Positions 1 to 64,000 of a stretch of 64,000 bases of DNA are shown here, piece after piece (within the stretch, counting starts at the first letter, position 1; every line of letters begins with the position of its first letter). The notes beneath the pieces are model-generated. The model was not told the DNA's origin. It worked only from the letters and a program-made list of their open reading frames with translations, and did not search any database. A program made the position numbers and the translations under genes. The stretch lies in assembly GCA_013822735.1 (NCBI GenBank), contig PNKZ01000018.1, positions 62,001 to 126,000 of the forward strand. Reading direction: 5' to 3'. Source of the stretch: Pirellula sp. Its GTDB lineage: Bacteria > Planctomycetota > Planctomycetia > Pirellulales > PNKZ01.

Positions 1-270
1 GAACGAGATCGCTGTTTTTGCGAGAATCCTCCGGCGGCTACGGCAACGTGGCGGCGACATGCTCGATCGCGCGACGACGAGTGGTCGCGGTCGGTCGCTT
101 TAGTGCGCAGTCGGTTCGAAACGAACCGGTAGCCGCGCGCAACAGAATGCGCACGGCGCGCAGAAAATCGGTGCTGCGGCGCAGCTTAGGGCGCAAAACA
201 GGGCGCTGACGTTGCACCGGCCGGGGACGGCCGGGCTAAGCACGGTAGCGATGTGAGTTGTCTGTTCGGC
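1..270. other. Left-edge stretch without a supported gene
   Basis: No convincing coding signal is seen on either strand. The only open frame (about 60 codons on +) has arginine-rich, shadow-like composition and no visible ribosome binding site. The stretch lies downstream of the stop codon of the minus-strand TPR gene and ends at a 22-bp hairpin repeat. It may belong to the intergenic region of a gene outside the window. Confidence 0.5.
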
Positions 271-292
271 GGAACGCCACAGAGGGCGTTCC
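271..292 (-). repeat. 22-bp hairpin repeat, copy 1 (terminator-like)
   Basis: Eight-base arms GGAACGCC and GGCGTTCC enclose a six-base loop. Read on the minus strand the hairpin begins a few bases after the TAG stop of the TPR gene ending at 299 and is preceded by TTGTAG. Two near-identical copies, at 22999-23020 and 45258-45279, also follow stop codons in the same orientation relative to the upstream gene. There is no U-run, so a classic intrinsic terminator is not shown. A 3'-end-stabilising or REP-like role is an inference. Confidence 0.7.
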
Positions 293-298
293 CTACAA

Positions 299-3100
299 CT
301 AGCGCCGGATCGTCCCGCCTTGTTGCAGCGTCGGTGCCGAGGCTTCGGCGCGGGCCGCCATTTCGTGGAAGCGTCGGCCCGTGGTTTGGTCTCCCAGGCC
401 GTCGTGCATCACGGCGAGGTTCGAGTAGGCCACGCCCATGGCGTCGGGCGCAAGCGTCTCTTCGCTCACCGCTCGTTGCATGAAGCGGGTACCAAGGTCG
501 GTGAGTTGCAAGCCCCGTTCGCGCTTGCCGATGGTCCAATAGGAGAGGCCCATGCTGACGAGCGTTTCCCCTTGGCGACCACGATCGGCCGCGGCGGCAT
601 CGGCCAGCGGTCGTTCTAAGAGCGGCGCGGAGCGATCGAACCACTCGACGGCTTGCTTATGATCGTTCTTCGCCACGGCATAGAGCGAGCCGATGCGGAA
701 GTAGAGTCGTCCGAAGCGATAGGCGTCGTTCGGGGCTTCGTCGCGCCCCACGCGGCCGGCTTGAATCATCTCGACGGCGACGGTGCCGAAGCGGAGCGCG
801 TTGTCGACGTCCCCTCGAGCGTGCAAGGCTTGCAGCGCGTCGTAGAGGCCGAGGCCGGCTTCAAACTGAATCTGCCGGCGCTTCAGCGGATCTTTGCAAT
901 CTTGCAGGGCCGCGGCCGTCGTGCGTTCCAAACGCTCGGCCCAATCGAGCGGATCGACCGCGCCGGGCGTGCCGACGCAGGCTCCGAGTCCGCGCTGGTA
1001 AACTTCCAGAATGAGATAGGGCGATAGACGATCTTCCAAGATGCCTTGCTTCGCGAGGTTTTCGGCCTTCACGAGCCAGCGCGCCGTCGCCGCTTCTTTG
1101 GCTTGGAAGTCGCCCCAGGCCACGTCGTCGGCGATCGCCAAATGCGCTTCGATGAGAGTTTGCTTCGCGTCGCGGCGGATCAGCGTCGTCGGATCGTCGT
1201 AGAGCGTTTCGGCGATTCGCATAGCTCGCGTGTGGGCGTCGAGCGATTGTTGCGAGTCGGGCGCGGGGCCGTCGGCCAGCAGGTCGCCCCGTTGTCGCCA
1301 AGCGCGGGCCTGATAGTGGGCCAGCTTTTGCGTGCCGTTGATCACCGTCTCGTTGTCTTTCAAGGCGGCTTCAAAAAGTCCTTGATCGGCCAAGAGCCCG
1401 GCGCGCGTCAGGAGATACTCGGCTGATTTGGGATCGAGTCGGAGCGCCGTTTCCACGGAAGCGAGCGCTTCGCGCGGGCGACCGGCGGCCGCGAGGATGC
1501 GACTCTTCAGCCAATGGGCGCGGGCCTCTTCGGGGTTGAGCTTCAGGGCCGTGGCCAAGTCGATTAGCGCGGAAGTCGGTCGCTCGATGCGTCGGCGTTC
1601 GGCGCGCATGACAAACGGACGAGCGGATACTTGGTCGAGGCCGATCTGTGCGACCTTCGGTTCGGCCGCGCCGTCTTCGTAGCGCATCGAAACGCCGCGC
1701 TCCGGAAACACGAGCCCGAGCTCGTTGCCCGCGGCGTCTTCCACGGCGACGGTGTCTTCGAGTTTGAGGTTGAGTTCTTTGGCGACGTCGGCCGGCGAGA
1801 ACATGTCGCCGAGGTCGACCACCACGGCCGTGGCCTTGCCGCCGATGAACGACACTTCGACCCCTGCGAACGGATCGATTTGATACTTGAGCCTGGCATT
1901 GGCTCCTTCGCCGCCGCGGGCCAGCGGTTGTCCCCAGCTCTGCAGCACTTCATCGAGCGTGGTTTCACCGAGCAGCACGCCGTTGAAATCGACCGGCTCG
2001 AGCGTCAGCGGCTGCGATCGAGTCGGATCGGCGGCGACGGTGTCGAGCGCCAGTTCGGCGGGGGCGGCATCGACGGTTTGCGACATCACTTCCGGCGTTG
2101 ACGTCATCGGCGTAGTGACGACGGGCGTCGGAGCGGCCGGCAACGGCTTCACGGCGATCGGGGGTAGAACTGCGGACGGCGTCGGTGTGTTGGCGGGTGC
2201 CGCGATCGAAGGCGCAGCAATTGACGGGACGTCGCGCGAAGGCAACGCAGGCGCCGCGCTCTTGATGGTGGGAGCTGCTAGTTGCGGAGCGGGCGTCGTG
2301 AGTTGCGGCTCTTGCACGGCGGGATCGGTCATCGCCGGAGCATCGGAGAGGGTGCCGTCGCCTGCGATCGTCACGGCGTCGGCCGGCGCGTCGCTGACGA
2401 CGACGCCGGGCGTTTGCGTTGCGGCACCGTTCGGTGTGCCCGCACCGCGCACGAGCGGACGGATCGCCGGGCCGACGGGTGCAAGGGGTGCGGAAGGCGC
2501 GAGGGGCGTCGCGGTGTCGTCGGGCGTCGCCGTATTGCTGAGCGTTGCAGTATCGGCGATCGGCGGCGGTGTGAGGAGTTGTGGTGAGGCGACTTCCGGC
2601 ATCGCGACCGGCGGAATCGCCTGCGCGGTAGGAGCAGGATTCGCAGGCGTGAGAAGTAGCGGAGCGCCGGAAGGAGCCGCGGCCGTGGTGCTGGGAGCTT
2701 GCAGCACGGGAGGCTGCGCGAGGGCGGGTTGCAGCGCAGGCGCTTGCGATACGGAAGGTTGTGCGGGCGCGATGAGAGTCGAAGGTGGCTGTGTTGCAAC
2801 AGGAGCGGGATGGGCGACGGGAGGCGAGGTCGGCGCGGCGGGACGAATCGACAAACGCGAGCCGCCGCCGGACGATGCCGTGTACGGAACGTTTGCCGGG
2901 GCAGGCGCTTGCCTTGGCGGCGCAGCCTGTTGCTGCGGCGTCGCGCTGGGGCGCGGTGCGCCGATGCGCAGCGTACTCCGCGGCGCATCTTCCCCCATCG
3001 CTTGAGGCGCATGACTGCGCGCCGCGTAATAACCGTACGCCGCCAAGACGAAGAGTCCGACGACAACCAAACGTTTGAAAGCGCGAAGGCCTGGGCGCAT
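299..3100 (-). CDS. Membrane-anchored TPR protein with long proline-rich linker
   Basis: Function is not recognised beyond its architecture. The start at 3100 is chosen over 3115 because GGAGG lies eight bases upstream of it (3109-3113), giving 933 residues. A single hydrophobic segment at about residues 8-27 should anchor the protein in the membrane. Residues 30-370 are a low-complexity Pro/Ala/Thr linker. A compact domain at about 375-505 (VLLGETTLDEVLQSWGQP, with beta-strand-like stretches) resembles small BamE/SmpA-like lipoprotein folds, but only weakly. From about 510 on, TPR helices are clear (LNPEEARAHWLKSRILAAAG, LDPKSAEYLLTRAGLLADQG), extending to the C-terminus with looser repeats. 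TPRs generally mediate protein assembly, so a periplasmic scaffold is plausible. A 22-bp hairpin follows the stop codon. Confidence 0.85.
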   Translation of the reverse strand: MRPGLRAFKRLVVVGLFVLAAYGYYAARSHAPQAMGEDAPRSTLRIGAPRPSATPQQQAAPPRQAPAPANVPYTASSGGGSRLSIRPAAPTSPPVAHPAPVATQPPSTLIAPAQPSVSQAPALQPALAQPPVLQAPSTTAAAPSGAPLLLTPANPAPTAQAIPPVAMPEVASPQLLTPPPIADTATLSNTATPDDTATPLAPSAPLAPVGPAIRPLVRGAGTPNGAATQTPGVVVSDAPADAVTIAGDGTLSDAPAMTDPAVQEPQLTTPAPQLAAPTIKSAAPALPSRDVPSIAAPSIAAPANTPTPSAVLPPIAVKPLPAAPTPVVTTPMTSTPEVMSQTVDAAPAELALDTVAADPTRSQPLTLEPVDFNGVLLGETTLDEVLQSWGQPLARGGEGANARLKYQIDPFAGVEVSFIGGKATAVVVDLGDMFSPADVAKELNLKLEDTVAVEDAAGNELGLVFPERGVSMRYEDGAAEPKVAQIGLDQVSARPFVMRAERRRIERPTSALIDLATALKLNPEEARAHWLKSRILAAAGRPREALASVETALRLDPKSAEYLLTRAGLLADQGLFEAALKDNETVINGTQKLAHYQARAWRQRGDLLADGPAPDSQQSLDAHTRAMRIAETLYDDPTTLIRRDAKQTLIEAHLAIADDVAWGDFQAKEAATARWLVKAENLAKQGILEDRLSPYLILEVYQRGLGACVGTPGAVDPLDWAERLERTTAAALQDCKDPLKRRQIQFEAGLGLYDALQALHARGDVDNALRFGTVAVEMIQAGRVGRDEAPNDAYRFGRLYFRIGSLYAVAKNDHKQAVEWFDRSAPLLERPLADAAAADRGRQGETLVSMGLSYWTIGKRERGLQLTDLGTRFMQRAVSEETLAPDAMGVAYSNLAVMHDGLGDQTTGRRFHEMAARAEASAPTLQQGGTIRR

Positions 3101-3170
3101 CGCGTGTTCCTCCATGAACTACGGCCGCCGACGAATCGATCCATCGTTCGTCGCGCAAAATAACCGGGGG

Positions 3171-3176
3171 AGTATA
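3171..3176 (-). promoter_or_regulatory. Possible -10 element for the TPR gene
   Basis: On the minus strand TATACT (five of six to TATAAT) lies about 70 bases upstream of the chosen start at 3100. No good -35 hexamer is seen at the right distance, so this is a weak call. Confidence 0.3.
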
Positions 3177-3230
3177 GCGAGACGCGCGAAGCGACCCTAG
3201 ACGAATGTGAGCCGCCGGCGATGCCGGCGG

Positions 3231-3380
3231 GAAAAGGGGTAAGGGGCCAGGGGCAAGGGGGGAGTAGAGACATGGGAAGGCCGCGCCCGTTGCCCGATCA
3301 ACCGCCTCTTCTACTCACCCCTCACCCCCGATTACTCGCCCCTAACTCCGCACCCCTATTCTCCCGTTACCCGCCCCTCG
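3231..3380. repeat. Polypurine / polypyrimidine intergenic tract
   Basis: A G-rich purine run (about 3231-3285, with repeated AGGGG units) is followed by a C-rich pyrimidine run (about 3308-3379, with repeated CACCCC and CGCCCC units). The two halves are roughly complementary in composition and could form an imperfect hairpin. The tract fills the divergent gap between the TPR gene and the secreted propeller gene. Similar purine/pyrimidine blocks recur at 11554-11640 and 15755-16062. Confidence 0.45.
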
Positions 3381-3395
3381 TTAGACTCCCGCACC

Positions 3396-6300
3396 ATGCG
3401 AAACCCTACGTTGATCATCGCGGCCTTGGCCCTTGTTTCTGCCTGTTTTTCCGACGTTCCGACTGCCGACGGGGCGGTGCCCGTCGATTGGCGGCAGGAC
3501 GCCGAACTGTCGAGCATCGCGCTGGTCGACGCCTCGCAAGCTTGGGCCTGCGGCGATCATGGCGTGGTGCTGCACACGGCCGACGGCGGCGCGACTTGGG
3601 TTCCGCAAGCGTCCGGCGTCGATTGCCGGCTGCATTGCATCTATTTCGTCGATGCGCGCAACGGCTGGATTGTCGGCGGCGGCTACGACCCTTATGTCCA
3701 TCGCTCGCGCGGCGTCGTTCTACGCACGACCGACGGCGGAGCAAACTGGCAGCCGGAGCCGACGGCGCTCGTGCCGCTCTTGCGAAAGATCCACATGGAT
3801 AATCTTCGCGAAGGTTGGGCCGTGGGAGACGTGAGTCCGCTGTCGACGGGCGGCGTGTTCTTCACGCGCGACGGCGGCAAGACCTGGAGCGGCGCCGGAG
3901 GTCAGTTGCCTGCCGGAGTTACCGCGGCCGATTTTCTTTCGCCGGCCGAAGCAGTGTGTGCCGATGGGCGCGGTCGGGTCGTGCGCATGGAGAATCGTTT
4001 GGTGCAAGCGACCCCTGCGGCGGCGTTCGGTTTGCGGTCGGTGCGCGATTTGAGAATCTCAAGCAATGGGCGCGGCTGGTTCGTCGGGGACGGCGGACTT
4101 GTGCAACGTTCGACGGATGCTGGACGGAGCTGGCAGGTGCCGGGACAAGACCTCGCACAAGGTCCCGGCGCGCAATGCGATTGGCGTGCGCTGGCCGTGT
4201 GCGAGTCCACTCAAGGAAGCAAACTTTGGATCGTCGGCGCACCGGGGAGCGTCGTGCTGCATTCGGCCGACGACGGCGCGAGTTGGCAACTCTTGCCGAC
4301 CGGTCAACCGCTGCCGCTCAACGACGTCGCCTTTCTCGACGAACAACATGGCATCGCCGTCGGCGCGCTTGGCGTGATCTTGGCGACCGACGACGGCGGC
4401 CGCACTTGGAGCAAGCAATCGCGCGGCGAGAAGCGTCCGGCGCTCTGGGCCTGCTTCGCCGATCCGCAATCGATGCCCGCCGAATTGTTGGCACTTGCCG
4501 CCGCGGAAGAAGGGTATCGCACCGCCGTAACGTTGCTCGGTCGGCGCGACGTCGAACCCGGCGTTGACGACGGTGCACCCACGCACGATCGGTATCTGGA
4601 GGGAGTGTCGGCACTGGGAGCGGCGAGCGGTTCGCAAAGTTGGGCCTTTCCGCTTCGTCAGCAGCCGCTGCAACCTGCGGCGGAAACGGTACTCGCGGCT
4701 TGGGGTGCGGGAGAGCCCGCCGCCGGTGTGCAACTTGCCGAAGCGCATCTCGTGCGCATGCTGCGCATGTGGCGCCCCGATGTCGTGTTGACGCACGGAC
4801 CGTCGCCGCGCGGCGACGCGCCGACGACGCACTTACTACATCAATTGGTACTACAGGCCGTGGAAGCGGCCGGTGATCCGGCGCGATTTCCCGAACAGAT
4901 CCAGCACCTCGGCTTGGCGACGTGGCAACCTCGCAAAGCGTTCGGCTATGAGCCGGGACAAACCTCCGGCTCGATCTCGTTGAAGCGCGACCAAGTGATG
5001 GCCCGCACGGCGCTTTCGCTCGACGACTTCAGCGAGCGGTTTCGCAGCCTGGTGCATGACGAACGAACGCCGCGTCCGTTGTTGATGACCTGCCGGATGG
5101 TGTGGAACCGCACGGCTTCCGCCGCGGCGCCGCGCGAGCTTTTCGCGGGGATCGAACTTCCGATCGGCGGCGACGCTCGACGGCCGGCTGCGATTGACGA
5201 TGCTGAGAATCGCGTGCGAATGCGCCGCACGGCCGAGCGGCAACGGAATCTGGAAGCGATCGTGATGCAGCGGAGCGGCGCCGTCGGAGCAGGTTTGCTC
5301 GATCAGATCCGGGCGCTTACGGCAGGCCAAGACGAAACGGCCGCCGGCGACACGGTGTTTCATTTAGCCGAGTCGTTCCGGCTGCGCGGTCGCTGGGAAG
5401 CGGCCCGTGAAACCTACGAACTCCTGCTCACGCGCTATCCGCAACATCGTTCGGCCGACGCGGCACTGCGGCGCATGACGCAGTATTTTGCTTCCGGCGA
5501 AGCCGATCGCCGGCTTCGGCGGACTCTGGAGGACTTAGGACCGCAGTCAACGGCGAAAGCGGACGAAGCAACGACGGCGCCGACGACCACAGAACCAAAG
5601 CTAACGAGCATCAAGGCCGCGGAACCGACAGAAGCATCGACTCTTGCCCAGCGCTCCGGCGAGGCGCCGCCGCAGACGGCGAACTTCGACAAATTGCACA
5701 TTACCGTGGCGGCCAGCGCTCCGACGATCACAAATGCGCCGATCGTGGCCACGCCTGCGGCAAGGCTGTTGGGGAAGGAACCGGATCTCTTAAAGGAAGA
5801 CGTAGCGGCGCCGGCCGCGGAACCTTCAGGCGGCCGCTTCGCGGAGCCGCTGTTGGCCGGAGCGGCCGATCCGCTCGCGCGCCGCCGTCGCGCGCTGGCC
5901 CTGAGCGCGTACTACGCGCAGCGCGATCCGACGGCGCACGCGGCGCCGGAGATCGGCTTCCCGACGGCCGCCGCGCGACGCGCGCTGGGACAAGCCGCCG
6001 AAGCGGAACAGTTTTACGACGAATTTGCTCGAACCCAGGCCGAGGGGGCTTGGCAAGCTGCGGCAAGCGACGAATTGGCGCTGGCCCGCGGCACGCTGCC
6101 GAAGCGGCGCATGTTGGCGGCTCCGCGCGCCGGGGAACGTCCCGTGCTCGACGGTCGATTGGACGACGCGGTTTGGCGCAGCGCGCCGCCGATCACTCTG
6201 GCGAGCCCGCTGGGCGACGATGCCGCCTGGCCGGCGAACGTCTGGATCGCGTCAGACGATGAATACTTGTACGTCGCAATCCGTTGCCGTCGGACCGGTC

Positions 6301-6686
6301 CCGCCGCGCCGCTTCCGGCCGGAGTGCGGCAGCGCGACGCCGATCTCGCGCCGCACGATCGTGTGGAGGTGTACCTCGACACGGATCGGGACTATGCGAC
6401 CTATTATCGACTCGCCGTCGATTGCCGCGGTTGGACCGCCGAATCGTGCTGGGACGATCCGACTTGGGATCCGAAATGGTTTGTCGCAGCCGGCGGCGAC
6501 GACGAGATCTGGGTTGTCGAAGCGGCTATCCCCTGGCGCGAGCTCGCCGAGAAACGGCCTGCGATAGGGGAAGCCTGGGCCGTCGGTATTCAGCGGATTT
6601 CGCCGCTCGTGGGACTGCAAAGTTGGACGTTTCCCGCAACCACGGCGGTGCGGCCGGAAGGCTTCGGCTACTTGACGTTTGAGTGA
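3396..6686 (+). CDS. Secreted multi-domain protein: YCF48-type propeller, PIG-L-like, TPR, CBM9-like
   Basis: A signal peptide covers about residues 1-26 (LIIAALALVSACFS, cut near ADG-AV). Residues 30-340 carry at least six repeats of the T-x-D-G-G-x-T-W type (TADGGATW, TTDGGANW, TRDGGKTW, STDAGRSW, SADDGASW, TDDGGRTW), typical of YCF48/BNR beta-propellers. Residues about 350-560 resemble the PIG-L/LmbE deacetylase fold (RPDVVLTHGP, TTHLLHQLV). The usual N-terminal His-Pro-Asp-Asp zinc motif is not visible, so deacetylase activity is doubtful. A TPR pair sits near 640-690. The last 190 residues (RPVLDGRLDDAVW, VEVYLDTDRD) look like a carbohydrate-binding family 9 / DOMON-like domain. The combination suggests an extracellular glycan-associated protein, but the reaction is unknown. 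Confidence 0.8.
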   Translation: MRNPTLIIAALALVSACFSDVPTADGAVPVDWRQDAELSSIALVDASQAWACGDHGVVLHTADGGATWVPQASGVDCRLHCIYFVDARNGWIVGGGYDPYVHRSRGVVLRTTDGGANWQPEPTALVPLLRKIHMDNLREGWAVGDVSPLSTGGVFFTRDGGKTWSGAGGQLPAGVTAADFLSPAEAVCADGRGRVVRMENRLVQATPAAAFGLRSVRDLRISSNGRGWFVGDGGLVQRSTDAGRSWQVPGQDLAQGPGAQCDWRALAVCESTQGSKLWIVGAPGSVVLHSADDGASWQLLPTGQPLPLNDVAFLDEQHGIAVGALGVILATDDGGRTWSKQSRGEKRPALWACFADPQSMPAELLALAAAEEGYRTAVTLLGRRDVEPGVDDGAPTHDRYLEGVSALGAASGSQSWAFPLRQQPLQPAAETVLAAWGAGEPAAGVQLAEAHLVRMLRMWRPDVVLTHGPSPRGDAPTTHLLHQLVLQAVEAAGDPARFPEQIQHLGLATWQPRKAFGYEPGQTSGSISLKRDQVMARTALSLDDFSERFRSLVHDERTPRPLLMTCRMVWNRTASAAAPRELFAGIELPIGGDARRPAAIDDAENRVRMRRTAERQRNLEAIVMQRSGAVGAGLLDQIRALTAGQDETAAGDTVFHLAESFRLRGRWEAARETYELLLTRYPQHRSADAALRRMTQYFASGEADRRLRRTLEDLGPQSTAKADEATTAPTTTEPKLTSIKAAEPTEASTLAQRSGEAPPQTANFDKLHITVAASAPTITNAPIVATPAARLLGKEPDLLKEDVAAPAAEPSGGRFAEPLLAGAADPLARRRRALALSAYYAQRDPTAHAAPEIGFPTAAARRALGQAAEAEQFYDEFARTQAEGAWQAAASDELALARGTLPKRRMLAAPRAGERPVLDGRLDDAVWRSAPPITLASPLGDDAAWPANVWIASDDEYLYVAIRCRRTGPAAPLPAGVRQRDADLAPHDRVEVYLDTDRDYATYYRLAVDCRGWTAESCWDDPTWDPKWFVAAGGDDEIWVVEAAIPWRELAEKRPAIGEAWAVGIQRISPLVGLQSWTFPATTAVRPEGFGYLTFE

Positions 6687-6748
6687 CGCGTTCGTCATGC
6701 TAGGCGTCGAAGTAGGACGGAGCATCTTCTGCCGACGAGCGTTAGTCC

Positions 6749-7717
6749 GTGGCTTACCTAATTGGAACCGACGAAGCCGGCTACGGACCAAACCTCGGTC
6801 CGCTCGTGATCACCGCCACACTCTGGCAGGTGCCGGACACGGCGGTTGATACGTGCTTGTACGTGCGGCTGAAGAAGACGGTCACCGCGCTGCCGCGCCG
6901 CTCGGCACGGCCCGATCGCCGGCTCTGGCTGGCCGATTCGAAGGTCGTGTATACGTCGACCGACGGCCTCGCGGCGCTCGAGTGCGGCGTGCGCGCGGCA
7001 CTGGCATGCTGCGGGCTACAACCGCCGACTTTGCATGCGCTACTCGAAGCCCTCGATGCCGATTGCCGCACGCAGACGCCGCATCTGCCGTGGCATGCGG
7101 GCGCCGACTTCGCGCTGCCTCTGGCCTGTGCGCCGACCGATATCGAAGCTGCGGCCGAGCGGCTTTGCGCGGGTTTCGTCGCTGCCGATGTGCAGCTCCT
7201 GGCAGTCCGTTCGCGCGTGGTGTTTCCCGAGACGTTTAACTCGGAAGTGGGACGCTTGAACAACAAAAGTACCTTACTGACGCAAGAATCTCTGCGGCTC
7301 GTGCGGTCGCTGCTCGACCTTTGCGAGGCAGGAGAAGTGCGGATTGCTTGCGACAAGCACGGCGGCCGCAATGCTTATGCCGCGGCCTTGCAGGAACACG
7401 TATTCGACGGACTGCTGCAGACTGTGCGCGAGTCGCGGGCCGAGAGCGTCTATCGGGTTCGCGATGGTGAGCGGCGCGTCGAAATCGGCTTTCGGGTCGG
7501 CGGCGAACGAAGCCTGCCGGCCGCGCTCGCCTCGATGACGTGCAAGTATGTCCGTGAAACGGCGATGCATGCTTGGAACACGTTCTGGCAAAGCCGCGTG
7601 CCGGGCCTTGCGCCGACCGCCGGCTACCCGAACGACGCAATTCGCTTTCGTCGCGATATTGCCGAGGCCGTGGCGGCGCTGGAACTGCCGGAAAGCCTTT
7701 GGTGGCGCAGCCGTTAA
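6749..7717 (+). CDS. Ribonuclease HII-like protein (divergent)
   Basis: 322 residues from a GTG start. The sequence holds, in order, counterparts of RNase HII motifs: GTDEAGYGPNLGP (D8, E9) for the canonical G-x-DEAGRGP, ADSK (D63) for the NDSK motif, CDKHGG (D202) for the third acidic residue, ASMTCKYVRE for ASI-x-AKV-x-RD, and AGYPNDAIRF for the GY-x-T region. RNase HII cleaves the RNA strand of RNA/DNA hybrids at single ribonucleotides. The conserved carboxylates suggest a metal-dependent RNase H-fold nuclease. The protein is about 100 residues longer than typical RNase HII, and the insertion lies between the second and third motifs. Whether it replaces or accompanies a standard rnhB cannot be told from this window. 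Confidence 0.7.
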   Translation: MAYLIGTDEAGYGPNLGPLVITATLWQVPDTAVDTCLYVRLKKTVTALPRRSARPDRRLWLADSKVVYTSTDGLAALECGVRAALACCGLQPPTLHALLEALDADCRTQTPHLPWHAGADFALPLACAPTDIEAAAERLCAGFVAADVQLLAVRSRVVFPETFNSEVGRLNNKSTLLTQESLRLVRSLLDLCEAGEVRIACDKHGGRNAYAAALQEHVFDGLLQTVRESRAESVYRVRDGERRVEIGFRVGGERSLPAALASMTCKYVRETAMHAWNTFWQSRVPGLAPTAGYPNDAIRFRRDIAEAVAALELPESLWWRSR

Positions 7718-7729
7718 ATGCGTGCGGCC

Positions 7730-8317
7730 TTAGCGGGCCGTGATCCGCCGCGGGCGATAAACCGTGCGGACGTCGACCGATTCCATGCCCGCGTGCCGAG
7801 CCGCTTCGAGCCCGAGATCGGCGTCTTCATAAACGCGGCAAAGTTGCGGCGAAACGCCGAGCCGGCGGGCGGATTCGAGGAAGATCTCCGGGTCGGGTTT
7901 ATGCTTCGTCACATCATTGCTGGTAACGAGCGCGTCGAACCAGTCCGTCATGCCGATCAACCGCAAGGTCTGTTCGGCCACATCTCGCAAGGCGCCGGTG
8001 GCGACGGCCATCGGTATCTTTCCCCGATGGTTTCGCGCCACCTCGGCAATCGGCTCGATGATGGTCACTTCGGCAAGTCGGTCGAGGTAGCGGGTTTCCT
8101 TTTCGCGGGTGAGTTCCATCGCATCGAGCTTCAGCCCGGCTTCGTCGATGAGCAACTGCGCGACGACGACGGTCGGCTTCCCTCCAAGTGCGTAAAAGCG
8201 ATCTTCGTCGAGCGTCAAACCGAGCGGTTCCAGCGTGTCGACCCAGCTTTCGTAATGTACGGGCATCGTGTCGGCCAACGTGCCGTCGAGATCAAAGATC
8301 AATCCGCGTGGTTCCAT
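7730..8317 (-). CDS. HAD-superfamily hydrolase, beta-phosphoglucomutase-like
   Basis: 195 residues with all HAD motifs: FDLDGTLADT (nucleophile D10 and acid D12) near the N-terminus, VATGA as motif II, KHKPDPEIF as motif III with its lysine, and EDADLGLEAA as motif IV. The helical cap between residues 15 and 80 places it in the subclass I phosphatase/phosphomutase group (beta-PGM, phosphoglycolate phosphatase and allied sugar-phosphate phosphatases). The substrate cannot be read from the sequence. The gene converges on the RNase HII-like gene with only 12 bases between stop codons. Confidence 0.88.
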   Translation of the reverse strand: MEPRGLIFDLDGTLADTMPVHYESWVDTLEPLGLTLDEDRFYALGGKPTVVVAQLLIDEAGLKLDAMELTREKETRYLDRLAEVTIIEPIAEVARNHRGKIPMAVATGALRDVAEQTLRLIGMTDWFDALVTSNDVTKHKPDPEIFLESARRLGVSPQLCRVYEDADLGLEAARHAGMESVDVRTVYRPRRITAR

Positions 8318-8488
8318 CGTCTCGGCCTGCTCTGGAATGAGTCGAACGACGCAGGGAGCGCCGAATCAGACCCGAATTGTAGCCGGCCAAAAGCAACTTT
8401 GCCGGCCCGACTCGCGACGGGTATAACCAACGCCGGAGTCAGGGATGCGACGAACGAGTCCGAAGCCGCGTGAGTGCGAGAATGCGCC

Positions 8489-8974
8489 ATGGATGACTTA
8501 GAAACCGAACAATTCTGCTGGCGCGACACGTACTTCGTGTGGTTTGACGCATCGCGCCGACCGTTGCTCAAGCAAATCGAACAAACGCTCGGCGCACTGC
8601 CCGAGCACTACACGTTGCAATCGCCCGAGGCTGACGAAGCCGGCGGCTTTGAATCCATCACGCTCCTATCGCGCACCGATCATGCTGCGCTCGAGATTAC
8701 GTTTCTCGCCGGCGAAGATATTCGTGAGCAGGCGGAAGCGCTGGCGGAAGAGTTGAAGAATTCGACGGAAAATGAAACCCGCCGCTTGGCGAAGCTCGCC
8801 AACTGCAACGCGCGGTTCGACGTGATGCAATTCGAGCGGATTGAAGACGTCGACGCCGACGAGGCCGACTTGGACGAAGCGTTTGATCCCAGCACGCTCT
8901 TAATCGTGCTCAACGCCCTCGTCCGGCTGGTCGAAGGGATCGGCGTCGATCCGCAGTCGGGCCTGATCGTTTGA
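8489..8974 (+). CDS. Acidic conserved-looking hypothetical protein
   Basis: I do not recognise this family. The ATG at 8489 is preferred to an in-frame GTG at 8474 because the extension is only five residues. The 161-residue product is acidic (runs such as DVDADEADLDEAFD near residues 125-138), has no signal peptide or membrane segment, and alternates strand-like (ITLLSRTDHAALEITFLAG) and helix-like (QAEALAEELKNSTENETRRL) stretches. It is a soluble cytosolic protein transcribed divergently from the HAD phosphatase. Even amino-acid use and a clean frame support real coding. Confidence 0.65.
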   Translation: MDDLETEQFCWRDTYFVWFDASRRPLLKQIEQTLGALPEHYTLQSPEADEAGGFESITLLSRTDHAALEITFLAGEDIREQAEALAEELKNSTENETRRLAKLANCNARFDVMQFERIEDVDADEADLDEAFDPSTLLIVLNALVRLVEGIGVDPQSGLIV

Positions 8975-9026
8975 GTAGCTCCGCCTTGATTTACCACAGC
9001 GACATAGAGGCATGGGGACAGGACTT

Positions 9027-9848
9027 ATGAAATCGTTTTATTGTCTCCTTGTCCTCTCGGTGACCCTGTTCCTCTGTAATGAAACTTGCGCCGCCGAGCC
9101 TGCCGTAAAGACCCTCCTTCTACTCGGCCAGAAGCCCGACGGGCATGCGGCCGGGAGCCATGAGTACATGCCGGGTCAGCGGATCTTGCAGCACCTGCTC
9201 GGCGACGTGCCGGGTTGGAAGATTGAGATCGTGCAAGCCGACGGCGAATGGCCGCAAGGACCGGAGCTCCTTGCCAAGGCCGACGCCGTGGTGCTGTTCG
9301 TCTCCGAAGGGGGACGTTGGGTCGTGGAAGACCCGCGCCGTTACGACGCCTTCGCGAAGCTCGCGGCTCGAGGCGGCGGCATCTCCGGCTTGCATTGGGG
9401 CGTCGGCGTCAAAGACCCGAAGAAGATCGCGCCGTTCGTGCAACTACTCGGCGCTTGCCACGGCGGGGCCGATCGGAAGTTTCGCGTGATCGAAGGCTCA
9501 ATCCAGGTTCCCGACTCGAAGCATCCCGTGGTCCGCGGCGTCGTGTCGACGAAGCTCCGCGACGAATACTACTTCGCGCTTAAGCGTGAGCCGAAGGCGA
9601 GCGAGGCACTCGTGCCGCTTATCACCGTGTCGATCGACGGCGTCGACGAAATGATCGGCTGGGCTTGGCAACGTCCCGACGGCGGCCGGTCGTTCGGCTT
9701 CACCGGCTTGCACTTCCACAAAGCTTGGGAGAAGTCGGCATATCGTCGACTCGTCGCCCAAGGAGTGCTCTGGACCATGGGCCAAGAAATCCCCGCCGCG
9801 GGGGTCGACGTCGCCATTCCCGCCGAATTGCTTGCGCTGCCGAAATAG
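9027..9848 (+). CDS. Secreted ThuA-like domain protein
   Basis: 273 residues from the ATG at 9027. The signal peptide SFYCLLVLSVTLFLCNETCA ends near AA-EPA. The mature part has a flavodoxin/class I glutamine-amidotransferase-like layout seen in the ThuA (trehalose utilisation) family: KTLLLLGQKPDGHAAGSHEY, then ADAVVLFVSEGGRW, GGGISGLHWGVG, RDEYYFALK and GRSFGFTGLHFHKAW. ThuA-like proteins are numerous in planctomycetes, usually beside sugar dehydrogenases or DUF1501/DUF1553 genes. The exact reaction is uncertain. It lies directly upstream of the IclR-regulated PSCyt genes. Confidence 0.8.
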   Translation: MKSFYCLLVLSVTLFLCNETCAAEPAVKTLLLLGQKPDGHAAGSHEYMPGQRILQHLLGDVPGWKIEIVQADGEWPQGPELLAKADAVVLFVSEGGRWVVEDPRRYDAFAKLAARGGGISGLHWGVGVKDPKKIAPFVQLLGACHGGADRKFRVIEGSIQVPDSKHPVVRGVVSTKLRDEYYFALKREPKASEALVPLITVSIDGVDEMIGWAWQRPDGGRSFGFTGLHFHKAWEKSAYRRLVAQGVLWTMGQEIPAAGVDVAIPAELLALPK

Positions 9849-9895
9849 GCGCACGGGGCTTGTTTCACGCGGAATCGTGCCGCGGCCGAATCCTG

Positions 9896-9923
9896 TTGCA
9901 TATCAGCTCGCCTCCTTTATAAT
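9896..9923 (+). promoter_or_regulatory. Sigma-70-like promoter of the iclR operon
   Basis: TTGCAT at 9896-9901 and a perfect TATAAT at 9918-9923 are separated by 16 bases. The region upstream of iclR is otherwise GC-rich, so the match stands out. The two palindromes that follow begin on the last base of the -10 box. Confidence 0.65.
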
Positions 9924-9954
9924 TTCACCTGTGAAAAACATTTCACCGGTGAAA
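9923..9954. promoter_or_regulatory. Tandem 14-bp palindromic operator, probably for IclR
   Basis: Two palindromes, TTTCACCTGTGAAA (9923-9936) and TTTCACCGGTGAAA (9941-9954), repeat with an 18-bp period, so they lie on nearly the same DNA face. The second is perfectly self-complementary. They start at the -10 box and extend over the expected transcription start, the ideal place for a repressor. The next gene encodes an IclR-type regulator and such proteins bind palindromes as dimers of dimers. Autoregulation is therefore the simplest reading (inference). Confidence 0.75.
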
Positions 9955-10054
9955 ACACCGCCCCGCCGCCGCTCCCCGCCTATGCCGATTTGCCGCTCGC
10001 GAAAACGTTTCGCGCTGCGCGCACCGCCTTAGATCGAGTCTTCGGAAACACTTC

Positions 10055-10840
10055 ATGAAACGCACCCTCGATAAGCGAGCGCTGCAAGTTCCCATGCTCG
10101 AGCGCGGGCTGGCCGTGTTGGAGTTTCTCGCCGCACGCGAGCGAGGAGCGACGATCGCCGAACTCAGCGCGGCGCTCGGCGTTGCGGCGGCCAGCGTCTT
10201 CCGCATCACACGCGCCTTGGTGAAGCTCGGCTATTTGGATCGCAACCCCGAGACGAAGCGGTTCACCGCCACGCGCAAGTTGCTCGCGATGGGCTCTCCG
10301 CGCGGCGGAGGGGGCGGCGAACGAACCTTGGCCGAGTGTGCCCGCGAGCCAATGCGCAAGTTGCGCAACGCCGTCGGCGAGACGACGCAACTCTGCTGCC
10401 TCGTCGATACGGAAATGGTGATCCTCGAACAGCTGCTGGCGACGCATCCGTTCAAATACTCGGCCGATCTCGGCGCCCGCTGCCCTTCGTATAGCTGCGC
10501 CCCGGGCAAAGCCATTCTCGCGTTCTTGCCGCAGGACGAACTCGAAGCGCTGCTCGACCGCATCCGCTTCAAGCGTTTCACGCCGACGACCGTCGGCTCG
10601 CGAACCGCGATGTTGCGTGAAGTGGAGCAGATTCGCAACGTCGGCTATGCGGTCGATCGGGGCGAAGGGTTGGTCGGCGTCCATTGCGTGGCCGCGCCGA
10701 TTCTCGATCGCCACGGCTTCCCGACCGGCGCCATCACGATTTCCGGGCCCGAGTCGCGCGTGGCCGAGAGCGCGTTTCCGGCCGTTGCGAAGCTCGTGGT
10801 TGAAGCGGCGCGAGCTACGAGCGAGTGTTTCAATGCTTAA
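10055..10840 (+). CDS. IclR-family transcriptional regulator
   Basis: 261 residues. The N-terminal winged helix-turn-helix (about residues 10-75) shows LERGLAVLEFLAARERGATI, ELSAALGVAAASVFRITRAL and LVKLGYLDRNPETKRF, the IclR pattern. The C-terminal effector domain has the family signature around GARCPSYSCAPGKAILAFLP and GEGLVGVHCVAAPILDRHG. IclR proteins sense small carboxylates or aromatic acids and often control the operon they head. The gene ends at 10840 and the next begins at 10869, so the PSCyt/DUF1553 and DUF1501 genes are probably cotranscribed with it. Two tandem palindromes lie over its promoter. Confidence 0.92.
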   Translation: MKRTLDKRALQVPMLERGLAVLEFLAARERGATIAELSAALGVAAASVFRITRALVKLGYLDRNPETKRFTATRKLLAMGSPRGGGGGERTLAECAREPMRKLRNAVGETTQLCCLVDTEMVILEQLLATHPFKYSADLGARCPSYSCAPGKAILAFLPQDELEALLDRIRFKRFTPTTVGSRTAMLREVEQIRNVGYAVDRGEGLVGVHCVAAPILDRHGFPTGAITISGPESRVAESAFPAVAKLVVEAARATSECFNA

Positions 10841-10868
10841 GAAGCTGTCTAACGGACAAGAGCGACCG

Positions 10869-13800
10869 ATGAACATTGCGAACATTTCCGCCGCCGCCGT
10901 GGCGCTGTTGATGCTTGGCGCGACGGTGCCGAGCGCTCGCGCCGCGGAAGCGAAAGCCGAGCCGTCGCCGCAAGCCGCAAACGCCCAAGCATTGGAGCAG
11001 TTCGAACGCGAAGTTCGGCCGGTGCTCGCGAAGCATTGCTTCGAGTGCCACGGGCCGAAGAAGGAACACAACGGCCTGCGCCTCGATTCGCGCGCCGGCC
11101 TGTTGAAAGGGGGCGACAGCGGACCGGCCATTGCCGTCGGCAGCCCGGAAAAGAGCTTGCTCATCGAAGCGGTGAAGCACGAGAGCTTCGAGATGCCGCC
11201 GGAGCCGTCGCCGAAGTTGGCCGACAAAGAGATCGCGGCGCTGGAAACGTGGATCCGCGCCGGCGCTCCGTGGCCTGCTGATAAAACGACGGCGACCGCG
11301 CCGGATACGATCGCCGAGCGAGCTAAGAAATTCTGGGGATTCAAACCGCCGCGGGCGCATGAGCCGCCGAAAATTGTGAACGCCGACTGGTCGACGCGGC
11401 CGATTGATCGCTTTCTCGCGGCGCGCTGGGAAGCGGCCAAGTTGCCGCCGGCCGGCGATGCGGACCCGCGGACGTTAATTCGTCGCGTGACGTTCGTGCT
11501 CACCGGATTACCGCCGACCGATGCCGAGGTGGAAGCGTTCGTTCTAGCTTGCTCCCTGTCTCCTAGTCTCCCAGTCTCCCCCTCCGGCGGGCAAGACGAG
11601 GAGACGAGGAGAAAGAGAGAGGGGGAGATTCGAGACAGGGCGTACACGGCGCTCGTCGACAGGTTGCTCGCTTCGCCGCGCTTCGGCGAGCATTGGGCGC
11701 GGCACTGGATGGATTGGGTGCGGTTCTGCGAATCGCACGGCAGCGAAGGAGACCCGACGATTCCGTTCGCGTGGCGTTATCGCGATTATCTGATTCGCGC
11801 GCTCAACGCCGACGTGCCGTACGACCAATTGGTGCGCGAGCACTTGGCGGGGGACCTGCTTCCGAAGCCGCGTCGGAACGAAGCGCTCGGCATCAACGAA
11901 TCGATTCTCGGCACGGCGCAGTTCCGCTTCGTCGAGCACGGCTTCCAACCGATCGATCCCTTGGAAGACATGGTGAAGATCACCGACAATCAGATTGATG
12001 TGGTGATGAAGAGTTTTCAGGCGCTCACAGTCACCTGTGCGCGGTGTCACGATCACAAGTTCGACGCGCTGTCGCAGGCCGATTTCTACGCGCTCTATCC
12101 GGTGTTTGCCGCGGCCAGGCCGACGCAGGTGCAGATCGATCTGCCGGAGCGGTTGCATAAGCATGATGCGCGGTTGATGGAGATTAAACGTGCGCTGCAG
12201 CCGGCGCTGGCCGAGGCTTGGTTGGCCTCGTTGGATGAATTGCCGCAGCGGTTGCGGACCTTGCCGGAGGTGACGAAGAAGGACGCGGCTCAGAAAGAGA
12301 GAGGGGGAGACGGAGAGAAAGGGAAAGAAGCCCAATCGCACGTCCAGGCCGCTGTCGATTTGGTGGGGAAGCGGTTTGACAATCCGTTGTTTCCTTGGAT
12401 CTCGGCGCGCAATCGGAGCGATAAGGCCGCGGCCGATACCATCGCCAAGGTGGCGCAGCGTTATGTCGATGAAGCCAATAAGCGGGCCGAGTTGCAGAAG
12501 GCGAACGTTGCGAAGAAGATTGTGATCGACGACGCCGAGTTTGCGAAATGGCGCGGCACCGGGGCGGGGGTGCCGCGCGAAGTGAGTGCGGCCGGCGCTT
12601 GGACCGTGAGTCACGACGGGTCGCGCGTAGTCGACAGCGTGCTGCCCAGCGGCGCTTATACGCATCTCGTCTCGCAGAAGCACGGAGCGGTGCTCACCTC
12701 GCCGACGTTCATGGTCGACCATGATGCGATCAGCGTCCGGATCGTCGGCGGCGGCTACGGCACGGCGCGGCTGATTCTGCAAAACTACATTGTGCCGCGC
12801 GGCGGCATCTATAACATCAGTTCGGTGCCGCTCGAGCCGGGCCGGCAATGGTTCACGTGGGACACTACGTTCTGGCGCGGCTTCGAGGCGCGCATCGAGC
12901 TGGTGACGAACGACGAACTGACGATCATCAGTCGCGCGTTGCCGAAAGACCCGCCGCCGGCGCCGGAAGACGGCCGTTCGTTTATCGGCATCAGCGAGAT
13001 TTGGCTGCACAACACGAAGACGCCGCCGGCCGCAGATATGGAACCGCACTTACCCGGCGCTTTTGTACTCAACGGCTTTACCGCGAAGTCGACCGACGAC
13101 GTCACGCGCCGCTATCAAACATTGGCCCGCGCGGCCATTGAAGCGTGGCGCGACGGGCGGGCTTCGGAAGATCAGGCCTTGTTGCTCGATTCGCTCGTGC
13201 AAACCGGCGTGTTGCCGAACGATCCGGCGGCGTTGCCGAAGCGCGTCGCCGAGTTGGCCGCCGAGTATCAGAAGCTCGAAGCGGAGATCCCGGTGGCGCA
13301 GCGTGCGCCGGGGGTCGTCGAAACGGCCGGCTGGGATCAGCCGCTGATGATTCGCGGCGACCATAAGAAGCTGGGGGACGTCGTCCCGCGACGCTATTTG
13401 GAAGGACTGGGCAGCACGAGCTTGGTCGATACTTCCAGCGGAAGCTCCAGTAGTGCGGGCGCGAATGCCGGCCGGTTGCGATTGGCCGAGTTGATCGCAA
13501 GCCCCGAGAATCCGCTGACGGCGCGCGTCGCCGTGAATCGCTTGTGGCACTATGTGTTCGGCCGAGGCATCGTCGCGACCGTCGACAACTTCGGCGAGCT
13601 CGGACGCAAGCCGACCCATCCGGAGTTGCTCGATTACTTGGCGACGGAGTTTGTGAAAGAAGGTTGGTCGCTCAAGCGGATGATTCGCGAACTGGTGCTC
13701 TCGCGGGCATTTCGGCTCGATAGCACGCCGAGCGTTTTGGCGAAGAAGCATGACCCGTCGAATTTGTTGCTCTCACATGCGAGCGTGCGGCGACTCGAAG

Positions 13801-14312
13801 CGGAAGCGATCCGCGATTCGATCGTCGCCGTCGCCGGGCGGTTGCAGCCAACGCCCGACGAAGGGCCGGGCTACACGCATGGCGAACCGCCCCGACTGCA
13901 AACCCGACGGAGCGTGTACGTGTCGATTCGGCGCAACAGCTTGCCGTTGTTCCTCGAAACGTTCGACGCGCCGAAACCGTTTACGACGCTGGGGGCCCGC
14001 GACGTGACCAACGTGCCGGGCCAGGCCTTAACGATGCTCAACGATGTTCTCGTCATCGAGCTGGCCAAGTATTGGGCCAAAGCGCAGCTCGCCGTGCCTG
14101 CGAAGGACGAAGCGGAACGGGTGCGGCAGATGTATCGGGCGGCATTCGCGCGGGAGCCCGGCGCGGAAGAATTGTCGGACGCCTTGGCGTTCGTGGCAGA
14201 TCTCGGAACGACGCACAACGTGCAACCGCAGGATCGATTGAAGAACGAACGGGTTTGGCAGGACTTTGCGCACGCGCTCTACAACATGAAGGAGTTCATT
14301 TATGTTCGGTAA
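10869..14312 (+). CDS. Planctomycete cytochrome-type PSCyt1/DUF1549/DUF1553 protein
   Basis: 1147 residues. The ATG at 10869 gives a clean signal peptide ([20 protein letters not shown]); an in-frame ATG at 10833 would overlap the iclR stop. PSCyt1 spans about residues 40-125, with haem motif CFECH near residue 56. DUF1549 follows at about 150-400 with a second CXXCH, CARCH, near residue 390. DUF1553 is at about 870-1130 ([18 protein letters not shown]). These proteins are secreted, predicted c-type cytochromes found in large numbers in planctomycetes and almost always paired with DUF1501, as here. A role in periplasmic oxidation of complex polysaccharides is suspected but unproven. Two oddities: an in-frame inverted repeat encodes residues about 226-260, and a Lys/Glu/Gly-rich patch lies near residue 480. 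Confidence 0.92.
11554..11640. repeat. In-frame imperfect inverted repeat inside the PSCyt1/DUF1553 gene
   Basis: CCCTGTCTC at 11554-11562 pairs with GAGACAGGG at 11632-11640, and TCTCCCCCTC at 11575-11584 pairs with GAGGGGGAGA at 11619-11628. The left half is pyrimidine-rich and the right half purine-rich, like intergenic repeats elsewhere in the window. The open frame is kept and encodes an unusual Ser/Pro then Arg/Glu-rich insert in the DUF1549 region. Confidence 0.7.
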
Positions 14313-15732
14313 GTCGCAGATCTCGCGGCGGGAACTCTTGGCGAGCGCATCGACCGGCTTCGGCCTCACTGCTTTAGCGGGGCTCATGGCGGAGAATGGC
14401 GCGCTGGCCGCGCCGGCGCCGCAAACGCGGGTCGCCGTGCGGCCGGAAGCGAAGGCCAAGTATGTGATCTTTTGTTACATGTCGGGGGGCGTGTCGCACG
14501 TCGATTCGTTCGATCCGAAGCCGGAGCTCGCGCGACTGGCCGGCAAACCGATGCCGGTGCCCGTGCATCGGACGATGTTTAATAACAACGGCACGGTGAT
14601 GCCGACGCAGTGGGAGTTTAAGAAGCGCGGCAAGTGCGGCATGGAAGTGAGCGAGCTGTTCCCGCACATCGCCGAACTGGCCGACGAGTTGGCGGTCGTC
14701 CGCTCGATGACGGCGAAGTTCAACGAGCACGCGCAAGCGAATTACTTCACGCACTCGGGCTTCGGCTTGGCGGGCTACCCGAGCGCCGGGGCTTGGACGA
14801 CGTACGGTCTCGGGACGGAGAATCGAGACCTGCCGGGCTACGTGGTGTTGCAAAGCAGTAATGCGGTGCCGCCGCACGGCGGCGTGGCAAATTTTTCGAG
14901 CGGCTTCTTGCCGGCGCAGTACCAAGCGTCGATTTTTAAAGCCGACGCCGGAGAAGCGTTGCGCGACATCACGCCGCGCGAGCCGGACGCGTTGCAGCGC
15001 CGACGGCTCGCGTTTATCAAAGACGCCGACAAACATTTCGCGGCGCAGGCCGGACGCGATGCGGCGGTGGAAGCGGCCGTGCGCAATTACGAAACGGCGT
15101 ATCGGATGCAATCGGCGGTGCCGGAGCTGTGCGATATTTCGGGGGAAACGGAAGCGACGCGGCAGATGTACGGCCTCGACGCGAAGGAGCCGCAGAAGGC
15201 CGCCTACGCGCGGCAGTGTCTGACGGCGCGGCGCTTGGTCGAGCGCGGCGTGCGGTTTATTGAGCTCAGTTGCTTGAGCCAAGGAATCGGCGCCGGGAAT
15301 CCGGCGAACCCTTGGGATCAGCACGGGCAGATTAAAGCGGGACACGGCGGCATGGCGATGAGCGTCGATCAGCCGATCGCCGCGCTGATCAAAGACTTGA
15401 AGCAGCGCGGGCTGCTGGACGAGACGCTGATCATCTGGGCCGGCGAGTTCGGCCGAACGCCGTTCTCGCAAGGCTCCGACGGCCGCGATCATAATCCGTA
15501 CGGCTACAGCGTTTGGCTGGCCGGCGGCGGGGCGAAAGGCGGCACCGTTTACGGCGCGACTGACGAGCTCGGCTATCACGCGGTCGAGAACGTGTCGACG
15601 GTGTACGACCTCTGGGCGACCGTGCTGCACTTGATGGGGGTGGATCACGAAGCGCTGACGTACCGCTTCGGCGGCCGCGACTTCCGACTCACCGACGTCC
15701 ACGGGCGCGTGATTCGGGATATTGTCGCGTAG
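14302..15732 (+). CDS. DUF1501 protein, Tat-exported
   Basis: 476 residues, starting inside the last codons of the upstream gene (11-base overlap), which indicates translational coupling. The N-terminus has a twin-arginine signal (ISRRELL, R9-R10, followed by a hydrophobic stretch and an Ala-x-Ala cleavage region near ALAAPAP). The body shows the sulfatase/alkaline-phosphatase-like fold of DUF1501: [58 protein letters not shown] and the late [19 protein letters not shown]1501 proteins are the standing partner of PSCyt1/DUF1553 proteins. The chemistry is not established; Tat export implies folding, and perhaps cofactor loading, before secretion. Confidence 0.92.
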
Positions 15733-15754
15733 AGCGCATTTTCTCTACAGAGTT

Positions 15755-16062
15755 CGCGCCAAGACGCTAAGACGCGAAGGGGACGCAAAGGGGATGCGGA
15801 GCGGACGCAGCAAGGGGGATGAGGGGGATACGGAGGAGATCGGGGAGATGAACTCAGAGTGATCTGTTGGGTGGTTGCGGTTGCGCCGCGAAGGTAGCCG
15901 TTAGCAGCGATTGCGCAGCAGAGCGCGATCTTAGAACAGAACTTTCAAGAAAACAAACGTGTCGGAACTCAGTCCCTTCTCATCCCCATATCTCCTCCGC
16001 ATCCCCCTCATCTCCCTTGCTGCGTCTGCTCTGCGTTCTTTGCGTCTTAGCGTCTTGGCGCG
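15755..16062. repeat. 308-bp inverted repeat between convergent genes
   Basis: The outer 21 bases at 15755-15775 and 16042-16062 are perfect inverted copies (containing CCAAGACGCTAAGACGC). The similarity continues inwards for roughly 100 bases through purine-rich (left) and pyrimidine-rich (right) tracts with moderate divergence. The element occupies most of the gap between the DUF1501 gene (+, stop at 15732) and the TrmH-type gene (-, stop at 16085). It could act as a bidirectional terminator or be a MITE-like element. No gene is visible inside it. Confidence 0.75.
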
Positions 16063-16084
16063 CACTCTGTTCTGCGGACGTGCG

Positions 16085-16894
16085 TCATGCTTTACGCGTG
16101 AGTTCGTACAAGAAAATTCCGGCGGCGACGGCTACGTTCAATGAGTCGACGCCCGAGGGCATGGGGATCGTCACGCGGCGGTCGCAGGCGTTGATGATTT
16201 CGCGCGGGATGCCGTGCCCTTCGCTGCCGAAGACGATCGCCAAACGATCGGGGCGCGCAGGGCTGCCGGGGCGCGCCGCCGGGTCGAACACTTCGGCATC
16301 ACTGTCGAGCACCGTGGCCCAACTCGGCATCGCATGCCGGATGCGCAATTCGGCGAGTGCGGCGACTATGTCATCAACGGGGACGATCGGGAGCTGGTAG
16401 ACGTTGCCCATCGAGACGCGCTGCACGCGGCGCGAGAACGGATCGGCGCAATGCGGGCCGAGCATCAGTCCGGCCGCGCCGAAACCGGCCGCGATGCGGA
16501 CGATCGCCCCGAGGTTTTCCGGGTCTTGCACGTCGGGACAAATGACAAGCGTCGACTTCGGGCCGGCGACGACTGTTTCCAGCGCCGGCGGCGCGGGGCG
16601 ACGGCCGCAGGCTAAGATGCCGCGATGGAAGTTGAAGCCGACCAGCGCATCGACGGCGTCGTCGGCAATGACGAATGCGGGAAGCTCCGGCGGGAGCAAC
16701 GGCGTGAACTGCGCGACGTGCGGTTCGCTGAGCAGCACCGATTCGAGCACGAGCGTGCTACGGAGCAGGCGCTCGACTAGCTTGCCTCCCTCGGCGATGA
16801 AGAGGCCGCGCCGGGCCGTGTCGTTGGTTTGCTTCAGCGCGCGATAGGGAGCGAGGCGCGGGTCGTCGAGATCGGCGATATTTACCAAAGGCAT
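16085..16894 (-). CDS. TrmH/SpoU-family RNA 2'-O-methyltransferase
   Basis: 269 residues. The N-terminal substrate-binding part (FIAEGGKLVERLLRS, near residues 32-46) is followed by the SPOUT knot: motif 1 DVQDPENLGAIVRIAAGFGA (about residues 119-138), motif 2 LAIVFGSEGHGIP and motif 3 IPMPSGVDSLNVAVAAGIFLYE. These three motifs bind S-adenosylmethionine through the trefoil knot and supply the catalytic Arg/Asn. The enzyme methylates the 2'-hydroxyl of a tRNA or 23S rRNA nucleotide; the target cannot be assigned. The gene diverges from the cyclophilin gene. Confidence 0.92.
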   Translation of the reverse strand: MPLVNIADLDDPRLAPYRALKQTNDTARRGLFIAEGGKLVERLLRSTLVLESVLLSEPHVAQFTPLLPPELPAFVIADDAVDALVGFNFHRGILACGRRPAPPALETVVAGPKSTLVICPDVQDPENLGAIVRIAAGFGAAGLMLGPHCADPFSRRVQRVSMGNVYQLPIVPVDDIVAALAELRIRHAMPSWATVLDSDAEVFDPAARPGSPARPDRLAIVFGSEGHGIPREIINACDRRVTIPMPSGVDSLNVAVAAGIFLYELTRKA

Positions 16895-16989
16895 GACGGC
16901 AACGGCGGGTCGGCGAAGGGTTTATGAACCTCGGCTCCGGGTCGTGCAAACATCGCGCACCCCCATAGCCTACGGCGCGTCGGGGCCGA

Positions 16990-16995
16990 TATAAT
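16990..16995 (+). promoter_or_regulatory. Possible -10 element for the cyclophilin gene
   Basis: A perfect TATAAT sits 55 bases upstream of the ATG at 17050. No convincing -35 box is seen. The strong Shine-Dalgarno GGAGAGGAG at 17035-17043 supports expression of the downstream start. Confidence 0.45.
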
Positions 16996-17049
16996 GCCGT
17001 GCTTCGGTTCGAAAAATCGTTTCGTTACGCCTACGGAGAGGAGTCTACC

Positions 17050-17646
17050 ATGTCGATTGTCGCCACGTACCACGTTTGGCACATTGCCGCTTTGATCACC
17101 GTTTTGGGTTGCGCTTTGAGTGCCGGAAAGGGAGCCGCCGCGGAGCCGCTGCCGCAAGTGACGTTGAAGACCACGAAGGGAGACGTCGTCATCGAACTGT
17201 ATGAAGACGAAGCCCCGAACGCGGTCGCCAACTTTATCAGCCTCGTGGAAAAGAAGTTCTACGACGGCGTGCCGTTTCATCGCGTGATCGAAGGGTTTAT
17301 GGCGCAGACCGGCGACCCGACGGGGACCGGCACCGGCGGCCCGGGCTACGTGATCGACTGCGAATGCACCTTGCCGAACGCGCGTACGCACAAGCGCGGC
17401 ACGGTGGCGATGGCGCATGCGGGCCCGAACACGGGAGGTTCGCAGTTCTATATTTGCTTCGTGCCGACGCCGCACTTGAACGGCAAGCACACGGTGTTCG
17501 GCCAAGTGATCAGCGGGATGGAGAACGTCGACAAGTTGAACATTCGCGATCCGCGCTCCGGCGGCGAAGCCGACAAGATTACGTCGGCCGTGGTGACGGC
17601 GAAGCGGAATCACGAGTACAAGCCGGTGACGAAGGCGAAGCGGTAA
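17050..17646 (+). CDS. Exported cyclophilin-type peptidyl-prolyl isomerase
   Basis: 198 residues from the ATG at 17050, chosen for the purine-rich ribosome binding site seven bases upstream. A signal peptide (HIAALITVLGCALSAGKGAAA) predicts export. The cyclophilin domain follows: VTLKTTKGDVVIELYEDEAP, FHRVIEGFMAQTGD with the catalytic Arg, MAHAGPNTGGSQFYICF, and LNGKHTVFGQV. It is the short, loop-reduced bacterial form. The product should speed folding of exported proteins by cis/trans isomerisation of proline bonds in the periplasm. Confidence 0.93.
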   Translation: MSIVATYHVWHIAALITVLGCALSAGKGAAAEPLPQVTLKTTKGDVVIELYEDEAPNAVANFISLVEKKFYDGVPFHRVIEGFMAQTGDPTGTGTGGPGYVIDCECTLPNARTHKRGTVAMAHAGPNTGGSQFYICFVPTPHLNGKHTVFGQVISGMENVDKLNIRDPRSGGEADKITSAVVTAKRNHEYKPVTKAKR

Positions 17647-17657
17647 ACTTCACATCA

Positions 17658-17722
17658 CATTTAGCCGCGGAGCTTGTCTCCGCGCTCCGAGTGCGCGCGT
17701 TGACAAGCAACGCGGCTAAATG
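17658..17722. repeat. GGCTAAA-ended palindromic element, copy 1
   Basis: Perfect 12-base terminal arms CATTTAGCCGCG (17658-17669) and CGCGGCTAAATG (17711-17722) enclose two smaller hairpins (GGAG/CTCC and GCGTT/AACGC). It lies between the convergent stop codons of the cyclophilin and FAH-family genes. A related element is at 23031-23091 and a partial one at 58581-58606. Confidence 0.7.
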
Positions 17723-17756
17723 CTGATGAGCTTCGCACGTGCTATTTGCGCACGTG

Positions 17757-18620
17757 TTACTTACGCTGCACGACGGAGTTCGCGAGCGTGCCGATGCCGG
17801 AGATGGAGATGTTCACTACGTCGCCGGGGAGCAGCGTGAAGTCGGCGTCGGGGACGATGCCGGTGCCGGTGAGGAGCACCGCGCCGGATTGGAACGTGTT
17901 TTCCCGATAGAGCCATTCGACGAGCGACGGGAGCGGCCGGGCGATTTCCGCGGCCGTGGTCTTGCCTTCATAGGCGATGGAGCCCGCGCGGAGCACGTCT
18001 AAACGGATTTCGATGCGCTCGAGCTTGGGCATGGCGCCGGGGAGCGTGATCCAGGGGCCGAGGGCGCACGAGCCGTCGTACACCTTGGCTTGCGGCAGGT
18101 AGAGCGGGTTTTCCCCTTCGATATCGCGCGAGCTCATGTCGTTGCCGATGGTGTAGCCGACGATGTTGCCGCGGCGATCGATGACGAGCGCGAGTTCCGG
18201 CTCGGGGACGTTCCACTTGGAGTCTTTGCGGATGCGGACAGGCTTGTCGTGCCCGACGACGCGCTCGGCGGTCGACTTGAAGAAGAGCTCCGGCCGGTCG
18301 GCCTTGTAGACCAGGTCGTAAACAGTGGCCGAAGAGACCGACTCTTCCATCCGCGCGGCCTTGCTGCGTTTGTAAGTGACGCCGGCGGCCCAAACTTCTT
18401 GGTCGTCGATCGGCGGCAGCAGCGTGACGGCGCTGAGCGGCACGCGTTCGGCGGTGTCGTCGATCATGAAGCGCACGGCGTCGGCCGGGTCGTCGGCTTC
18501 GAGGATTTCCGTGAGCGTGGTATATTGACCGGACGCGAGCGAGAGCGGGCGAATGATTTCGTCTTCCACGACTCCGAGCGCCGCTTTACCGGTGCGAGCG
18601 AGATACTTGGCCAGATGCAT
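17757..18620 (-). CDS. Fumarylacetoacetate hydrolase-family enzyme
   Basis: 287 residues from the ATG at 18620 ([12 protein letters not shown]); the frame extends further upstream but that part has shadow-like composition. The FAH fold is clear from [20 protein letters not shown] (metal-binding Glu residues), [20 protein letters not shown], and the C-terminal [22 protein letters not shown]. The family hydrolyses, hydrates or isomerises C-C bonds in 2-oxo-acid intermediates using a Mg ion. Candidates are fumarylpyruvate hydrolase and keto-deoxy-sugar-acid dehydratase-like members. The substrate is unknown and the neighbours (rluD, cyclophilin) give no pathway hint. Confidence 0.88.
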
Positions 18621-18675
18621 TTGCGAATCCTTGGTGCGAAAACAGCGACGGAGTAATTTTCCGTAGCGAGCCCGA

Positions 18676-19698
18676 CTAACGCAAGGCACGAAATTGCCCC
18701 AGCGCATCGAGCGTGCGCCGCATATCTTGCGGCAGCGGCGCTTCGAAGGTGAGTTCACGATCGTCGAGCGGATGGCGAATGGTGAGCCGAAACGCATGCA
18801 AAGCTTGGCGTGCGATGAGAATGTCGCCGTCGTCTTCGGCGGAGGTATGACTTACGGCGTTTTGTTTGCCTTGCGTGAGTTCGCTGAGCGTGAGGCGGGC
18901 GCGGCCGCCGTACAGCCGATCGCAAAGCACGGGGCAGCCGATGCTTGCGAGGTGCAGACGGATCTGATGCGTGCGGCCGGTCTTCGGCAAAATGCGCACG
19001 GCCGCGTAACCTGCGAAGCGTCGCTCGACCTCGTAGAAGCTTTGCGCCGGGCGGGCGCCGGGATGGTCGCGGCGGATGGCCATTTTTTCGCGCTGATACG
19101 GATGCGGACCGATCGGCAGGTCGATGAGGTCGCGATCGTGGTCGGGGACGCCGGCCGTGATGGCGAAGTACTCTTTCGTCACCGTGCGGTTTTCGAATTG
19201 GTCGCTCGCGCGCTGGTGAGCGCGGTCGTTTTTGGCGATGAGAATGGCGCCGCTCGTGTCGCGATCAAGCCGATGCACGATGCCGGGCCGCGTGGGGCCG
19301 CCGAACTCGCTGAGCTCGTCGAAGTGATAGCGCAGGGCCGAGGCGAGCGTCCCTTCCCAATGCCCCCGGCCCGGATGCACGACCATGCCCGGCGGCTTGT
19401 TGATGACGGCGATCGCGTCGTCTTCGTAAAGAATTTCCAGCGGAATGGCGGCCGGCAGCGGGCCTTCGCGGGCCAGCTCGGGGAGCGAGACGGTGACGAC
19501 GTCGCCGGCGGTTACGCGCATCGCGGCCTTGGCGCGCTTGCCGTTGACGCGGACCCCTTGCACGTTGATCGACTTGCGAATGTGCGTGCGGCTATACGAA
19601 GGGAACGTTTGCGCGATGAACCAATCGAGACGGACGCCGGCGTGTTCTGCGGAGACCGTCACGTCGACGGGGGCGAGCGCGGGGTCGGGAAGCGTCAT
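18676..19698 (-). CDS. rluD: RluA-family 23S rRNA pseudouridine synthase (RluD-like)
   Basis: 340 residues. An S4 RNA-binding domain at about residues 18-80 ([39 protein letters not shown]) precedes the pseudouridine synthase domain with the catalytic motif [16 protein letters not shown] (Asp nucleophile) and the RluA-type [19 protein letters not shown]. RluD isomerises uridines in helix 69 of 23S rRNA, and the S4 domain is typical of RluC/RluD. Specificity between RluC and RluD is not certain. The gene lies 53 bases downstream of the minus-strand TPR gene and may be cotranscribed with it. Confidence 0.88.
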
Positions 19699-19751
19699 AG
19701 GTCACGCAGACGAAAAGACGCCGCCCCAAGTTCGCAGCCGAAGCGCCGGGA

Positions 19752-20603
19752 TTACTTGCCGGTGGCGCTAGGCTTGGCGGTTGCCGAAGCGGTGGGGGTT
19801 GCGCTCGGTGCGGCCGTTGCGGAAGCCGAAGGGGTCGACGAAGGCACGGCCGCCGGAGTTGTGGCCGCCGGAGTTGCCGCGGCGCCCGTTGCGCTCGGCT
19901 TGGCGCCGGGGAACGAGGCCTCGCTCTTCGGCAGCTTGTTCAGGTCGTCGAGGTTAAACATGCTCGTGCCGGCCGGCTGCGGCGCCGGCTTCCGATCGCG
20001 ATATGCCTTGGCGAACACGATCGTGGCGGGCATGCTCAAGTACTCGAGCTTCCGTTGGGCGTCGAGCTTGTACAGGCACTGCGGGTTATCGGCCAGCGTC
20101 TTGTATTCGCGGATCGCGTCGTCGAGCAGGCCCATCGTTTCGAAGAATCGGGCCAAGCCGAGTGTGGCGCGCTCCTTCAAACGCGGGTCGCTCGCGGCAC
20201 TGCGCGCCGCCATGTAACGGTTCTTCGCATCGTTCAGGAGTTTCTCGCCCCCTTCGCGATCGGTGCTGAGCTGTTCGATCCCTTCGTTCATGGCGATGTC
20301 GGCCAGGAGGATCTCGGCCATCTGGCCCGGCACGATGTCGCTGTCGTTCGCCGCCACCTTTTCGAGCCCCTGCGCCACGACGACCCGATCGCGCTTTTCG
20401 ACGGCGTCGAAATACTCGTTCCAAGCGGTGAGCGAACGTTCGGCGCGCGAGTTTTGCCAATAGGCCGCGACGCCGATGACGACGACGACGCCGACCACGG
20501 CGGCCACGAGCGTCGAGGCGTTTTGCTCGGCCCAAGAAAGCTTATGCCCCAACCAGTCGGCCAGTTGGTTCTTTTCTAATTCGTGGCGGCGTTCCGTCTT
20601 CAT
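19752..20603 (-). CDS. Membrane-anchored TPR protein, YfgM/AncA-like
   Basis: 283 residues from the ATG at 20603 (MKTERRHELEKNQLADWLG); longer frames upstream are not supported. The N-terminal cytosolic helix contains LEKNQLADWL, followed by one transmembrane segment (STLVAAVVGVVVVIGVAAYW) and a periplasmic TPR region (ATLGLARFFETMGLLDDAIR). This is the layout of the YfgM family, which associates with the Sec translocon and periplasmic chaperones. The last 50 residues are an Ala/Thr/Pro/Ser low-complexity tail found in planctomycete surface proteins. Assignment to YfgM is by architecture only. Confidence 0.75.
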   Translation of the reverse strand: MKTERRHELEKNQLADWLGHKLSWAEQNASTLVAAVVGVVVVIGVAAYWQNSRAERSLTAWNEYFDAVEKRDRVVVAQGLEKVAANDSDIVPGQMAEILLADIAMNEGIEQLSTDREGGEKLLNDAKNRYMAARSAASDPRLKERATLGLARFFETMGLLDDAIREYKTLADNPQCLYKLDAQRKLEYLSMPATIVFAKAYRDRKPAPQPAGTSMFNLDDLNKLPKSEASFPGAKPSATGAAATPAATTPAAVPSSTPSASATAAPSATPTASATAKPSATGK

Positions 20604-20784
20604 GAGAGCGCTATAGGGAGCGTGGGTGCGTGATGAGAAAGGGGGCGTTGTCCGCGAGCGTCTACCGCCGCGCGCACGGCCTTCGCAGAGCCGCCGCCGC
20701 TCAGGTGAGGGCGGGCGACCGAAAAGCAAGCAGGCAGTATAGGCCCCCTGCCGGAAATGCGTCAACCCGAGCGAGTTACGTCGC

Positions 20785-20813
20785 TTGTGAGCCTGCCGAT
20801 GGGGCGGCATAAT
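20785..20813 (+). promoter_or_regulatory. Sigma-70-like promoter for the helicase gene
   Basis: TTGTGA (20785-20790) and CATAAT (20808-20813) are separated by 17 bases, with four and five of six matches to consensus. The start codon at 20899 follows about 85 bases later. It lies in the 295-base divergent gap between the TPR gene and the helicase gene, which otherwise shows no feature. Confidence 0.5.
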
Positions 20814-20898
20814 CGAAAGGCTCGTACCGCGACGAAATACCTATCCTGTGTTTCCTCGCTCCTTTCTCGACTCTTCGGCCCGCTCACTCGGCTCCGCC

Positions 20899-22986
20899 AT
20901 GGACGACGGACTCAATCCCCCGCAGCGCGAAGCCGTGAATACGCTTTCCGGGCCCCTCTTGGTCTTGGCCGGCGCAGGCACCGGCAAGACCCGCGTGGTC
21001 ACGTTTCGCATTGCGAACCTCATTCGCAACGGCATCCGGCCGAGCCGAATCCTCGCCGTTACGTTCACAAATAAGGCCGCCGGCGAAATGCAAGAACGGG
21101 CCGGGCACCTGCTCGGCAAGAAACCGGCCGAGAAGCCGGAGATCTCCACCTTCCACTCGCTCTGCGTCCGCGTGCTCCGCCGCCATGCCGTGCAGCTCGG
21201 CTATCCCGCAGGCTTCGCCATCTACGATCGGGGCGACCAAGAGAGCACGGCCCGTAGCGTGCTCCGCGAGATCCACGTGCCGAGCGAAGTCTTGCGCCCG
21301 AGCGATCTGCTGGCGATCATCGGCCGCTGGAAGACGGCGTCGATCCGGCCGGCCCAAGCGGAGAACGTCGCCGAGACCGACAAGGAGCACCTCGCGGCGA
21401 TGGCCTATCGGCGCTACCAAGCCTCGCTCAAGGCGGCCGGCTGCGTCGACTTCGATGATCTCCTGCTCCTCACGGAAGAGCTCTTCAGCGAACATCCCGA
21501 AGCCCGCGCCGCGGAAGCCCGTCGCTTCGATCACTTGCTCGTCGACGAATACCAAGACACCAACGGCGCACAGTACCGCATCATCAAGGCCTTGGCCCAA
21601 GAGCATCGCAACCTCTGCGTCGTGGGCGACGACGACCAATCGATCTACGGTTGGCGCGGGGCGGAAGTCACGCACATTCTCGGCTTCAAAAACGATTGGC
21701 CCGGCGCGAAGGTCGTCCGTCTTGAAGACAACTACCGTTCCGTGGCCCCCATCCTTGAACTCGCTAATCGCCTGATCGCCTACAACAAGAATCGCTACGA
21801 CAAAGTACTCCGCTCCTCGCGCGAAGGGGGCGACAAGCCGCGCATCAATCAATACGAAGACGAAGAAGCGGAAGCAGTCGCCGTGGTCGACGAGATCGCG
21901 AGCCTGATCATCGGCGGCGTGCCGGCGAAAGACATCGCCGTATTGTTTCGCACCAACGAACAGCCGCGGGCTTTCGAAGCCGAGCTGCGCCGCGCGAAAG
22001 TGCCGTACACCCTCATCGGCGGCATGAGCTTCTACGACCGCAAAGAAGTTCGCGACGTTCTCAGCTACTTGAAAGTCGTGGCCAATCCGAAAGACGAAGT
22101 CTCGCTGTTACGGATCATCAACACGCCGGCTCGAGGGCTGGGGCGCGGCGCGGTCGAAGCGCTCGTGAAGCGCGCCACCACCGACGGCGTGCCGCTCTGG
22201 GAAATTCTGCCGCACGCCAAAAGCCTCGTCGATCTTTCGCAACCTGCGGTCGACGGCGCGTTTGCCCTGCGTGATCTCATCAAGCGAACGCAGAAGCGCT
22301 TGGAGGCAAAGGAACCGCTCGTCGACGTCGTCCGCGACCTGCTCGACGACGTCAACTATCGGGCCGAGATCGATCGCAACTACAAAGAACCGGCCGACCG
22401 CGAAGCCCGCTGGAACACGGTGGAAGAGCTGCTCAATGCCGTCGGCATCTACGAAGGGCGCGGCAAGAAGGAGAAGACCCTCTCCGGATTCCTTGACGAC
22501 GTAGCCCTCAACGCCCGCGACGAATCGGAAGATAAAGAAGACAAGCTCGGTCGGAACGCCGTGATCTTGATGACGCTCCACAGCGCCAAAGGCCTGGAGT
22601 TTCCGCACGTATATATGGTGGGCCTGGAAGAGGGATTGCTGCCGCATCGTCGGAGCGTGGCGGAGGAAGGCTCGGCCATCGATGAAGAGCGCCGGCTCTG
22701 CTACGTCGGCGTCACGCGGGCCCAAGACCGATTGACACTGTCGCTGGCACTCTCGCGTTTCAAGTGGGGACGCAAGAAGCCGACGATCCCCAGCCGGTTC
22801 CTCTTTGAGCTCAACGGCAAGGCCGACAATCCCCAAGCCCGCAAGGCGCTGGAACAGGCCCGCAAGGAATTCTCGCCGCAGAACGAGAAGCCCGGCCAAA
22901 AGAAAACCGGCGCCGCGGCGAAGGGGAAGACGTCGAAGACCGTGCAAGGGACCGGCAAGATCCAACGGCCGAAGCCGGGGAAGTAG
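20899..22986 (+). CDS. UvrD/PcrA/Rep-type superfamily 1 DNA helicase
   Basis: 695 residues from ATG 20899 (MDDGLNPPQREAV, the usual family N-terminus); an upstream GTG at 20848 is less likely. SF1A motifs appear in order: Q motif LNPPQREAV, Walker A AGAGTGKTR (about residues 24-32), motif Ia AVTFTNKAAGEM, motif II LLVDEYQDTN, motif III VVGDDDQSIYGWRGA, motif IV RLEDNYRS, motif V VILMTLHSAKGLEFPHVYMV and motif VI RRLCYVGVTRAQDRL. The enzyme unwinds DNA 3' to 5' in mismatch and excision repair and removes stalled polymerase or recombinase. The C-terminal basic, Lys/Gln-rich tail resembles that of PcrA. A 22-bp hairpin follows the stop codon. Confidence 0.95.
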   Translation: MDDGLNPPQREAVNTLSGPLLVLAGAGTGKTRVVTFRIANLIRNGIRPSRILAVTFTNKAAGEMQERAGHLLGKKPAEKPEISTFHSLCVRVLRRHAVQLGYPAGFAIYDRGDQESTARSVLREIHVPSEVLRPSDLLAIIGRWKTASIRPAQAENVAETDKEHLAAMAYRRYQASLKAAGCVDFDDLLLLTEELFSEHPEARAAEARRFDHLLVDEYQDTNGAQYRIIKALAQEHRNLCVVGDDDQSIYGWRGAEVTHILGFKNDWPGAKVVRLEDNYRSVAPILELANRLIAYNKNRYDKVLRSSREGGDKPRINQYEDEEAEAVAVVDEIASLIIGGVPAKDIAVLFRTNEQPRAFEAELRRAKVPYTLIGGMSFYDRKEVRDVLSYLKVVANPKDEVSLLRIINTPARGLGRGAVEALVKRATTDGVPLWEILPHAKSLVDLSQPAVDGAFALRDLIKRTQKRLEAKEPLVDVVRDLLDDVNYRAEIDRNYKEPADREARWNTVEELLNAVGIYEGRGKKEKTLSGFLDDVALNARDESEDKEDKLGRNAVILMTLHSAKGLEFPHVYMVGLEEGLLPHRRSVAEEGSAIDEERRLCYVGVTRAQDRLTLSLALSRFKWGRKKPTIPSRFLFELNGKADNPQARKALEQARKEFSPQNEKPGQKKTGAAAKGKTSKTVQGTGKIQRPKPGK

Positions 22987-22998
22987 TGACATCTGTAG

Positions 22999-23020
22999 GG
23001 AACGCCCTCCGTGGCGTTCC
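22999..23020 (+). repeat. 22-bp hairpin repeat, copy 2 (terminator-like)
   Basis: Same hairpin as at 271-292 and 45258-45279 (arms GGAACGCC and GGCGTTCC, here with loop CTCCGT), 13 bases after the helicase stop codon and preceded by CTGTA. It is followed at once by the palindrome at 23031-23091. Confidence 0.7.
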
Positions 23021-23030
23021 GCCGCGTTTA

Positions 23031-23091
23031 CTATTTAGCCCCCGGTCGGCGACCGGGGGCCGCCCGCCGTCGCCGACGGCGGGCTAAATAG
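23031..23091. repeat. GGCTAAA-ended palindromic element, copy 2
   Basis: Terminal arms CTATTTAGCC (23031-23040) and GGCTAAATAG (23082-23091) are perfect inverted copies. Inside are two strong GC hairpins, CCCCCGGTC/GACCGGGGG and CCCGCCGTC/GACGGCGGG, so the whole can form a three-way junction or cruciform. It sits between the convergent helicase and PhnB-like genes. Confidence 0.75.
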
Positions 23092-23132
23092 TTGTCGACT
23101 ATGGATGCTTGGTCGTTGGAGAGCAGAGATTG

Positions 23133-23645
23133 CTATCCCTGCGCCGCCGCTTTCAGCTGCGCGATGTCGAGTTTCTTCATCTGCATCAGGGCCCCCATCG
23201 CGCGTTGCGACGCGCCGGCATCCGGCCCCTTCATCAGTTCGCCGAGCATTCGCGGCACCACCTGCCACGACAGGCCGAACTTGTCTTTCAGCCAGCCGCA
23301 ATTCTGCGCCTTCGGATCGCCGCCGGCCGAGAGCTTTTCCCAGTAGTGGTCGATCTCTGCTTGCGAGTCGCAAAAAACTTGCAGCGACACCGCTTCGTTG
23401 AACTTGAACTGCGGACCGCCGTTGAGGGCCAAAAACTCTTGCCCGTCGAGCGTGAATTGCACGGTCATCGCCGAGCCGGGCTGCTTCTTATGAAACTCCT
23501 TGCCGGCTTCACCATACCGGGCCACGGCGCCGAGCGTCGAGTTCGGAAAGATCGAAACATACAGCTTCGCGGCCTCTTCCCCTTGATCGTCAAACCAAAG
23601 GCAGGGGCTAATACGTTGTTGCCCCTTAGGTTGCACTGTGGACAT
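23133..23645 (-). CDS. VOC-superfamily PhnB-like protein
   Basis: 170 residues. The sequence follows the PhnB-like branch of the vicinal oxygen chelate fold: ISPCLWFDDQGEEAAKLYVSIFPNS at the N-terminus, FTLDGQEFLALNGGPQFKFN in the middle, and VFCDSQAEIDHYWEKLSAGG with GLSWQVVP towards the end. These are two beta-alpha-beta-beta-beta units. Members were once annotated as 3-demethylubiquinone methyltransferase-like, but they lack an SAM site. The usual function is unknown metal-dependent chemistry or binding. The gene has its own leader and no linked partner. Confidence 0.85.
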   Translation of the reverse strand: MSTVQPKGQQRISPCLWFDDQGEEAAKLYVSIFPNSTLGAVARYGEAGKEFHKKQPGSAMTVQFTLDGQEFLALNGGPQFKFNEAVSLQVFCDSQAEIDHYWEKLSAGGDPKAQNCGWLKDKFGLSWQVVPRMLGELMKGPDAGASQRAMGALMQMKKLDIAQLKAAAQG

Positions 23646-23891
23646 GGCGGCGGCTCCTCGCGATGAATGCGTCTCGGGAATTTACGAGCTTCTGCCGGTT
23701 AGTCGTTTGGCGCGGAGCCAATTCGACCGGCCGACAAATATTTCTCGGATGAAGCAATCACGCTCTGCTGCGCATCGCGGCTTACCGGAGAACGATCTCC
23801 CAAATCAATGCAGTTTGGCTCCCTCGCCCCCGGACGGGCGTTGGTAATGGAGCCGCGTAGTTCGGGGGAGAGGGCGGGGGTGAGGGGAGTC
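23646..23891. other. Gene-poor leader and repeat-rich spacer
   Basis: No gene is seen. It holds the upstream region of the PhnB-like gene and a C-rich/G-rich stretch (23818-23888; CCTCGCCCCCGG and GAGGGCGGGGGTGAGGGG) that resembles the hairpin family around 35.4-36.2 kb. Confidence 0.5.
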
Positions 23892-24118
23892 GAAACGCCG
23901 AAGGCGTTTCACAACAAAGCCCAGGGCCGCGCAGCGCACCCTGGGTCATACACGATATCCTTGTAAGTGCCCGGAACCCTGTAGGGGTTCGACAACATGC
24001 CGTCAACGATGCCCGTTGTGGAACCCCTTCGGGGTTCGAAAATCTTGGTAATGGGCATCCTATCCCAGGGTGCGCTGGCGCGACCCTGGGCTTTGATGTG
24101 AAACCCCGATGGGGTTTC
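23892..24118. repeat. Nested 227-bp inverted-repeat element
   Basis: Outer hairpins GAAACGCCGAAGGCGTTTC (23892-23910) and GAAACCCCGATGGGGTTTC (24100-24118) flank two inverted copies of a CAAAGCCCAGGG...CCCTGGG hairpin (23915-23945 and 24064-24095). These in turn flank two GAACCC...GGGTTC hairpins (23974-23990 and 24021-24037). The left half is an imperfect inverted copy of the right half. No open frame inside looks coding. It lies just downstream of hicA, between it and the PhnB-like gene. Confidence 0.75.
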
Positions 24119-24183
24119 GCATCGACCCATCTCTCTAGAACATGGTCCTGCGATCACCAACCTCGCGCCGAGGGCGAAGGGAC

Positions 24184-24363
24184 CTACACCAACTCCAACT
24201 GCTTTCGGATCAACCGCACCAGAGTCTCTTTGATCTCTTGGTGTCTGGGCACGGGCGCCTTGCGGCCGTTTGCCGGATTGATGTAGATGTCGTGCCTACC
24301 GCCGTGACGGTGCAATTGGCACCCCGCCTGCTCCAATTCGCGGATCAGGTCGCGACGCTTCAT
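24184..24363 (-). CDS. hicA: HicA-family mRNA interferase toxin
   Basis: A 59-residue gene found by reading the minus strand downstream of hicB. The product starts MKRRDLIRELEQAGCQLHRH and continues GGRHDIYINPANGRKAPVPR, then HQEIKETLVRLIRKQLELV. This matches the small HicA double-stranded-RNA-binding-like fold, with the catalytic His in the GGRHxxY context (His24). HicA cleaves mRNA and tmRNA without ribosomes and is neutralised by HicB. Its ATG overlaps the hicB TGA (ATGA), indicating coupled translation with the antitoxin gene first. Confidence 0.88.
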   Translation of the reverse strand: MKRRDLIRELEQAGCQLHRHGGRHDIYINPANGRKAPVPRHQEIKETLVRLIRKQLELV

Positions 24364-24566
24364 ACTTCGAGTTCGACATCCTTCGTCTGGGCGTCGGCGG
24401 GAGCATTGCCGGCCTCGTCTTCGGCCATTGCTTGATAGGCGTCGCGAATGTTTTCTTCGAGTTCCGCCAGCGTCTCTCCTTGGCTGAACACGCCGGGTAC
24501 TTCTTTAAGCCGGCCTACGTACCAGCCGTCGTCGATCCAATAGTTCAAAGAAAATGTGCGCCGCAT
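24360..24566 (-). CDS. hicB: HicB-family antitoxin
   Basis: 68 residues from the ATG at 24566 (MRRTFSLNYWIDDGWYVGRL); the longer frame upstream is not supported. The partial RNase H-like HicB fold is clear: YWIDDGWYVGRLKEVPGVFS, followed by GETLAELEENIRDAYQAMAE. No C-terminal ribbon-helix-helix or HTH domain is present, so this short form may need HicA or another protein for DNA-bound autoregulation. It precedes and overlaps hicA by four bases, which favours making the antitoxin first. Confidence 0.88.
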   Translation of the reverse strand: MRRTFSLNYWIDDGWYVGRLKEVPGVFSQGETLAELEENIRDAYQAMAEDEAGNAPADAQTKDVELEV

Positions 24567-24879
24567 CGAACGCTCCCGAATTTCAAGGGCCCGTAGCCGA
24601 CTTCCTACGCTCGACATCGTACCTACCCTGCATAACCAATTATCGTCCGGCGAAAACGTTTCTGCCAGTGCCGGCATCGCGATGCCGGCAGCGTTAGATT
24701 CCGCGCCGCCGACCGAGCTATCCGAAAAACGCCGGTTTCACTAGACTACCGGCCTCGAAAACTTTCGGCATGGTTGCTTTGACGGCGCTGCAGGGATGGC
24801 ACCGTCGCAATCAGGTCGGGCATGCCGGCGCAGTCAACGACGACTTGGCGTCGACGTGCCGCGAGCGCAAGGAGGCCCT
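24567..24879. other. Divergent intergenic region between hicBA and the SbcD-like gene
   Basis: No gene is supported in these 313 bases. They should carry the outward promoters of hicBA (minus) and of the nuclease/ATPase pair (plus), but I see no strong hexamer pair. The main landmark is the perfect palindrome at 24669-24690. Confidence 0.5.
24669..24690. repeat. Perfect 22-bp palindrome upstream of hicBA
   Basis: The half-site TGCCGGCATCG is followed directly by its exact reverse complement. It lies 103 bases upstream of the hicB start and about 190 bases upstream of the SbcD-like gene. It could be a dimeric operator or a DNA cruciform. A shorter relative (GCCGGCGATGCCGGC) lies near 3213-3228. 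Confidence 0.6.
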
Positions 24880-26121
24880 ATGTCGCAACGGCCGTTTAAG
24901 TTTGTTCACGCCGCCGATTTCCATTTGGAACTCCCCGGCGAAGGTTGTCCCGATGTTCCGGAAACGCTGGCCGAGCTCTTGATCGAGTGCCCGTATCGGG
25001 CCGCCGAGCAAGTGTTCGATACGGCGATCGCCGACGAAGTCGACTTCGTAGTGCTCTCGGGCAATCTGCTCGACGTCGATCTCACCGGCCCGCGCGGGAT
25101 GATCTTCCTCATCGAACAGTTCGAGCGCTTGCGACAGCGTCGCATCGACGTCTATTGGGCCGCCGGCGAAGTCGATGCCGCGGAACGTCGCAGCGCATCG
25201 TTCCGCATTCCCGACAACGTGCGCATCTTCTCGAGCCTAAGGCCGGAAGAAATCACCGTTTCGCGCGACGGTTTGAAACTCTTACAAATCACCGGCTGGA
25301 GCCGGCCCCCCGGCGAACGCATTCGCACGGGCGACTTCCGGCCCGATCCCGGCGGCTTGTTCTCTATTGCCGTCGTCGCCGGCGACGTGCCGACCGATGA
25401 ACCGGTCGGCCGGGGCATCCACTATTGGGCGCTCGGCGGCGAACCGCAGCGGCGCACCACTTCGCTCTTCGGCGCCATGGCCCATTGGCCCGGCAGTCCG
25501 CAAGGGCGCAGCTTCGATGATCCCGGCGCGCATGGTTGCACGGTCGTACAAGTCGACTCGCTCGGCATTGCCCGCGACCGGTTCGTGCCGTGCGACGCCG
25601 TGCGGTGGCAAAGTCAAACATTGCCGATCGATTCCACGACGTCGCTCGACGCCGTGCGCACGTCGCTCGATGAAGCGATTCGCACCGCCAGCGTTACCAA
25701 CGGCGGCGTGGAAGTGCTGGCCCGTTGGCGTGCCGCGACGGCCGGCCGCGTATCGCCTTCGTTGCGTCGCGCCGGCGTCATTTCTGATTTACTGCGAAGT
25801 TGCCGGCATGCCTATCGCCCGCAGATGAAGGTCTGGACCGAGCATGTTTCCGTGGAGACGGAAGCATCGATCGATCTGCCCGATCCGAATCGCGAGAGCG
25901 TGTTGGCCGACTTCTTGCGATTTGCCGATCGTCACGAAACGGCGCCGACGACCGACGAAGCGGACCAACTGTTCGACTTCTCGCAGGCCGCGAAGTTGTT
26001 GGGTGAAGGGGGGCGTTGGGCCGAGACCTTACGCGTGAACGACGTCGGCGACCGCCGGCGCGTGTTGCGCGAAGCGGTCGTGCTGGCTCATGATCTGCTT
26101 GCGGAGGAAACCGAATTATGA
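24880..26121 (+). CDS. SbcD/Mre11-like metallophosphoesterase, partner of a YhaN-like ATPase
   Basis: 413 residues from the ATG at 24880, which has AAGGAGG just upstream. The N-terminus is KFVHAADFHLELP, the D-x-H metal motif of SbcD/Mre11 nucleases, then VDFVVLSGNLLDVD. The canonical GDxxD motif here reads SGNLLDVD, so one metal-binding Asp is replaced by Asn. The usual GNHD motif reads WAAGEVDAAE, so the catalytic His-Asp is also altered. The protein therefore looks like a degenerate phosphoesterase. It overlaps the next gene by four bases (ATGA), the arrangement seen for sbcD-sbcC and for YhaO-YhaN pairs. A structural or regulatory role in DNA end handling is an inference. Confidence 0.8.
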   Translation: MSQRPFKFVHAADFHLELPGEGCPDVPETLAELLIECPYRAAEQVFDTAIADEVDFVVLSGNLLDVDLTGPRGMIFLIEQFERLRQRRIDVYWAAGEVDAAERRSASFRIPDNVRIFSSLRPEEITVSRDGLKLLQITGWSRPPGERIRTGDFRPDPGGLFSIAVVAGDVPTDEPVGRGIHYWALGGEPQRRTTSLFGAMAHWPGSPQGRSFDDPGAHGCTVVQVDSLGIARDRFVPCDAVRWQSQTLPIDSTTSLDAVRTSLDEAIRTASVTNGGVEVLARWRAATAGRVSPSLRRAGVISDLLRSCRHAYRPQMKVWTEHVSVETEASIDLPDPNRESVLADFLRFADRHETAPTTDEADQLFDFSQAAKLLGEGGRWAETLRVNDVGDRRRVLREAVVLAHDLLAEETEL

Positions 26122-29100
26122 TCATTCGTGATCTTTTTATTGACGGCTTCGGCGTCTGGAACGACATCGAACTCAACGAACTCGACGGGGGGCTTACGCT
26201 CCTGTACGGCGAGAACGAAACCGGCAAGACGACGCTGCTCGAATTCATGCGCAGCGTGCTCTACGGCTTTAGCGAAGAGCGCCGCAAAAAATACTTGCCG
26301 CCGGTTCATGGCGGCATGGGAGGCGGCCTGCTCAGCGTGGAATCGCATGCGGGCAAGTTCCGCATTCGCCGCCGCGCGGAGGGGGACCCGACCGTCGGCC
26401 GGCTCGACCTGACCAATCTTCAAGGCACTGCGCAAGACTCGCGCCTGCTGAAGAAGGTGATCGCCGATCTCGACGAAAATACGTTTGAAAACGTCTTCGC
26501 CCTCGGCCTGAGCGAGATCCAAGAGCTCAGCAGCTTGAGCGGCGCGGGCGCGGCGGAGTTTCTGTACGACTTGGCCGTCGGCTCCGGCGGCGTATCGCTG
26601 ACCGAAGTCCATCGCGAACTGACGAACTCCTGCAACCGGCTCTTCTCCAGCGAGCGCAATTCGACGGTCGGCCAATTGCTCGACCGGCGCTCGACCCTGA
26701 AATCGGAAATCGAACACTTGCGCCAGCATGGGCGCGGCTACGCCCTGTTGGCCGACGAGCGCCAGCGGTTGGCCGGCGACGTCGAACGGTGCGAAGTCGA
26801 ATCGGACGAATTGCGCCGCAACGCCGATCTGCTCGAAGCCGCCATCACGGTGCACGACCGTTGGCATCGGCGCATTGAAGTTGAAGGCGAACTGACCAAG
26901 CTTGTCGACCTGAAGCCGATCGCCGAAGACGTTTGGCATAAGCTCTCGCAGCTCAAGCAGCGCTACCGCGAACAACGTCCGCAGATCGAACGCTTGAAGA
27001 AAGAGCGGGCCGACGCGCGTAAGCAAGCCGCGGCGGTGCGCGTGAATCGCGTCGTTTGGCAGCAAGGCCCGCGCATCGAAGTGCTGGCCGCGCAAGAGGC
27101 TTGGATCGAATCGCTGGAAACTGAAATCCGCAAGCTCGAACAAGAAGCGCCGCAAAAGACCGGCTCGACGGGCGGCATGGGAAGCTCGGGCGGTACGGCG
27201 GGCGGACCCCGTCGCGAATCGCTCTCCGCCGAATGGGTGAAGCTCGGGCTCACGCCGGCTTCGGCCGAGAAGCTCAGCGATCGTAAGGCGCTCCGCAACC
27301 TGCAACGGGCCTTCCGCGAACATGCCGCCGCAGACAAACGGCTCGGCATCGCGGCCGAAGCGGAAGCACGGCGGCGCGAGATTGTGGAAGCGGCCGCGGC
27401 CGCCGAAGACGAAGTGAAAGTGGTGATCCACGGACGCCGCGATCCGGCGGGATCGCTGGAAGAAAAATCGCAACTGGTCGGCAACCTGCGCAAGCGCGTG
27501 CAGCTCGACCAAAAGATCGAACAACTCACCGGCCATCGCGACGAAGCCCAACGGCAGCTGCGCGAAAAGCTGGCGATGAACACCGTGCCGGCCGACGCCA
27601 TTTTTAATCCCGGCATGTTCTTCGTGGTCGGGATCGCCGCGTTTCTCTCGGGCATCGTGCTGCCCGACAGCGTCGTCGGCGACGGCGTGCTACGGACTTT
27701 GCTTACGATCGCGGGCGGCATGAGCGCGCTCTTCTCGGGCGCGTTCAAAGTGATGCGCGACTCCGCGAACAACGAACAACTCGACACGCTCCGTCGACAA
27801 TCGCGGACCATCGAAACACAATTGCATGAACTGACCGGCGAGCGCGACCAAATCGACGCCTTGCTCCCGCCGGGGGGCGGCCCGATGTTGGCCCGATTGC
27901 AAACGGCCGAGCGTGAGCTTTCGGTGCACGAAGAAACCAGTGCCGGCGAAACGGCCTCGGTTTCGCGACGCTCCGTGGTGCGCGAAGACTTGGAAGAAGT
28001 GCGGGTCGAACTGCGCGTGGCTCAAGAAGAAGCGACGAAGACGCAAAAGCGACTTCGCCAAGAAATGGAACGCTTCGGCCTGCCGGAGCGGATGACCTGG
28101 CAACAAATTCGCGGCGCGGCGAAGAACCGGGCTCGCCACAATTTCGGCCGGAAGAAGGAAGAACGCCGCCAGAAGTATTTGCAGCAACGTCGCAGCGAGC
28201 TTGCGCTCGTGGCCGATCGAATTGCGCAGCTCTTCGTGGAAGCGCAGATCGAGCCGCAAGGGGAACGCTTGGTCGATCACTTGCATCACCTGATCGGCGA
28301 ATGGAAGCGTAATGAAGACCTGCTGGAACGGCGCAAGAGCCTGCGGCAGGAGTACAAGATTCTCGACCGCAAGCTGAAGAGCGCCCGACGCGACGTCGGC
28401 GGGTTGGTACGGCGACGGAAGTCGCTCCTGCGGTCGCTCGGCGTAACGAAGGAAAGCCAACTCCACGCACGGCGCGAGAAGCTGGCTCGTCGCGATGCTT
28501 TGAATCTGGAGCACGAGTCGCTCTCGCGCGAGATTCTCGCCGCGCTCGGTTCGCGCGGCGACGAGAGCGACTTGCGCTCGCGCTACGACCAGTACCCGCT
28601 GCCGCAGCTCGAAAAGCGGTGGACGGAGCTGGGCGAGCGGCTTTCGGCGCTGGAGAAGCGGCTGAAGGAACTCTACGAAGAGCAGGGGCGTTTGCAGCAA
28701 AAGCTGGAGACGATCGCCTCCGACCGTTCGCTGCCGCGGAAGATTTACGAACTGAAGAATGTGGAACGCCAGATCGAAGAGACGCTCCAAAAGTGGGAGA
28801 ACCACACCGTCGCGCAGCGGTTGCTCGAAGCGGTGCGGAAGAAATACGAAGCGGAGCGGCAGCCGGAAACGTTGCGCGAAGCGTCGCGTTATTTCGAGCG
28901 GCTGACCGAAGGAAAGTACAAACGGGTTTGGACCCCGCTCGAGGCCGGCGTGCTGTTCGTCGATACGGCCGCCACGGAAGCGAAGCCGGGCGAAACGCTC
29001 AAGGTGGAAGTATTGAGCCGCGGTACGCGCGAACAACTCTTCCTCGCGCTACGATTGGCGCTGGTCGATCTGTACTCGCGCCGCGGCAAGGTGATGCCGC

Positions 29101-29693
29101 TGGTGCTCGACGACGTGCTCGTGAACTTCGACACGCGCCGTACGCGCTTGGCGGCCGAGCTTCTCTGCGACTTCGCGAACGATCACCGTCAGGTGCTGCT
29201 CTTCACCTGCCATGAGCATATCTATCGGCTGTTCCGCACGCTACGTTCCGACGTGCGCCTGCTGCCGGGCCAGATGATTCAAGAAGAGCCGGAGGGTCCG
29301 GTCCGCGTGGTCGAGAAGGTTGTGGAGCGCGTCGTCGAGAAGGTGGTGAAGGTGAAGGAGCCGGTCTACATGCCGGCCGCCGAACTACCGCCGTCGTTGC
29401 CGCTGCCGAAGTTCGACGGGACCGGCGTCTTCCATTTGCCGCCGCCGCTACGCAAAGCCGCGCCGCCGCCCCCTCCACCGCCGCAGGCGGTCGTGGTCGA
29501 GCCGCAGTATGAAGAGGTTGAGGAAGAGGTCGTCGTCGAGGCGCCGCCGCGCACCATCGTGCATACGAAACGGATCGGCTATCCGGTCGTGCCGCTGTGG
29601 AACCCGGCGACTCCCTTCGCCGGAGCCGAATGGCAAGCGACGATCGAGGACCAAACGGGCGAAGTCGTCATTTCCTCGAACGGCAAGCACTAG
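26118..29693 (+). CDS. YhaN/SbcC-like SMC-family AAA ATPase with a central membrane hairpin
   Basis: 1191 residues. The N-terminal ATPase half begins IRDLFIDGFGVWNDIEL and holds Walker A YGENETGKTTLLEF (about residues 34-47). Residues 170-950 are long coiled coils interrupted near 495-540 by two hydrophobic segments (MFFVVGIAAFLSGIVLP and LLTIAGGMSALFSG), a hallmark of the YhaN branch. The C-terminal half has the ABC-like signature LSRGTREQLFLALRLAL and Walker B VMPLVLDDVLVNFD. Downstream of the ATPase is a Val/Lys/Glu coiled repeat and a Pro-rich tail, seemingly lineage-specific. The partner is the overlapping SbcD-like gene. Known SMC/Rad50-type complexes tether or process DNA ends; a membrane-bound version is suggested here. 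Confidence 0.88.
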   Translation: MIIRDLFIDGFGVWNDIELNELDGGLTLLYGENETGKTTLLEFMRSVLYGFSEERRKKYLPPVHGGMGGGLLSVESHAGKFRIRRRAEGDPTVGRLDLTNLQGTAQDSRLLKKVIADLDENTFENVFALGLSEIQELSSLSGAGAAEFLYDLAVGSGGVSLTEVHRELTNSCNRLFSSERNSTVGQLLDRRSTLKSEIEHLRQHGRGYALLADERQRLAGDVERCEVESDELRRNADLLEAAITVHDRWHRRIEVEGELTKLVDLKPIAEDVWHKLSQLKQRYREQRPQIERLKKERADARKQAAAVRVNRVVWQQGPRIEVLAAQEAWIESLETEIRKLEQEAPQKTGSTGGMGSSGGTAGGPRRESLSAEWVKLGLTPASAEKLSDRKALRNLQRAFREHAAADKRLGIAAEAEARRREIVEAAAAAEDEVKVVIHGRRDPAGSLEEKSQLVGNLRKRVQLDQKIEQLTGHRDEAQRQLREKLAMNTVPADAIFNPGMFFVVGIAAFLSGIVLPDSVVGDGVLRTLLTIAGGMSALFSGAFKVMRDSANNEQLDTLRRQSRTIETQLHELTGERDQIDALLPPGGGPMLARLQTAERELSVHEETSAGETASVSRRSVVREDLEEVRVELRVAQEEATKTQKRLRQEMERFGLPERMTWQQIRGAAKNRARHNFGRKKEERRQKYLQQRRSELALVADRIAQLFVEAQIEPQGERLVDHLHHLIGEWKRNEDLLERRKSLRQEYKILDRKLKSARRDVGGLVRRRKSLLRSLGVTKESQLHARREKLARRDALNLEHESLSREILAALGSRGDESDLRSRYDQYPLPQLEKRWTELGERLSALEKRLKELYEEQGRLQQKLETIASDRSLPRKIYELKNVERQIEETLQKWENHTVAQRLLEAVRKKYEAERQPETLREASRYFERLTEGKYKRVWTPLEAGVLFVDTAATEAKPGETLKVEVLSRGTREQLFLALRLALVDLYSRRGKVMPLVLDDVLVNFDTRRTRLAAELLCDFANDHRQVLLFTCHEHIYRLFRTLRSDVRLLPGQMIQEEPEGPVRVVEKVVERVVEKVVKVKEPVYMPAAELPPSLPLPKFDGTGVFHLPPPLRKAAPPPPPPPQAVVVEPQYEEVEEEVVVEAPPRTIVHTKRIGYPVVPLWNPATPFAGAEWQATIEDQTGEVVISSNGKH

Positions 29694-29801
29694 GGAAAGT
29701 GAGAAGTCGGAATGCAATACGCAGAACTTCGGAGTACACTCGAAACGTGCTCCATTGCTTCTCTGTTTTGCCTTTCGACCTTTGCCGTCTGACTTTCCTT
29801 C

Positions 29802-30287
29802 ATGCGTCTCTACATCATTCGTCATGCGTGGGCCGGCGACCCCGGACCCCAGTGGCCCGACGACGCCAAGCGTCCGCTGACCGACGACGGCAAGCGCCGG
29901 TTTCGCAAAGTTGCCGACGTGCTCGGCGAGCGCGGATTCGCGCCGCGGCTCGTGGTTACGAGCCCGTACGTTCGCGCTCGGCAAACGGCCGACATTCTCG
30001 TCGACCGTTTGCAGCCCACGCCCGAGTTGCACGTGCTCGACGCGTTGCAATGCGGCTCCGATTTGGAAGCGGCCTTGCGATTTACCGCGGCGCGCACGGA
30101 GTCGGAAATCGCCTGGGTCGGCCACATGCCGGACGTCGCGACGATGACCTCGGCGCTCATCGGCGACCATGGCGCGGCGCTCGACTTCAGCAAGGGAGCC
30201 GTGGCCGCGCTTGATTTTGAAGGCCCGCCTGCCGTCGGCGCAGGCGTCTTGCGCTGGTTCGTCACGGCGAAGTTGCTCGGTTGTTAA
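29802..30287 (+). CDS. sixA: SixA-type phosphohistidine phosphatase
   Basis: 161 residues. The histidine phosphatase core starts MRLYIIRHAWAGD, where R7-H8 match the catalytic RH motif (the canonical glycine is Ala here), and has LVVTSPYVRARQTADIL and the second catalytic His in WVGHMPD (H108). The length equals that of E. coli SixA, which removes phosphate from histidine in phosphotransfer proteins such as ArcB and PTS NPr. The local substrate is unknown. An AT-rich 136-base inverted repeat lies between it and sufU. Confidence 0.88.
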   Translation: MRLYIIRHAWAGDPGPQWPDDAKRPLTDDGKRRFRKVADVLGERGFAPRLVVTSPYVRARQTADILVDRLQPTPELHVLDALQCGSDLEAALRFTAARTESEIAWVGHMPDVATMTSALIGDHGAALDFSKGAVAALDFEGPPAVGAGVLRWFVTAKLLGC

Positions 30288-30304
30288 GCGCCTGCGGCAA
30301 GTGA

Positions 30305-30440
30305 CCAATGACCGAGCACTAAATTCCAAACAATTCCCAAAGGACCGAATGACCAAACCGGCGCTGCTTCGTCGCACCTGCTGCGGTTGTTAAGTCCTCG
30401 GTCATTCGTATTTGTTTGGAATTTGGTGCTCGGTCATTGG
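30305..30440. repeat. AT-rich inverted repeat with 29-bp arms, copy 1
   Basis: Arms 30305-30333 (begins CCAATGACCGAGCAC) and 30412-30440 (ends GCTCGGTCATTGG) match in 28 of 29 positions as inverted copies, with a 78-bp centre. Copies at 34686-34821 and 45296-45415 share the core AAATTCCAAACAA. The AT content contrasts sharply with the GC-rich genes around it. All three lie just downstream of a + strand gene. Confidence 0.8.
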
Positions 30441-30603
30441 AATTTCCCGTTGGGGAGCATTCACTTGGCAGTTCGACGAAGCGTAGGGCGTCACCCATCG
30501 GGCGGTTGTCGCTCCGCCGGGCTCCACCTAAGATGGTGATACGCGGGAGCGACTCGGCTCGCGCGCTTAGCACTTGCCATCTTCCGCAACTTGCCGCACC
30601 GCT

Positions 30604-31113
30604 ATGTCGTTTGATCGCCCGGACGAAGACGAACTTTACCAGGAACACATCCTCGATCATTACGAGGACCCGTTCCATCGCGGCCATTGTCCGCATACGA
30701 CGCATGCGCACGAGGACGATAATCCGCTGTGCGGCGACGTCGTGCGGATCGAACTCGACCTGGGGGACGACGCCGGCAAGATCGCCGAGGCCTACTTCAA
30801 TGGCGACGGCTGCTGCATCAGCCAAGCGTCGGCCTCGATGCTTGTGGAACATGTGATCGGCAAGTCGATCGACGAAGTGAAGAATTTCAAGGCCGAAGAT
30901 ATGCTCGCGCTGTTCGGCGCGAAGCTTACGCCCAATCGACAGAAGTGCTGCCTGCTGTCGTGGCGCGTGCTGCAGCAAGCGATCTATTCGCCGGTGGCGA
31001 CGGTCGACGTCGACGCCCCGCCGAGTGATTTGCCCGGTCCTCCGCGAACGCTGGGCCAAGCCGAGGCCCAAGACTCCGCCGCCGAAGCGGCCCGCCGCGG
31101 CCAAGCCCCGTAA
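30604..31113 (+). CDS. sufU: Iron-sulphur cluster scaffold / sulphur acceptor SufU
   Basis: 169 residues from ATG 30604. The NifU/IscU-like fold shows YQEHILDHYEDPFHRG, then NPLCGDVV (C43, D45), GDGCCISQASASMLVEH (C70) and RQKCCLLSW (C115/C116), the three Cys plus Asp that bind zinc or an Fe-S cluster. SufU accepts persulphide from SufS through a zinc site in Firmicutes-type SUF systems. The C-terminal 35 residues are Pro/Ala-rich and specific to this protein. It precedes sufS by 43 bases, making a two-gene unit. Confidence 0.9.
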   Translation: MSFDRPDEDELYQEHILDHYEDPFHRGHCPHTTHAHEDDNPLCGDVVRIELDLGDDAGKIAEAYFNGDGCCISQASASMLVEHVIGKSIDEVKNFKAEDMLALFGAKLTPNRQKCCLLSWRVLQQAIYSPVATVDVDAPPSDLPGPPRTLGQAEAQDSAAEAARRGQAP

Positions 31114-31156
31114 GAAGAACACTGCAGATAGAACACTGCGAAAGCTCCGTGCACGC

Positions 31157-32440
31157 ATGGCGACCGCCGTCCCCACCACTTCCCACGCCGTCCCTTTCGA
31201 CCCGGAATCGATCCGCGGCGATTTTCCGATTTTGCAAACGCGCCTGCATGCCACGGACGGCAATTCCGGCGTGCCGCTGGTGTATCTCGACAACGCCGCC
31301 ACGACGCAGCGGCCGCGGCAAGTCATCCAATCGCTCGTCGACGTCTACGAGAAGCATTACGCCAACGTCCATCGCGGCATCCATTGGCTGAGCGATCAGA
31401 GCACCGACCTCTACGAAGAAGCGCGCGAGAAGACGCGCGTCTTCATCAACGCCGCCGCCCGCGAAGAAGTGATCTTCAGCTACGGCACGACCGAGGGCAT
31501 TAACCTCGTCGCCCGCAGTTGGGGCGATGCCAACGTCAAAGCCGGCGACGAAATCCTCCTCAGCGAGATGGAGCACCACGCCAACCTCGTGCCGTGGTTC
31601 CAACTCGCCGAGCGCACCGGGTGCAAGGTGCGGCACTTGCCGATCACCGACGACGGCCAACTCGTGCTCGACGCCTTGCCGAAGATGCTCACCGACCGCA
31701 CGAAGCTCGTCGCCGTCACGGCGGTGTCGAACGTGCTCGGCACCATCAACCCGCTGCCGGAGATCATTCGCCAAGCCCACGCGGCCGGCGCGAAGGTGCT
31801 GGTCGACGCGGCTCAAAGCGTGCCGCACATGCGCACCGACGTGCAGGCGCTCGATTGCGATTTCCTCGCCTTCAGCGGCCACAAGATGCTCGGTCCGTCC
31901 GGCGTCGGCATCCTCTACGGCAAGCGCGAACTGCTCGACGCCATGCCCCCGTTTCTCGGCGGCGGCAGCATGATTCGCCGCGTCCGGCTCGACGGCTTCG
32001 AGTCCGCCGACCTGCCCGCGAAGTTTGAAGCAGGCACGCCGCCGATCGTCCCTGCCATCGGGCTCGGCGCGGCCATCGACTATCTGAATCAAGTTGGTCT
32101 CGACGCCATCCACGCGCAAGAAACGTTGCTCACGCTCAAGGCCCACGAAGTGCTCGAGGGGCTCGACGCCGGCGTTCGCTTCCTTGGGCCCGAGCCGGCG
32201 AAGAAGGCCGGCATCGTGAGCTTTACGATGAAGACGATGCACGCCCACGACATCGCCCAATTGCTCGATCGGGCCGGCGTCGCCGTGCGTGCCGGGCACC
32301 ATTGCACGATGCCGCTCCATAAGCGACTCGGCGTCACGGCCAGCGCCCGCGCGAGCTTCTACTTTTACAACACCACGGCCGAGGTCGAAACGTTCGGCCG
32401 CGCACTGGGCGAAGCATTGCGCATCTTTAAGCGGAAGTAA
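31157..32440 (+). CDS. sufS: Cysteine desulfurase SufS
   Basis: 427 residues from the ATG at 31157; longer upstream frames overlap sufU and look non-coding. This is a group II class V aminotransferase: YLDNAATTQRP at the N-terminus, NVHRGIHWLSDQST, ATEGI-like GTTEGINLVARSWG, PLP-binding Lys in FSGHKMLGPSGVG (K243), and the nucleophile in RAGHHCTMPLHKRLG (C383). It removes sulphur from L-cysteine as enzyme persulphide and passes it to SufU. Only sufU and sufS are local; sufB/C/D are not in the window. Confidence 0.94.
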   Translation: MATAVPTTSHAVPFDPESIRGDFPILQTRLHATDGNSGVPLVYLDNAATTQRPRQVIQSLVDVYEKHYANVHRGIHWLSDQSTDLYEEAREKTRVFINAAAREEVIFSYGTTEGINLVARSWGDANVKAGDEILLSEMEHHANLVPWFQLAERTGCKVRHLPITDDGQLVLDALPKMLTDRTKLVAVTAVSNVLGTINPLPEIIRQAHAAGAKVLVDAAQSVPHMRTDVQALDCDFLAFSGHKMLGPSGVGILYGKRELLDAMPPFLGGGSMIRRVRLDGFESADLPAKFEAGTPPIVPAIGLGAAIDYLNQVGLDAIHAQETLLTLKAHEVLEGLDAGVRFLGPEPAKKAGIVSFTMKTMHAHDIAQLLDRAGVAVRAGHHCTMPLHKRLGVTASARASFYFYNTTAEVETFGRALGEALRIFKRK

Positions 32441-32447
32441 AACGACC

Positions 32448-34637
32448 ATGCCGCAGCCGCCGCGCAGATTCTCGCCGGGGCGCATCCTGCGCGGCGCGCT
32501 CGTTGGCGCGGGGTTGTTGTTTGCGACGTGCGGCGCATTGCCGCAGGCCCGGGCCGGCGGGAGCGCTGAGAGCGTGTTTCTCGTCGTGAACGAGCGGAGT
32601 TGGTCGTCGCTTTCGATCGCCAATCATTACATCCGCCTGCGCGACATTCCCGCGAGCAACGTGTTCTATCTGGATTGGCAGGACGACAACGAACGGATCG
32701 ATTCCGAGACTTGCCGCACGAAGTTGCTCAAGCCGGTGTTCGCGGAGATTCGTCGCCGCGGACTGCACGACCACATCGACTACGTCGTTTACTCGGCCGA
32801 CTTTCCCTGGCTGATCGATTGCACGGACGATGCCACGCTGGAAATCATGCCCCCCGTGCTTGCGCCGCAGGCCTCGCTTACCGGAGTGACGTTCTTCCAC
32901 GAATGGTTCGTTAACCGCCAAAACGACTACCGGTTCTTTAAAGCCAACGGCTATTACCGGCCGTTCGCCGATAAAGCAGCGCCGTCGTCGCAAGGCTTTC
33001 GCTCCTGGTTCGGTTGGAATGAGGAAGGCCGGTTGCTCGAAGCCGGCGGCATGGGCTATACGCTCTCTGCGATGCTCGGCGTGACGAGCGGGCGCGGCAA
33101 TTCCACGGGCGAAGTGATGCAGGCCCTGACCGCGGCCGTGAAAGCCGACTATTCGAAGCCGGTCGGGAAGATGTATTACGCCAAGAGCGACGACATCCGC
33201 TCGACGACGCGTCATGACTTGTTTCCGCTCGCCGTCGAAGCGATCAAGAACGAAGGAGCCGACGCGGAGATCGTCGAAGGAACGCTGCCGAGCAACCGGC
33301 CCGACGTGCTCGGTCTGATGACGGGCACCGCGGAGTTCAGCATGCTCGATTCCCGTTGCAAGCTGCGCCCCGGCGCCATCGCTGAAAACCTTACGAGCCT
33401 GAGCGGCGTGATGTACGAGCCGTTTGGGCAGACGCCGATTAGCGAGTTTGTGCGCGGCGGCGCGGCGCTCACGGCCGGCCCGATCTACGAGCCGTTCGCC
33501 GTGCCGGACAAATTTGCGAATCCGTACATCCAACTGCATTACGTACGCGGCTGTACGGCGGCCGAGGCCTACTATCAGGCGACGCATGGGCCGTATCAGA
33601 TGCTGGTGCTCGGCGATCCGCTCTGTAAACCTTGGGCGCGGCCGGCGCCCGTGGCGCTCGAGGGAATTCGTACCGGGGAAACGGTCGCCGGCTTAATTCG
33701 ATTTGTACCGACCGGAGGTTTCGAAGGAGGCGCTCCGGTTTCGCGCTTCGAACTTTACATCGACGGCCTGCTGTACAACAAATGCCTTCCCGGCGAAGGG
33801 TGGATTCTCGATACGCGCGCTCTTCCCGACGGTTACCACGAGCTCCGCGCCATGGCGATCGGCAAGGAGCCGCTCGAATGGCGCGCCGGGAGCATCACGT
33901 CGCTGGTCGTCGCCAATCGACAGGCGCAACTTACGCTCTCGCGCGACGGCGAGAAGGACGCGCCGCTGAAGTGGGGCGTGCCGGCCGTGTTGAAGGCCGC
34001 GGCCTCGCAAGAGGGCGCCCCGCCGGTAGGAATTATCATTATGCAAGGGACGCGCCGCATCGGCCAGATTATCGGCGCGAGCGGCGAATTGCGCTTCGAT
34101 CCGCGTATGCTCGGCGTCGGGCCGGTGCGCTTGCAGGCCTTCGCGCTGGGCGCAGCCGGCGGCAAGAGCGACGTCGTCAGCGCCCCGCTGGAACTCTACG
34201 TCGAACCAAGCGATCCGCTGCCGACGTACACCATCGAGGGAGGCGCGAAGTTCGCGCCCGGCGCGTTGCTCACGGCCGGAAAGAAGCCGGCTCGGGCGCT
34301 GGAATCGCAAGCGTTCACCGATTGTCTCCGCGAGGCCCAGGTCGGCGCCGGCGAATCGTTTGAAATCACCGGCATGTTCAATGTCGAAGAAGACGGCGTC
34401 TACCAATTCCATCTGCGCCACGCCCTGCAACTCGAGGTGTTGGTCGACGACCAACTCCTCTCCGACGCCGAGCATGCTCGCTTTACCATCGACTACGTTC
34501 CGGTGCCGCTGGCGACGGGTCTGCACAAGTTGACGCTACGCGGGAAGGTCTTGAAACAGCCCGGCCTCGACGTGCGTTTCGGGCTGCGCGGGTTGCGCGT
34601 GATGAGCCCCGCGTCGATGTCGCACGTCGCGAAATGA
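32448..34637 (+). CDS. Secreted TIGR03790-type protein
   Basis: 729 residues from ATG 32448, seven bases after the sufS stop codon. The signal peptide is GALVGAGLLFATCGALPQARA. The N-terminal two thirds match the TIGR03790 family pattern: VFLVVNERSWSSLSIANHYI, DIPASNVFYLDWQDD, DYVVYSADFPWLIDC and FMTGT-like LGLMTGTAEFSMLDSRCKLRPGA, ending with YEPFAVPDKFANPYIQLHY and MLVLGDPLCKPW. The last 250 residues look like beta-sandwich modules (SRFELYIDGLLYNKCLPGEG). The family is common in planctomycetes and acidobacteria, is exported, and has no known activity. Linkage to SUF genes is probably positional. Confidence 0.8.
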   Translation: MPQPPRRFSPGRILRGALVGAGLLFATCGALPQARAGGSAESVFLVVNERSWSSLSIANHYIRLRDIPASNVFYLDWQDDNERIDSETCRTKLLKPVFAEIRRRGLHDHIDYVVYSADFPWLIDCTDDATLEIMPPVLAPQASLTGVTFFHEWFVNRQNDYRFFKANGYYRPFADKAAPSSQGFRSWFGWNEEGRLLEAGGMGYTLSAMLGVTSGRGNSTGEVMQALTAAVKADYSKPVGKMYYAKSDDIRSTTRHDLFPLAVEAIKNEGADAEIVEGTLPSNRPDVLGLMTGTAEFSMLDSRCKLRPGAIAENLTSLSGVMYEPFGQTPISEFVRGGAALTAGPIYEPFAVPDKFANPYIQLHYVRGCTAAEAYYQATHGPYQMLVLGDPLCKPWARPAPVALEGIRTGETVAGLIRFVPTGGFEGGAPVSRFELYIDGLLYNKCLPGEGWILDTRALPDGYHELRAMAIGKEPLEWRAGSITSLVVANRQAQLTLSRDGEKDAPLKWGVPAVLKAAASQEGAPPVGIIIMQGTRRIGQIIGASGELRFDPRMLGVGPVRLQAFALGAAGGKSDVVSAPLELYVEPSDPLPTYTIEGGAKFAPGALLTAGKKPARALESQAFTDCLREAQVGAGESFEITGMFNVEEDGVYQFHLRHALQLEVLVDDQLLSDAEHARFTIDYVPVPLATGLHKLTLRGKVLKQPGLDVRFGLRGLRVMSPASMSHVAK

Positions 34638-34685
34638 ATAAGGCGCTTCGTCGAGCCGTAAGGCCGACGTGTCTGAAACAAATGA

Positions 34686-34821
34686 CCAATGACCAAGCAT
34701 CAAATTCCAAACAAGGACCAATGTCCGAATAAGGAAATGATCGAAACAATTCTTCGACGACTCATACGTATTCGGTCATTTGAGTTTTGAGTTTGTTTGG
34801 AATTTGGTGCTTGGTAGTTGG
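34686..34821. repeat. AT-rich inverted repeat with 29-bp arms, copy 2
   Basis: Arms 34686-34714 and 34793-34821 are near-perfect inverted copies around a 78-bp centre, the same size as copy 1. The right arm ends 12 bases before the tadA start codon, so the element occupies the place where a tadA promoter or leader would be. Confidence 0.8.
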
Positions 34822-34832
34822 AATTTAACCGC

Positions 34833-35312
34833 ATGGACGATCTCGAAGCCTTCTCGCATCAGCACTTCATGCGGCTCGCGTTGCGCGAAGCGGAGCGGGC
34901 CTACTTAGAAGACGAAGTGCCGGTCGGGGCCGTGATCGTACATGGCGAAGACATCATCGCCTCGGCCCACAACCAACGGGAACAACTGCACGATCCGACG
35001 GCCCACGCCGAAATGATCGCCATCACCCAGGCCGCCGAAGCGCTCGGTAGTTGGCGGCTCGATGCCTGCGTGCTCTATGTCACGCTGGAGCCGTGTCCGA
35101 TGTGCGCCGGCGCCATCATTCAGGCCCGCATCCCGTGGGTCGTGTACGGCGCGGCCGACCCGAAGGCCGGCGCGGTCGATTCGCTATTTCATCTGTTGCA
35201 CGACGCCCGCCTCAACCACCGCTGCCAAACCACGGCCGGCGTCATGGCCCCCGAATGCGGCGACATTCTGAGCCGCTTCTTCCAAGAGAAGCGCCGGCTG
35301 GGGAAGAAGTAG
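34833..35312 (+). CDS. tadA: tRNA-specific adenosine deaminase
   Basis: 159 residues from ATG 34833. The deaminase zinc site is complete: [11 protein letters not shown] (H58, catalytic E60) and [11 protein letters not shown] (C88, C91). The C-terminal helix region contains the usual FFQEKRR ending. TadA deaminates adenosine 34 of tRNA-Arg(ACG) to inosine, an essential decoding step. An AT-rich inverted repeat lies directly upstream and may supply or replace its promoter. Confidence 0.92.
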
Positions 35313-35376
35313 AAGAAATGCTGAATGCGGAATGAAGAGTGCCGAATGCTGAACAAGCCCGCGGCAGCGCGCGACT

Positions 35377-35510
35377 TTCTCCCCTCTGCCCTTGCGGGAG
35401 AGGGGCCGGGGGTGAGGGGTAAGAATCACCATCGTCCGTAACTACAGCTCACCCCTCACCCGTCTCGCCCTTATCGGGCGAGCCATCCTCTCCCGCAAGG
35501 GGCGAGAGGA
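35377..35510. repeat. GC-rich hairpin repeat, copy A, encoding the end of the DUF559 gene
   Basis: The unit starts with a hairpin around CCCTTGCGGGAG, runs through GGCCGGGGGTGAGGGG, a central AATCACCATCGTC block, CTCACCCCTCACCCGTCTCGCCC, and ends with the inverted hairpin CTCTCCCGCAAGGGG. It is a direct repeat of 36091-36231, with most positions identical apart from the small loop. It covers the stop codon and last 20 codons of the minus-strand DUF559 gene. Confidence 0.8.
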
Positions 35511-35877
35511 AGCCGTTGCTCCCGGGGGTAAGGGGCGCTTGATGCAACGCGCGCCAAATCACCTCGGCGACCGCGTCCCAATCTCGCCAGACCTCGTGAT
35601 TCCAAAACCGCAGCACGCGATAACCTTGCGACTCGAGCCACGCCGTACGCTCTGCATCGTAAGGGCGCTGTAAAGTATGTTGCCCGCCGTCGAGTTCGAC
35701 CACTAAGCGTTCGTCGAAGCAAACGAAGTCGACGATGTAAGAGCCGAGCGCTACTTGGCGACGAAACTTGTGCGCCATGAATCGCCTGCCGCGCAAATGC
35801 GACCATACAAGGCGTTCAGTCTCGGATTGTTTGCGCCGTAGTTCGCGCGCGAAATCTTCGGGCGCAGACATTCCCAT
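35449..35877 (-). CDS. DUF559 (Vsr/PD-(D/E)XK-like) endonuclease domain protein
   Basis: 142 residues. The core is the DUF559 nuclease fold: helix ARELRRKQSETERLVWSHLR, then FRRQVALGSYIVDFVCFDER and VVELDGGQH, giving active-site residues D50, E61 and D63 of the PD-(D/E)XK type, and YRVLRFWNHEV near the end of the core. DUF559 is related to very-short-patch-repair nucleases, but biological roles are unknown. The last 20 residues (from about LSPLAGEDGSPDKGETGEG) are translated from a GC-rich palindromic repeat that supplies the stop codon. A copy of the same repeat family lies right upstream of the start, so the gene is bracketed. Confidence 0.85.
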   Translation of the reverse strand: MGMSAPEDFARELRRKQSETERLVWSHLRGRRFMAHKFRRQVALGSYIVDFVCFDERLVVELDGGQHTLQRPYDAERTAWLESQGYRVLRFWNHEVWRDWDAVAEVIWRALHQAPLTPGSNGFLSPLAGEDGSPDKGETGEG

Positions 35878-35891
35878 GCTCCGACGCTAAT

Positions 35892-35933
35892 GACCCCTCA
35901 CCCCTAGCCCCTCTCCCGCAAGGGGCGAGGGGG
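35892..35933. repeat. GC-rich hairpin repeat, half unit C, upstream of the DUF559 gene
   Basis: A single arm (ACCCCTCACCCCTAGCC then CCTCTCCCGCAAGGGGCGAGG) in the orientation of the right arms of copies A and B, 15 bases beyond the DUF559 start. A further degenerate hairpin (CGCCCCTTGTGGGAGAGGCG) lies at 36064-36083. Confidence 0.65.
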
Positions 35934-36090
35934 AACTGATGGTGCGTCGATTATTGTTCGAGCGCGCAATCGATTCAATGATCGATACTCGCTATGTGCG
36001 GTCGATGGCACTTCAATCCATTGCCGCGCGAGCAGCTGATGGTTGCTTTCCACTATTCTTCCTCGCCCCTTGTGGGAGAGGCGGTGTTCC

Positions 36091-36231
36091 TTCTCCCCTC
36101 TCCCCTTGCGGGAGAGGGGCCGGGGGTGAGGGGTAGGAATCACCATCGTCGTAATCACAGCTCACCCCTCACCCGTCTCGCCCAGTGTTTTCAACACCGG
36201 GCGAGCCACCCTCTCCCGCAAGGGGAGAGGG
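36091..36231. repeat. GC-rich hairpin repeat, copy B
   Basis: Direct repeat of copy A at 35377-35510, including the central AGGAATCACCATCGTC block and both inverted hairpin arms. The loop near the right arm differs (GTGTTTTCAACAC replaces TTAT), itself forming a small hairpin. It lies 40 bases downstream of the stop codon of the large secreted gene (minus strand), between that gene and the DUF559 gene. The 36159-36270 part contains no gene. Confidence 0.8.
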
Positions 36232-36270
36232 GAACTTGCGATTGCTCCGATCTACGGCGGGAACACTGCT

Positions 36271-39200
36271 CTACCTCAAAAATGTCGGTAGCATGCTGCG
36301 GAGGCGGTCGCGCAGGCCGGTGGGTTCCGGTGCGGCGGCGGGTTGCGCGGCGCGGCGCTGCGCTGCCGGGCGTTGAGCGCTGAGAATGTTCGGGTCGCCG
36401 GGAGTCTCCGCGGGGGCATGTGCCAGCAGGAACTTCGGCCAGTAGCCGTCGAGTAAACGTGCACATTCGCCGAGTTCGCCGCGACGCAGTTTCAACTCGG
36501 CCAGCGTGATCAGCTTCGAGAACTGCAAGCGCTCCGCTTCCGTGAAGTCGAGATCGGTGAGCACGACGTCGTCCAAATCGACTTGGCCGGGGCCTGTCAG
36601 TTCCAAACGAATGCGGACCCGATCGCACAACTCGGGCGGCAGATCGTGCACTTGAAACACGAACTGACGCCATTGACCTGCGGGCGCGGCCCCGGCGAGA
36701 TCGCCGCCGAGGGTTGCGAAGCGATAAAAGCCCGGTTGTGCCGCGTCGGCGGCAACCCCTTCCAACGCGAGCCGCAGCGGCGCGCTCCCGGCGTCGCCGA
36801 CCCGTACCCAAACCGAGAGGGCGACGCGACCTTGCGGATCGACGGTGACCGGTTCGCCGACGATCGTGGCTCCGCCGGCGTCGGTCGCCACGAGGCGCGC
36901 GCAACTTCGGCCGCCGTGCGGATCGGCGGCGACCGTTTGAAACGTCCCGGCGTCACCAATTCGCGACCAGCCGGCGGGTGCGACGTCGCCCGCGACGAGA
37001 GGCTGTTCAAAGCCGGGGTCCACTAGGTTGACCGTCGAGGCGACGCGCTGCAGCGCCGTGGCGCCCGACCAGAGTCGACGAATGCGCGCTTCCAACTCGG
37101 CCGCGATCTCCGGAGCGGTTTCGACCTTAGGATTCGCAAAGGAAACGCCCGGCGCCAAGAACAAGCCGCCGACGACGTCGTGCGGCTCGAGGCGCGCTTG
37201 CCAGAGCCTGGTGCCGGGAGCGGCCGTCGGACGATCGCCCGCTTCGGTGAGCCAGCCGGCCTGCTTGGAGGAATGGGCGAAGCCGCGCCAGGCGCAGCTC
37301 ACGCCGGCGCGCACTTCGAGCGTCACGGTCACCGGCCACGCGGCGTCGTTCGCCGCGTAGAGATACGTGCCGTCGGGTCGCGCGAGCGTGCGCAGCGCCA
37401 AGTAGCTCGGCGCGCCCGGCAAGGTGGCGAACTTTTCCGCCGGCAGAGCGCGGAGCACGCCGGCGAAGCGTCGCAGTTCGTCTTCCTGCCCGAGCGGCAG
37501 TAGCCAGCCCCCTTGAGCGACGGTGACGGCATCGAGCGAGGCGAGTTGATGCACGAGCGCGCGGCGACCACTGACGCCGGCCGGCGCGAGCGTCGAGACA
37601 ATGCGCATCTGCGACGGCTGATACGGACTCTTGGCGTCGAACGAAGCGAGCCGACTCGATTGGGATTCATGAAAGAGCAATCCCGCCGGTTCGGCTTGTG
37701 AGCGGGCCGCGGCGTCGAGCGCTTCGCTCCGATTGATTTCCGCCGACATGCCGCGCGCGGCGGGCGTTTGCGACGAGGTTGCTTGATAAGGGCGCATCCA
37801 TACCACGCCCGGCAGGCGCGCAAGTTTGGCGGGATCGACGCCCGACTCCAACAGCGCGAGTTCGGCCGCAGGGATTTGCGGCAACGACGGACGGACTCGG
37901 GCCTCGACGTCGGGCCGATCCCAACCATGAGCGCCGACGAGGTAGAGGCGACGACTCGTGCGGCCCGAAGCGGTGATGGTTTGTAACCTGCCGTAGAGCG
38001 CCGAGAGCGCGTCGGCGCGCCACGCGAGCCAGGCGGCGCGATGCTCGTCGACGACGAACGATGCGAGTTCCGCTTCGGAGCGATGGGGGGACAATGCGAT
38101 GCCGGTCGCTTGTTCGAAGCGGCGCAGCGATGCGAGGTCGGCGCCGTAATCGAGTCCGGCCAGCTGCGTATAGCCGTCGGCGGAAAGTTGCAGGCCCAGG
38201 CCGGTGAGCGACGTATGGGCGCCGTAACGCTCGACGAGTTCGGCGACGACGGCGGAGAGTTCTCGCTCGACGACGGGGCGGAGCGGATCGTAGAGCGGCG
38301 CGGCGGCGTCGGCCGTGCGCGACGTGGTGCGCCGCGGCGCAACCGGATCGGGTTCTCGCGCATCGACCGCGCGACGACGCTCGGCTTCGAGTCCGGCGAG
38401 CGGCGTCGAAAGTTGCAGCGTCGGCACGAGGCGCAACCCTTCGCGATCGAACATCCGCAACAGGAGTTCGAGCACGTCTTTCCGCAGCGGGTCTTGGCCC
38501 GAGCCGAAGAAAACGCCGTCGTCGTAACGGGGCGTCGCTTGCAGCAGTGCGCTCGGATAGATGGCGCCGCCGTCGGCGGCGACGGTGACGATCGCGCCGT
38601 TGTAACCGGAGTGCGCGAGGTACTCGACGAGTCGGCGGGAGCCTTCGTAGAAGGTGACCCAATCGTCGAGAGTGCGCGTCGGGTCGTCGCCGAATTCGTC
38701 GAGGGCCGCGGAATGCGAGAAATTCGCGGGAAACAGCGGGCGATCGTAGTAGGCGGCGAGCAAGCGACCTTCGGCCCGGGCCTCGGGCAAATGGGCCTGC
38801 GCAAGCGCCGCCGGATCGCCGTCGGTCCACGGGCGCGGAACGAGCGGCGCGGCGCGGCTGCCGAGCAACCGGAGCTTGCCGAACACGGCCGGGGCGTCGG
38901 TACGGCGATTGGTGACGACGATGAGCGGCGCGGCGGTTTGCGGCCAAATGACGAACCGACGCGTGAGGCGGCGCGGCGTGGAGTCGACGTCGGATTCGTC
39001 GAGAGCGATTCCCTGATCGACGCCCAGTGGTACGATCGCCCCGGCCGCGTTGGGCTCGACTAAACTCACGCCGAGCGACTGCGCGACGTCGGACGGATAT
39101 TCGATTTCCAAGAAGTGCGGCGTGCCGGGGCGCGCGACGGCCAAAGGATAGGCTTGCCACGAAAGATCGTCGACCGGCGGCTTCCCCGCGGCGTCGACCG

Positions 39201-40350
39201 ACGGCGGCAACTCGAGGAACAGGCCGGCTTCGGTGCGCCGCGCGCGCACTTGGCAATTGCCCAACGGTCCGCGGCGCATGTTCGTCGGCAGCGCGGCGCT
39301 CTTGGCGCGTTCCCACCAGCCGGGACTCACCGGATCGATCTCTTCGATCAGATGCGGTTCGGGCGCTTGATGATGCAAGTCGCGGTGCGGCGATCGCGGA
39401 GAAAGGACCACGACCTGCACCTTACGACGCTCGGCGGGGGCGGCGCGGCGGATGCGGCTCGTGAGATCGCGCCGGTCGAGTTCGAGAACGACGTCGTAGA
39501 CCCCTTCGATTTCCGGAAGGTGGAGCGAGAGCGGAATCGACGGCCAAGCGGCGTCGTCGGCGGGAGCCGTGATGTCGGAGGTGTCGCTCCGTAGCGCTTT
39601 CGTTTGCCGCGCCGGATGCAGCGAAGCGGTAAGTACGAGCGGCGTGCCGGCCTCGACGCCGAGCAACTGCGGGTGGATGTTCACGTCGAACACCTCGCCC
39701 GGGCGATAGATGACATGCTCGCGCGGGAGTTGCACTTGAAGACGGTCGCCCGGCGCGCGGCGAGCCGAAACGCGATTGCCGCCCGACGCGGGGAGCTCGG
39801 CGTGAAACGTCGTCTGCAACACGTCGACCAGCGGAATGTTGACGACGGGTTGCGGTGCGGCGTCGTCGGTCGGGCCAGGCTGAAGTTGCAATTGGAGCAC
39901 GGCGCTGCGCGGCGCGGTGATCGTGACGTCGACGCCGTCGTACACGCGCGGGCCGCGCGCGGCGACCACGAGATGCCCGTCTTCTAGATACATGCTGCCC
40001 GGTTCGTCGGGCTCGAGGCCGAGCGGTGCGGGCGCGGAGATCCGGCCGCCGTCGACATGTAGGATGCCGCGATAGGATTGCGGCGCGCCGCCGCCCCATT
40101 CGATGCGCAGCCGCGTGACCAGCGGGCGGTTGGGGCCCGTGTCGGCGACGGGAGTTTCGGCGGGAGCGTCGTTCGGCGCCGGGGGACGGAGCACATCGCC
40201 GAGCTCTTGCACGATGCGCGGCCGTGAGGCGGCCGGCGGCGCGGAATCGGGCGATTCGGCCGCAGGCGCGCGGATTCCGCACAGCACGACGCCCGACAGG
40301 GCAACGAGCAGGAGCGGGCGTGCGAGTTGCGGACTTCCGTGTCCGAGCAT
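36271..40350 (-). CDS. Very large secreted protein with glycoside-hydrolase-like central domain
   Basis: 1359 residues; family not firmly recognised. The signal peptide is about residues 11-30 (PLLLVALSGVVLCGIRAPAA). Residues 60-330 are beta-rich modules (GISAPAPLG, VYDGVDVTITAP, DVNIHPQLLGVEAGTPLVL). Residues about 540-860 look like a TIM-barrel glycoside-hydrolase-like domain of the GHL type: DDWVTFYEGSRRLVEYLAHS, FDREGLRLVPTLQLSTPLAG, LTGLGLQLSADGYTQLAGLD and a long helix region. Residues about 1130-1280 resemble a carbohydrate-binding jelly roll (NLVDPGFEQPLVAGDVAPAG, QWRQFVFQVHDLP). A short TPR-like tail ends the protein. It is probably an exported polysaccharide-acting or cell-surface protein; catalytic residues cannot be named. 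Confidence 0.75.
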   Translation of the reverse strand: MLGHGSPQLARPLLLVALSGVVLCGIRAPAAESPDSAPPAASRPRIVQELGDVLRPPAPNDAPAETPVADTGPNRPLVTRLRIEWGGGAPQSYRGILHVDGGRISAPAPLGLEPDEPGSMYLEDGHLVVAARGPRVYDGVDVTITAPRSAVLQLQLQPGPTDDAAPQPVVNIPLVDVLQTTFHAELPASGGNRVSARRAPGDRLQVQLPREHVIYRPGEVFDVNIHPQLLGVEAGTPLVLTASLHPARQTKALRSDTSDITAPADDAAWPSIPLSLHLPEIEGVYDVVLELDRRDLTSRIRRAAPAERRKVQVVVLSPRSPHRDLHHQAPEPHLIEEIDPVSPGWWERAKSAALPTNMRRGPLGNCQVRARRTEAGLFLELPPSVDAAGKPPVDDLSWQAYPLAVARPGTPHFLEIEYPSDVAQSLGVSLVEPNAAGAIVPLGVDQGIALDESDVDSTPRRLTRRFVIWPQTAAPLIVVTNRRTDAPAVFGKLRLLGSRAAPLVPRPWTDGDPAALAQAHLPEARAEGRLLAAYYDRPLFPANFSHSAALDEFGDDPTRTLDDWVTFYEGSRRLVEYLAHSGYNGAIVTVAADGGAIYPSALLQATPRYDDGVFFGSGQDPLRKDVLELLLRMFDREGLRLVPTLQLSTPLAGLEAERRRAVDAREPDPVAPRRTTSRTADAAAPLYDPLRPVVERELSAVVAELVERYGAHTSLTGLGLQLSADGYTQLAGLDYGADLASLRRFEQATGIALSPHRSEAELASFVVDEHRAAWLAWRADALSALYGRLQTITASGRTSRRLYLVGAHGWDRPDVEARVRPSLPQIPAAELALLESGVDPAKLARLPGVVWMRPYQATSSQTPAARGMSAEINRSEALDAAARSQAEPAGLLFHESQSSRLASFDAKSPYQPSQMRIVSTLAPAGVSGRRALVHQLASLDAVTVAQGGWLLPLGQEDELRRFAGVLRALPAEKFATLPGAPSYLALRTLARPDGTYLYAANDAAWPVTVTLEVRAGVSCAWRGFAHSSKQAGWLTEAGDRPTAAPGTRLWQARLEPHDVVGGLFLAPGVSFANPKVETAPEIAAELEARIRRLWSGATALQRVASTVNLVDPGFEQPLVAGDVAPAGWSRIGDAGTFQTVAADPHGGRSCARLVATDAGGATIVGEPVTVDPQGRVALSVWVRVGDAGSAPLRLALEGVAADAAQPGFYRFATLGGDLAGAAPAGQWRQFVFQVHDLPPELCDRVRIRLELTGPGQVDLDDVVLTDLDFTEAERLQFSKLITLAELKLRRGELGECARLLDGYWPKFLLAHAPAETPGDPNILSAQRPAAQRRAAQPAAAPEPTGLRDRLRSMLPTFLR

Positions 40351-40520
40351 TGCCGGCCGAGGGGAAAGGAGGAGCGTCGGCGAGGGATTCGCCGGTGCCG
40401 TAGGCGTGCGTCATGCAGCCGCGGCAAACTGCGAGAGTATAGTAAGCGGCCGGCTCATCTCCTACCCCGTCGACGGCCGTGGTGCTTGCAGTGCCGGCGG
40501 CGTCGTGAGTTCGTCGCGCT

Positions 40521-41843
40521 CTAGATGGGGCCTGTCGCGATGCCGTCGTGGAGCGGTTCGGCAGCGGTGCCGGCGATGACGGCGGCTTGCCAGTCGACCG
40601 CGGTTTGCCGTAAGGATTCGACGACTTCGCCGCAACGGTCGGCGACATCGTTCGCTTCCCACGCGTCGTCAGGCTTCGCGAAGAGTTCGTCCGGCGGCGC
40701 ATCGTCGTCGACATCGTCCTCGCGCTGGGGCACCGGTTGCGGCAAAGCATGGCAACGGAGATACCAAGCCGGCGTACGAATGCCGAGTTCGGAGAATGCT
40801 CCGACTTCGACGACCGGACCGATAACGACGGCCCGATCGCGCCACACGGCCCTCGGGTCGTCGATGAGCGGCAGCACGCTGCGGGGCAGGGGAGTGCGCG
40901 CGGCATCGGCGTGCGGCGCCGCGTTCGATGCGGAGTCGCTCGACGTTTCACAGAGCTCCGCGAGCGTGAAGTACCAATCGCTCGCTTGCACCAAGGCTTG
41001 GCTGCGGCGCAAGCGCCCGCGACCGTCGGGCAAGCGAACGATGCAAGGCGTCTGGACGAGCTCGCCGTAGAGGCGCTCGTCGAACATGCCGACCGCCCCA
41101 TGTTCCCCCAGCGCGATGCCGCGCGGCGCGAGCAGCACGACGGCGGTGTTCTGTGCGAGGTCGGCTTCTTCCAGATGTTCGAGCAAGCCGCCGAGGCAGG
41201 CGTCGAGCAGCGTCACCTGACCGGCGTAGGCTTGCGCAATGCCGAACCGTTGATCGAGGTCGGCGTCGCCGGCGAGCTCTTCGTGCGGCACGGCGGTGAA
41301 GTCCGGCGGCAGCGGATCATCTTCTTCGGCATAGCGATTGCGGTACTCCGGCGGCGCGTCCCAAGGTCCGCCGAGGCCGCGCGTGTGAACCCAGAGGAAG
41401 AACGGCGCGGCGTCGGCCGTGGCGCGGTCGATCGCCTCGGTGAGGATGCGGGCCGCGAAGGTCGCCCCGGCGTCGGCGGCCGGCGGGCACTCGCTGGGCG
41501 GCGCGTCGAGTTCGACGGTGTCGTCGAAGGCCGCGCCGGCCGGATGTTCGGCCACGAGCGGCTCGTCGGTCACGAGAATGGTGCGCCGGCCGCTGGTTCG
41601 TGCTCGTTCGATGAGCGTCGGCGCCGGCGCTTGCGGCGCCTGCAGTCGGCTTTGCAGAACGCTCAGGCCGCGCCAGTAGCAATCGTAGGTCTCGACGAGG
41701 TTGGTCGACTCCGCCAACGCCTGCGCAAACACGAACCCTTCGGATGCGAGCCGATCGAGGGCGGGCGTGGCGACCCACGTGTTGCCGTAGCAACCTAAAT
41801 AGCCCCAGTGGAGTCGATCGACGACGATGCAGACGATGTTCAT
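40521..41843 (-). CDS. Sulfatase/alkaline-phosphatase-fold protein lacking the formylglycine motif
   Basis: 440 residues from ATG 41843 (MNIVCIVVDRLHWGYLGCYG), the usual N-terminus of sulfatases, with the metal Asp in VVDR and TPALDRLASEGFVFAQALAE next. Where type I sulfatases carry C/S-x-P-x-R, this protein reads NLVETYDCYWRGL, so the residue converted to formylglycine is missing. Other sulfatase parts remain: FFLWVHTRGLGGPW, YAGQVTLLDACLGGLLEHLE and TAVVLLAPRGIALGEHG. It has no signal peptide, unlike most planctomycete sulfatases. A non-sulfatase phosphotransferase or a binding-only role fits better. The gene is divergent from the antiporter gene. Confidence 0.8.
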   Translation of the reverse strand: MNIVCIVVDRLHWGYLGCYGNTWVATPALDRLASEGFVFAQALAESTNLVETYDCYWRGLSVLQSRLQAPQAPAPTLIERARTSGRRTILVTDEPLVAEHPAGAAFDDTVELDAPPSECPPAADAGATFAARILTEAIDRATADAAPFFLWVHTRGLGGPWDAPPEYRNRYAEEDDPLPPDFTAVPHEELAGDADLDQRFGIAQAYAGQVTLLDACLGGLLEHLEEADLAQNTAVVLLAPRGIALGEHGAVGMFDERLYGELVQTPCIVRLPDGRGRLRRSQALVQASDWYFTLAELCETSSDSASNAAPHADAARTPLPRSVLPLIDDPRAVWRDRAVVIGPVVEVGAFSELGIRTPAWYLRCHALPQPVPQREDDVDDDAPPDELFAKPDDAWEANDVADRCGEVVESLRQTAVDWQAAVIAGTAAEPLHDGIATGPI

Positions 41844-41977
41844 AGCGACGGATTTTACCAACCGCGGCGACGAGTTGTCGGAAGTTTTCGACAACACCGG
41901 TTTTCCTTGAGCAAACGCGAGGGTAGAACGGCCAGAGAGCTTGTGTTCCTTGAACTTCGTATCGTCGGCGGTTCGTA

Positions 41978-44140
41978 ATGCCCGGTTGGTTCCCCTCGCT
42001 TTCGCCCTGCATTCTTTTGGCCGCCGCCTCCGGCGACGCCGCCGCCGCGCACGATCATCAGGCCTTCTTGCAGACGCTGGTGCTCGTGCTCTGCGCGAGC
42101 GCCGTGACCACGGTGTTGTTTCATTGGCTCCGGCAACCGGTCGTGCTCGGCTACCTGCTGGCCGGCTTCGTCGTCGGGCCGAATTTCCCGCTGGTGCCGA
42201 TCGAAGTGGCCGACCCTCACGTCGTGCAAACGCTCGCCGAGCTCGGCGTGATTCTGCTCATGTTCTCCTTGGGGATCGAGTTCAGCTTGCCGAAGTTGAT
42301 GCGCGTCGGCGGTACCGCGGGCTTCGTCGCCATCGTGCAGTGCAGCTTCATGGTCTGGATCGGCTATCTCACAGGCCAGGCCTTCGGTTGGTCGAAGCTC
42401 GCCAGCATTTACGGCGGGGCGGTCATCGCCATCTCCAGTACGACGATCATCGTCAAGGCGCTGGAAGAGCAGAAGATCAAAGAAAAGTACACGCAGATCG
42501 TCTTCGGCATTCTGATCGTCGAAGATCTCATCGCCATTTTGCTGCTCACCATCTTGCGACCGCTCGGCGGCGGCGACACCCTCTCGCCGTTTGAAGTGGT
42601 GACGACGCTCGGCCGGCTGTTTTTCTTTCTAGCGCTGTTCATGTCGATCGGCCTCCTCACCGTGCCGCGCATCATGCGCGCGGTGGTGAAGTTGGAGCGG
42701 GGGGAAACTACCGTAGTCGCCGGCGTCGGGCTGGCGTTCGGCCTTGCGTACTTGGCGGAGCAGTTCGGATACTCCGCCGCGCTCGGCGCGTTTCTCGCGG
42801 GGAGCCTCGTCGCGGAGTCCGGCGTCGAGCGCACGATCGAGCATCTCGTGCAACCGGTGCGCGACGTCTTCGCGGCCATCTTCTTCGTTTCCGTCGGCAT
42901 CATGATCGACCCCGCGCAGATCGCCGCGCATTGGGTCGTCGTGCTCGCGTTTCTCTTCGCCGTCGTGCTGGGCAAGCTCTTCTCCGTCACGCTCGGCTGC
43001 CTGCTTACGGGGCGGAGCGTGCAAACCTCGGTGAAGTGCGGCATGTGCTTGTCGCAGATCGGCGAGTTCTCGTTCATCATCGCCTCGGTGGGGCTCGCTA
43101 CCGGAGCCACCGACCATTTGCTGTACTCGATCGCCGTCGCGGTCTCCGGCATGACGACGCTGCTCACCCCCTGGCTCATCCGCGCCGCCGACGGCACCGC
43201 CTCGTTCATCGATCGCAAACTTCCCCGCCGCATCCAAACGTTCCTCGGGCTCTACGGCTCTTGGGTCTCGCAACTCGGCGCCGGCGCCGTCGACGCCCGA
43301 CGGCTGCGCATCCGCCGGCTCACGCGCTGGCTTGCCGTCGACGCTTTGTTCCTAGCCGTCATCGTCGTCGGCACGTCGCTCCAAATGAGCGACATCAGCT
43401 CCACGGTTCACCAGTCGCTCCGCGTCACGCAGCGCGTCGCCGAAATTCTCACGGCGCTCGGCGCACTCGTCATCGCGGCGCCGTTTTTCGTCGGCCTGTT
43501 GCGCGTGGCGCGCTATCTCGGTTTCGAGATCGCCAATCTTGCGTTCCCGCCCGAATCGTCGGCCCTCGATTACGCCGCCGCCCCGCGAAAACTGCTCGTG
43601 GTCACCGTGCAACTGGCGATCGTCGTCGTCGTCGGCTTGCCGCTGGTGGCGATCACGCAGCCGTTTCTGCCGCCGCTGCCGGGCGCCATCGTGCTGCTGT
43701 TGGTCCTTTCGCTCTTGGCGATTTCGTTTTGGCGCGGCGCGGCCAACTTCCAAGGTCATGCCAAAGCCGCGGCGCAGCTCATCGCCGAAGCGCTCGCGCG
43801 GCAAACGCGCGACGACCGTGCGCAGCACGTCGCCAATAATCCGCTGGCCGAAGTCAATCGCATGATGACCGGCCTCGGCTCGTCGATTCCCATCGCGCTC
43901 AAGGCCGGCAGCCCGGCCATCGGTCGTACGTTGGCCGACATCAATCTGCGCGGGCTCACGGGGGCCACGGTCGTCGCCATTCAGCGCGGCACGGAAGAAG
44001 CCGTGGTGGTGCCGGCCGGCAACGAGCGCTTGCTCGCAGGAGATCATTTGGCCGTCGCAGGCACCGAAGAAGCGCTCGAAGCGGCGCGGCGCCTACTCGA
44101 TCCGGCGACGCCCGAATCGCTCGCTCCCTCGGGCGTGTGA
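41978..44140 (+). CDS. Kef-type CPA2 cation:proton antiporter with C-terminal TrkA-C domain
   Basis: 720 residues. About 11-12 membrane helices fill residues 28-405 (QPVVLGYLLAGFVVGPNFPL, LGVILLMFSLGIEFSL, ISSTTIIVKALEE, SAALGAFLAGSLVAESG, FFVSVGIMIDP), the Kef/NhaA-like CPA2 pattern. Four more hydrophobic segments at about 445-585 separate this from the C-terminal RCK_C/TrkA-C domain (AIGRTLADINLRGLTGATVV, LLAGDHLAVAGTEEALEAAR). There is no central NAD-binding TrkA-N domain. Such proteins exchange K+ or Na+ for protons and are gated by a ligand bound to the RCK_C domain. The substrate ion is not certain. Confidence 0.9.
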   Translation: MPGWFPSLSPCILLAAASGDAAAAHDHQAFLQTLVLVLCASAVTTVLFHWLRQPVVLGYLLAGFVVGPNFPLVPIEVADPHVVQTLAELGVILLMFSLGIEFSLPKLMRVGGTAGFVAIVQCSFMVWIGYLTGQAFGWSKLASIYGGAVIAISSTTIIVKALEEQKIKEKYTQIVFGILIVEDLIAILLLTILRPLGGGDTLSPFEVVTTLGRLFFFLALFMSIGLLTVPRIMRAVVKLERGETTVVAGVGLAFGLAYLAEQFGYSAALGAFLAGSLVAESGVERTIEHLVQPVRDVFAAIFFVSVGIMIDPAQIAAHWVVVLAFLFAVVLGKLFSVTLGCLLTGRSVQTSVKCGMCLSQIGEFSFIIASVGLATGATDHLLYSIAVAVSGMTTLLTPWLIRAADGTASFIDRKLPRRIQTFLGLYGSWVSQLGAGAVDARRLRIRRLTRWLAVDALFLAVIVVGTSLQMSDISSTVHQSLRVTQRVAEILTALGALVIAAPFFVGLLRVARYLGFEIANLAFPPESSALDYAAAPRKLLVVTVQLAIVVVVGLPLVAITQPFLPPLPGAIVLLLVLSLLAISFWRGAANFQGHAKAAAQLIAEALARQTRDDRAQHVANNPLAEVNRMMTGLGSSIPIALKAGSPAIGRTLADINLRGLTGATVVAIQRGTEEAVVVPAGNERLLAGDHLAVAGTEEALEAARRLLDPATPESLAPSGV

Positions 44141-44212
44141 GCGGTAGATTAATTCGCCGTAAATCAGGCCGTATTCACGCTTGTGCGGGGCGCTTCCGGG
44201 CGCCGCCGGCCC

Positions 44213-44240
44213 TTGACTTCGCGGACGCGAATCGGATACT
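44213..44240 (+). promoter_or_regulatory. Sigma-70-like promoter of mdh
   Basis: TTGACT (44213-44218) and GATACT (44235-44240) have a 16-base spacer, with five and four of six consensus matches. The ATG at 44287 follows, preceded by AAGGA at 44273-44277. Confidence 0.6.
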
Positions 44241-44274
44241 CACGAGAATCAATTCACGCCACCGGTTTGGTTAA

Positions 44275-45231
<957 letters not shown>

Positions 45232-45257
45232 GCATTCGTCGCATTGGCATTCTGTAG

Positions 45258-45279
45258 GGAACGCCCTCCGCGGCGTTCC
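45258..45279 (+). repeat. 22-bp hairpin repeat, copy 3 (terminator-like)
   Basis: The hairpin found at 271-292 and 22999-23020, here with loop CTCCGC, 26 bases after the mdh stop codon and preceded by TCTGTA like copy 2. It is followed at once by the AT-rich inverted repeat. Confidence 0.7.
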
Positions 45280-45295
45280 GCTACGCGCGGAAATT

Positions 45296-45415
45296 CCAAT
45301 GACCAAGCACCAAATTCCAAACAAATAACAAGTACCCAATGACCGAATGGCGCTGCGGCGCACATTGGAATTTTTATCATTGGTCCTTGTTTGGTGATTG
45401 GTGCTTGGTCATTGG
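45296..45415. repeat. AT-rich inverted repeat with 29-bp arms, copy 3
   Basis: Left arm 45296-45324 and right arm 45387-45415 are inverted copies with a few mismatches, and the centre is 62 bp, 16 shorter than in copies 1 and 2. It lies between mdh and the esterase gene, behind a 22-bp hairpin. The rest of the 440-base gap to the esterase start shows only a candidate promoter. Confidence 0.8.
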
Positions 45416-45516
45416 TCATTCCTTCGATCGCTTCCAATTAAGTAAAGTCCCTACGTTCCTCGCCGGCACTGCCGGCGGTCTCGTCGTGTTGCGATCCTGC
45501 GCCCTTCCGCACGACG

Positions 45517-45546
45517 TTGACAATGCGACCGCTTTCCGTTTAGAGT
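45517..45546 (+). promoter_or_regulatory. Possible sigma-70-like promoter of the esterase gene
   Basis: A perfect TTGACA (45517-45522) and TAGAGT (45541-45546) are 18 bases apart. The start codon is at 45672, leaving a long leader, so the match may be fortuitous. Confidence 0.35.
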
Positions 45547-45671
45547 CCGCTTGTTGCGGCGAGGAGCGTCGCACTTGCCAGGATGGCCGCGTGTCGACCG
45601 CGAGAAGTAATTCTCGCGAGAGGCATGACGTGGAATCTTGCGTCTTATCCACCCGTTCGGGAAACATCCTG

Positions 45672-46436
45672 ATGAATCGACTCGACTCGCTCCTCGAGCA
45701 GAGCGGCGCCGCCGAAGGCGCGCTGCAGCTCGATCACGATTTCGGTTCCGCCGTCGCCCGGCAACATAAGGGCGAACATCCGGCCACGGTCTTCGGGCCG
45801 GTGCATTACGAACGAAACTACGCGTATCCGTTGCTCGTCTGGCTCCACGGCGCCGGGCAAAACGAACGGCAGCTCGTCAAGATTATGCCGCTGGTGAGCC
45901 TGCGCAACTATGTGGCCGTCGCCCCGCGCGGCACGCGACGCTTAGACGAGACATCCGAATCTGCCTTGCAGCGTAATGCCTACACCTGGCCGCGGCACGA
46001 GGGGGACTTCGACGCCGCCGAGCATTGCGTGTTCGACCTGATCGAAGAAGCGCGCCGCCAATATCACGTGGCCCGCCGCCGCATCTTCCTCGCCGGCAGC
46101 GACGCGGGGGGCACCATGGCCTTGCGCATCGCGTTGGCCCACCCCGATCTGTTTGCCGGCGTCCTTTCGCTCGGCGGGGTCTTTCCTTCCGGTCGGGCTC
46201 CGCTGGCCCGGCTCGTCGAGGCCCGCCGGTTGCCGATCTTCCTCGCGCACGGGCGCGACGATGCGAGCTTTTCCGACGAAGCGGTCGGCGCGCAATTGAA
46301 GCTCTTCCATGCCGCCGGCTTGCAAGTGAGCCTGCGTCAGTATCCGGGCGGAGCAAGTCTCGCTCCGCGCATGCTCTCCGACATGGACCGCTGGGTCATG
46401 GACATCGTGACCGGCGGCGCAGCCCGCACGGCGTAG
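45672..46436 (+). CDS. Alpha/beta-hydrolase, phospholipase/carboxylesterase type
   Basis: 254 residues from ATG 45672 (MNRLDSLLEQSG); upstream frame extensions run through a repeat and are unlikely. The esterase pattern is YPLLVWLHGAGQNERQLVKI (oxyanion region), IFLAGSDAGGTMALRIALAH (nucleophile elbow reading G-S-D-A-G, with Ser at the expected site), LPIFLAHGRDDASF (catalytic Asp region) and a C-terminal region without the expected clear His (QYPGGASLAPRML). The missing conserved His near the end leaves activity uncertain. There is no signal peptide, so it is cytosolic. Confidence 0.8.
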   Translation: MNRLDSLLEQSGAAEGALQLDHDFGSAVARQHKGEHPATVFGPVHYERNYAYPLLVWLHGAGQNERQLVKIMPLVSLRNYVAVAPRGTRRLDETSESALQRNAYTWPRHEGDFDAAEHCVFDLIEEARRQYHVARRRIFLAGSDAGGTMALRIALAHPDLFAGVLSLGGVFPSGRAPLARLVEARRLPIFLAHGRDDASFSDEAVGAQLKLFHAAGLQVSLRQYPGGASLAPRMLSDMDRWVMDIVTGGAARTA

Positions 46437-46811
46437 CAGCGCACGTCTTCGCGCTCTGCTGCGCATTGCGGCTAACGAGCGTCGATGTTCGACACTACGT
46501 TCTCCCCCTCTCCATGTCTCCCGCTCTCGCGCATCATGCCGGCGTCGCGAGCCGCGCCGGCAGCCGTCGCCCCGTCGTCCGTCGACCGCTTCCACTTGAA
46601 GCAATCTTGACGCTTTGCGACGAATCTGAGTACAAGTCGCCCGCATTTCCCAGTCTGACTGGTTGCGCGTCGGCGAATTCCTTGGTCGCCGCGCAGTCAG
46701 CACGTCGTTCCGTCTTCCTCGCAGCTTTCCCGACTTGTCTCGCTTCGGCCTCGTTCGCGCACCTTTGCGCGCCGCGACCGCGCACCGTCCGTTGCGTTTG
46801 TCGAGTTTCCC
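46437..46811. other. Intergenic region upstream of the TPR gene
   Basis: 375 bases without a supported gene. The frames across it read as arginine-rich shadows. The only landmark is a possible promoter, TTGACG (46607-46612) and TACAAG (46631-46636) with an 18-base spacer, upstream of the TPR gene. Confidence 0.45.
46607..46636 (+). promoter_or_regulatory. Possible promoter of the TPR gene
   Basis: TTGACG and TACAAG with an 18-base spacer. Five and four of six consensus matches make this a moderate candidate only. Confidence 0.35.
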
Positions 46812-49301
46812 ATGGCGAAATCAGAAAAGCCCGCCGATGCCGCGGCGCCCAAGCCGTCGCTCGTCGACAAGTTGCGAAACATTCGCAACCTGCCGACGTG
46901 GGTGCGCGAGCACAGCATCAAGGCGGCCGTCATTTTCTCGATCGTCTTCTCGCTGATGGGCGCCATGCTCTTCGCTTGGGCCGTGATGAGCGCTAAGCAA
47001 CGACAAGTGGCGCAAGAACTCGCCTTTAGCCCTGACGACATTTACAAAGCGCTCGACGCGGGCGATCTCCCTCGCGCGCTGCAAATTGCGCAACACGTGG
47101 CGCGCTCCGGCAACGTGTCGGTGCACAATAGCGGCACGCCCGAATATGTATTCGGCGTTGCGGCGCTCCGTAAAGCCGATACGCCGCTGGAAGCGCAGCA
47201 GCATCGCGCGTATCAGATCGCCGCCCATTGGTTCGAAGAAGCCTATCACCAAGGCGTGCCCGACGGTCGCCGTCCGGAGTTGGTATATCTCACGGCCAAG
47301 AGCATGTACCTTGCGAAGCGCTACACGGAAGCGGTGCCGCTCTTGCGCGAGGCGCTGCCGATCAATAAGCAATTTGCCGTCGAACTGCATCGCTATCTGG
47401 GTCGCGCTTTGTACTTGCAGGCCACGCCGGTATTCGCCGAGTCGCTTGCCGAGCTGACCTTGTTGCTCGGTGAGAAGCGCATCGATCCGCAAGACCGCTT
47501 GCGCGCTCTGGCCGATCGGGCCGAGGTGCTCCTGAGGCTGGGGCGATTCGACGACGCCCGCGCCGATCTCAAGCAGATTCCCGCCGACTCGCACGAACAT
47601 GCCGAAGGGGTGCTGCTCGAAGGTCGTATCTTGTTGCAAGAAGCGCGGCTTGCCGCGGGCATTAAGGGAGACGAGGCGCTGTTGTCGCCGTCGTCCGTCG
47701 AAGCTTTGCCGCAGCTCACGAAGGAAGCGCAAGAAAAGCTCAAGGCCGCGCTCGTTTGTGTTGCGGAAGCGAAGCGGCTCGACAAGCTCTCGTCGATTCT
47801 CACGCCGCAGGCCTACTATGTGGCCGGGCTTTGCGAAGACGGGCTCGGCAACCTGGAAGCAGCGGCCGAAAGTTATCACCAAGCCTACCGTCGCGCGGTC
47901 GATTCGCCCGAGGGCTTCGCCGCTCGCGTGCAATCGGCGCATTTGGCGCGACGCCGCAATCGGGCCGACGACGCCGTCGCGCTCTACGACGAAGTCTTGC
48001 AGGAACTCGGCCCGCTGGTGCGCTACAGCAACCGCTGGACTTCGCTCCCGGAGCTTCGTGCGCGGCTGCTCATCGCCTATCAAGACTTCTTCCATCGCAA
48101 GCAGTTTGCGGCTTCGGCAAAGTTCGCCGATTTGCTGCCGCGCTTGCTCGACGAAGACTTAGCCGTGCAGTTTGCCGCCGATGCGCACGCCGCCTGGGCG
48201 CGGCAGCTCGTCGCCGAAAGCCCTCAAGGAGAGTTTTCCGAGCGGCACCCGCCGGAAGCGGTGCGCGATCAGTTCCGCATCGCCGCGAAGCTTCATGAAC
48301 GTTTGGCCGAGCTTCGGTTTACGCAACGCGACTACCCGGAAAACATCTGGATCTCGGCGAAGTACTACCTGCAAGGTCGCGACTACGACAACGCGGCTCG
48401 TCTGTTGCGAAAGTATCTCGACGTCGAGACCCGCGCCCATCACGCCGAGGCGTTGGTCGGTCTGGCGGAAGTGATGCTGACGAAGGAAAAGCACGCCGAA
48501 GCTTTGGCGTTGCTCAAGCAATGCCTCGACACCTATCCGCGCGATGCGGCCGTGTATCGAGCGCGATTGCTGTTGGCCGATCTCTACGTGGAGCTCAACC
48601 AATGGGATCAGGCGGAGAAGATGCTCTTGGAGAACCTCAACTCCGATACGCTCACTCCCAATTCCGAAGAATGGCGCCGTTCGCTGTTTGCTCTCGGTCG
48701 TATTTTGTACGACAAGAATCGCTATCCGGAAGCCGCCGCTCGTCTGGATGAAGCGGTCGAGCGCTATCCGACGGACCCCGACGCCATCGAAGCTCGCTAC
48801 TGTGCGGGGGAAGCGCATCGCCGAGTGGCGCAGAAGATCGTCGACGAGGTTCCCGCCAACGCGCTTCCGGCCGAACGTGCGAAGCTGATGCGCACCGTCG
48901 CCGAACAATTCGAGCGCGCCCTCAAGCGTTTCGACGAAACCATTCAAGCGGCCCGCACGCCGGACATCGCCGCAGGGGACGAGGCCGGCCGGATTGCAAT
49001 GCTCCGCAATGCGCTCTTCGGCCGAGGCGCCATCTTGCACGCGCTGGGGCGCTATGAAGATGCGCTGCGCGCCTATCAAACCGCGATCGCCGCGTTTCCG
49101 CAATCGCCCGCCGTACTCGACGCCTATTTACAGATGGCCGACTGCCATCGCCGACAAGAGCGGCCGATCGAGGCCCGCGGCACCGTCGAACAAGCCAAGC
49201 TGGTTCTGAATCGTTTGCCGAAAGACGCGACGTTTGATTCCGTGAGCAACTACACCCGCGAAGAATGGGGCAAGTTGCTCGATACGCTCAGTTCGCTCTG
49301 A
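46812..49301 (+). CDS. Membrane-anchored tetratricopeptide repeat protein
   Basis: 829 residues. A cytosolic basic N-terminus is followed by one transmembrane helix (about residues 37-60, IKAAVIFSIVFSLMGAMLFA). The rest is an array of TPR-like helical pairs: MYLAKRYTEAVPLLREALPI, DNAARLLRKYLDVETRAHHA, HAEALALLKQCLDTYPRDAA, NRYPEAAARLDEAVERYPTD and GRYEDALRAYQTAIAAFPQS. This many TPRs usually form a superhelical protein-binding scaffold. No partner is evident, although it sits directly upstream of the flagellar genes and has no flagellar hallmark. Confidence 0.85.
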   Translation: MAKSEKPADAAAPKPSLVDKLRNIRNLPTWVREHSIKAAVIFSIVFSLMGAMLFAWAVMSAKQRQVAQELAFSPDDIYKALDAGDLPRALQIAQHVARSGNVSVHNSGTPEYVFGVAALRKADTPLEAQQHRAYQIAAHWFEEAYHQGVPDGRRPELVYLTAKSMYLAKRYTEAVPLLREALPINKQFAVELHRYLGRALYLQATPVFAESLAELTLLLGEKRIDPQDRLRALADRAEVLLRLGRFDDARADLKQIPADSHEHAEGVLLEGRILLQEARLAAGIKGDEALLSPSSVEALPQLTKEAQEKLKAALVCVAEAKRLDKLSSILTPQAYYVAGLCEDGLGNLEAAAESYHQAYRRAVDSPEGFAARVQSAHLARRRNRADDAVALYDEVLQELGPLVRYSNRWTSLPELRARLLIAYQDFFHRKQFAASAKFADLLPRLLDEDLAVQFAADAHAAWARQLVAESPQGEFSERHPPEAVRDQFRIAAKLHERLAELRFTQRDYPENIWISAKYYLQGRDYDNAARLLRKYLDVETRAHHAEALVGLAEVMLTKEKHAEALALLKQCLDTYPRDAAVYRARLLLADLYVELNQWDQAEKMLLENLNSDTLTPNSEEWRRSLFALGRILYDKNRYPEAAARLDEAVERYPTDPDAIEARYCAGEAHRRVAQKIVDEVPANALPAERAKLMRTVAEQFERALKRFDETIQAARTPDIAAGDEAGRIAMLRNALFGRGAILHALGRYEDALRAYQTAIAAFPQSPAVLDAYLQMADCHRRQERPIEARGTVEQAKLVLNRLPKDATFDSVSNYTREEWGKLLDTLSSL

Positions 49302-49357
49302 CCGCCGCACCGCCGATTGTTTACGTCTCACAAGTTATCCAGCCGCCGAAGTCTTTC

Positions 49358-49810
49358 ATGACGCAGACCACGACCAAACTCGTCGAGTGCATGGTTCGCA
49401 AGCACGATTGCTTGACGCAATTGCTTGCGCTCGGCGCGCGACAGCGCGAACTCATCGAAACCGGCGAGATGACGCAGCTTCTCAACGTGCTGGCGGAGAA
49501 GCAGCGGAGCATCGCTCTGCTACATGAGTGTGAACAGGATCTCGATCCGTTTCGCGACGACGATCCCGCCCGCCGCGTTTGGGCCGGGGAAGCGGAACGC
49601 TTGCATTGCGCCGGCTTGCAGGGTCGCTGCGAACGGATGTTCGAAGAAGTGCTGGCCTGCGAGAAGCATTGCGAAGAAGCCTTGCGCCGTCGGCGCGATG
49701 AAACGGCGAAGCAGCTTTCCGCGGTGCATACCGGCGGCGCGGTTCACAACGCCTACACCGATACGGGACCTGCGTCCGCCTCGATCCTCGATCTTTCGGC
49801 CGAATTCTAA
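49358..49810 (+). CDS. flgN: FlgN-like flagellar export chaperone
   Basis: 150 residues from ATG 49358 (MTQTTTKLVECMVRKHDCLT). It is all-helical with no other motif: LLALGARQRELIETGEMTQL, NVLAEKQRSIALLHECEQDL and CEKHCEEALRRRRDETAKQL. This matches the FlgN fold, which chaperones the hook-filament junction proteins FlgK and FlgL to the export gate. Such small coiled-coil proteins are hard to assign by eye. The support is its position, 9 bases upstream of the kinase gene that heads the flagellar block, and its length. Confidence 0.65.
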   Translation: MTQTTTKLVECMVRKHDCLTQLLALGARQRELIETGEMTQLLNVLAEKQRSIALLHECEQDLDPFRDDDPARRVWAGEAERLHCAGLQGRCERMFEEVLACEKHCEEALRRRRDETAKQLSAVHTGGAVHNAYTDTGPASASILDLSAEF

Positions 49811-49819
49811 GGTGCTGCC

Positions 49820-50749
49820 ATGACTCAAGAGATGCAGAGCCGAGAACCGTTTCGTGACGACTTCGCAGCCCGAGCTCCCGCTGCGTCTGCCGCCGGAGCG
49901 GAACGTGACGAACTTCACGCGCCGACGATTCCGTTGCACCAATGGGAAACGATCATCGACGCTTGGCAAGAAGCTACGGCGCGCTTGGAGCAAACGCACG
50001 ATGCGCTCCGTGGGGAAGTGGCCCGGCTCACCGACGAACTGGCCGTGAAGAATCGCGAACTAGCGCGCAAGAATCGCCTGGCCGACCTCGGGCAGATTGC
50101 ATCGCACGTGGCGCACGAAGTTCGCAACAACCTGGTGCCCGTCTCGCTCTACGCGGGCGTGCTCCGCCGCCAGATGGCCGACCGGCCCGAGTCGATAGAA
50201 GTGTTGCAACGGATCGAGGCCGGCCTCACCGCGCTCGACGCCATGGTGCACGACATGCTCAACTTCACGGCCGAGCGTACGCCGCAGCCGACGCGCGTGC
50301 CGGTGCGAGAGCTGCTCGACGATTTGCTCGCAGGACTTGCTCCGCAATGCTCGGCGCAAGGTATTCGGGTGGCCGTCGATGCCCCGCGCTCGCTCGTGGT
50401 CGAGGCCGATCGCGAAGCGCTGCGACGTACGTTGCTCAACCTCGTGCTGAACGCCGTCGATGCGATGCCGACCGGCGGCGACTTAGTGCTCACGGCCGTC
50501 GATTGTCGCACTTGCGTCGAAATCGAAGTCGCCGACTCCGGCACAGGGCTCACGGATGAAGCGCGGCGTCGCGCGTTTGAGCCCTTCTTCACGACCAAGG
50601 CCTCGGGCATCGGGCTCGGTTTGGCGATCGTACAGCGACTGATGGAAGCGCACGGCGGCGCGATCACCGTTTGTAATTGTCCCGACGGCGGGGCGGCGTT
50701 CACCGTGCGGCTGCCGCGCCACGCCGCACGCTTGGAGGCCGCCGCATGA
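49820..50749 (+). CDS. Cytosolic FlrB-like sensor histidine kinase
   Basis: 309 residues without membrane segments or a PAS domain. A coiled-coil region (about residues 45-90) leads into the H box ASHVAHEVRNN (phospho-acceptor H99), followed by the N box LLNLVLNAVDAMPTGG, G1 VADSGTGL, F box RRAFEPFFTTKASG and G2 IGLGLAIV. Soluble FlrB/AtoS-class kinases of this kind control polar flagella by phosphorylating a sigma-54 activator. Here the activator gene overlaps it by four bases (ATGA), so the two are one signalling unit. The input signal is not visible. Confidence 0.9.
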   Translation: MTQEMQSREPFRDDFAARAPAASAAGAERDELHAPTIPLHQWETIIDAWQEATARLEQTHDALRGEVARLTDELAVKNRELARKNRLADLGQIASHVAHEVRNNLVPVSLYAGVLRRQMADRPESIEVLQRIEAGLTALDAMVHDMLNFTAERTPQPTRVPVRELLDDLLAGLAPQCSAQGIRVAVDAPRSLVVEADREALRRTLLNLVLNAVDAMPTGGDLVLTAVDCRTCVEIEVADSGTGLTDEARRRAFEPFFTTKASGIGLGLAIVQRLMEAHGGAITVCNCPDGGAAFTVRLPRHAARLEAAA

Positions 50750-52176
50750 CCAAGCGCTTACTCAAGCTCCACAGCGCCGGCGAGCCGGCCCCGCGCGTGC
50801 TCGTCGTCGACGATCACGCTCAAGCGCGCGAATCGGTCGCTTTTACGTTGAAGCAGGCCGGCTACGCCGTGCAAAGTTGCGCGAGCGCCGTCGAAGCGCT
50901 CAAGCGGCTCGAGCGCGAGTCGGCGGACGTCGTCGTCACCGATTTGAAGATGCCGGGCATGACCGGCGTCGAGCTGCTGGGCGAACTGAAAAAGCGTCGC
51001 CATCCGGCACAAGTGATCCTGGTTACCGCCTATGCGACGGTGGAAACGGCCGTCGAAGCGATGCGCCAAGGGGCGTTCGACTTCTTGGAGAAGCCGTTTG
51101 CGTTGGAAGCGCTCGAAGACTTGGTCGGCCGCGCGGTGCAAGCCGGACGTACGATGCCGGCGATTGCGAATAATGTCGCGGCGGTTGAAGCGAGCGCGCT
51201 CGAAGGGCCGGCAATCATCGGCGCCAGCCCGCAAATGCAAGCGTTGCGCGTGCGGATGGCCCGCGCCGCGGCGACGGAAGAAACCGTGTTGATTTGCGGC
51301 GAGAGCGGCACGGGCAAAGAGCTCGTGGCCCGCACCGTGCATGCGCTCGGCGCGCGTGCGCAAAAGCCGTTCGTCGGATTGAACTGCCCGGCGATGTCGG
51401 CGCACCTGATGGAAAGCGAACTCTTCGGACACGAGCGCGGAGCGTTCACGGGAGCCGACGTGCGGCGCGCGGGCCGCTTCGAAACGGCCGGCGGCGGTTC
51501 GATCTTGCTCGACGAAGTGACGGAGCTCGATCTGCCGCTGCAAGCGAAGCTGCTGCGAGTCCTGCAAGAGCGATCGTTCGAGCGCGTCGGCTCGAGTGAG
51601 ACGATTCAGGTGGATGCTCGCGTGCTGGCGACGACCAACCGTGACTTGCGTCGGGCCGTGGCCGAGGGGAAGTTTCGCGAAGACTTGTATTATCGTTTGG
51701 CGGTGATTCCGCTGGTGGTGCCGCCGCTGCGCGAGCGAGCCGGCGACGTGCCGGAATTGTTGGAATACTTTCTCCGTCAGGCGGAGCAGCGCGTCGGCGG
51801 CGCCCATGCGGAGCTCTCGCGCGGCGCGCTCGACATGCTTTGCGACTATCACTGGCCGGGGAACGTGCGTGAACTGCAGAACTTGATGACTCGCGCGGTT
51901 GTGCTCGGCGGCGAAGGCCCGATCTTGGCCGACGATCTGCGTTCCTGGCTCCTCGACGAACCGGAACGCGGGGTAGCCGCGTCGAGTGCGGAAGTTCCCG
52001 TCGGATTGAGCCTGCAGGAGATGGAGCGGCGACTGATCGAAGCGACGCTGGAACGTTTCGACGGCCACCGAGCCCGGACGGCGGAAGCCTTAGGAATTGG
52101 GCTTCGCACGCTGACTGCGAAGATTAAAGAGTACGGCTATTCCGACAACGGACGTCGTTTGGCGAGGGCAGGCTGA
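50746..52176 (+). CDS. FlrC/NtrC-type sigma-54 response regulator
   Basis: 476 residues. The receiver domain has acidic pocket VVDDHAQARES, phospho-acceptor in VVVTDLKMPG (D66) and LEKPF (K116). The AAA+ domain has Walker A CGESGTGKELVARTV (about residues 183-197), the GAFTGA loop in ERGAFTGADVRRAGRF that contacts sigma-54, Walker B GGGSILLDEVTEL and the sensor arginine in LPLRERAGDVPELL-like PPLRERAGDVPELLEYF. The C-terminal Fis-type HTH reads HRARTAEALGIGLRTLTAKI. It should activate the sigma-54 promoter 208 bases downstream. It is co-encoded with the kinase by ATGA overlap. Confidence 0.95.
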   Translation: MTKRLLKLHSAGEPAPRVLVVDDHAQARESVAFTLKQAGYAVQSCASAVEALKRLERESADVVVTDLKMPGMTGVELLGELKKRRHPAQVILVTAYATVETAVEAMRQGAFDFLEKPFALEALEDLVGRAVQAGRTMPAIANNVAAVEASALEGPAIIGASPQMQALRVRMARAAATEETVLICGESGTGKELVARTVHALGARAQKPFVGLNCPAMSAHLMESELFGHERGAFTGADVRRAGRFETAGGGSILLDEVTELDLPLQAKLLRVLQERSFERVGSSETIQVDARVLATTNRDLRRAVAEGKFREDLYYRLAVIPLVVPPLRERAGDVPELLEYFLRQAEQRVGGAHAELSRGALDMLCDYHWPGNVRELQNLMTRAVVLGGEGPILADDLRSWLLDEPERGVAASSAEVPVGLSLQEMERRLIEATLERFDGHRARTAEALGIGLRTLTAKIKEYGYSDNGRRLARAG

Positions 52177-52383
52177 TGCATATCAGGATCCCGAATACCG
52201 CGGAATTTCGCGCGAAATCGGCCGCTTGCGATGCGCCGATTCTGCGCGTGGGCAGTGCCGGCGGGGCCGCACAGTTTTACAACCGCGCCGGCTCCGAACC
52301 GCGGCGCGAAATCGCAATCGTCAAGCAGCGCCGGCACTTAGGTTCACCGCGGTGCGTCGGTTGCGGCACCCCGGCGGCGCGTG

Positions 52384-52399
52384 CGGCACGGACGTTGCA
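52384..52399 (+). promoter_or_regulatory. Sigma-54 promoter of the flgB operon
   Basis: CGGCACGGACGTTGCA matches the sigma-54 consensus (TGGCACG, four bases, TTGCA) except for the first base. The invariant GG (52385-52386) and GC (52397-52398) are separated by the required ten bases. Transcription would start near 52410, 23 bases before flgB, whose Shine-Dalgarno GGGAGGAGG is at 52416-52424. A sigma-54 activator with an intact GAFTGA loop is encoded immediately upstream. Confidence 0.85.
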
Positions 52400-52432
52400 T
52401 TGCAGCCAACATATCGGGAGGAGGCACGTCGG

Positions 52433-52858
52433 ATGTTAAACGAAATGTTTGCAAACTCGCCGATTCCGGTACTTGAGCAGTTGGTGAACTTCGCCCAGGC
52501 GCGCCACGGCGTGCTGGCCTCGAACGTCGCCAACATCGACACGCCGGGCTACCGCACGAAGGACCTGTCGACGGACCAGTTTCAAGCGAAGCTAAAGGCG
52601 GCGATCGGCGAACGGGATTCCGGCGGCGTCGGCTCGCTGGGAGGCGGACCGCTGGTATCGGGAGAGCAGATTGCGAGCGATCCGTTTGCCAAGGTGAGCG
52701 ACAACATGAACAACATTTTGTACCACGATGATAGCAACGTCGGCCTGGAGCAGCAGGTCGCCGCGATCACGAAGAACCATATGCAGCACAACTTGGCTTT
52801 GACGATCCTCAACAGCCAATTTCGCTTGCTGCAAACGGCGGTGTCGGAACGAGCTTAG
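52433..52858 (+). CDS. flgB: Flagellar basal-body rod protein FlgB
   Basis: 141 residues from ATG 52433, behind a strong GGGAGGAGG. The N-terminal D0 motif is intact: LVNFAQARHGVLASNVANID then TPGYRTKDLSTDQFQAKLKA. The C-terminus ends LALTILNSQFRLLQTAVSER, the paired helix that packs in the rod. FlgB forms the proximal rod on top of the MS ring and is exported by the flagellar type III system. It is the first gene after the sigma-54 promoter. Confidence 0.93.
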   Translation: MLNEMFANSPIPVLEQLVNFAQARHGVLASNVANIDTPGYRTKDLSTDQFQAKLKAAIGERDSGGVGSLGGGPLVSGEQIASDPFAKVSDNMNNILYHDDSNVGLEQQVAAITKNHMQHNLALTILNSQFRLLQTAVSERA

Positions 52859-52901
52859 CGCGCAGGCCACTCCTCACTAACATTCCCCCCGGCGGTATGC
52901 C

Positions 52902-53324
52902 ATGTTTTCTTCCCTCGACGTCAGTACCAGTGCTTTGGTCGCGCAGCGGATGCGACTCAACGCCGTTTCGAGCAACATTGCCAACATGGCGACTACGCGC
53001 AACGAAGCCGGCGAATCCGTGCCCTACGAGCCGCGCTACGTCGTATTTGAAGCGGCGCCGGATATCGGCAACGCGCCGGGTACGGCAGGCGTGCGGGTGG
53101 CGGAAATCGGCAGCGAGCCGCAGGAACCGATTTGGAAGTTTCAGCCGGGACATCAAGACGCCGTGAAAGAAGGTCCTCGGGCCGGTTGGGTCGCCTTTCC
53201 GCGCGTGAGCATGATGACTGAATTCACCGACGCCATCGAAACCACGCGGGCCTATGAAGCCAACGTCGGCGTCATCGAAGTTACGAAGGACATTACCCAA
53301 CAGACCTTGCGGATTCTCGCTTAA
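52902..53324 (+). CDS. flgC: Flagellar basal-body rod protein FlgC
   Basis: 140 residues. The N-terminus MFSSLDVSTSALVAQRMRLN and VSSNIANMATTRNEAGESVP give the rod signature. The C-terminus VSMMTEFTDAIETTRAYEAN followed by VIEVTKDITQQTLRIL is typical of FlgC. It polymerises with FlgB, FlgF and FlgG into the proximal rod. It lies 43 bases after flgB. Confidence 0.94.
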   Translation: MFSSLDVSTSALVAQRMRLNAVSSNIANMATTRNEAGESVPYEPRYVVFEAAPDIGNAPGTAGVRVAEIGSEPQEPIWKFQPGHQDAVKEGPRAGWVAFPRVSMMTEFTDAIETTRAYEANVGVIEVTKDITQQTLRILA

Positions 53325-53372
53325 CCGTAGTTCGCGCTGTTTGCTCCCGTCGCATCTTAACGAAGTAGTCGT

Positions 53373-53678
53373 ATGTCGCTCTCGATCCAGAACCTCAACT
53401 CGTCGCTGCCGGCCGTGCCGATGCCGCCGACGATCGGCAAAGCCGATTCGACGCAGGGTGGTTCGTTTGCCGGCTACCTGATGGATTCGTTGAAGCAGGT
53501 CAACTCGATGCAGGCCGAAGCGAATCACGCGGTGGAAACGTTGTCGGTCGGCGGCGATGTGAACCCGGCGGAAGTACTGACGGCCGTACAAAAAGCCGAC
53601 CTCGCGTTTCGTCTGACGATGCAGATTCGCAATAAGCTCGTGTCGGCGTATCAAGAAATTCAAAACATTCGCATTTAG
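53373..53678 (+). CDS. fliE: Flagellar hook-basal body protein FliE
   Basis: 101 residues. Family features are FAGYLMDSLKQVNSMQAEAN, the LSVGGDVNPAEVLTAVQKAD segment and the C-terminal FRLTMQIRNKLVSAYQEIQN. FliE is the adaptor between the MS ring and the rod and is exported early. The order flgB-flgC-fliE-fliF is the conserved one across bacteria. Confidence 0.94.
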   Translation: MSLSIQNLNSSLPAVPMPPTIGKADSTQGGSFAGYLMDSLKQVNSMQAEANHAVETLSVGGDVNPAEVLTAVQKADLAFRLTMQIRNKLVSAYQEIQNIRI

Positions 53679-53781
53679 TAGATTGTCGCTCCTGACGTTT
53701 TTCCTCTGACGCTCGAAGTTTTCACAACCTGATCGCCCTCCGACGATGCATGATGCGTCGTCGCCACGCGGAGTTCCACGG

Positions 53782-55488
53782 ATGGACTTTCTGAACAAGC
53801 TGCTGGCGCAGTTAAGCGACCTCTTCAAGTCGCTTAGCCCCGGCGCACGAATGACCGCCGGCCTGCTGCTGGCGGCCGTGGTCGTGAGCATCGGCTATCT
53901 CTTCAACGCGCAGTCGGCGGGGGCGGATGCCTTCCTGCTCAACGGCCAATCGTTCACGACCGAAGAACTCACCGCGATGGAAGGAGCGTTCGGCAAGGCC
54001 GGCCTCGGCGACTACACCGTGGAAGGGGCGCGGATCAAGATCTCGAAATCACGCCAAGCGGCGTATCTCGGCGCGTTGGCCGACGGCGGCGCACTGCCGA
54101 CGAGCTTCGGCGATCATCTTTCCCAGGCCGCCAATAATCCCGGGCCGTTTACGAGCCGGGCCCAGCAAGAAGAAATGATGAAGGTCGCCAAGCAACGTGA
54201 GCTTGCCGGCATTATTCGCTCGATGAACGGCATCGAGAACGCCGTGGTGCATTACGACATGCAAAAGCGTTCCAGCTTCGGCCAATCGCCCACGGCTACC
54301 GCTTCGGTGAGCGTGAAACCGCGGGGCAATCTGCAGCTGAACGAAACGCAGGTGCCGATGATTCGCTCGCTTGTCGCTTCCGCCATCGCCGGGCTTTCGC
54401 CGGAGAGCGTCACCGTGGTCGACATCAACGGTCGTGCCTACGGCGGCAAGAGCGGCGGAATGGGGGGCAGCGCGCTGGACGACCCGTACTTGAGCATGAC
54501 TCGCGCCCATAAGGATCTGATCGAAGCCAACCTCCGCGACGCGCTGGCCTACGTCCCGGGCGTGGCCGTGACGGCCAACGTCGAACTCGACCGCGAAATG
54601 ATGAAGAGCATCATCGACCACAAGGTCGATCCGAAGACGGTGACGATCAAGTCCGACACGACCGATAACACGCTCACCTCCAACACGGCCGCCGGCGCCG
54701 GAGGTCGGGTCGGTCTGCAAGCGCAGCAGCCGAATGCGCCGGCCACGCTGCCCGGCGGCGGCGGTGGAGGATCGTCGACGGAAGACACGCGTGCCACGGC
54801 GAGCCAAGTGAACGCGGCTTCCCACTCCAGCACGGAAACTAAGATGGCCGGCCTGACGCCGAAGCGCGTCAGCGTGGCGATCGGCGTGCCGAGCGATTAC
54901 TTCTTCAAGGTTTGGCAAACGCAGAACCCGGCGGTCGACGGTCAAGAAGCGAAGAAGCCTGATGCCACGGCGCTCGCCGCGATCGAAGCCGCCGAAACGA
55001 AACGGATCAAGGATCACGTCGTCCAACTCATTCCTAACTCGGGCGACGTGAACAACCCGATCGATCCGGCAACGCTTGTGACCGTAACGGCGTTCAGCCA
55101 TGTGGCAATGCCCGACGTTTCAGGCCCCAGTTTCATGGAGCAAGCCATGGAATGGCTCGCTCAATCGTGGAGCACCGTGGCACTGCTGGGACTCGGCGTG
55201 TTCAGCCTGCTCATGCTCAAGTCGTTCGTTGCCGCGGTGCCGGTCAATGCCGAGCCGCAGATTCACTCGACGACGATCCACGACGACGAGGACGCATCCA
55301 AGGAAGCGGCGGCGGCATCCTCAACAGGAGCGGCCGGCGACGCGGCGGCGAAACCGAAGTCGCAACGAACGCTGCATCGTCGCTTGGGCTCCGGCCCCTC
55401 GTTGCGTGAAGAACTCATTGAAATGGTTCGCGAAGATCCCGAAGCGGCGGCGAACATCCTTCGCAGCTGGATCGGTAACACCGCCTAG
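53782..55488 (+). CDS. fliF: Flagellar MS-ring protein FliF
   Basis: 568 residues from ATG 53782, eight bases after GGAG; an ATG at 53746 has no ribosome binding site. Two membrane segments frame the protein: RMTAGLLLAAVVVSIGYLFN near the N-terminus and TVALLGLGVFSLLMLKSFVA near residue 475. The ring-building periplasmic part contains TSFGDHLSQAANNPGPFTS and QRSSFGQSPTATASVSVKPR-like VHYDMQKRSSFGQSPTATAS. The C-terminal GPSLREELIEMVREDPEAAA and NILRSWIG is the FliG-binding tail. FliF forms the ring in the inner membrane on which the motor assembles. Confidence 0.95.
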   Translation: MDFLNKLLAQLSDLFKSLSPGARMTAGLLLAAVVVSIGYLFNAQSAGADAFLLNGQSFTTEELTAMEGAFGKAGLGDYTVEGARIKISKSRQAAYLGALADGGALPTSFGDHLSQAANNPGPFTSRAQQEEMMKVAKQRELAGIIRSMNGIENAVVHYDMQKRSSFGQSPTATASVSVKPRGNLQLNETQVPMIRSLVASAIAGLSPESVTVVDINGRAYGGKSGGMGGSALDDPYLSMTRAHKDLIEANLRDALAYVPGVAVTANVELDREMMKSIIDHKVDPKTVTIKSDTTDNTLTSNTAAGAGGRVGLQAQQPNAPATLPGGGGGGSSTEDTRATASQVNAASHSSTETKMAGLTPKRVSVAIGVPSDYFFKVWQTQNPAVDGQEAKKPDATALAAIEAAETKRIKDHVVQLIPNSGDVNNPIDPATLVTVTAFSHVAMPDVSGPSFMEQAMEWLAQSWSTVALLGLGVFSLLMLKSFVAAVPVNAEPQIHSTTIHDDEDASKEAAAASSTGAAGDAAAKPKSQRTLHRRLGSGPSLREELIEMVREDPEAAANILRSWIGNTA

Positions 55489-55520
55489 TTTTGCAACTCC
55501 TCCTCGCATAATCGCTCTCC

Positions 55521-56552
55521 ATGGCTCAGAACTCCGAAAACCTTCGCAAGGCGGCTCTCTTCGTCGCCGCGCTCGACGCGGAAACGGCCGACTCGTTGCT
55601 CGATCGCTTGCAACCGACGCAGGCCGGACTATTGCGGCGCGTGTTAGTCGAACTCGACGACGTCGAGAACGACTTGCAGCGTGCCGCAGTCGCCGAGTTC
55701 GTGGGCTGCGCACCGCGCGCACTGGATGCAGTCGCGGAATCGGCCGTAGCGGACGAACCTGCTCCCGTTCGTTACGGCGCGGCCGCGTACGATCAAGCAG
55801 GCCAACGGACGCCGACGGCCGACGTGCCGTTTCGCTTCTTGCACGAGGCGCCGGGAGAAGATCTTTCCGAATTATTGGAAGGGGAGCATCCGCAAACGGT
55901 CGCCGTCGTGCTTTCGCATCTGCCGCCGCCACGCGCAGCCGCAGTCGTGGCATCGCTTTCGGAAAGCTTGCAGGCCGACGTGCTCCGTCGCCTCGCACGA
56001 CTTGATGAAACGGATCCCGCGACGCTCAACGCTGTGGAAACGGAATTGGAACGCCGCTTTCGCAATCGTTTCCCTACGGATCGGGGACGTACGTCGGGCG
56101 TCGGCGCGGTGCAGAGTATTTTGAGCGAAGCATCGCCCGCCGTTCGCCGGACGTTGATCGCCGGCATCTCCCGACAAGATTTGAAGTTGGCGACGCGCCT
56201 CACGCGGCCGACCCTAACGTTCGCCGACCTACCGCAATTGGCGGACACGACGTTGCGAACTCTGTGCGACGAAGCCGAGCCGGAGATTCTGGCCGTGGCG
56301 TTGGCGGGTGCCGAACTGGCGTACGGCGAACGCTTCGTCGCGGTGCTGCCGCGCGTGCAAGCCGCGCAACTGCGACGGGCCATCGATACGCTGGGCCCCA
56401 CGCGGCTGAGCGACGTCGAAATCGCGCAACGGGAACTCGTCGAAACGGCCCATCGTTTGGAAGTCTCCGGCCGCCTCGAGTGGACGGCAGGCTCGGCGCC
56501 TCACCAAGAACCAACCTCCGACGCGCGGCGACCATTCGCCGCCGCCGCATAA
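55521..56552 (+). CDS. fliG: Flagellar motor switch protein FliG
   Basis: 343 residues. The N-terminal domain (LRKAALFVAALDAETADSLL) binds the FliF tail. The middle domain carries the EHPQT motif, LLEGEHPQTVAVVLSHLPPP, with ARLDETDPATLNAVETELER. The C-terminal domain (TFADLPQLADTTLRTLCDEA, AVALAGAELAYGERFVAVLP, GPTRLSDVEIAQRELVETAH) holds the torque helix. It is more divergent in the N-terminal third than textbook FliG, with a loose Ala-rich linker around residues 65-100. FliG converts ion flow through the stators into rotation. Confidence 0.92.
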   Translation: MAQNSENLRKAALFVAALDAETADSLLDRLQPTQAGLLRRVLVELDDVENDLQRAAVAEFVGCAPRALDAVAESAVADEPAPVRYGAAAYDQAGQRTPTADVPFRFLHEAPGEDLSELLEGEHPQTVAVVLSHLPPPRAAAVVASLSESLQADVLRRLARLDETDPATLNAVETELERRFRNRFPTDRGRTSGVGAVQSILSEASPAVRRTLIAGISRQDLKLATRLTRPTLTFADLPQLADTTLRTLCDEAEPEILAVALAGAELAYGERFVAVLPRVQAAQLRRAIDTLGPTRLSDVEIAQRELVETAHRLEVSGRLEWTAGSAPHQEPTSDARRPFAAAA

Positions 56553-56567
56553 CGGAGGACGATCACC

Positions 56568-57218
56568 ATGGCATCCGTCATTAAGCAAGGCGATCAGCAG
56601 AGCGTGCGCGGCAGCACGTTCAACTTCGACGACATGGCGCGACACGGCGAGTCGTATCTGCGCGATATTCGCGAACAAGCGGCCCGCATCTTGTCGGAAG
56701 CCGGCGTGCAGGCCGAGCGCATTCGCAAGCAGGCGGAGATCGACGGGCTGAAGGCCGCACAGAAGCAGCATCAAGCAAAGCTCGAAGCCGAAACGGTCAA
56801 GCGGATGGAAGATGCCTTGCCGGTGCTGAGATCGGTCGTGGGCGAGATTCAAAACTCGCGCGAAGCGTGGCTGGCCCATTGGGAACGGACCGGCGTGGCT
56901 CTTGCCGCGCGGATCGCCGAACGCGTGTTACGGCGGGAATTAGACCGCAGACCCGAACTGCCGCTCGTATTGATGCGTGAAGGACTGGAGCTGGCGACCT
57001 CCGGCAACACGGTTCGCATCATGCTGAATCCGGCGGATCTCGCGTTACTCGGGCCGCAAGCTAAGCAGTTGCTCGCGGAGTTGGGCCGGCTCGGCGACGC
57101 CGAACTTGTGGGCGACGAACGCATCGGGCGCGGCGGCTGCCGACTCGAAACCCGTCACGGATCGATCGATCAACAGATTGCCGCGCAACTACAACGCATT
57201 GAAGAAGAACTGACGTAA
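56568..57218 (+). CDS. fliH: Flagellar export ATPase regulator FliH
   Basis: 216 residues, starting seven bases after GGAGGA. The N-terminal coiled stretch is RDIREQAARILSEAGVQAER and KQAEIDGLKAAQKQHQAKLE. The C-terminal FliH/SctL fold includes LAARIAERVLRRELDRRPEL, RIMLNPADLALLGPQAKQLL and ELVGDERIGRGGCRLETRHG. FliH dimerises, holds FliI in check and links it to the C ring. It overlaps the reading unit of fliG-fliI with short spacers (15 and 4 bases). Confidence 0.9.
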   Translation: MASVIKQGDQQSVRGSTFNFDDMARHGESYLRDIREQAARILSEAGVQAERIRKQAEIDGLKAAQKQHQAKLEAETVKRMEDALPVLRSVVGEIQNSREAWLAHWERTGVALAARIAERVLRRELDRRPELPLVLMREGLELATSGNTVRIMLNPADLALLGPQAKQLLAELGRLGDAELVGDERIGRGGCRLETRHGSIDQQIAAQLQRIEEELT

Positions 57219-57222
57219 TACA

Positions 57223-58551
57223 ATGCCTCACTTGGCCGCACAACTCGACGACCTGTTGCCCGCAGCGCTGGAAGGGCGGATCGTGCGCACGGTCGGCATG
57301 ACCGCCGCCGCCGCCGGGTTTCCCGCGCCGGTCGGAGCGCTCGTCGAGATTCAACGGCATGGCGCCGGCCCGCTCGAAGCGGAGGTGATCGGCTTTCGCG
57401 ACGAGCTCACGCTGTTGTTCCCCTATGCGGAGATGGCCGGCATTCGCCAAGGCGACCGTGTGCGGCTCAAGCGCACGAAGAATTGGCTCCGGGTCGGCGA
57501 GCAGTTGCTGGGTCGCGTGATCGATGCGCGAGGGCAGGTGATCGACGGTAAGCCGCAGCCCATGCTCAGCGAACGAGCGCCATTGGATCGCCGCCCGCCG
57601 AATCCGATCGACCGACCGCGGATCAGCGCCGCACTTTCGACGGGCGTGCGCGTGATCGACGGCTTGCTCACCTGCGGCCAAGGACAGCGCATGGGAATCT
57701 TTGCCGGCTCGGGCGTGGGCAAGAGCGTGCTGTTGGGCATGATGGCAAAGTACACTTCGGCCGACGTGAACGTGATCGCGCTGATCGGCGAACGGGGCCG
57801 CGAAGTAAACGAGTTTTTGGAACGCGATCTCGGGCCGGAAGGTTTGGCGCGGAGCGTGGTCGTGACGGCGACGAGCGACGAGCCGGCGCTCTTGCGCGTT
57901 CGTGCGGCGTTCGCAGCCACGGCGGTCGCCGAATGGTTTCGCGATCGCGGCAAGAACGTGCTGTTGGTCATGGATTCGTTGACGCGCTTCGCCTTGGCGC
58001 AGCGCGAGATCGGTCTCGCCGCCGGCGAACCGCCGACGACGCGAGGTTTTCCGCCTTCGGTATTTGCGATGTTGCCGAAGCTCGTCGAGCGAGCGGGCCG
58101 GACGCATGAGGGAAGTATCACGGCATTCTATTCCGTGCTTGTCGACGGCGACGACGAAAACGAACCGATTGCGGATTGCGTCCGCGGTCTGATCGACGGC
58201 CATACGTGGCTCTCGCGCAAGATTGCGTCGCGCAATCATTATCCGGCGGTCGACGTGTTGCCGAGCCTAAGCCGGCTCATGAGCGAAGTGGCATCGCCCG
58301 AGCATCGTGAGGCGGCCGGCATCGTGCGCGAGCTGCTCTCGACCTATCGCGAAAATGAAGATCTCATCTCGATCGGCGCTTATCGCCGGGGTACGAATCC
58401 GACGATCGACTTGGCGATCGACGTGCAGGACATATTGAACCAGTTCCTTCGCCAACGGGTGGAGGAAGCAAGCAGCGTGGACGAGGCCCGCCAGTTGTTG
58501 GGACAGATCAAGACGATTTGCCGTGCGAAGTTGGCGGGAGCGAAGCAGTAG
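57223..58551 (+). CDS. fliI: Flagellum-specific ATP synthase FliI
   Basis: 442 residues, the family length. F1-beta-like motifs: Walker A GIFAGSGVGKSVLLGMMAKY (about residues 160-179), ALIGERGREVNEFLERDLGP, Walker B KNVLLVMDSLTRFALAQREI, and the type III-specific SRKIASRNHYPAVDVLPSLS. FliI hydrolyses ATP to energise and order export of rod, hook and filament proteins with FliH and FliJ. It starts four bases after fliH. Confidence 0.96.
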   Translation: MPHLAAQLDDLLPAALEGRIVRTVGMTAAAAGFPAPVGALVEIQRHGAGPLEAEVIGFRDELTLLFPYAEMAGIRQGDRVRLKRTKNWLRVGEQLLGRVIDARGQVIDGKPQPMLSERAPLDRRPPNPIDRPRISAALSTGVRVIDGLLTCGQGQRMGIFAGSGVGKSVLLGMMAKYTSADVNVIALIGERGREVNEFLERDLGPEGLARSVVVTATSDEPALLRVRAAFAATAVAEWFRDRGKNVLLVMDSLTRFALAQREIGLAAGEPPTTRGFPPSVFAMLPKLVERAGRTHEGSITAFYSVLVDGDDENEPIADCVRGLIDGHTWLSRKIASRNHYPAVDVLPSLSRLMSEVASPEHREAAGIVRELLSTYRENEDLISIGAYRRGTNPTIDLAIDVQDILNQFLRQRVEEASSVDEARQLLGQIKTICRAKLAGAKQ

Positions 58552-58580
58552 GACCGAATTGCAGAATCGAAAAGTTACTG

Positions 58581-58606
58581 CCGGTGACAAGCACCGGGGC
58601 TAAATG
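58581..58606. repeat. GGCTAAA-type hairpin, partial copy between fliI and fliJ
   Basis: A hairpin CCGGTGACAAGCACCGG (58581-58597) followed by GGCTAAATG. It resembles one half of the elements at 17658-17722 and 23031-23091, but it lies inside the flagellar operon between two same-strand genes, and the matching left TTTAGCC arm is absent. Confidence 0.6.
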
Positions 58607-58650
58607 TACATGCCGACCCTGAACCCTGAACCCTAGACGTTCCTTTCGCC

Positions 58651-59094
58651 ATGCGTTTTCAGTTTCGACTTCAGACTTTGCTTCGCCTTCGGGAGGCCGC
58701 GCGCGACGAGCGCCGCGAGCAACTCGCGGAGGTCATGCGCATCGACGATGCACTGCGCAAGCAACTGACGGAACTGGAAGGGCTGCAGTCGGAGGCACGG
58801 GCGCTCCAACGATTGGGAGTAGGGCGCGTCGACGTCGATCGCCTGCTCGAAGCGCAGCGTTACGAAGCGGTCGTGGCGTTGGAGATTCTGCACGTCGAGC
58901 GACAGCGAGCCGCGGTCGCCGAAGAAATGAACAAACGTCAGGAAGCCCTGGTCGAGGCCGATCGGGAGTTCAAGGTGTTGGAGAAACTCCGCGAAAAGCG
59001 GCTCTCCGAGCATGGCGCCGAGGTGCTGGCGCAAGAGATGAAGCTACTCGATGAAGCGGCGGGCCGCATGAAGCGTGAGGAGGTCGACGTATGA
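58651..59094 (+). CDS. fliJ: Flagellar export protein FliJ
   Basis: 147 residues, almost entirely coiled coil: MRFQFRLQTLLRLREAARDE (the family N-terminus, RFxFRLxxLLxLR), VMRIDDALRKQLTELEGLQS and QEALVEADREFKVLEKLREK. FliJ is a general chaperone escort and stabilises the FliI ring. The end overlaps the next gene by four bases (ATGA), a sign of translational coupling. Confidence 0.92.
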   Translation: MRFQFRLQTLLRLREAARDERREQLAEVMRIDDALRKQLTELEGLQSEARALQRLGVGRVDVDRLLEAQRYEAVVALEILHVERQRAAVAEEMNKRQEALVEADREFKVLEKLREKRLSEHGAEVLAQEMKLLDEAAGRMKREEVDV

Positions 59095-59774
59095 GCAAAC
59101 TCATCAACGGCCTCTCGGCGCTGATCATCTACCTGTTGATCGGCCATGCGCTGGCGGTGGCGATGATCGTCACGGTCGTCGCCATGAAGGGAGGCTTCAG
59201 CCACCACAAGCTCGAACAAATCATGGCGGTGATTCAAGGCGTCGACTTGCTCGCTTTAAGCGAGAAGGTGGAAGAGGATCGCGCGCACGCGGCGCAAGAA
59301 CGATTGTCGTTGGCCGATCTGGCGGAAGCGCGCGCGCGGAAGTCGCGCGATTTTGAAATGCGCGAGCAAGAGTTGCGCAATCAACTTGCGCGGACCACGA
59401 CGATGCAAGTTCAGCTCGCCGATACGGCCGACCGATATCACAGAATGAAGCAAGACTTCGAGACGCGTTTGAAGAACCTGCGCGAAGGAGCGATCGCGAC
59501 GAACATGGAAAACGCTCGCTCGCTCTTGGAGAACGTGAAGCCGAAGCAAGCGAAGGAGCAGCTGCAGAAAATGGTGCAAGACGGCGAGATGAAACAAGCC
59601 GTCTCGCTGTTGGCGGCGATGCCGATCGAGAAGCGGGCCAAGATCGTCACCGAGTTTAAGACGCCCGAGGAAGCCCAGCAGTTGGCGGAAATGTTGCGGT
59701 TGATTCGAGCAGGCGAGCCGGACGTCACGTTGATCGACGAAGCGGCCAAGCAGACGCAAGCAGTCGGCAAGTAG
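59091..59774 (+). CDS. MotE/FlbB-like flagellar membrane protein
   Basis: 227 residues: one N-terminal membrane segment (LIIYLLIGHALAVAMIVTVV), a long coiled coil (residues 60-140, RARKSRDFEMREQELRNQLA) and a C-terminal helical domain (KPKQAKEQLQKMVQDGEMKQ, AVSLLAAMPIEKRAKIVTEF, TPEEAQQLAEMLRLI). The last part is like the MgtE N-terminal-type helices seen in MotE. MotE/FlbB-type proteins chaperone stator components or set polar placement. Its place between fliJ and fliK agrees with MotE in other phyla. The assignment is by layout. Confidence 0.75.
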   Translation: MSKLINGLSALIIYLLIGHALAVAMIVTVVAMKGGFSHHKLEQIMAVIQGVDLLALSEKVEEDRAHAAQERLSLADLAEARARKSRDFEMREQELRNQLARTTTMQVQLADTADRYHRMKQDFETRLKNLREGAIATNMENARSLLENVKPKQAKEQLQKMVQDGEMKQAVSLLAAMPIEKRAKIVTEFKTPEEAQQLAEMLRLIRAGEPDVTLIDEAAKQTQAVGK

Positions 59775-59824
59775 TAAACGAAAGCTTTACCGAGCGAACG
59801 AAACAACGAGAAAGCGAGCCGATC

Positions 59825-61513
59825 GTGGTGCCTCCCGCAGTTGACAACCTGAGCCTGTCGCTTCCCGAACTCCCGATTCCGAGCGCCGCTCCGAGTCGCG
59901 CGGCCGATCGCGGCGACGGCAACTCGTTTCAAAACGCTCTGGCGCGCGCCGGAAGCGCGTCGAACGACGCTTCCCGGACGGACGCCCCGGATCGCTCCGC
60001 GACTCCGTCGTCGCAAGGTCCGCAGGCCCAAGATCAGTCGCGAGCTTCCGATAGTTCTCAGCCGTCGGATCAAGCGGCGGAGAAGCAGTCGCCCGCAACC
60101 TCCGCGAAAGAATCGCAAGCGTCGGACCAAGGAAAGCCGGACGACGCGGACGACGTCGACCAAGGAACGCCGCCGGTCGTGACGGACGAAAAGAAGGACG
60201 GTGATTCCGATCACGAGGAAGAACAGACGCCGGATCAGGCGGCATTGGCATTAGCGGCCCTGGCGGCGGCTCAGGCACAAGCGAAGGCGCCGGTCGCACA
60301 AACGGACGAGGTAGCGCTCTCCGACACGGCGAAAGAGCAAGCTTTGGAACCGGTCGCCGCGGCCAAGCCGGTCGGCGTGAAGACCGATGTTCCGGCGGCC
60401 ACGCCGGTGACGTCGAATTCGCCGAAGATCACAGACGAGGCGACGCCGACTACGGCTACGGCGGCAACCGAGCAAGTTATCGTAGCGGAAATTGCGACCA
60501 ACGCCGCACCGGTCGTGAACGATGTGCAACCGAACACCGACACGAAGCCCAAGACCGTGTCTGCGGAATCGACGACCGTCGCCGAAGAGGCGAAGGGGAT
60601 AAATCTCGGGCAAGAGACGTCGCCGACGGAGAAGTCGCTCGCCGCCGTCTCGGCAGAGCAAACCACGGCAGCTCCGGTAGCGGCCGCGACCGTAGCCGTT
60701 TCCGAGCAAGAGTCCTCGACGGACAAGCGAGCCGATCGAAGCGACGACAAGACTACTGCCAAAGATGCCGGCGTCGGCGCAACGACGGCCGCCGCCGCGG
60801 ATCTTCCTGCGGCACCGCAGGTGACAAGCGACACGGTGCAAACGCCCGATGTTACCATCGCTGCCGCGGTATCGATCCCGTCCGGAGAGAAAGCTGCGCC
60901 TTCGGATGCGGCCGGCGATACCCCTCGTAAGGATTCGGGCCGACAACCGGATATCACCGGCATTCGGCACCCGGCGTCCGGCGCCGAAGCGCCGCGCAAC
61001 TCTAATAGTCGGACTGCTGCCGCCACGTTCGGTGCGCTCGGCGAACAAGCCGGAGCCGGCGGACTTTCGCAAGGCGACCGCGTCCGGCTCGTGCAACGCG
61101 TGGCGCGCGCCGTGCAAACGGCCCAAGAGCGCGGCGGCGATTTGCAACTTCGCTTGAGCCCGCCCGAACTCGGCTCGCTCCGCTTGCAAGTGAAGATGAC
61201 CGACGGCGCCCTTTCGGCGCGCCTCGAGGCGGAGACGCCGCAAGCTCAACAGGTGCTCATGGACAGCCTACCGCAACTTCGCGAACGCTTGGCCGATCAG
61301 AACATTCGCGTCGAACGATTCGATGTCGATTTAATGCAGTCGGGCGGGGGCGGACCATCCAACCTGCCCGACCGCCGTCAGGACGCCTCGCAAGACGGAT
61401 CGTCGTCGCGCGGCAGCTCGACCGTACGTCGCCAAGCCGGAAATGAGACTGCCGTCGGCGGCCCGTCGCCGACGCGCTTCGTCGCCGCGGGGCGACTCGA
61501 CATCGTCGCCTGA
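59825..61513 (+). CDS. fliK: Flagellar hook-length control protein FliK
   Basis: 562 residues from tandem GTG codons. The first 420 residues are low-complexity, Ala/Thr/Asp/Glu/Ser-rich and probably unfolded, forming the molecular ruler. The C-terminal Flg_hook domain is clear at about residues 425-510: VRLVQRVARAVQTAQERGGD, LQLRLSPPELGSLRLQVKMT, DGALSARLEAETPQAQQVLM and ERLADQNIRVERFDVDLMQS. FliK is exported while the hook grows and switches FlhB to filament export once the hook reaches its set length. The ruler is longer than in many bacteria, which may match the enlarged hook protein downstream. Confidence 0.9.
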   Translation: MVPPAVDNLSLSLPELPIPSAAPSRAADRGDGNSFQNALARAGSASNDASRTDAPDRSATPSSQGPQAQDQSRASDSSQPSDQAAEKQSPATSAKESQASDQGKPDDADDVDQGTPPVVTDEKKDGDSDHEEEQTPDQAALALAALAAAQAQAKAPVAQTDEVALSDTAKEQALEPVAAAKPVGVKTDVPAATPVTSNSPKITDEATPTTATAATEQVIVAEIATNAAPVVNDVQPNTDTKPKTVSAESTTVAEEAKGINLGQETSPTEKSLAAVSAEQTTAAPVAAATVAVSEQESSTDKRADRSDDKTTAKDAGVGATTAAAADLPAAPQVTSDTVQTPDVTIAAAVSIPSGEKAAPSDAAGDTPRKDSGRQPDITGIRHPASGAEAPRNSNSRTAAATFGALGEQAGAGGLSQGDRVRLVQRVARAVQTAQERGGDLQLRLSPPELGSLRLQVKMTDGALSARLEAETPQAQQVLMDSLPQLRERLADQNIRVERFDVDLMQSGGGGPSNLPDRRQDASQDGSSSRGSSTVRRQAGNETAVGGPSPTRFVAAGRLDIVA

Positions 61514-61581
61514 CGCCGCTCCCGACAACGATCGACGCTCCCCAGTTCACTCCATCACAACGTTCGCTAGCGAGAATCCAA

Positions 61582-62091
61582 ATGGCAACCGACACATCCG
61601 GCGTAGGCGCGACGACCACCACTCCGACGGTCGATAAGTCGAAGCTCAAGCCGCAGAGCGATGCCTTCACCGATCTCAAGATCGAAGACTTCATCAAGCT
61701 CATGGTTACCGAGCTGCAAAACCAAGATCCGCTGAACCCGACGGATAACAACCAAATTCTGCAGCAGATGAGTCAGATGCAAAGCATCAACTCGACGCAG
61801 AAGCTGAACACGACGTTGGATTCGGTGCTCTTGGGCCAGAATCTCTCCAACGCAGGCTCGCTGATCGGCAAGACCGTCGTCGGTCTGACCGACAAGGGAG
61901 ACGACGTTACCGGGAAGGTCGACTCGGTGACGGTGCTTAGCGGCGTGCCGCGCTTGGTGATCGGCGACGATTCGATCGCCTTGAGCAACGTCCGTTTGAT
62001 TCTGCCGACCGAAGCGACCGACACGACCGGCGATGGTACGACGACCGATGCCGGCACGACCGACCCGACGGCGAATACCGCCGGGGCGTAA
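61582..62091 (+). CDS. flgD: Flagellar hook cap / hook assembly protein FlgD
   Basis: 169 residues. The N-terminal export and capping part reads DLKIEDFIKLMVTELQNQDP and LNPTDNNQILQQMSQMQSIN, the FlgD signature. A small beta domain follows (LIGKTVVGLTDKGDDVTGKV and PRLVIGDDSIALSNVRLI), ending in a Thr/Asp/Gly-rich tail. FlgD caps the growing hook and is discarded after assembly. It lies directly upstream of flgE, as usual. The full C-terminal FlgD Ig-like domain appears shortened. Confidence 0.93.
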   Translation: MATDTSGVGATTTTPTVDKSKLKPQSDAFTDLKIEDFIKLMVTELQNQDPLNPTDNNQILQQMSQMQSINSTQKLNTTLDSVLLGQNLSNAGSLIGKTVVGLTDKGDDVTGKVDSVTVLSGVPRLVIGDDSIALSNVRLILPTEATDTTGDGTTTDAGTTDPTANTAGA

Positions 62092-62160
62092 CCAACTTGT
62101 TCGATCAATCATCGTCGACTTCGGTCGGCGCGCATTTACTAGAAGCTAAAGGGGCCAGTC

Positions 62161-64000
62161 ATGGGTTTGTCTTCCGTTTTCAATACGGCCGTCACCGGTT
62201 TGCAAGCCAGTGAAACGACGATCGACGTCGCGGGTAACAACGTCGCCAACTCCAACACGATCGGCTTCAAGAAGTCGGAAGCGTTGTTCACGACGCAATT
62301 CTTGCAGACGCTCAGTTTGGGCTCCGGCCCGACCTCGGGCGGCACCGGCGGTACGAACCCTCGGCAAATCGGTCTCGGCGTGCAAGTCGGCGCTATTCGC
62401 ACCGAATTTTCGCAAGGCACGATTGCGATCAGCGCAAATCCTTCCGATCTTGCGTTGCAGGGAGACGGCTTCTTCGTGGTGCGAGCCGCGTCGGGCGAGC
62501 AACTTTACACGCGCAACGGCAAGTTCGAACTCAACTCGTCCAGCGAACTCGTCACGTCGAACGGCGAGCGACTCCTCGGCTTCGGCGTCGACGATAACTT
62601 CCAGATTCAATCCACGACGCTGACCGCGCTTACGATTCCGCTCGGCTCGGCCGCCGTCGCCAAGGCGACGGAAAACGTATTTCTCGAAGGAACGCTGACG
62701 CCGACGGGGGATATCGCGGATACTCCGGAAATTATTCAATCGCGGCGCTTTAGCGACGGCTCGAAGGGAGTTCCCACGGACCTTCCCGCCAACTCCTTGA
62801 CCACCGTGAACGCGCCGACCACGACGTCGATTAATGTTGCCACCGGCACGACGGGAAGCGGTGCGGTGCCGACCGGTACTTATCGTTATAAGATGGTTTA
62901 TGTCACTCCTGACGGCCAGGAAAGCCCGGCGACGACGGAGTTCGGGCCGTTCTCGATCACGAATCCCGCCTCCGATACCGTCCAGTTTACGGGCATTCCG
63001 GCTACTCCTCCGGACTTCTCGGCGACGCGCATCTATCGTGCCTCGGGCACCGGACCGACCTTTGACTATAAGTACATTGCCGACGTACCGACCGGCACGT
63101 CGACCTACAATGATATCTCGATTGATCCGCCTGCGGCTCCTCCTTCCGGAACGCCTGCGTCGCTCACCGAGAGCACGCTGGCCATCGGCAGCTACAGCTA
63201 CTACGTATCGTGGTACAACTCCGTTTCCGGATTAGAAAGCCGTCCGACGTCGATCGTCGGTCCTCAGGCGGTCTCCGTGGCGGGGCAGCGCATCGAGCTC
63301 AAGAATATTCCTCAGCCGCCGGGCGGAGTGCCGCCGGAATACGATTCGGTGCGGATCTATCGCAGCTTGTCCGACACCGCGAGCCAGCCGACCGAACAGT
63401 ATCGCATTGCGACGCTCGCGGCAGGCACGGCCAGCGACACCTTTGTCGATGGAGCCAGCGACACGTCGATCGAAATCCCCGCCAACAAAATCAATCTCGA
63501 CGGCCCGCCGATCTCGCTCGGCATGAAGTTGGAGAACCTCGTTTATCGCGACGGTTCGAACTACGTGCAGGCCTTCCCGTCCGACGGCACTTTCACGTTC
63601 ACAGGTCGCAAGGGAGATCGGGCGCTCACGAGCCAATCGCTCACCGTCGACGCCAATACGACCGTGCAGAATATGATCGACTTCCAAGAGGAGTCGATGG
63701 GCATTCAAGCGATCGACGGCAACGAAGGGGGCAGTATCACCGCCGACAGCAAGATCCAGTTCGTCGGCAATAGGGGAACCGACAACAAGCTGGAAATTCG
63801 CCTCTCGGGCATGCAATTCAAACCGACCAACTCCGCGGCCACGTCGCAGGTGAATATGCAGTACACCTCGACGCAGCAAGCGAAAGGCCAAAGCGCCGTA
63901 TCCGACTTCGTCGTCTACGATTCGTTAGGCATGCCGCTTTCGGTCCGCGTGACGGCCGTACTCGAATCGCGCAGCGGCACGGAAACCGTCTATCGCTGGT
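62161..64000 (+). CDS. flgE: Flagellar hook protein FlgE, 3'-truncated by the window, with two inserted tandem domains
   Basis: At least 613 residues; the frame is open to the window edge, so the gene is partial. The N-terminal D0 part is canonical: SSVFNTAVTGLQASETTIDV, AGNNVANSNTIGFKKSEALF and LALQGDGFFVVRAASGEQLY. Residues about 237-320 and 341-432 are two copies of a beta-rich module. Both begin G-x-Y-x-Y...Y...G-x-E-S-x-P-T, share S/T-x-R-I-Y-R and end with a G-T-x-x-(Y/F)-x-D type strand; they look like FN3/Ig-like domains inserted in the outer part of the hook. After them the sequence returns to hook features (LTSQSLTVDANTTVQNMIDF, SDFVVYDSLGMPLSVRVTAV). FlgE polymerises into the flexible hook. 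Confidence 0.93.
   Translation, partial: MGLSSVFNTAVTGLQASETTIDVAGNNVANSNTIGFKKSEALFTTQFLQTLSLGSGPTSGGTGGTNPRQIGLGVQVGAIRTEFSQGTIAISANPSDLALQGDGFFVVRAASGEQLYTRNGKFELNSSSELVTSNGERLLGFGVDDNFQIQSTTLTALTIPLGSAAVAKATENVFLEGTLTPTGDIADTPEIIQSRRFSDGSKGVPTDLPANSLTTVNAPTTTSINVATGTTGSGAVPTGTYRYKMVYVTPDGQESPATTEFGPFSITNPASDTVQFTGIPATPPDFSATRIYRASGTGPTFDYKYIADVPTGTSTYNDISIDPPAAPPSGTPASLTESTLAIGSYSYYVSWYNSVSGLESRPTSIVGPQAVSVAGQRIELKNIPQPPGGVPPEYDSVRIYRSLSDTASQPTEQYRIATLAAGTASDTFVDGASDTSIEIPANKINLDGPPISLGMKLENLVYRDGSNYVQAFPSDGTFTFTGRKGDRALTSQSLTVDANTTVQNMIDFQEESMGIQAIDGNEGGSITADSKIQFVGNRGTDNKLEIRLSGMQFKPTNSAATSQVNMQYTSTQQAKGQSAVSDFVVYDSLGMPLSVRVTAVLESRSGTETVYRW

Follow-up and report, generated by a model that had tools for sequence, protein, structure and literature searches.

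DUF559 nuclease genes bracketed by triplex-type repeats: candidate autonomous mobile elements in Pirellula and other bacteria

A DUF559 gene and its repeats in the window

The window, the whole 64,000-nucleotide stretch of a Pirellula sp. contig that was analysed, carries on its minus strand an intact gene for a protein of 142 amino acids (35449..35877), of the PD-(D/E)XK type resembling Vsr and homing endonucleases, which matches the Pfam profile PF04480 (DUF559) with an E value of 3e-42. DUF559, a Pfam domain of unknown function, denotes a small and poorly understood family of bacterial nucleases. The gene lies between members of a palindromic repeat family, one of which, repeat dimer A (35377..35511), codes for its last 20 codons (35452-35511) and its stop codon (35449-35451). 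A second copy, dimer B, is found at 36091..36234 and agrees with dimer A at 126 positions over 135 and 144 nt. Both copies are dimers in which two distinct hairpin units, unit A on the plus strand and unit B on the minus strand, stand head to head. Unit A of the first dimer (35381..35420) consists of a hairpin (35381-35405) and a short tag, GGGGTGAGGG (35409-35418), which mirrors the 3′ arm GGGAGAGGGG (35396-35405) with T replacing A and is directed at the gene. Its unit B (35450..35510) has the hairpin at 35487-35509, a spacer that holds an inner hairpin (CTCGCCC..GGGCGAG) and a tag block CCCCTCACCC. The corresponding units of dimer B lie at 36095-36134 (A) and 36163-36233 (B). On the 5′ side of the gene there is in addition one inversely oriented A-type unit (35893..35932, minus strand), its tag directed at the gene start, and a degenerate hairpin arm (36062..36081). 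The first-pass annotation had described two direct repeat copies, a half unit at 35892-35933 and a 142-residue PD-(D/E)XK-like gene with its last ~20 codons and stop inside the first copy; all of this is borne out, the half unit being the inverted A-type unit. A separate inverted pair of 29 nt, 90% complementary and richer in A+T (34686-34714 and 34793-34821), is located upstream of a tadA-like gene.

Assignment of the window protein to the DUF559/YcjD-like nucleases follows from its profile match, conserved residues of catalytic type and fold. Residues E21, W25, F38, R40, Q41, E61, D63, G64, H67, D74 and R90 are invariant across 46 aligned relatives, which by definition means that the window protein holds them; D50, conserved in at least 90% of the 46 sequences, is present as well. 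The protein falls outside the YcjD equivalog PRK09767 (122.6 bits against a cut-off of 218). An AlphaFold model made with 46 sequences (mean pLDDT 83.6) is closest to Neisseria gonorrhoeae NGO0050 (3hrl, Z 16.3), a DUF559 fold with 46% identity in the structural alignment and a likeness of structure only. Leaving aside some mitoribosomal proteins of similar score (9-10), the nearest solved folds after NGO0050 are the homing endonuclease I-Bth0305I (3r3p, Z 12.4, with a profile match of E 7e-5) and Vsr (1cw0, Z 10.6), again alike in fold only; TnsA scores 7.0. HUH/Y1 profiles did not match the window protein, whose matches were DUF559 and a sub-cut-off MTES_1575 only. A defence gene was considered and set aside, PADLOC giving partial matches only (E 0.005-0.008). 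Among 50,697 phage records, four contain a relative, which covers 54-77% of the query at 36-44% identity.

Around DUF559 genes in general the unit is composed of a C-rich arm, a loop, a G-rich arm, a spacer and the tag; the tag is a mirror of the 3′ arm, and the two covary. To score this relationship, the best hairpin of each flank was chosen blind to the tag, and the tag was compared with the mirror of the 3′ arm, A being allowed to be T. The mean score of 94 units was 0.821, as against 0.725 when tags were swapped between loci, and none of 500 permutations reached 0.821, kinship being uncorrected in this comparison. Strict mirror and direct-repeat scores exceeded the swaps too, less strongly (z 11.8, 9.9, 5.7), and a mirror score of at least 0.88 was reached by 47/94 units compared with 3.3% of shuffled windows. 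Arms and tags pair for instance as GGGAGAGG with GGTGAGGG, GGGAGAAGG with GGATGAGGG and AGAGGGGA with AGGGGTGT. Of 85 units, counted one per related group and side, 71 have a tag directed inward at the gene, an exception by our reading being the Synechocystis locus L150 with outward tags; 35/85 of the best 3′ hairpins start within the reading frame. Judged by sequence, this layout is that of a purine-motif intrastrand triplex. Window unit A, read by hand, belongs to the broad intrastrand-triplex class, with a Y arm, an R arm and a third block mirroring the R arm, and departs from the strict TM_ECO consensus CCCTCNCCC N3-6 GGGNGAGGG N3 GGGNGAGGG by a second spacer of 5 nt.

The repeats occur in the 6.88-Mb source genome well beyond chance, since the pattern GGGAGAGGN{3,30}GGTGAGGG has 117 matches and its reversed form 0, and CTTGCGGGAGAGGG, with at most one mismatch, has 80 matches against 1. 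This genome contains three DUF559 genes (loci L001, L002 and L003). All of them are bracketed, the repeat subfamily differing from one gene to the next, and each subfamily is also dispersed as gene-free copies. In a hand count of 100 listed sites of the 117, about 33 belonged to the window type, 14 to the L002 type and 28 to the L003 type; most copies are thus without a nuclease. Dispersal of a repeat family without its gene, as in RAYT/REP systems, therefore describes these repeats. The common termini of autonomous and gene-free copies that characterize MITEs were seen for the L002 type only: the nuclease-free sites L161, L162 and L164 share their ends (GTTTGGT..CCCC / GGGG..ACCAAAC) with the DUF559-bearing L002, and L163, likewise nuclease-free, matches L002 at its left end, its right end having diverged. 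At L167 (G000:C19:93050-94300), L002-type ends surround an unrelated ORF of ~185 codons, as if a repeat pair could carry cargo. Units of the L003 type are also arranged in tandem, repeating every ~190-200 bp, both beside DUF559 genes and elsewhere (L003, L006, G000:C9:212043-212643). A search of Rfam (E<=0.1) for a known RNA gave one match, MIR1858, at 29.8 bits against a gathering threshold of 137 (E 0.017), which we took as chance.

Bracketing of DUF559 genes and the pairing with repeats

The bracket score of a locus was defined as the best local alignment between the 250-bp left flank and the reverse complement of the right flank, and placements of the same geometry elsewhere in the locus served as controls. 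In 29 other genomes of the phylum, represented by their best-scoring locus, one per genome and without random draw, 24/29 DUF559 loci scored at least 15 compared with 3/484 control placements; L088 is the same locus as L050. Enrichment of the repeat at DUF559 genes, which the first-pass annotation had set as a test of its proposal, is therefore strong. When the loci scoring below 15 were inspected by eye, L078, L084 and L102 proved to be flanked on both sides and L083 on one side, and at L085 no flanking unit was seen on either side. Within the family, 9/11 loci scored at least 15 as against 4/175 controls, L005 and L009 failing; five fragments or long-protein matches (L007, L010, L014-L016) had been left out. 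A wider contig collection provided 57 loci, two of which were dropped (L017, on a contig shared with L005, and L058, near a contig end); 49 of the 53 scorable loci (55 tried, L045 and L051 being unscorable) beat all their own control placements, the others being L023, L031 (one control higher), L032 and L033. Two lineages contribute 46 of these 55 loci, 22 from Xanthomonadaceae and 24 from Bradyrhizobium-like Alphaproteobacteria, and those inspected mostly occupy the same two sites, so that these 46 are non-independent and the phylum set weighs more. Exact empty sites were sought in Xanthomonas and not obtained.

GIY-YIG nuclease genes, taken as controls, scored at least 15 in 4/30 cases (Fisher p 7e-8) or 5/30 without padding, and Y1_Tnp/RAYT loci (30 of 37 matches, from 7 family genomes) in 8/30. 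A RAYT enzyme was rejected as the mobiliser of the triplex units: by eye, the flanks of the eight scoring Y1_Tnp loci carry repeats of other sequence. One Y1_Tnp locus, L130, has a nuclease-type hairpin nearby as well. The RAYT-like Y1_Tnp genes at L105-L108, L116, L126 and L130 have their own inverted repeats, unlike the triplex units.

Plasmid-collection loci (10 of 43 matches) add E. coli, Neisseria, Klebsiella, Sinorhizobium, Azospirillum and cyanobacteria, and by eye nine of the ten are flanked by hairpin units on at least one side; in the flanks of the Pseudomonas aeruginosa locus L148 such units were absent on inspection. At the gonococcal locus L145 units of the triplex type lie to either side of the gene, and proteobacterial and cyanobacterial loci resemble those of planctomycetes in their bracketing. 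Units are confined to the 3′ side at L023 and L032, the Chloroflexi locus being of this kind. Some loci have further peculiarities. In Leptolinea (L023:8532-10342) two very similar DUF559 frames lie ~1.5 kb apart, the first one shorter, and broken or degraded frames with hairpin units around or downstream of them are present at L012/L014 (G004:C26) and, beside cysP, at the Klebsiella loci L146/L147. On two cyanobacterial plasmids, pAQ6 of PCC 7002 (L152) and one of Synechocystis B12 (L150), the DUF559 genes adjoin DUF1156 genes and are near PIN/VapC-type genes; pAQ6 also has DUF499.

Repeat type tends to follow nuclease clade as far as the sequences tell. Over 45 loci, nuclease similarity and repeat similarity are correlated with r=0.388, a value reached in 0/2000 permutations. 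In comparisons of non-coding flanks only, the repeats of L003 score 66 and 60 against those of L006 and L009, its clade partners in another genome, compared with 15 and 13 against those of L001 and L002 in its own genome. The pairing is a tendency and not strict, because L003 repeats also score 38-40 against L004, L008 and L011, though the nucleases there are only 0.24-0.26 similar.

Across the phylum DUF559 is patchy: 43 of 294 genomes have it at E<1e-20 by hand count. Again counted by hand and with kinship uncorrected, a strong DUF559 match is present in 17 of the 33 genomes with at least 10 matches to the repeat pattern, which detects one repeat subclass only, and in 26 of the 261 others (Fisher odds ratio 9.6, p 7e-8). 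The remaining 16/33 repeat-rich genomes had no DUF559 match at E<1e-20. Among them are G151 (282 pattern matches, 89% complete), G278 (94, 77%), G010 (48, 91%) and G211 (41, 99%), and since G211 is 99% complete, incompleteness cannot account for all such cases. In G151 and G211 the nuclease may have been lost, or another mobiliser may be at work.

E. coli ycjD and the presence or absence of units at given sites

Repeats of the same general architecture are known in E. coli as TM_ECO, formerly BoxC or PIT (Holder et al. 2015, PMC4666352). Knowledge of BoxC-type triplex repeats goes back to the 1990s, and according to the portions of that article consulted here TM_ECO is reported in 262 proteobacterial genomes, its E. 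coli loci show instability, the triplex escaped detection by in vivo footprinting in that species and no mobility genes were found near the E. coli sites. The terms 'DUF559' and 'ycjD' are absent from its main text, and in a search of openly licensed PubMed Central full texts no paper was recognised that links DUF559/YcjD to these repeats. TM_ECO and the window units have in common a C-rich arm, a G-rich arm and a second G-rich block mirroring the first, dispersal, inverted A+B pairs and unstable loci; they differ in the spacer between second and third block (5 nt in the window units, 3 in TM_ECO) and in the loop, which measures 32 nt on the left side of L002 compared with 3-6 nt. A pattern made of an E. 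coli-like left end and arm has six matches in two of seven family genomes and none in G000, whose loops exceed the length that the pattern allows.

The DUF559 gene of E. coli is ycjD, located between sapF and fabI. Its product (NCBIfam PRK09767) is annotated DUF559 and of equal size to the window protein, which stays under the equivalog cut-off, and triplex units lie downstream in the order sapF-ycjD-fabI. In K-12 typical triplex units occur on the 3′ side only, the 5′ side having another kind of inverted repeat; an E. coli unit at L156 has a 3-nt TTA spacer. A sapF-ycjD-fabI query was covered to at least 80% in 3362 of 5426 genomes and found any match in 5375. Three genomes without ycjD that we opened have an efflux operon after sapF, an arrangement described in the part of PMC12817139 consulted. 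K-12 is stated in PMC4666352, as seen in part, to carry 23 repeats. From a sample of 60 rows drawn at even steps, the plasmid H215 being dropped, 37 ycjD-positive genomes have 13-30 repeat places (median 20, ycjD site included) and 22 ycjD-negative chromosomes 1-20 (median 4); when the ycjD site is discounted, the two sets differ with a Mann-Whitney p of 8e-9. The negative genomes form two groups, with 1-5 and 12-20 places, and the contrast is confounded by lineage because the lowest positive genomes (13-15) resemble the second of these groups.

Comparison with a relative, as the first-pass annotation had advised, was made in the same-genus genome G005, where tadA (85% identity) still adjoins a homologue of the next gene (50%). 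G005 has no DUF559 match anywhere in its genome, and the interval between the two neighbours has no unit of the window pattern and one hairpin of another type. On the Synechocystis plasmid CP101712 the element of L150 interrupts a DUF1156 gene in a linker, and four homologues of this gene are free of any interruption; the gene was decaying anyway, as a second frame change lies upstream. At L174 (G000:C10:166300-167400) two window-type units are found in frame within a CxxCH-motif, cytochrome-like gene, the first of which corresponds to a gap in the relative L226 and to other sequence in L225 and L229, with L227 and L228 unaligned at this position. E. coli strains differ between yjdP and phnP, where K-12 and 31B19CPO010B have a unit pair that SCU-176 and APEC E19019 lack, a difference that may equally be due to deletion. 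In SCU-176 (L186, position ~455-465) the tag CCCCTCACC remains where the BoxC pair is absent, a single case that hints at a cut between tag and stem. No target-site duplication was recognised by eye at L002 and L161-L164, where an exact empty site for comparison was lacking.

A mobile element with a PD-(D/E)XK nuclease

We propose that DUF559 is probably the autonomous engine of a mobile element that resembles REPtrons and is unrelated to them. The elements of this proposal are the recurrent bracketing, the mostly inward tags, the mirror covariation of tag and stem, the correlation of repeat type with nuclease, common termini, and presence or absence at individual sites. Its autonomous form would be a DUF559 gene between two triplex repeats, the window locus being one copy of such a selfish element, and solo units and head-to-head dimers dispersed over the genome would be the non-autonomous forms. 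On a transiently single strand, for example at a replication fork, the unit might adopt the fold of a Y-R-R intrastrand triplex; the nuclease, a small PD-(D/E)XK enzyme, would recognise its own repeat subtype and cut at or beside stem and tag, after which break repair or strand joining would copy or move the unit. Such a scheme, one enzyme gene serving many dispersed hairpins, would resemble RAYT/REP with an unrelated enzyme and an unrelated DNA structure. We hold the engine reading with somewhat lowered confidence because a 99%-complete genome is rich in repeats and free of DUF559, and because the repeats of L003 and L004 are similar.

The parallel with RAYT/REP drawn by the first-pass annotation is useful as an analogy and fails at the level of the enzyme. 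REPtrons and TIRYTs (Di Nocera et al. 2013, PMC3733652, as far as the article was available to us) have an enzyme gene flanked by a repeat family dispersed elsewhere, head-to-head dimers and repeat-specific partners, as do the loci considered here; the DUF559 enzyme, however, is of the PD-(D/E)XK and not of the HUH/Y1 type, and the tag is a mirror third block. The same source, within these limits, lists CGTC repeats without a dedicated transposase. The annotation had also suggested that gene and hairpins belong to a single mobile unit in which the nuclease either mobilises the repeats or rides along, and had named frequent repeats with no enrichment at DUF559 genes as a refutation. The association and its enrichment are now shown, and a mobiliser role is inferred from them; the repeat is indeed found at many DUF559-free sites, yet this is as expected of non-autonomous copies, and the enrichment at DUF559 genes holds. 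Three features had been missed: one repeat subfamily per DUF559 gene, the triplex-type motif (BoxC/PIT/TM) and the reach to E. coli ycjD.

DUF559 might instead be a passenger, a selfish or repair gene caught between repeats that are moved by replication slippage, inter-repeat recombination or another transposase. Repeat pairs can enclose other genes, as the L002-type ends around an unrelated ORF at L167 illustrate, and some repeat-rich genomes, one of them 99% complete, lack DUF559. We regard this as unlikely, since it leaves unexplained why DUF559 genes are bracketed in several phyla when GIY-YIG genes are so in only 4-5/30 cases, and why repeat subtype correlates with nuclease similarity; moreover, only 8/30 Y1/RAYT loci score at least 15, with repeats of other sequence. 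A host function appears quite improbable to us as well, although a Vsr-like repair nuclease could process repeat structures, with the adjoining repeats serving autoregulation or retention of the pair and no mobility being involved. The fold is near that of Vsr (Z 10.6), the Caulobacter DUF559 protein VsrA has been tied to DNA damage and cytosine methylation (PMC12907096, consulted in part), and the instability of E. coli repeat loci described in PMC4666352, in the portions cited above, would fit too. A host factor would not be expected to be as patchy as DUF559 is (43/294 phylum genomes at E<1e-20), nor would the paralogues of the source genome each be expected to have their own repeat type, and the element within the DUF1156 gene is a trace expected of a mobile element. 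Simple coincidence of base composition or of ordinary transcription terminators with a small gene is scarcely credible: the hairpins are G+C-rich and the 3′ units overlap or follow the stop codon (35/85 start inside the frame), but 117 pattern matches stand against 0 for the reversed pattern, the tags covary, the 5′ units are directed inward also, and control placements seldom score, so that the controls already contradict it.

We lean, by a narrow balance, to the wider view that DUF559/YcjD nucleases are the autonomous engines of bacteria-wide mobile elements with intrastrand-triplex ends, with BoxC/PIT/TM and similar G+C-rich repeats of planctomycetes, proteobacteria and cyanobacteria as the non-autonomous offspring. 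Both halves, DUF559 and the triplex repeats, were known separately; in the open library searched, neither their pairing nor a mobile element that combines a PD-(D/E)XK nuclease and triplex ends was found. We rate the proposed element as new in kind because the defining enzyme of RAYT/REP is absent and the likeness to homing endonucleases is one of fold only. If mobilisation fails, a new association of known parts stays. Should the wider view hold, a transposition-like system would rest on a PD-(D/E)XK nuclease where others have a DDE, HUH or serine/tyrosine enzyme. Two open questions, the partner gene of BoxC-type repeats and the function of DUF559, thereby merge into one that can be approached in K-12, which has both ycjD and the repeats. 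Should the nuclease only process the repeats, the enzyme behind the known instability in E. coli would be named; should it move them, the chemistry of mobile elements would extend outside the known transposase classes.
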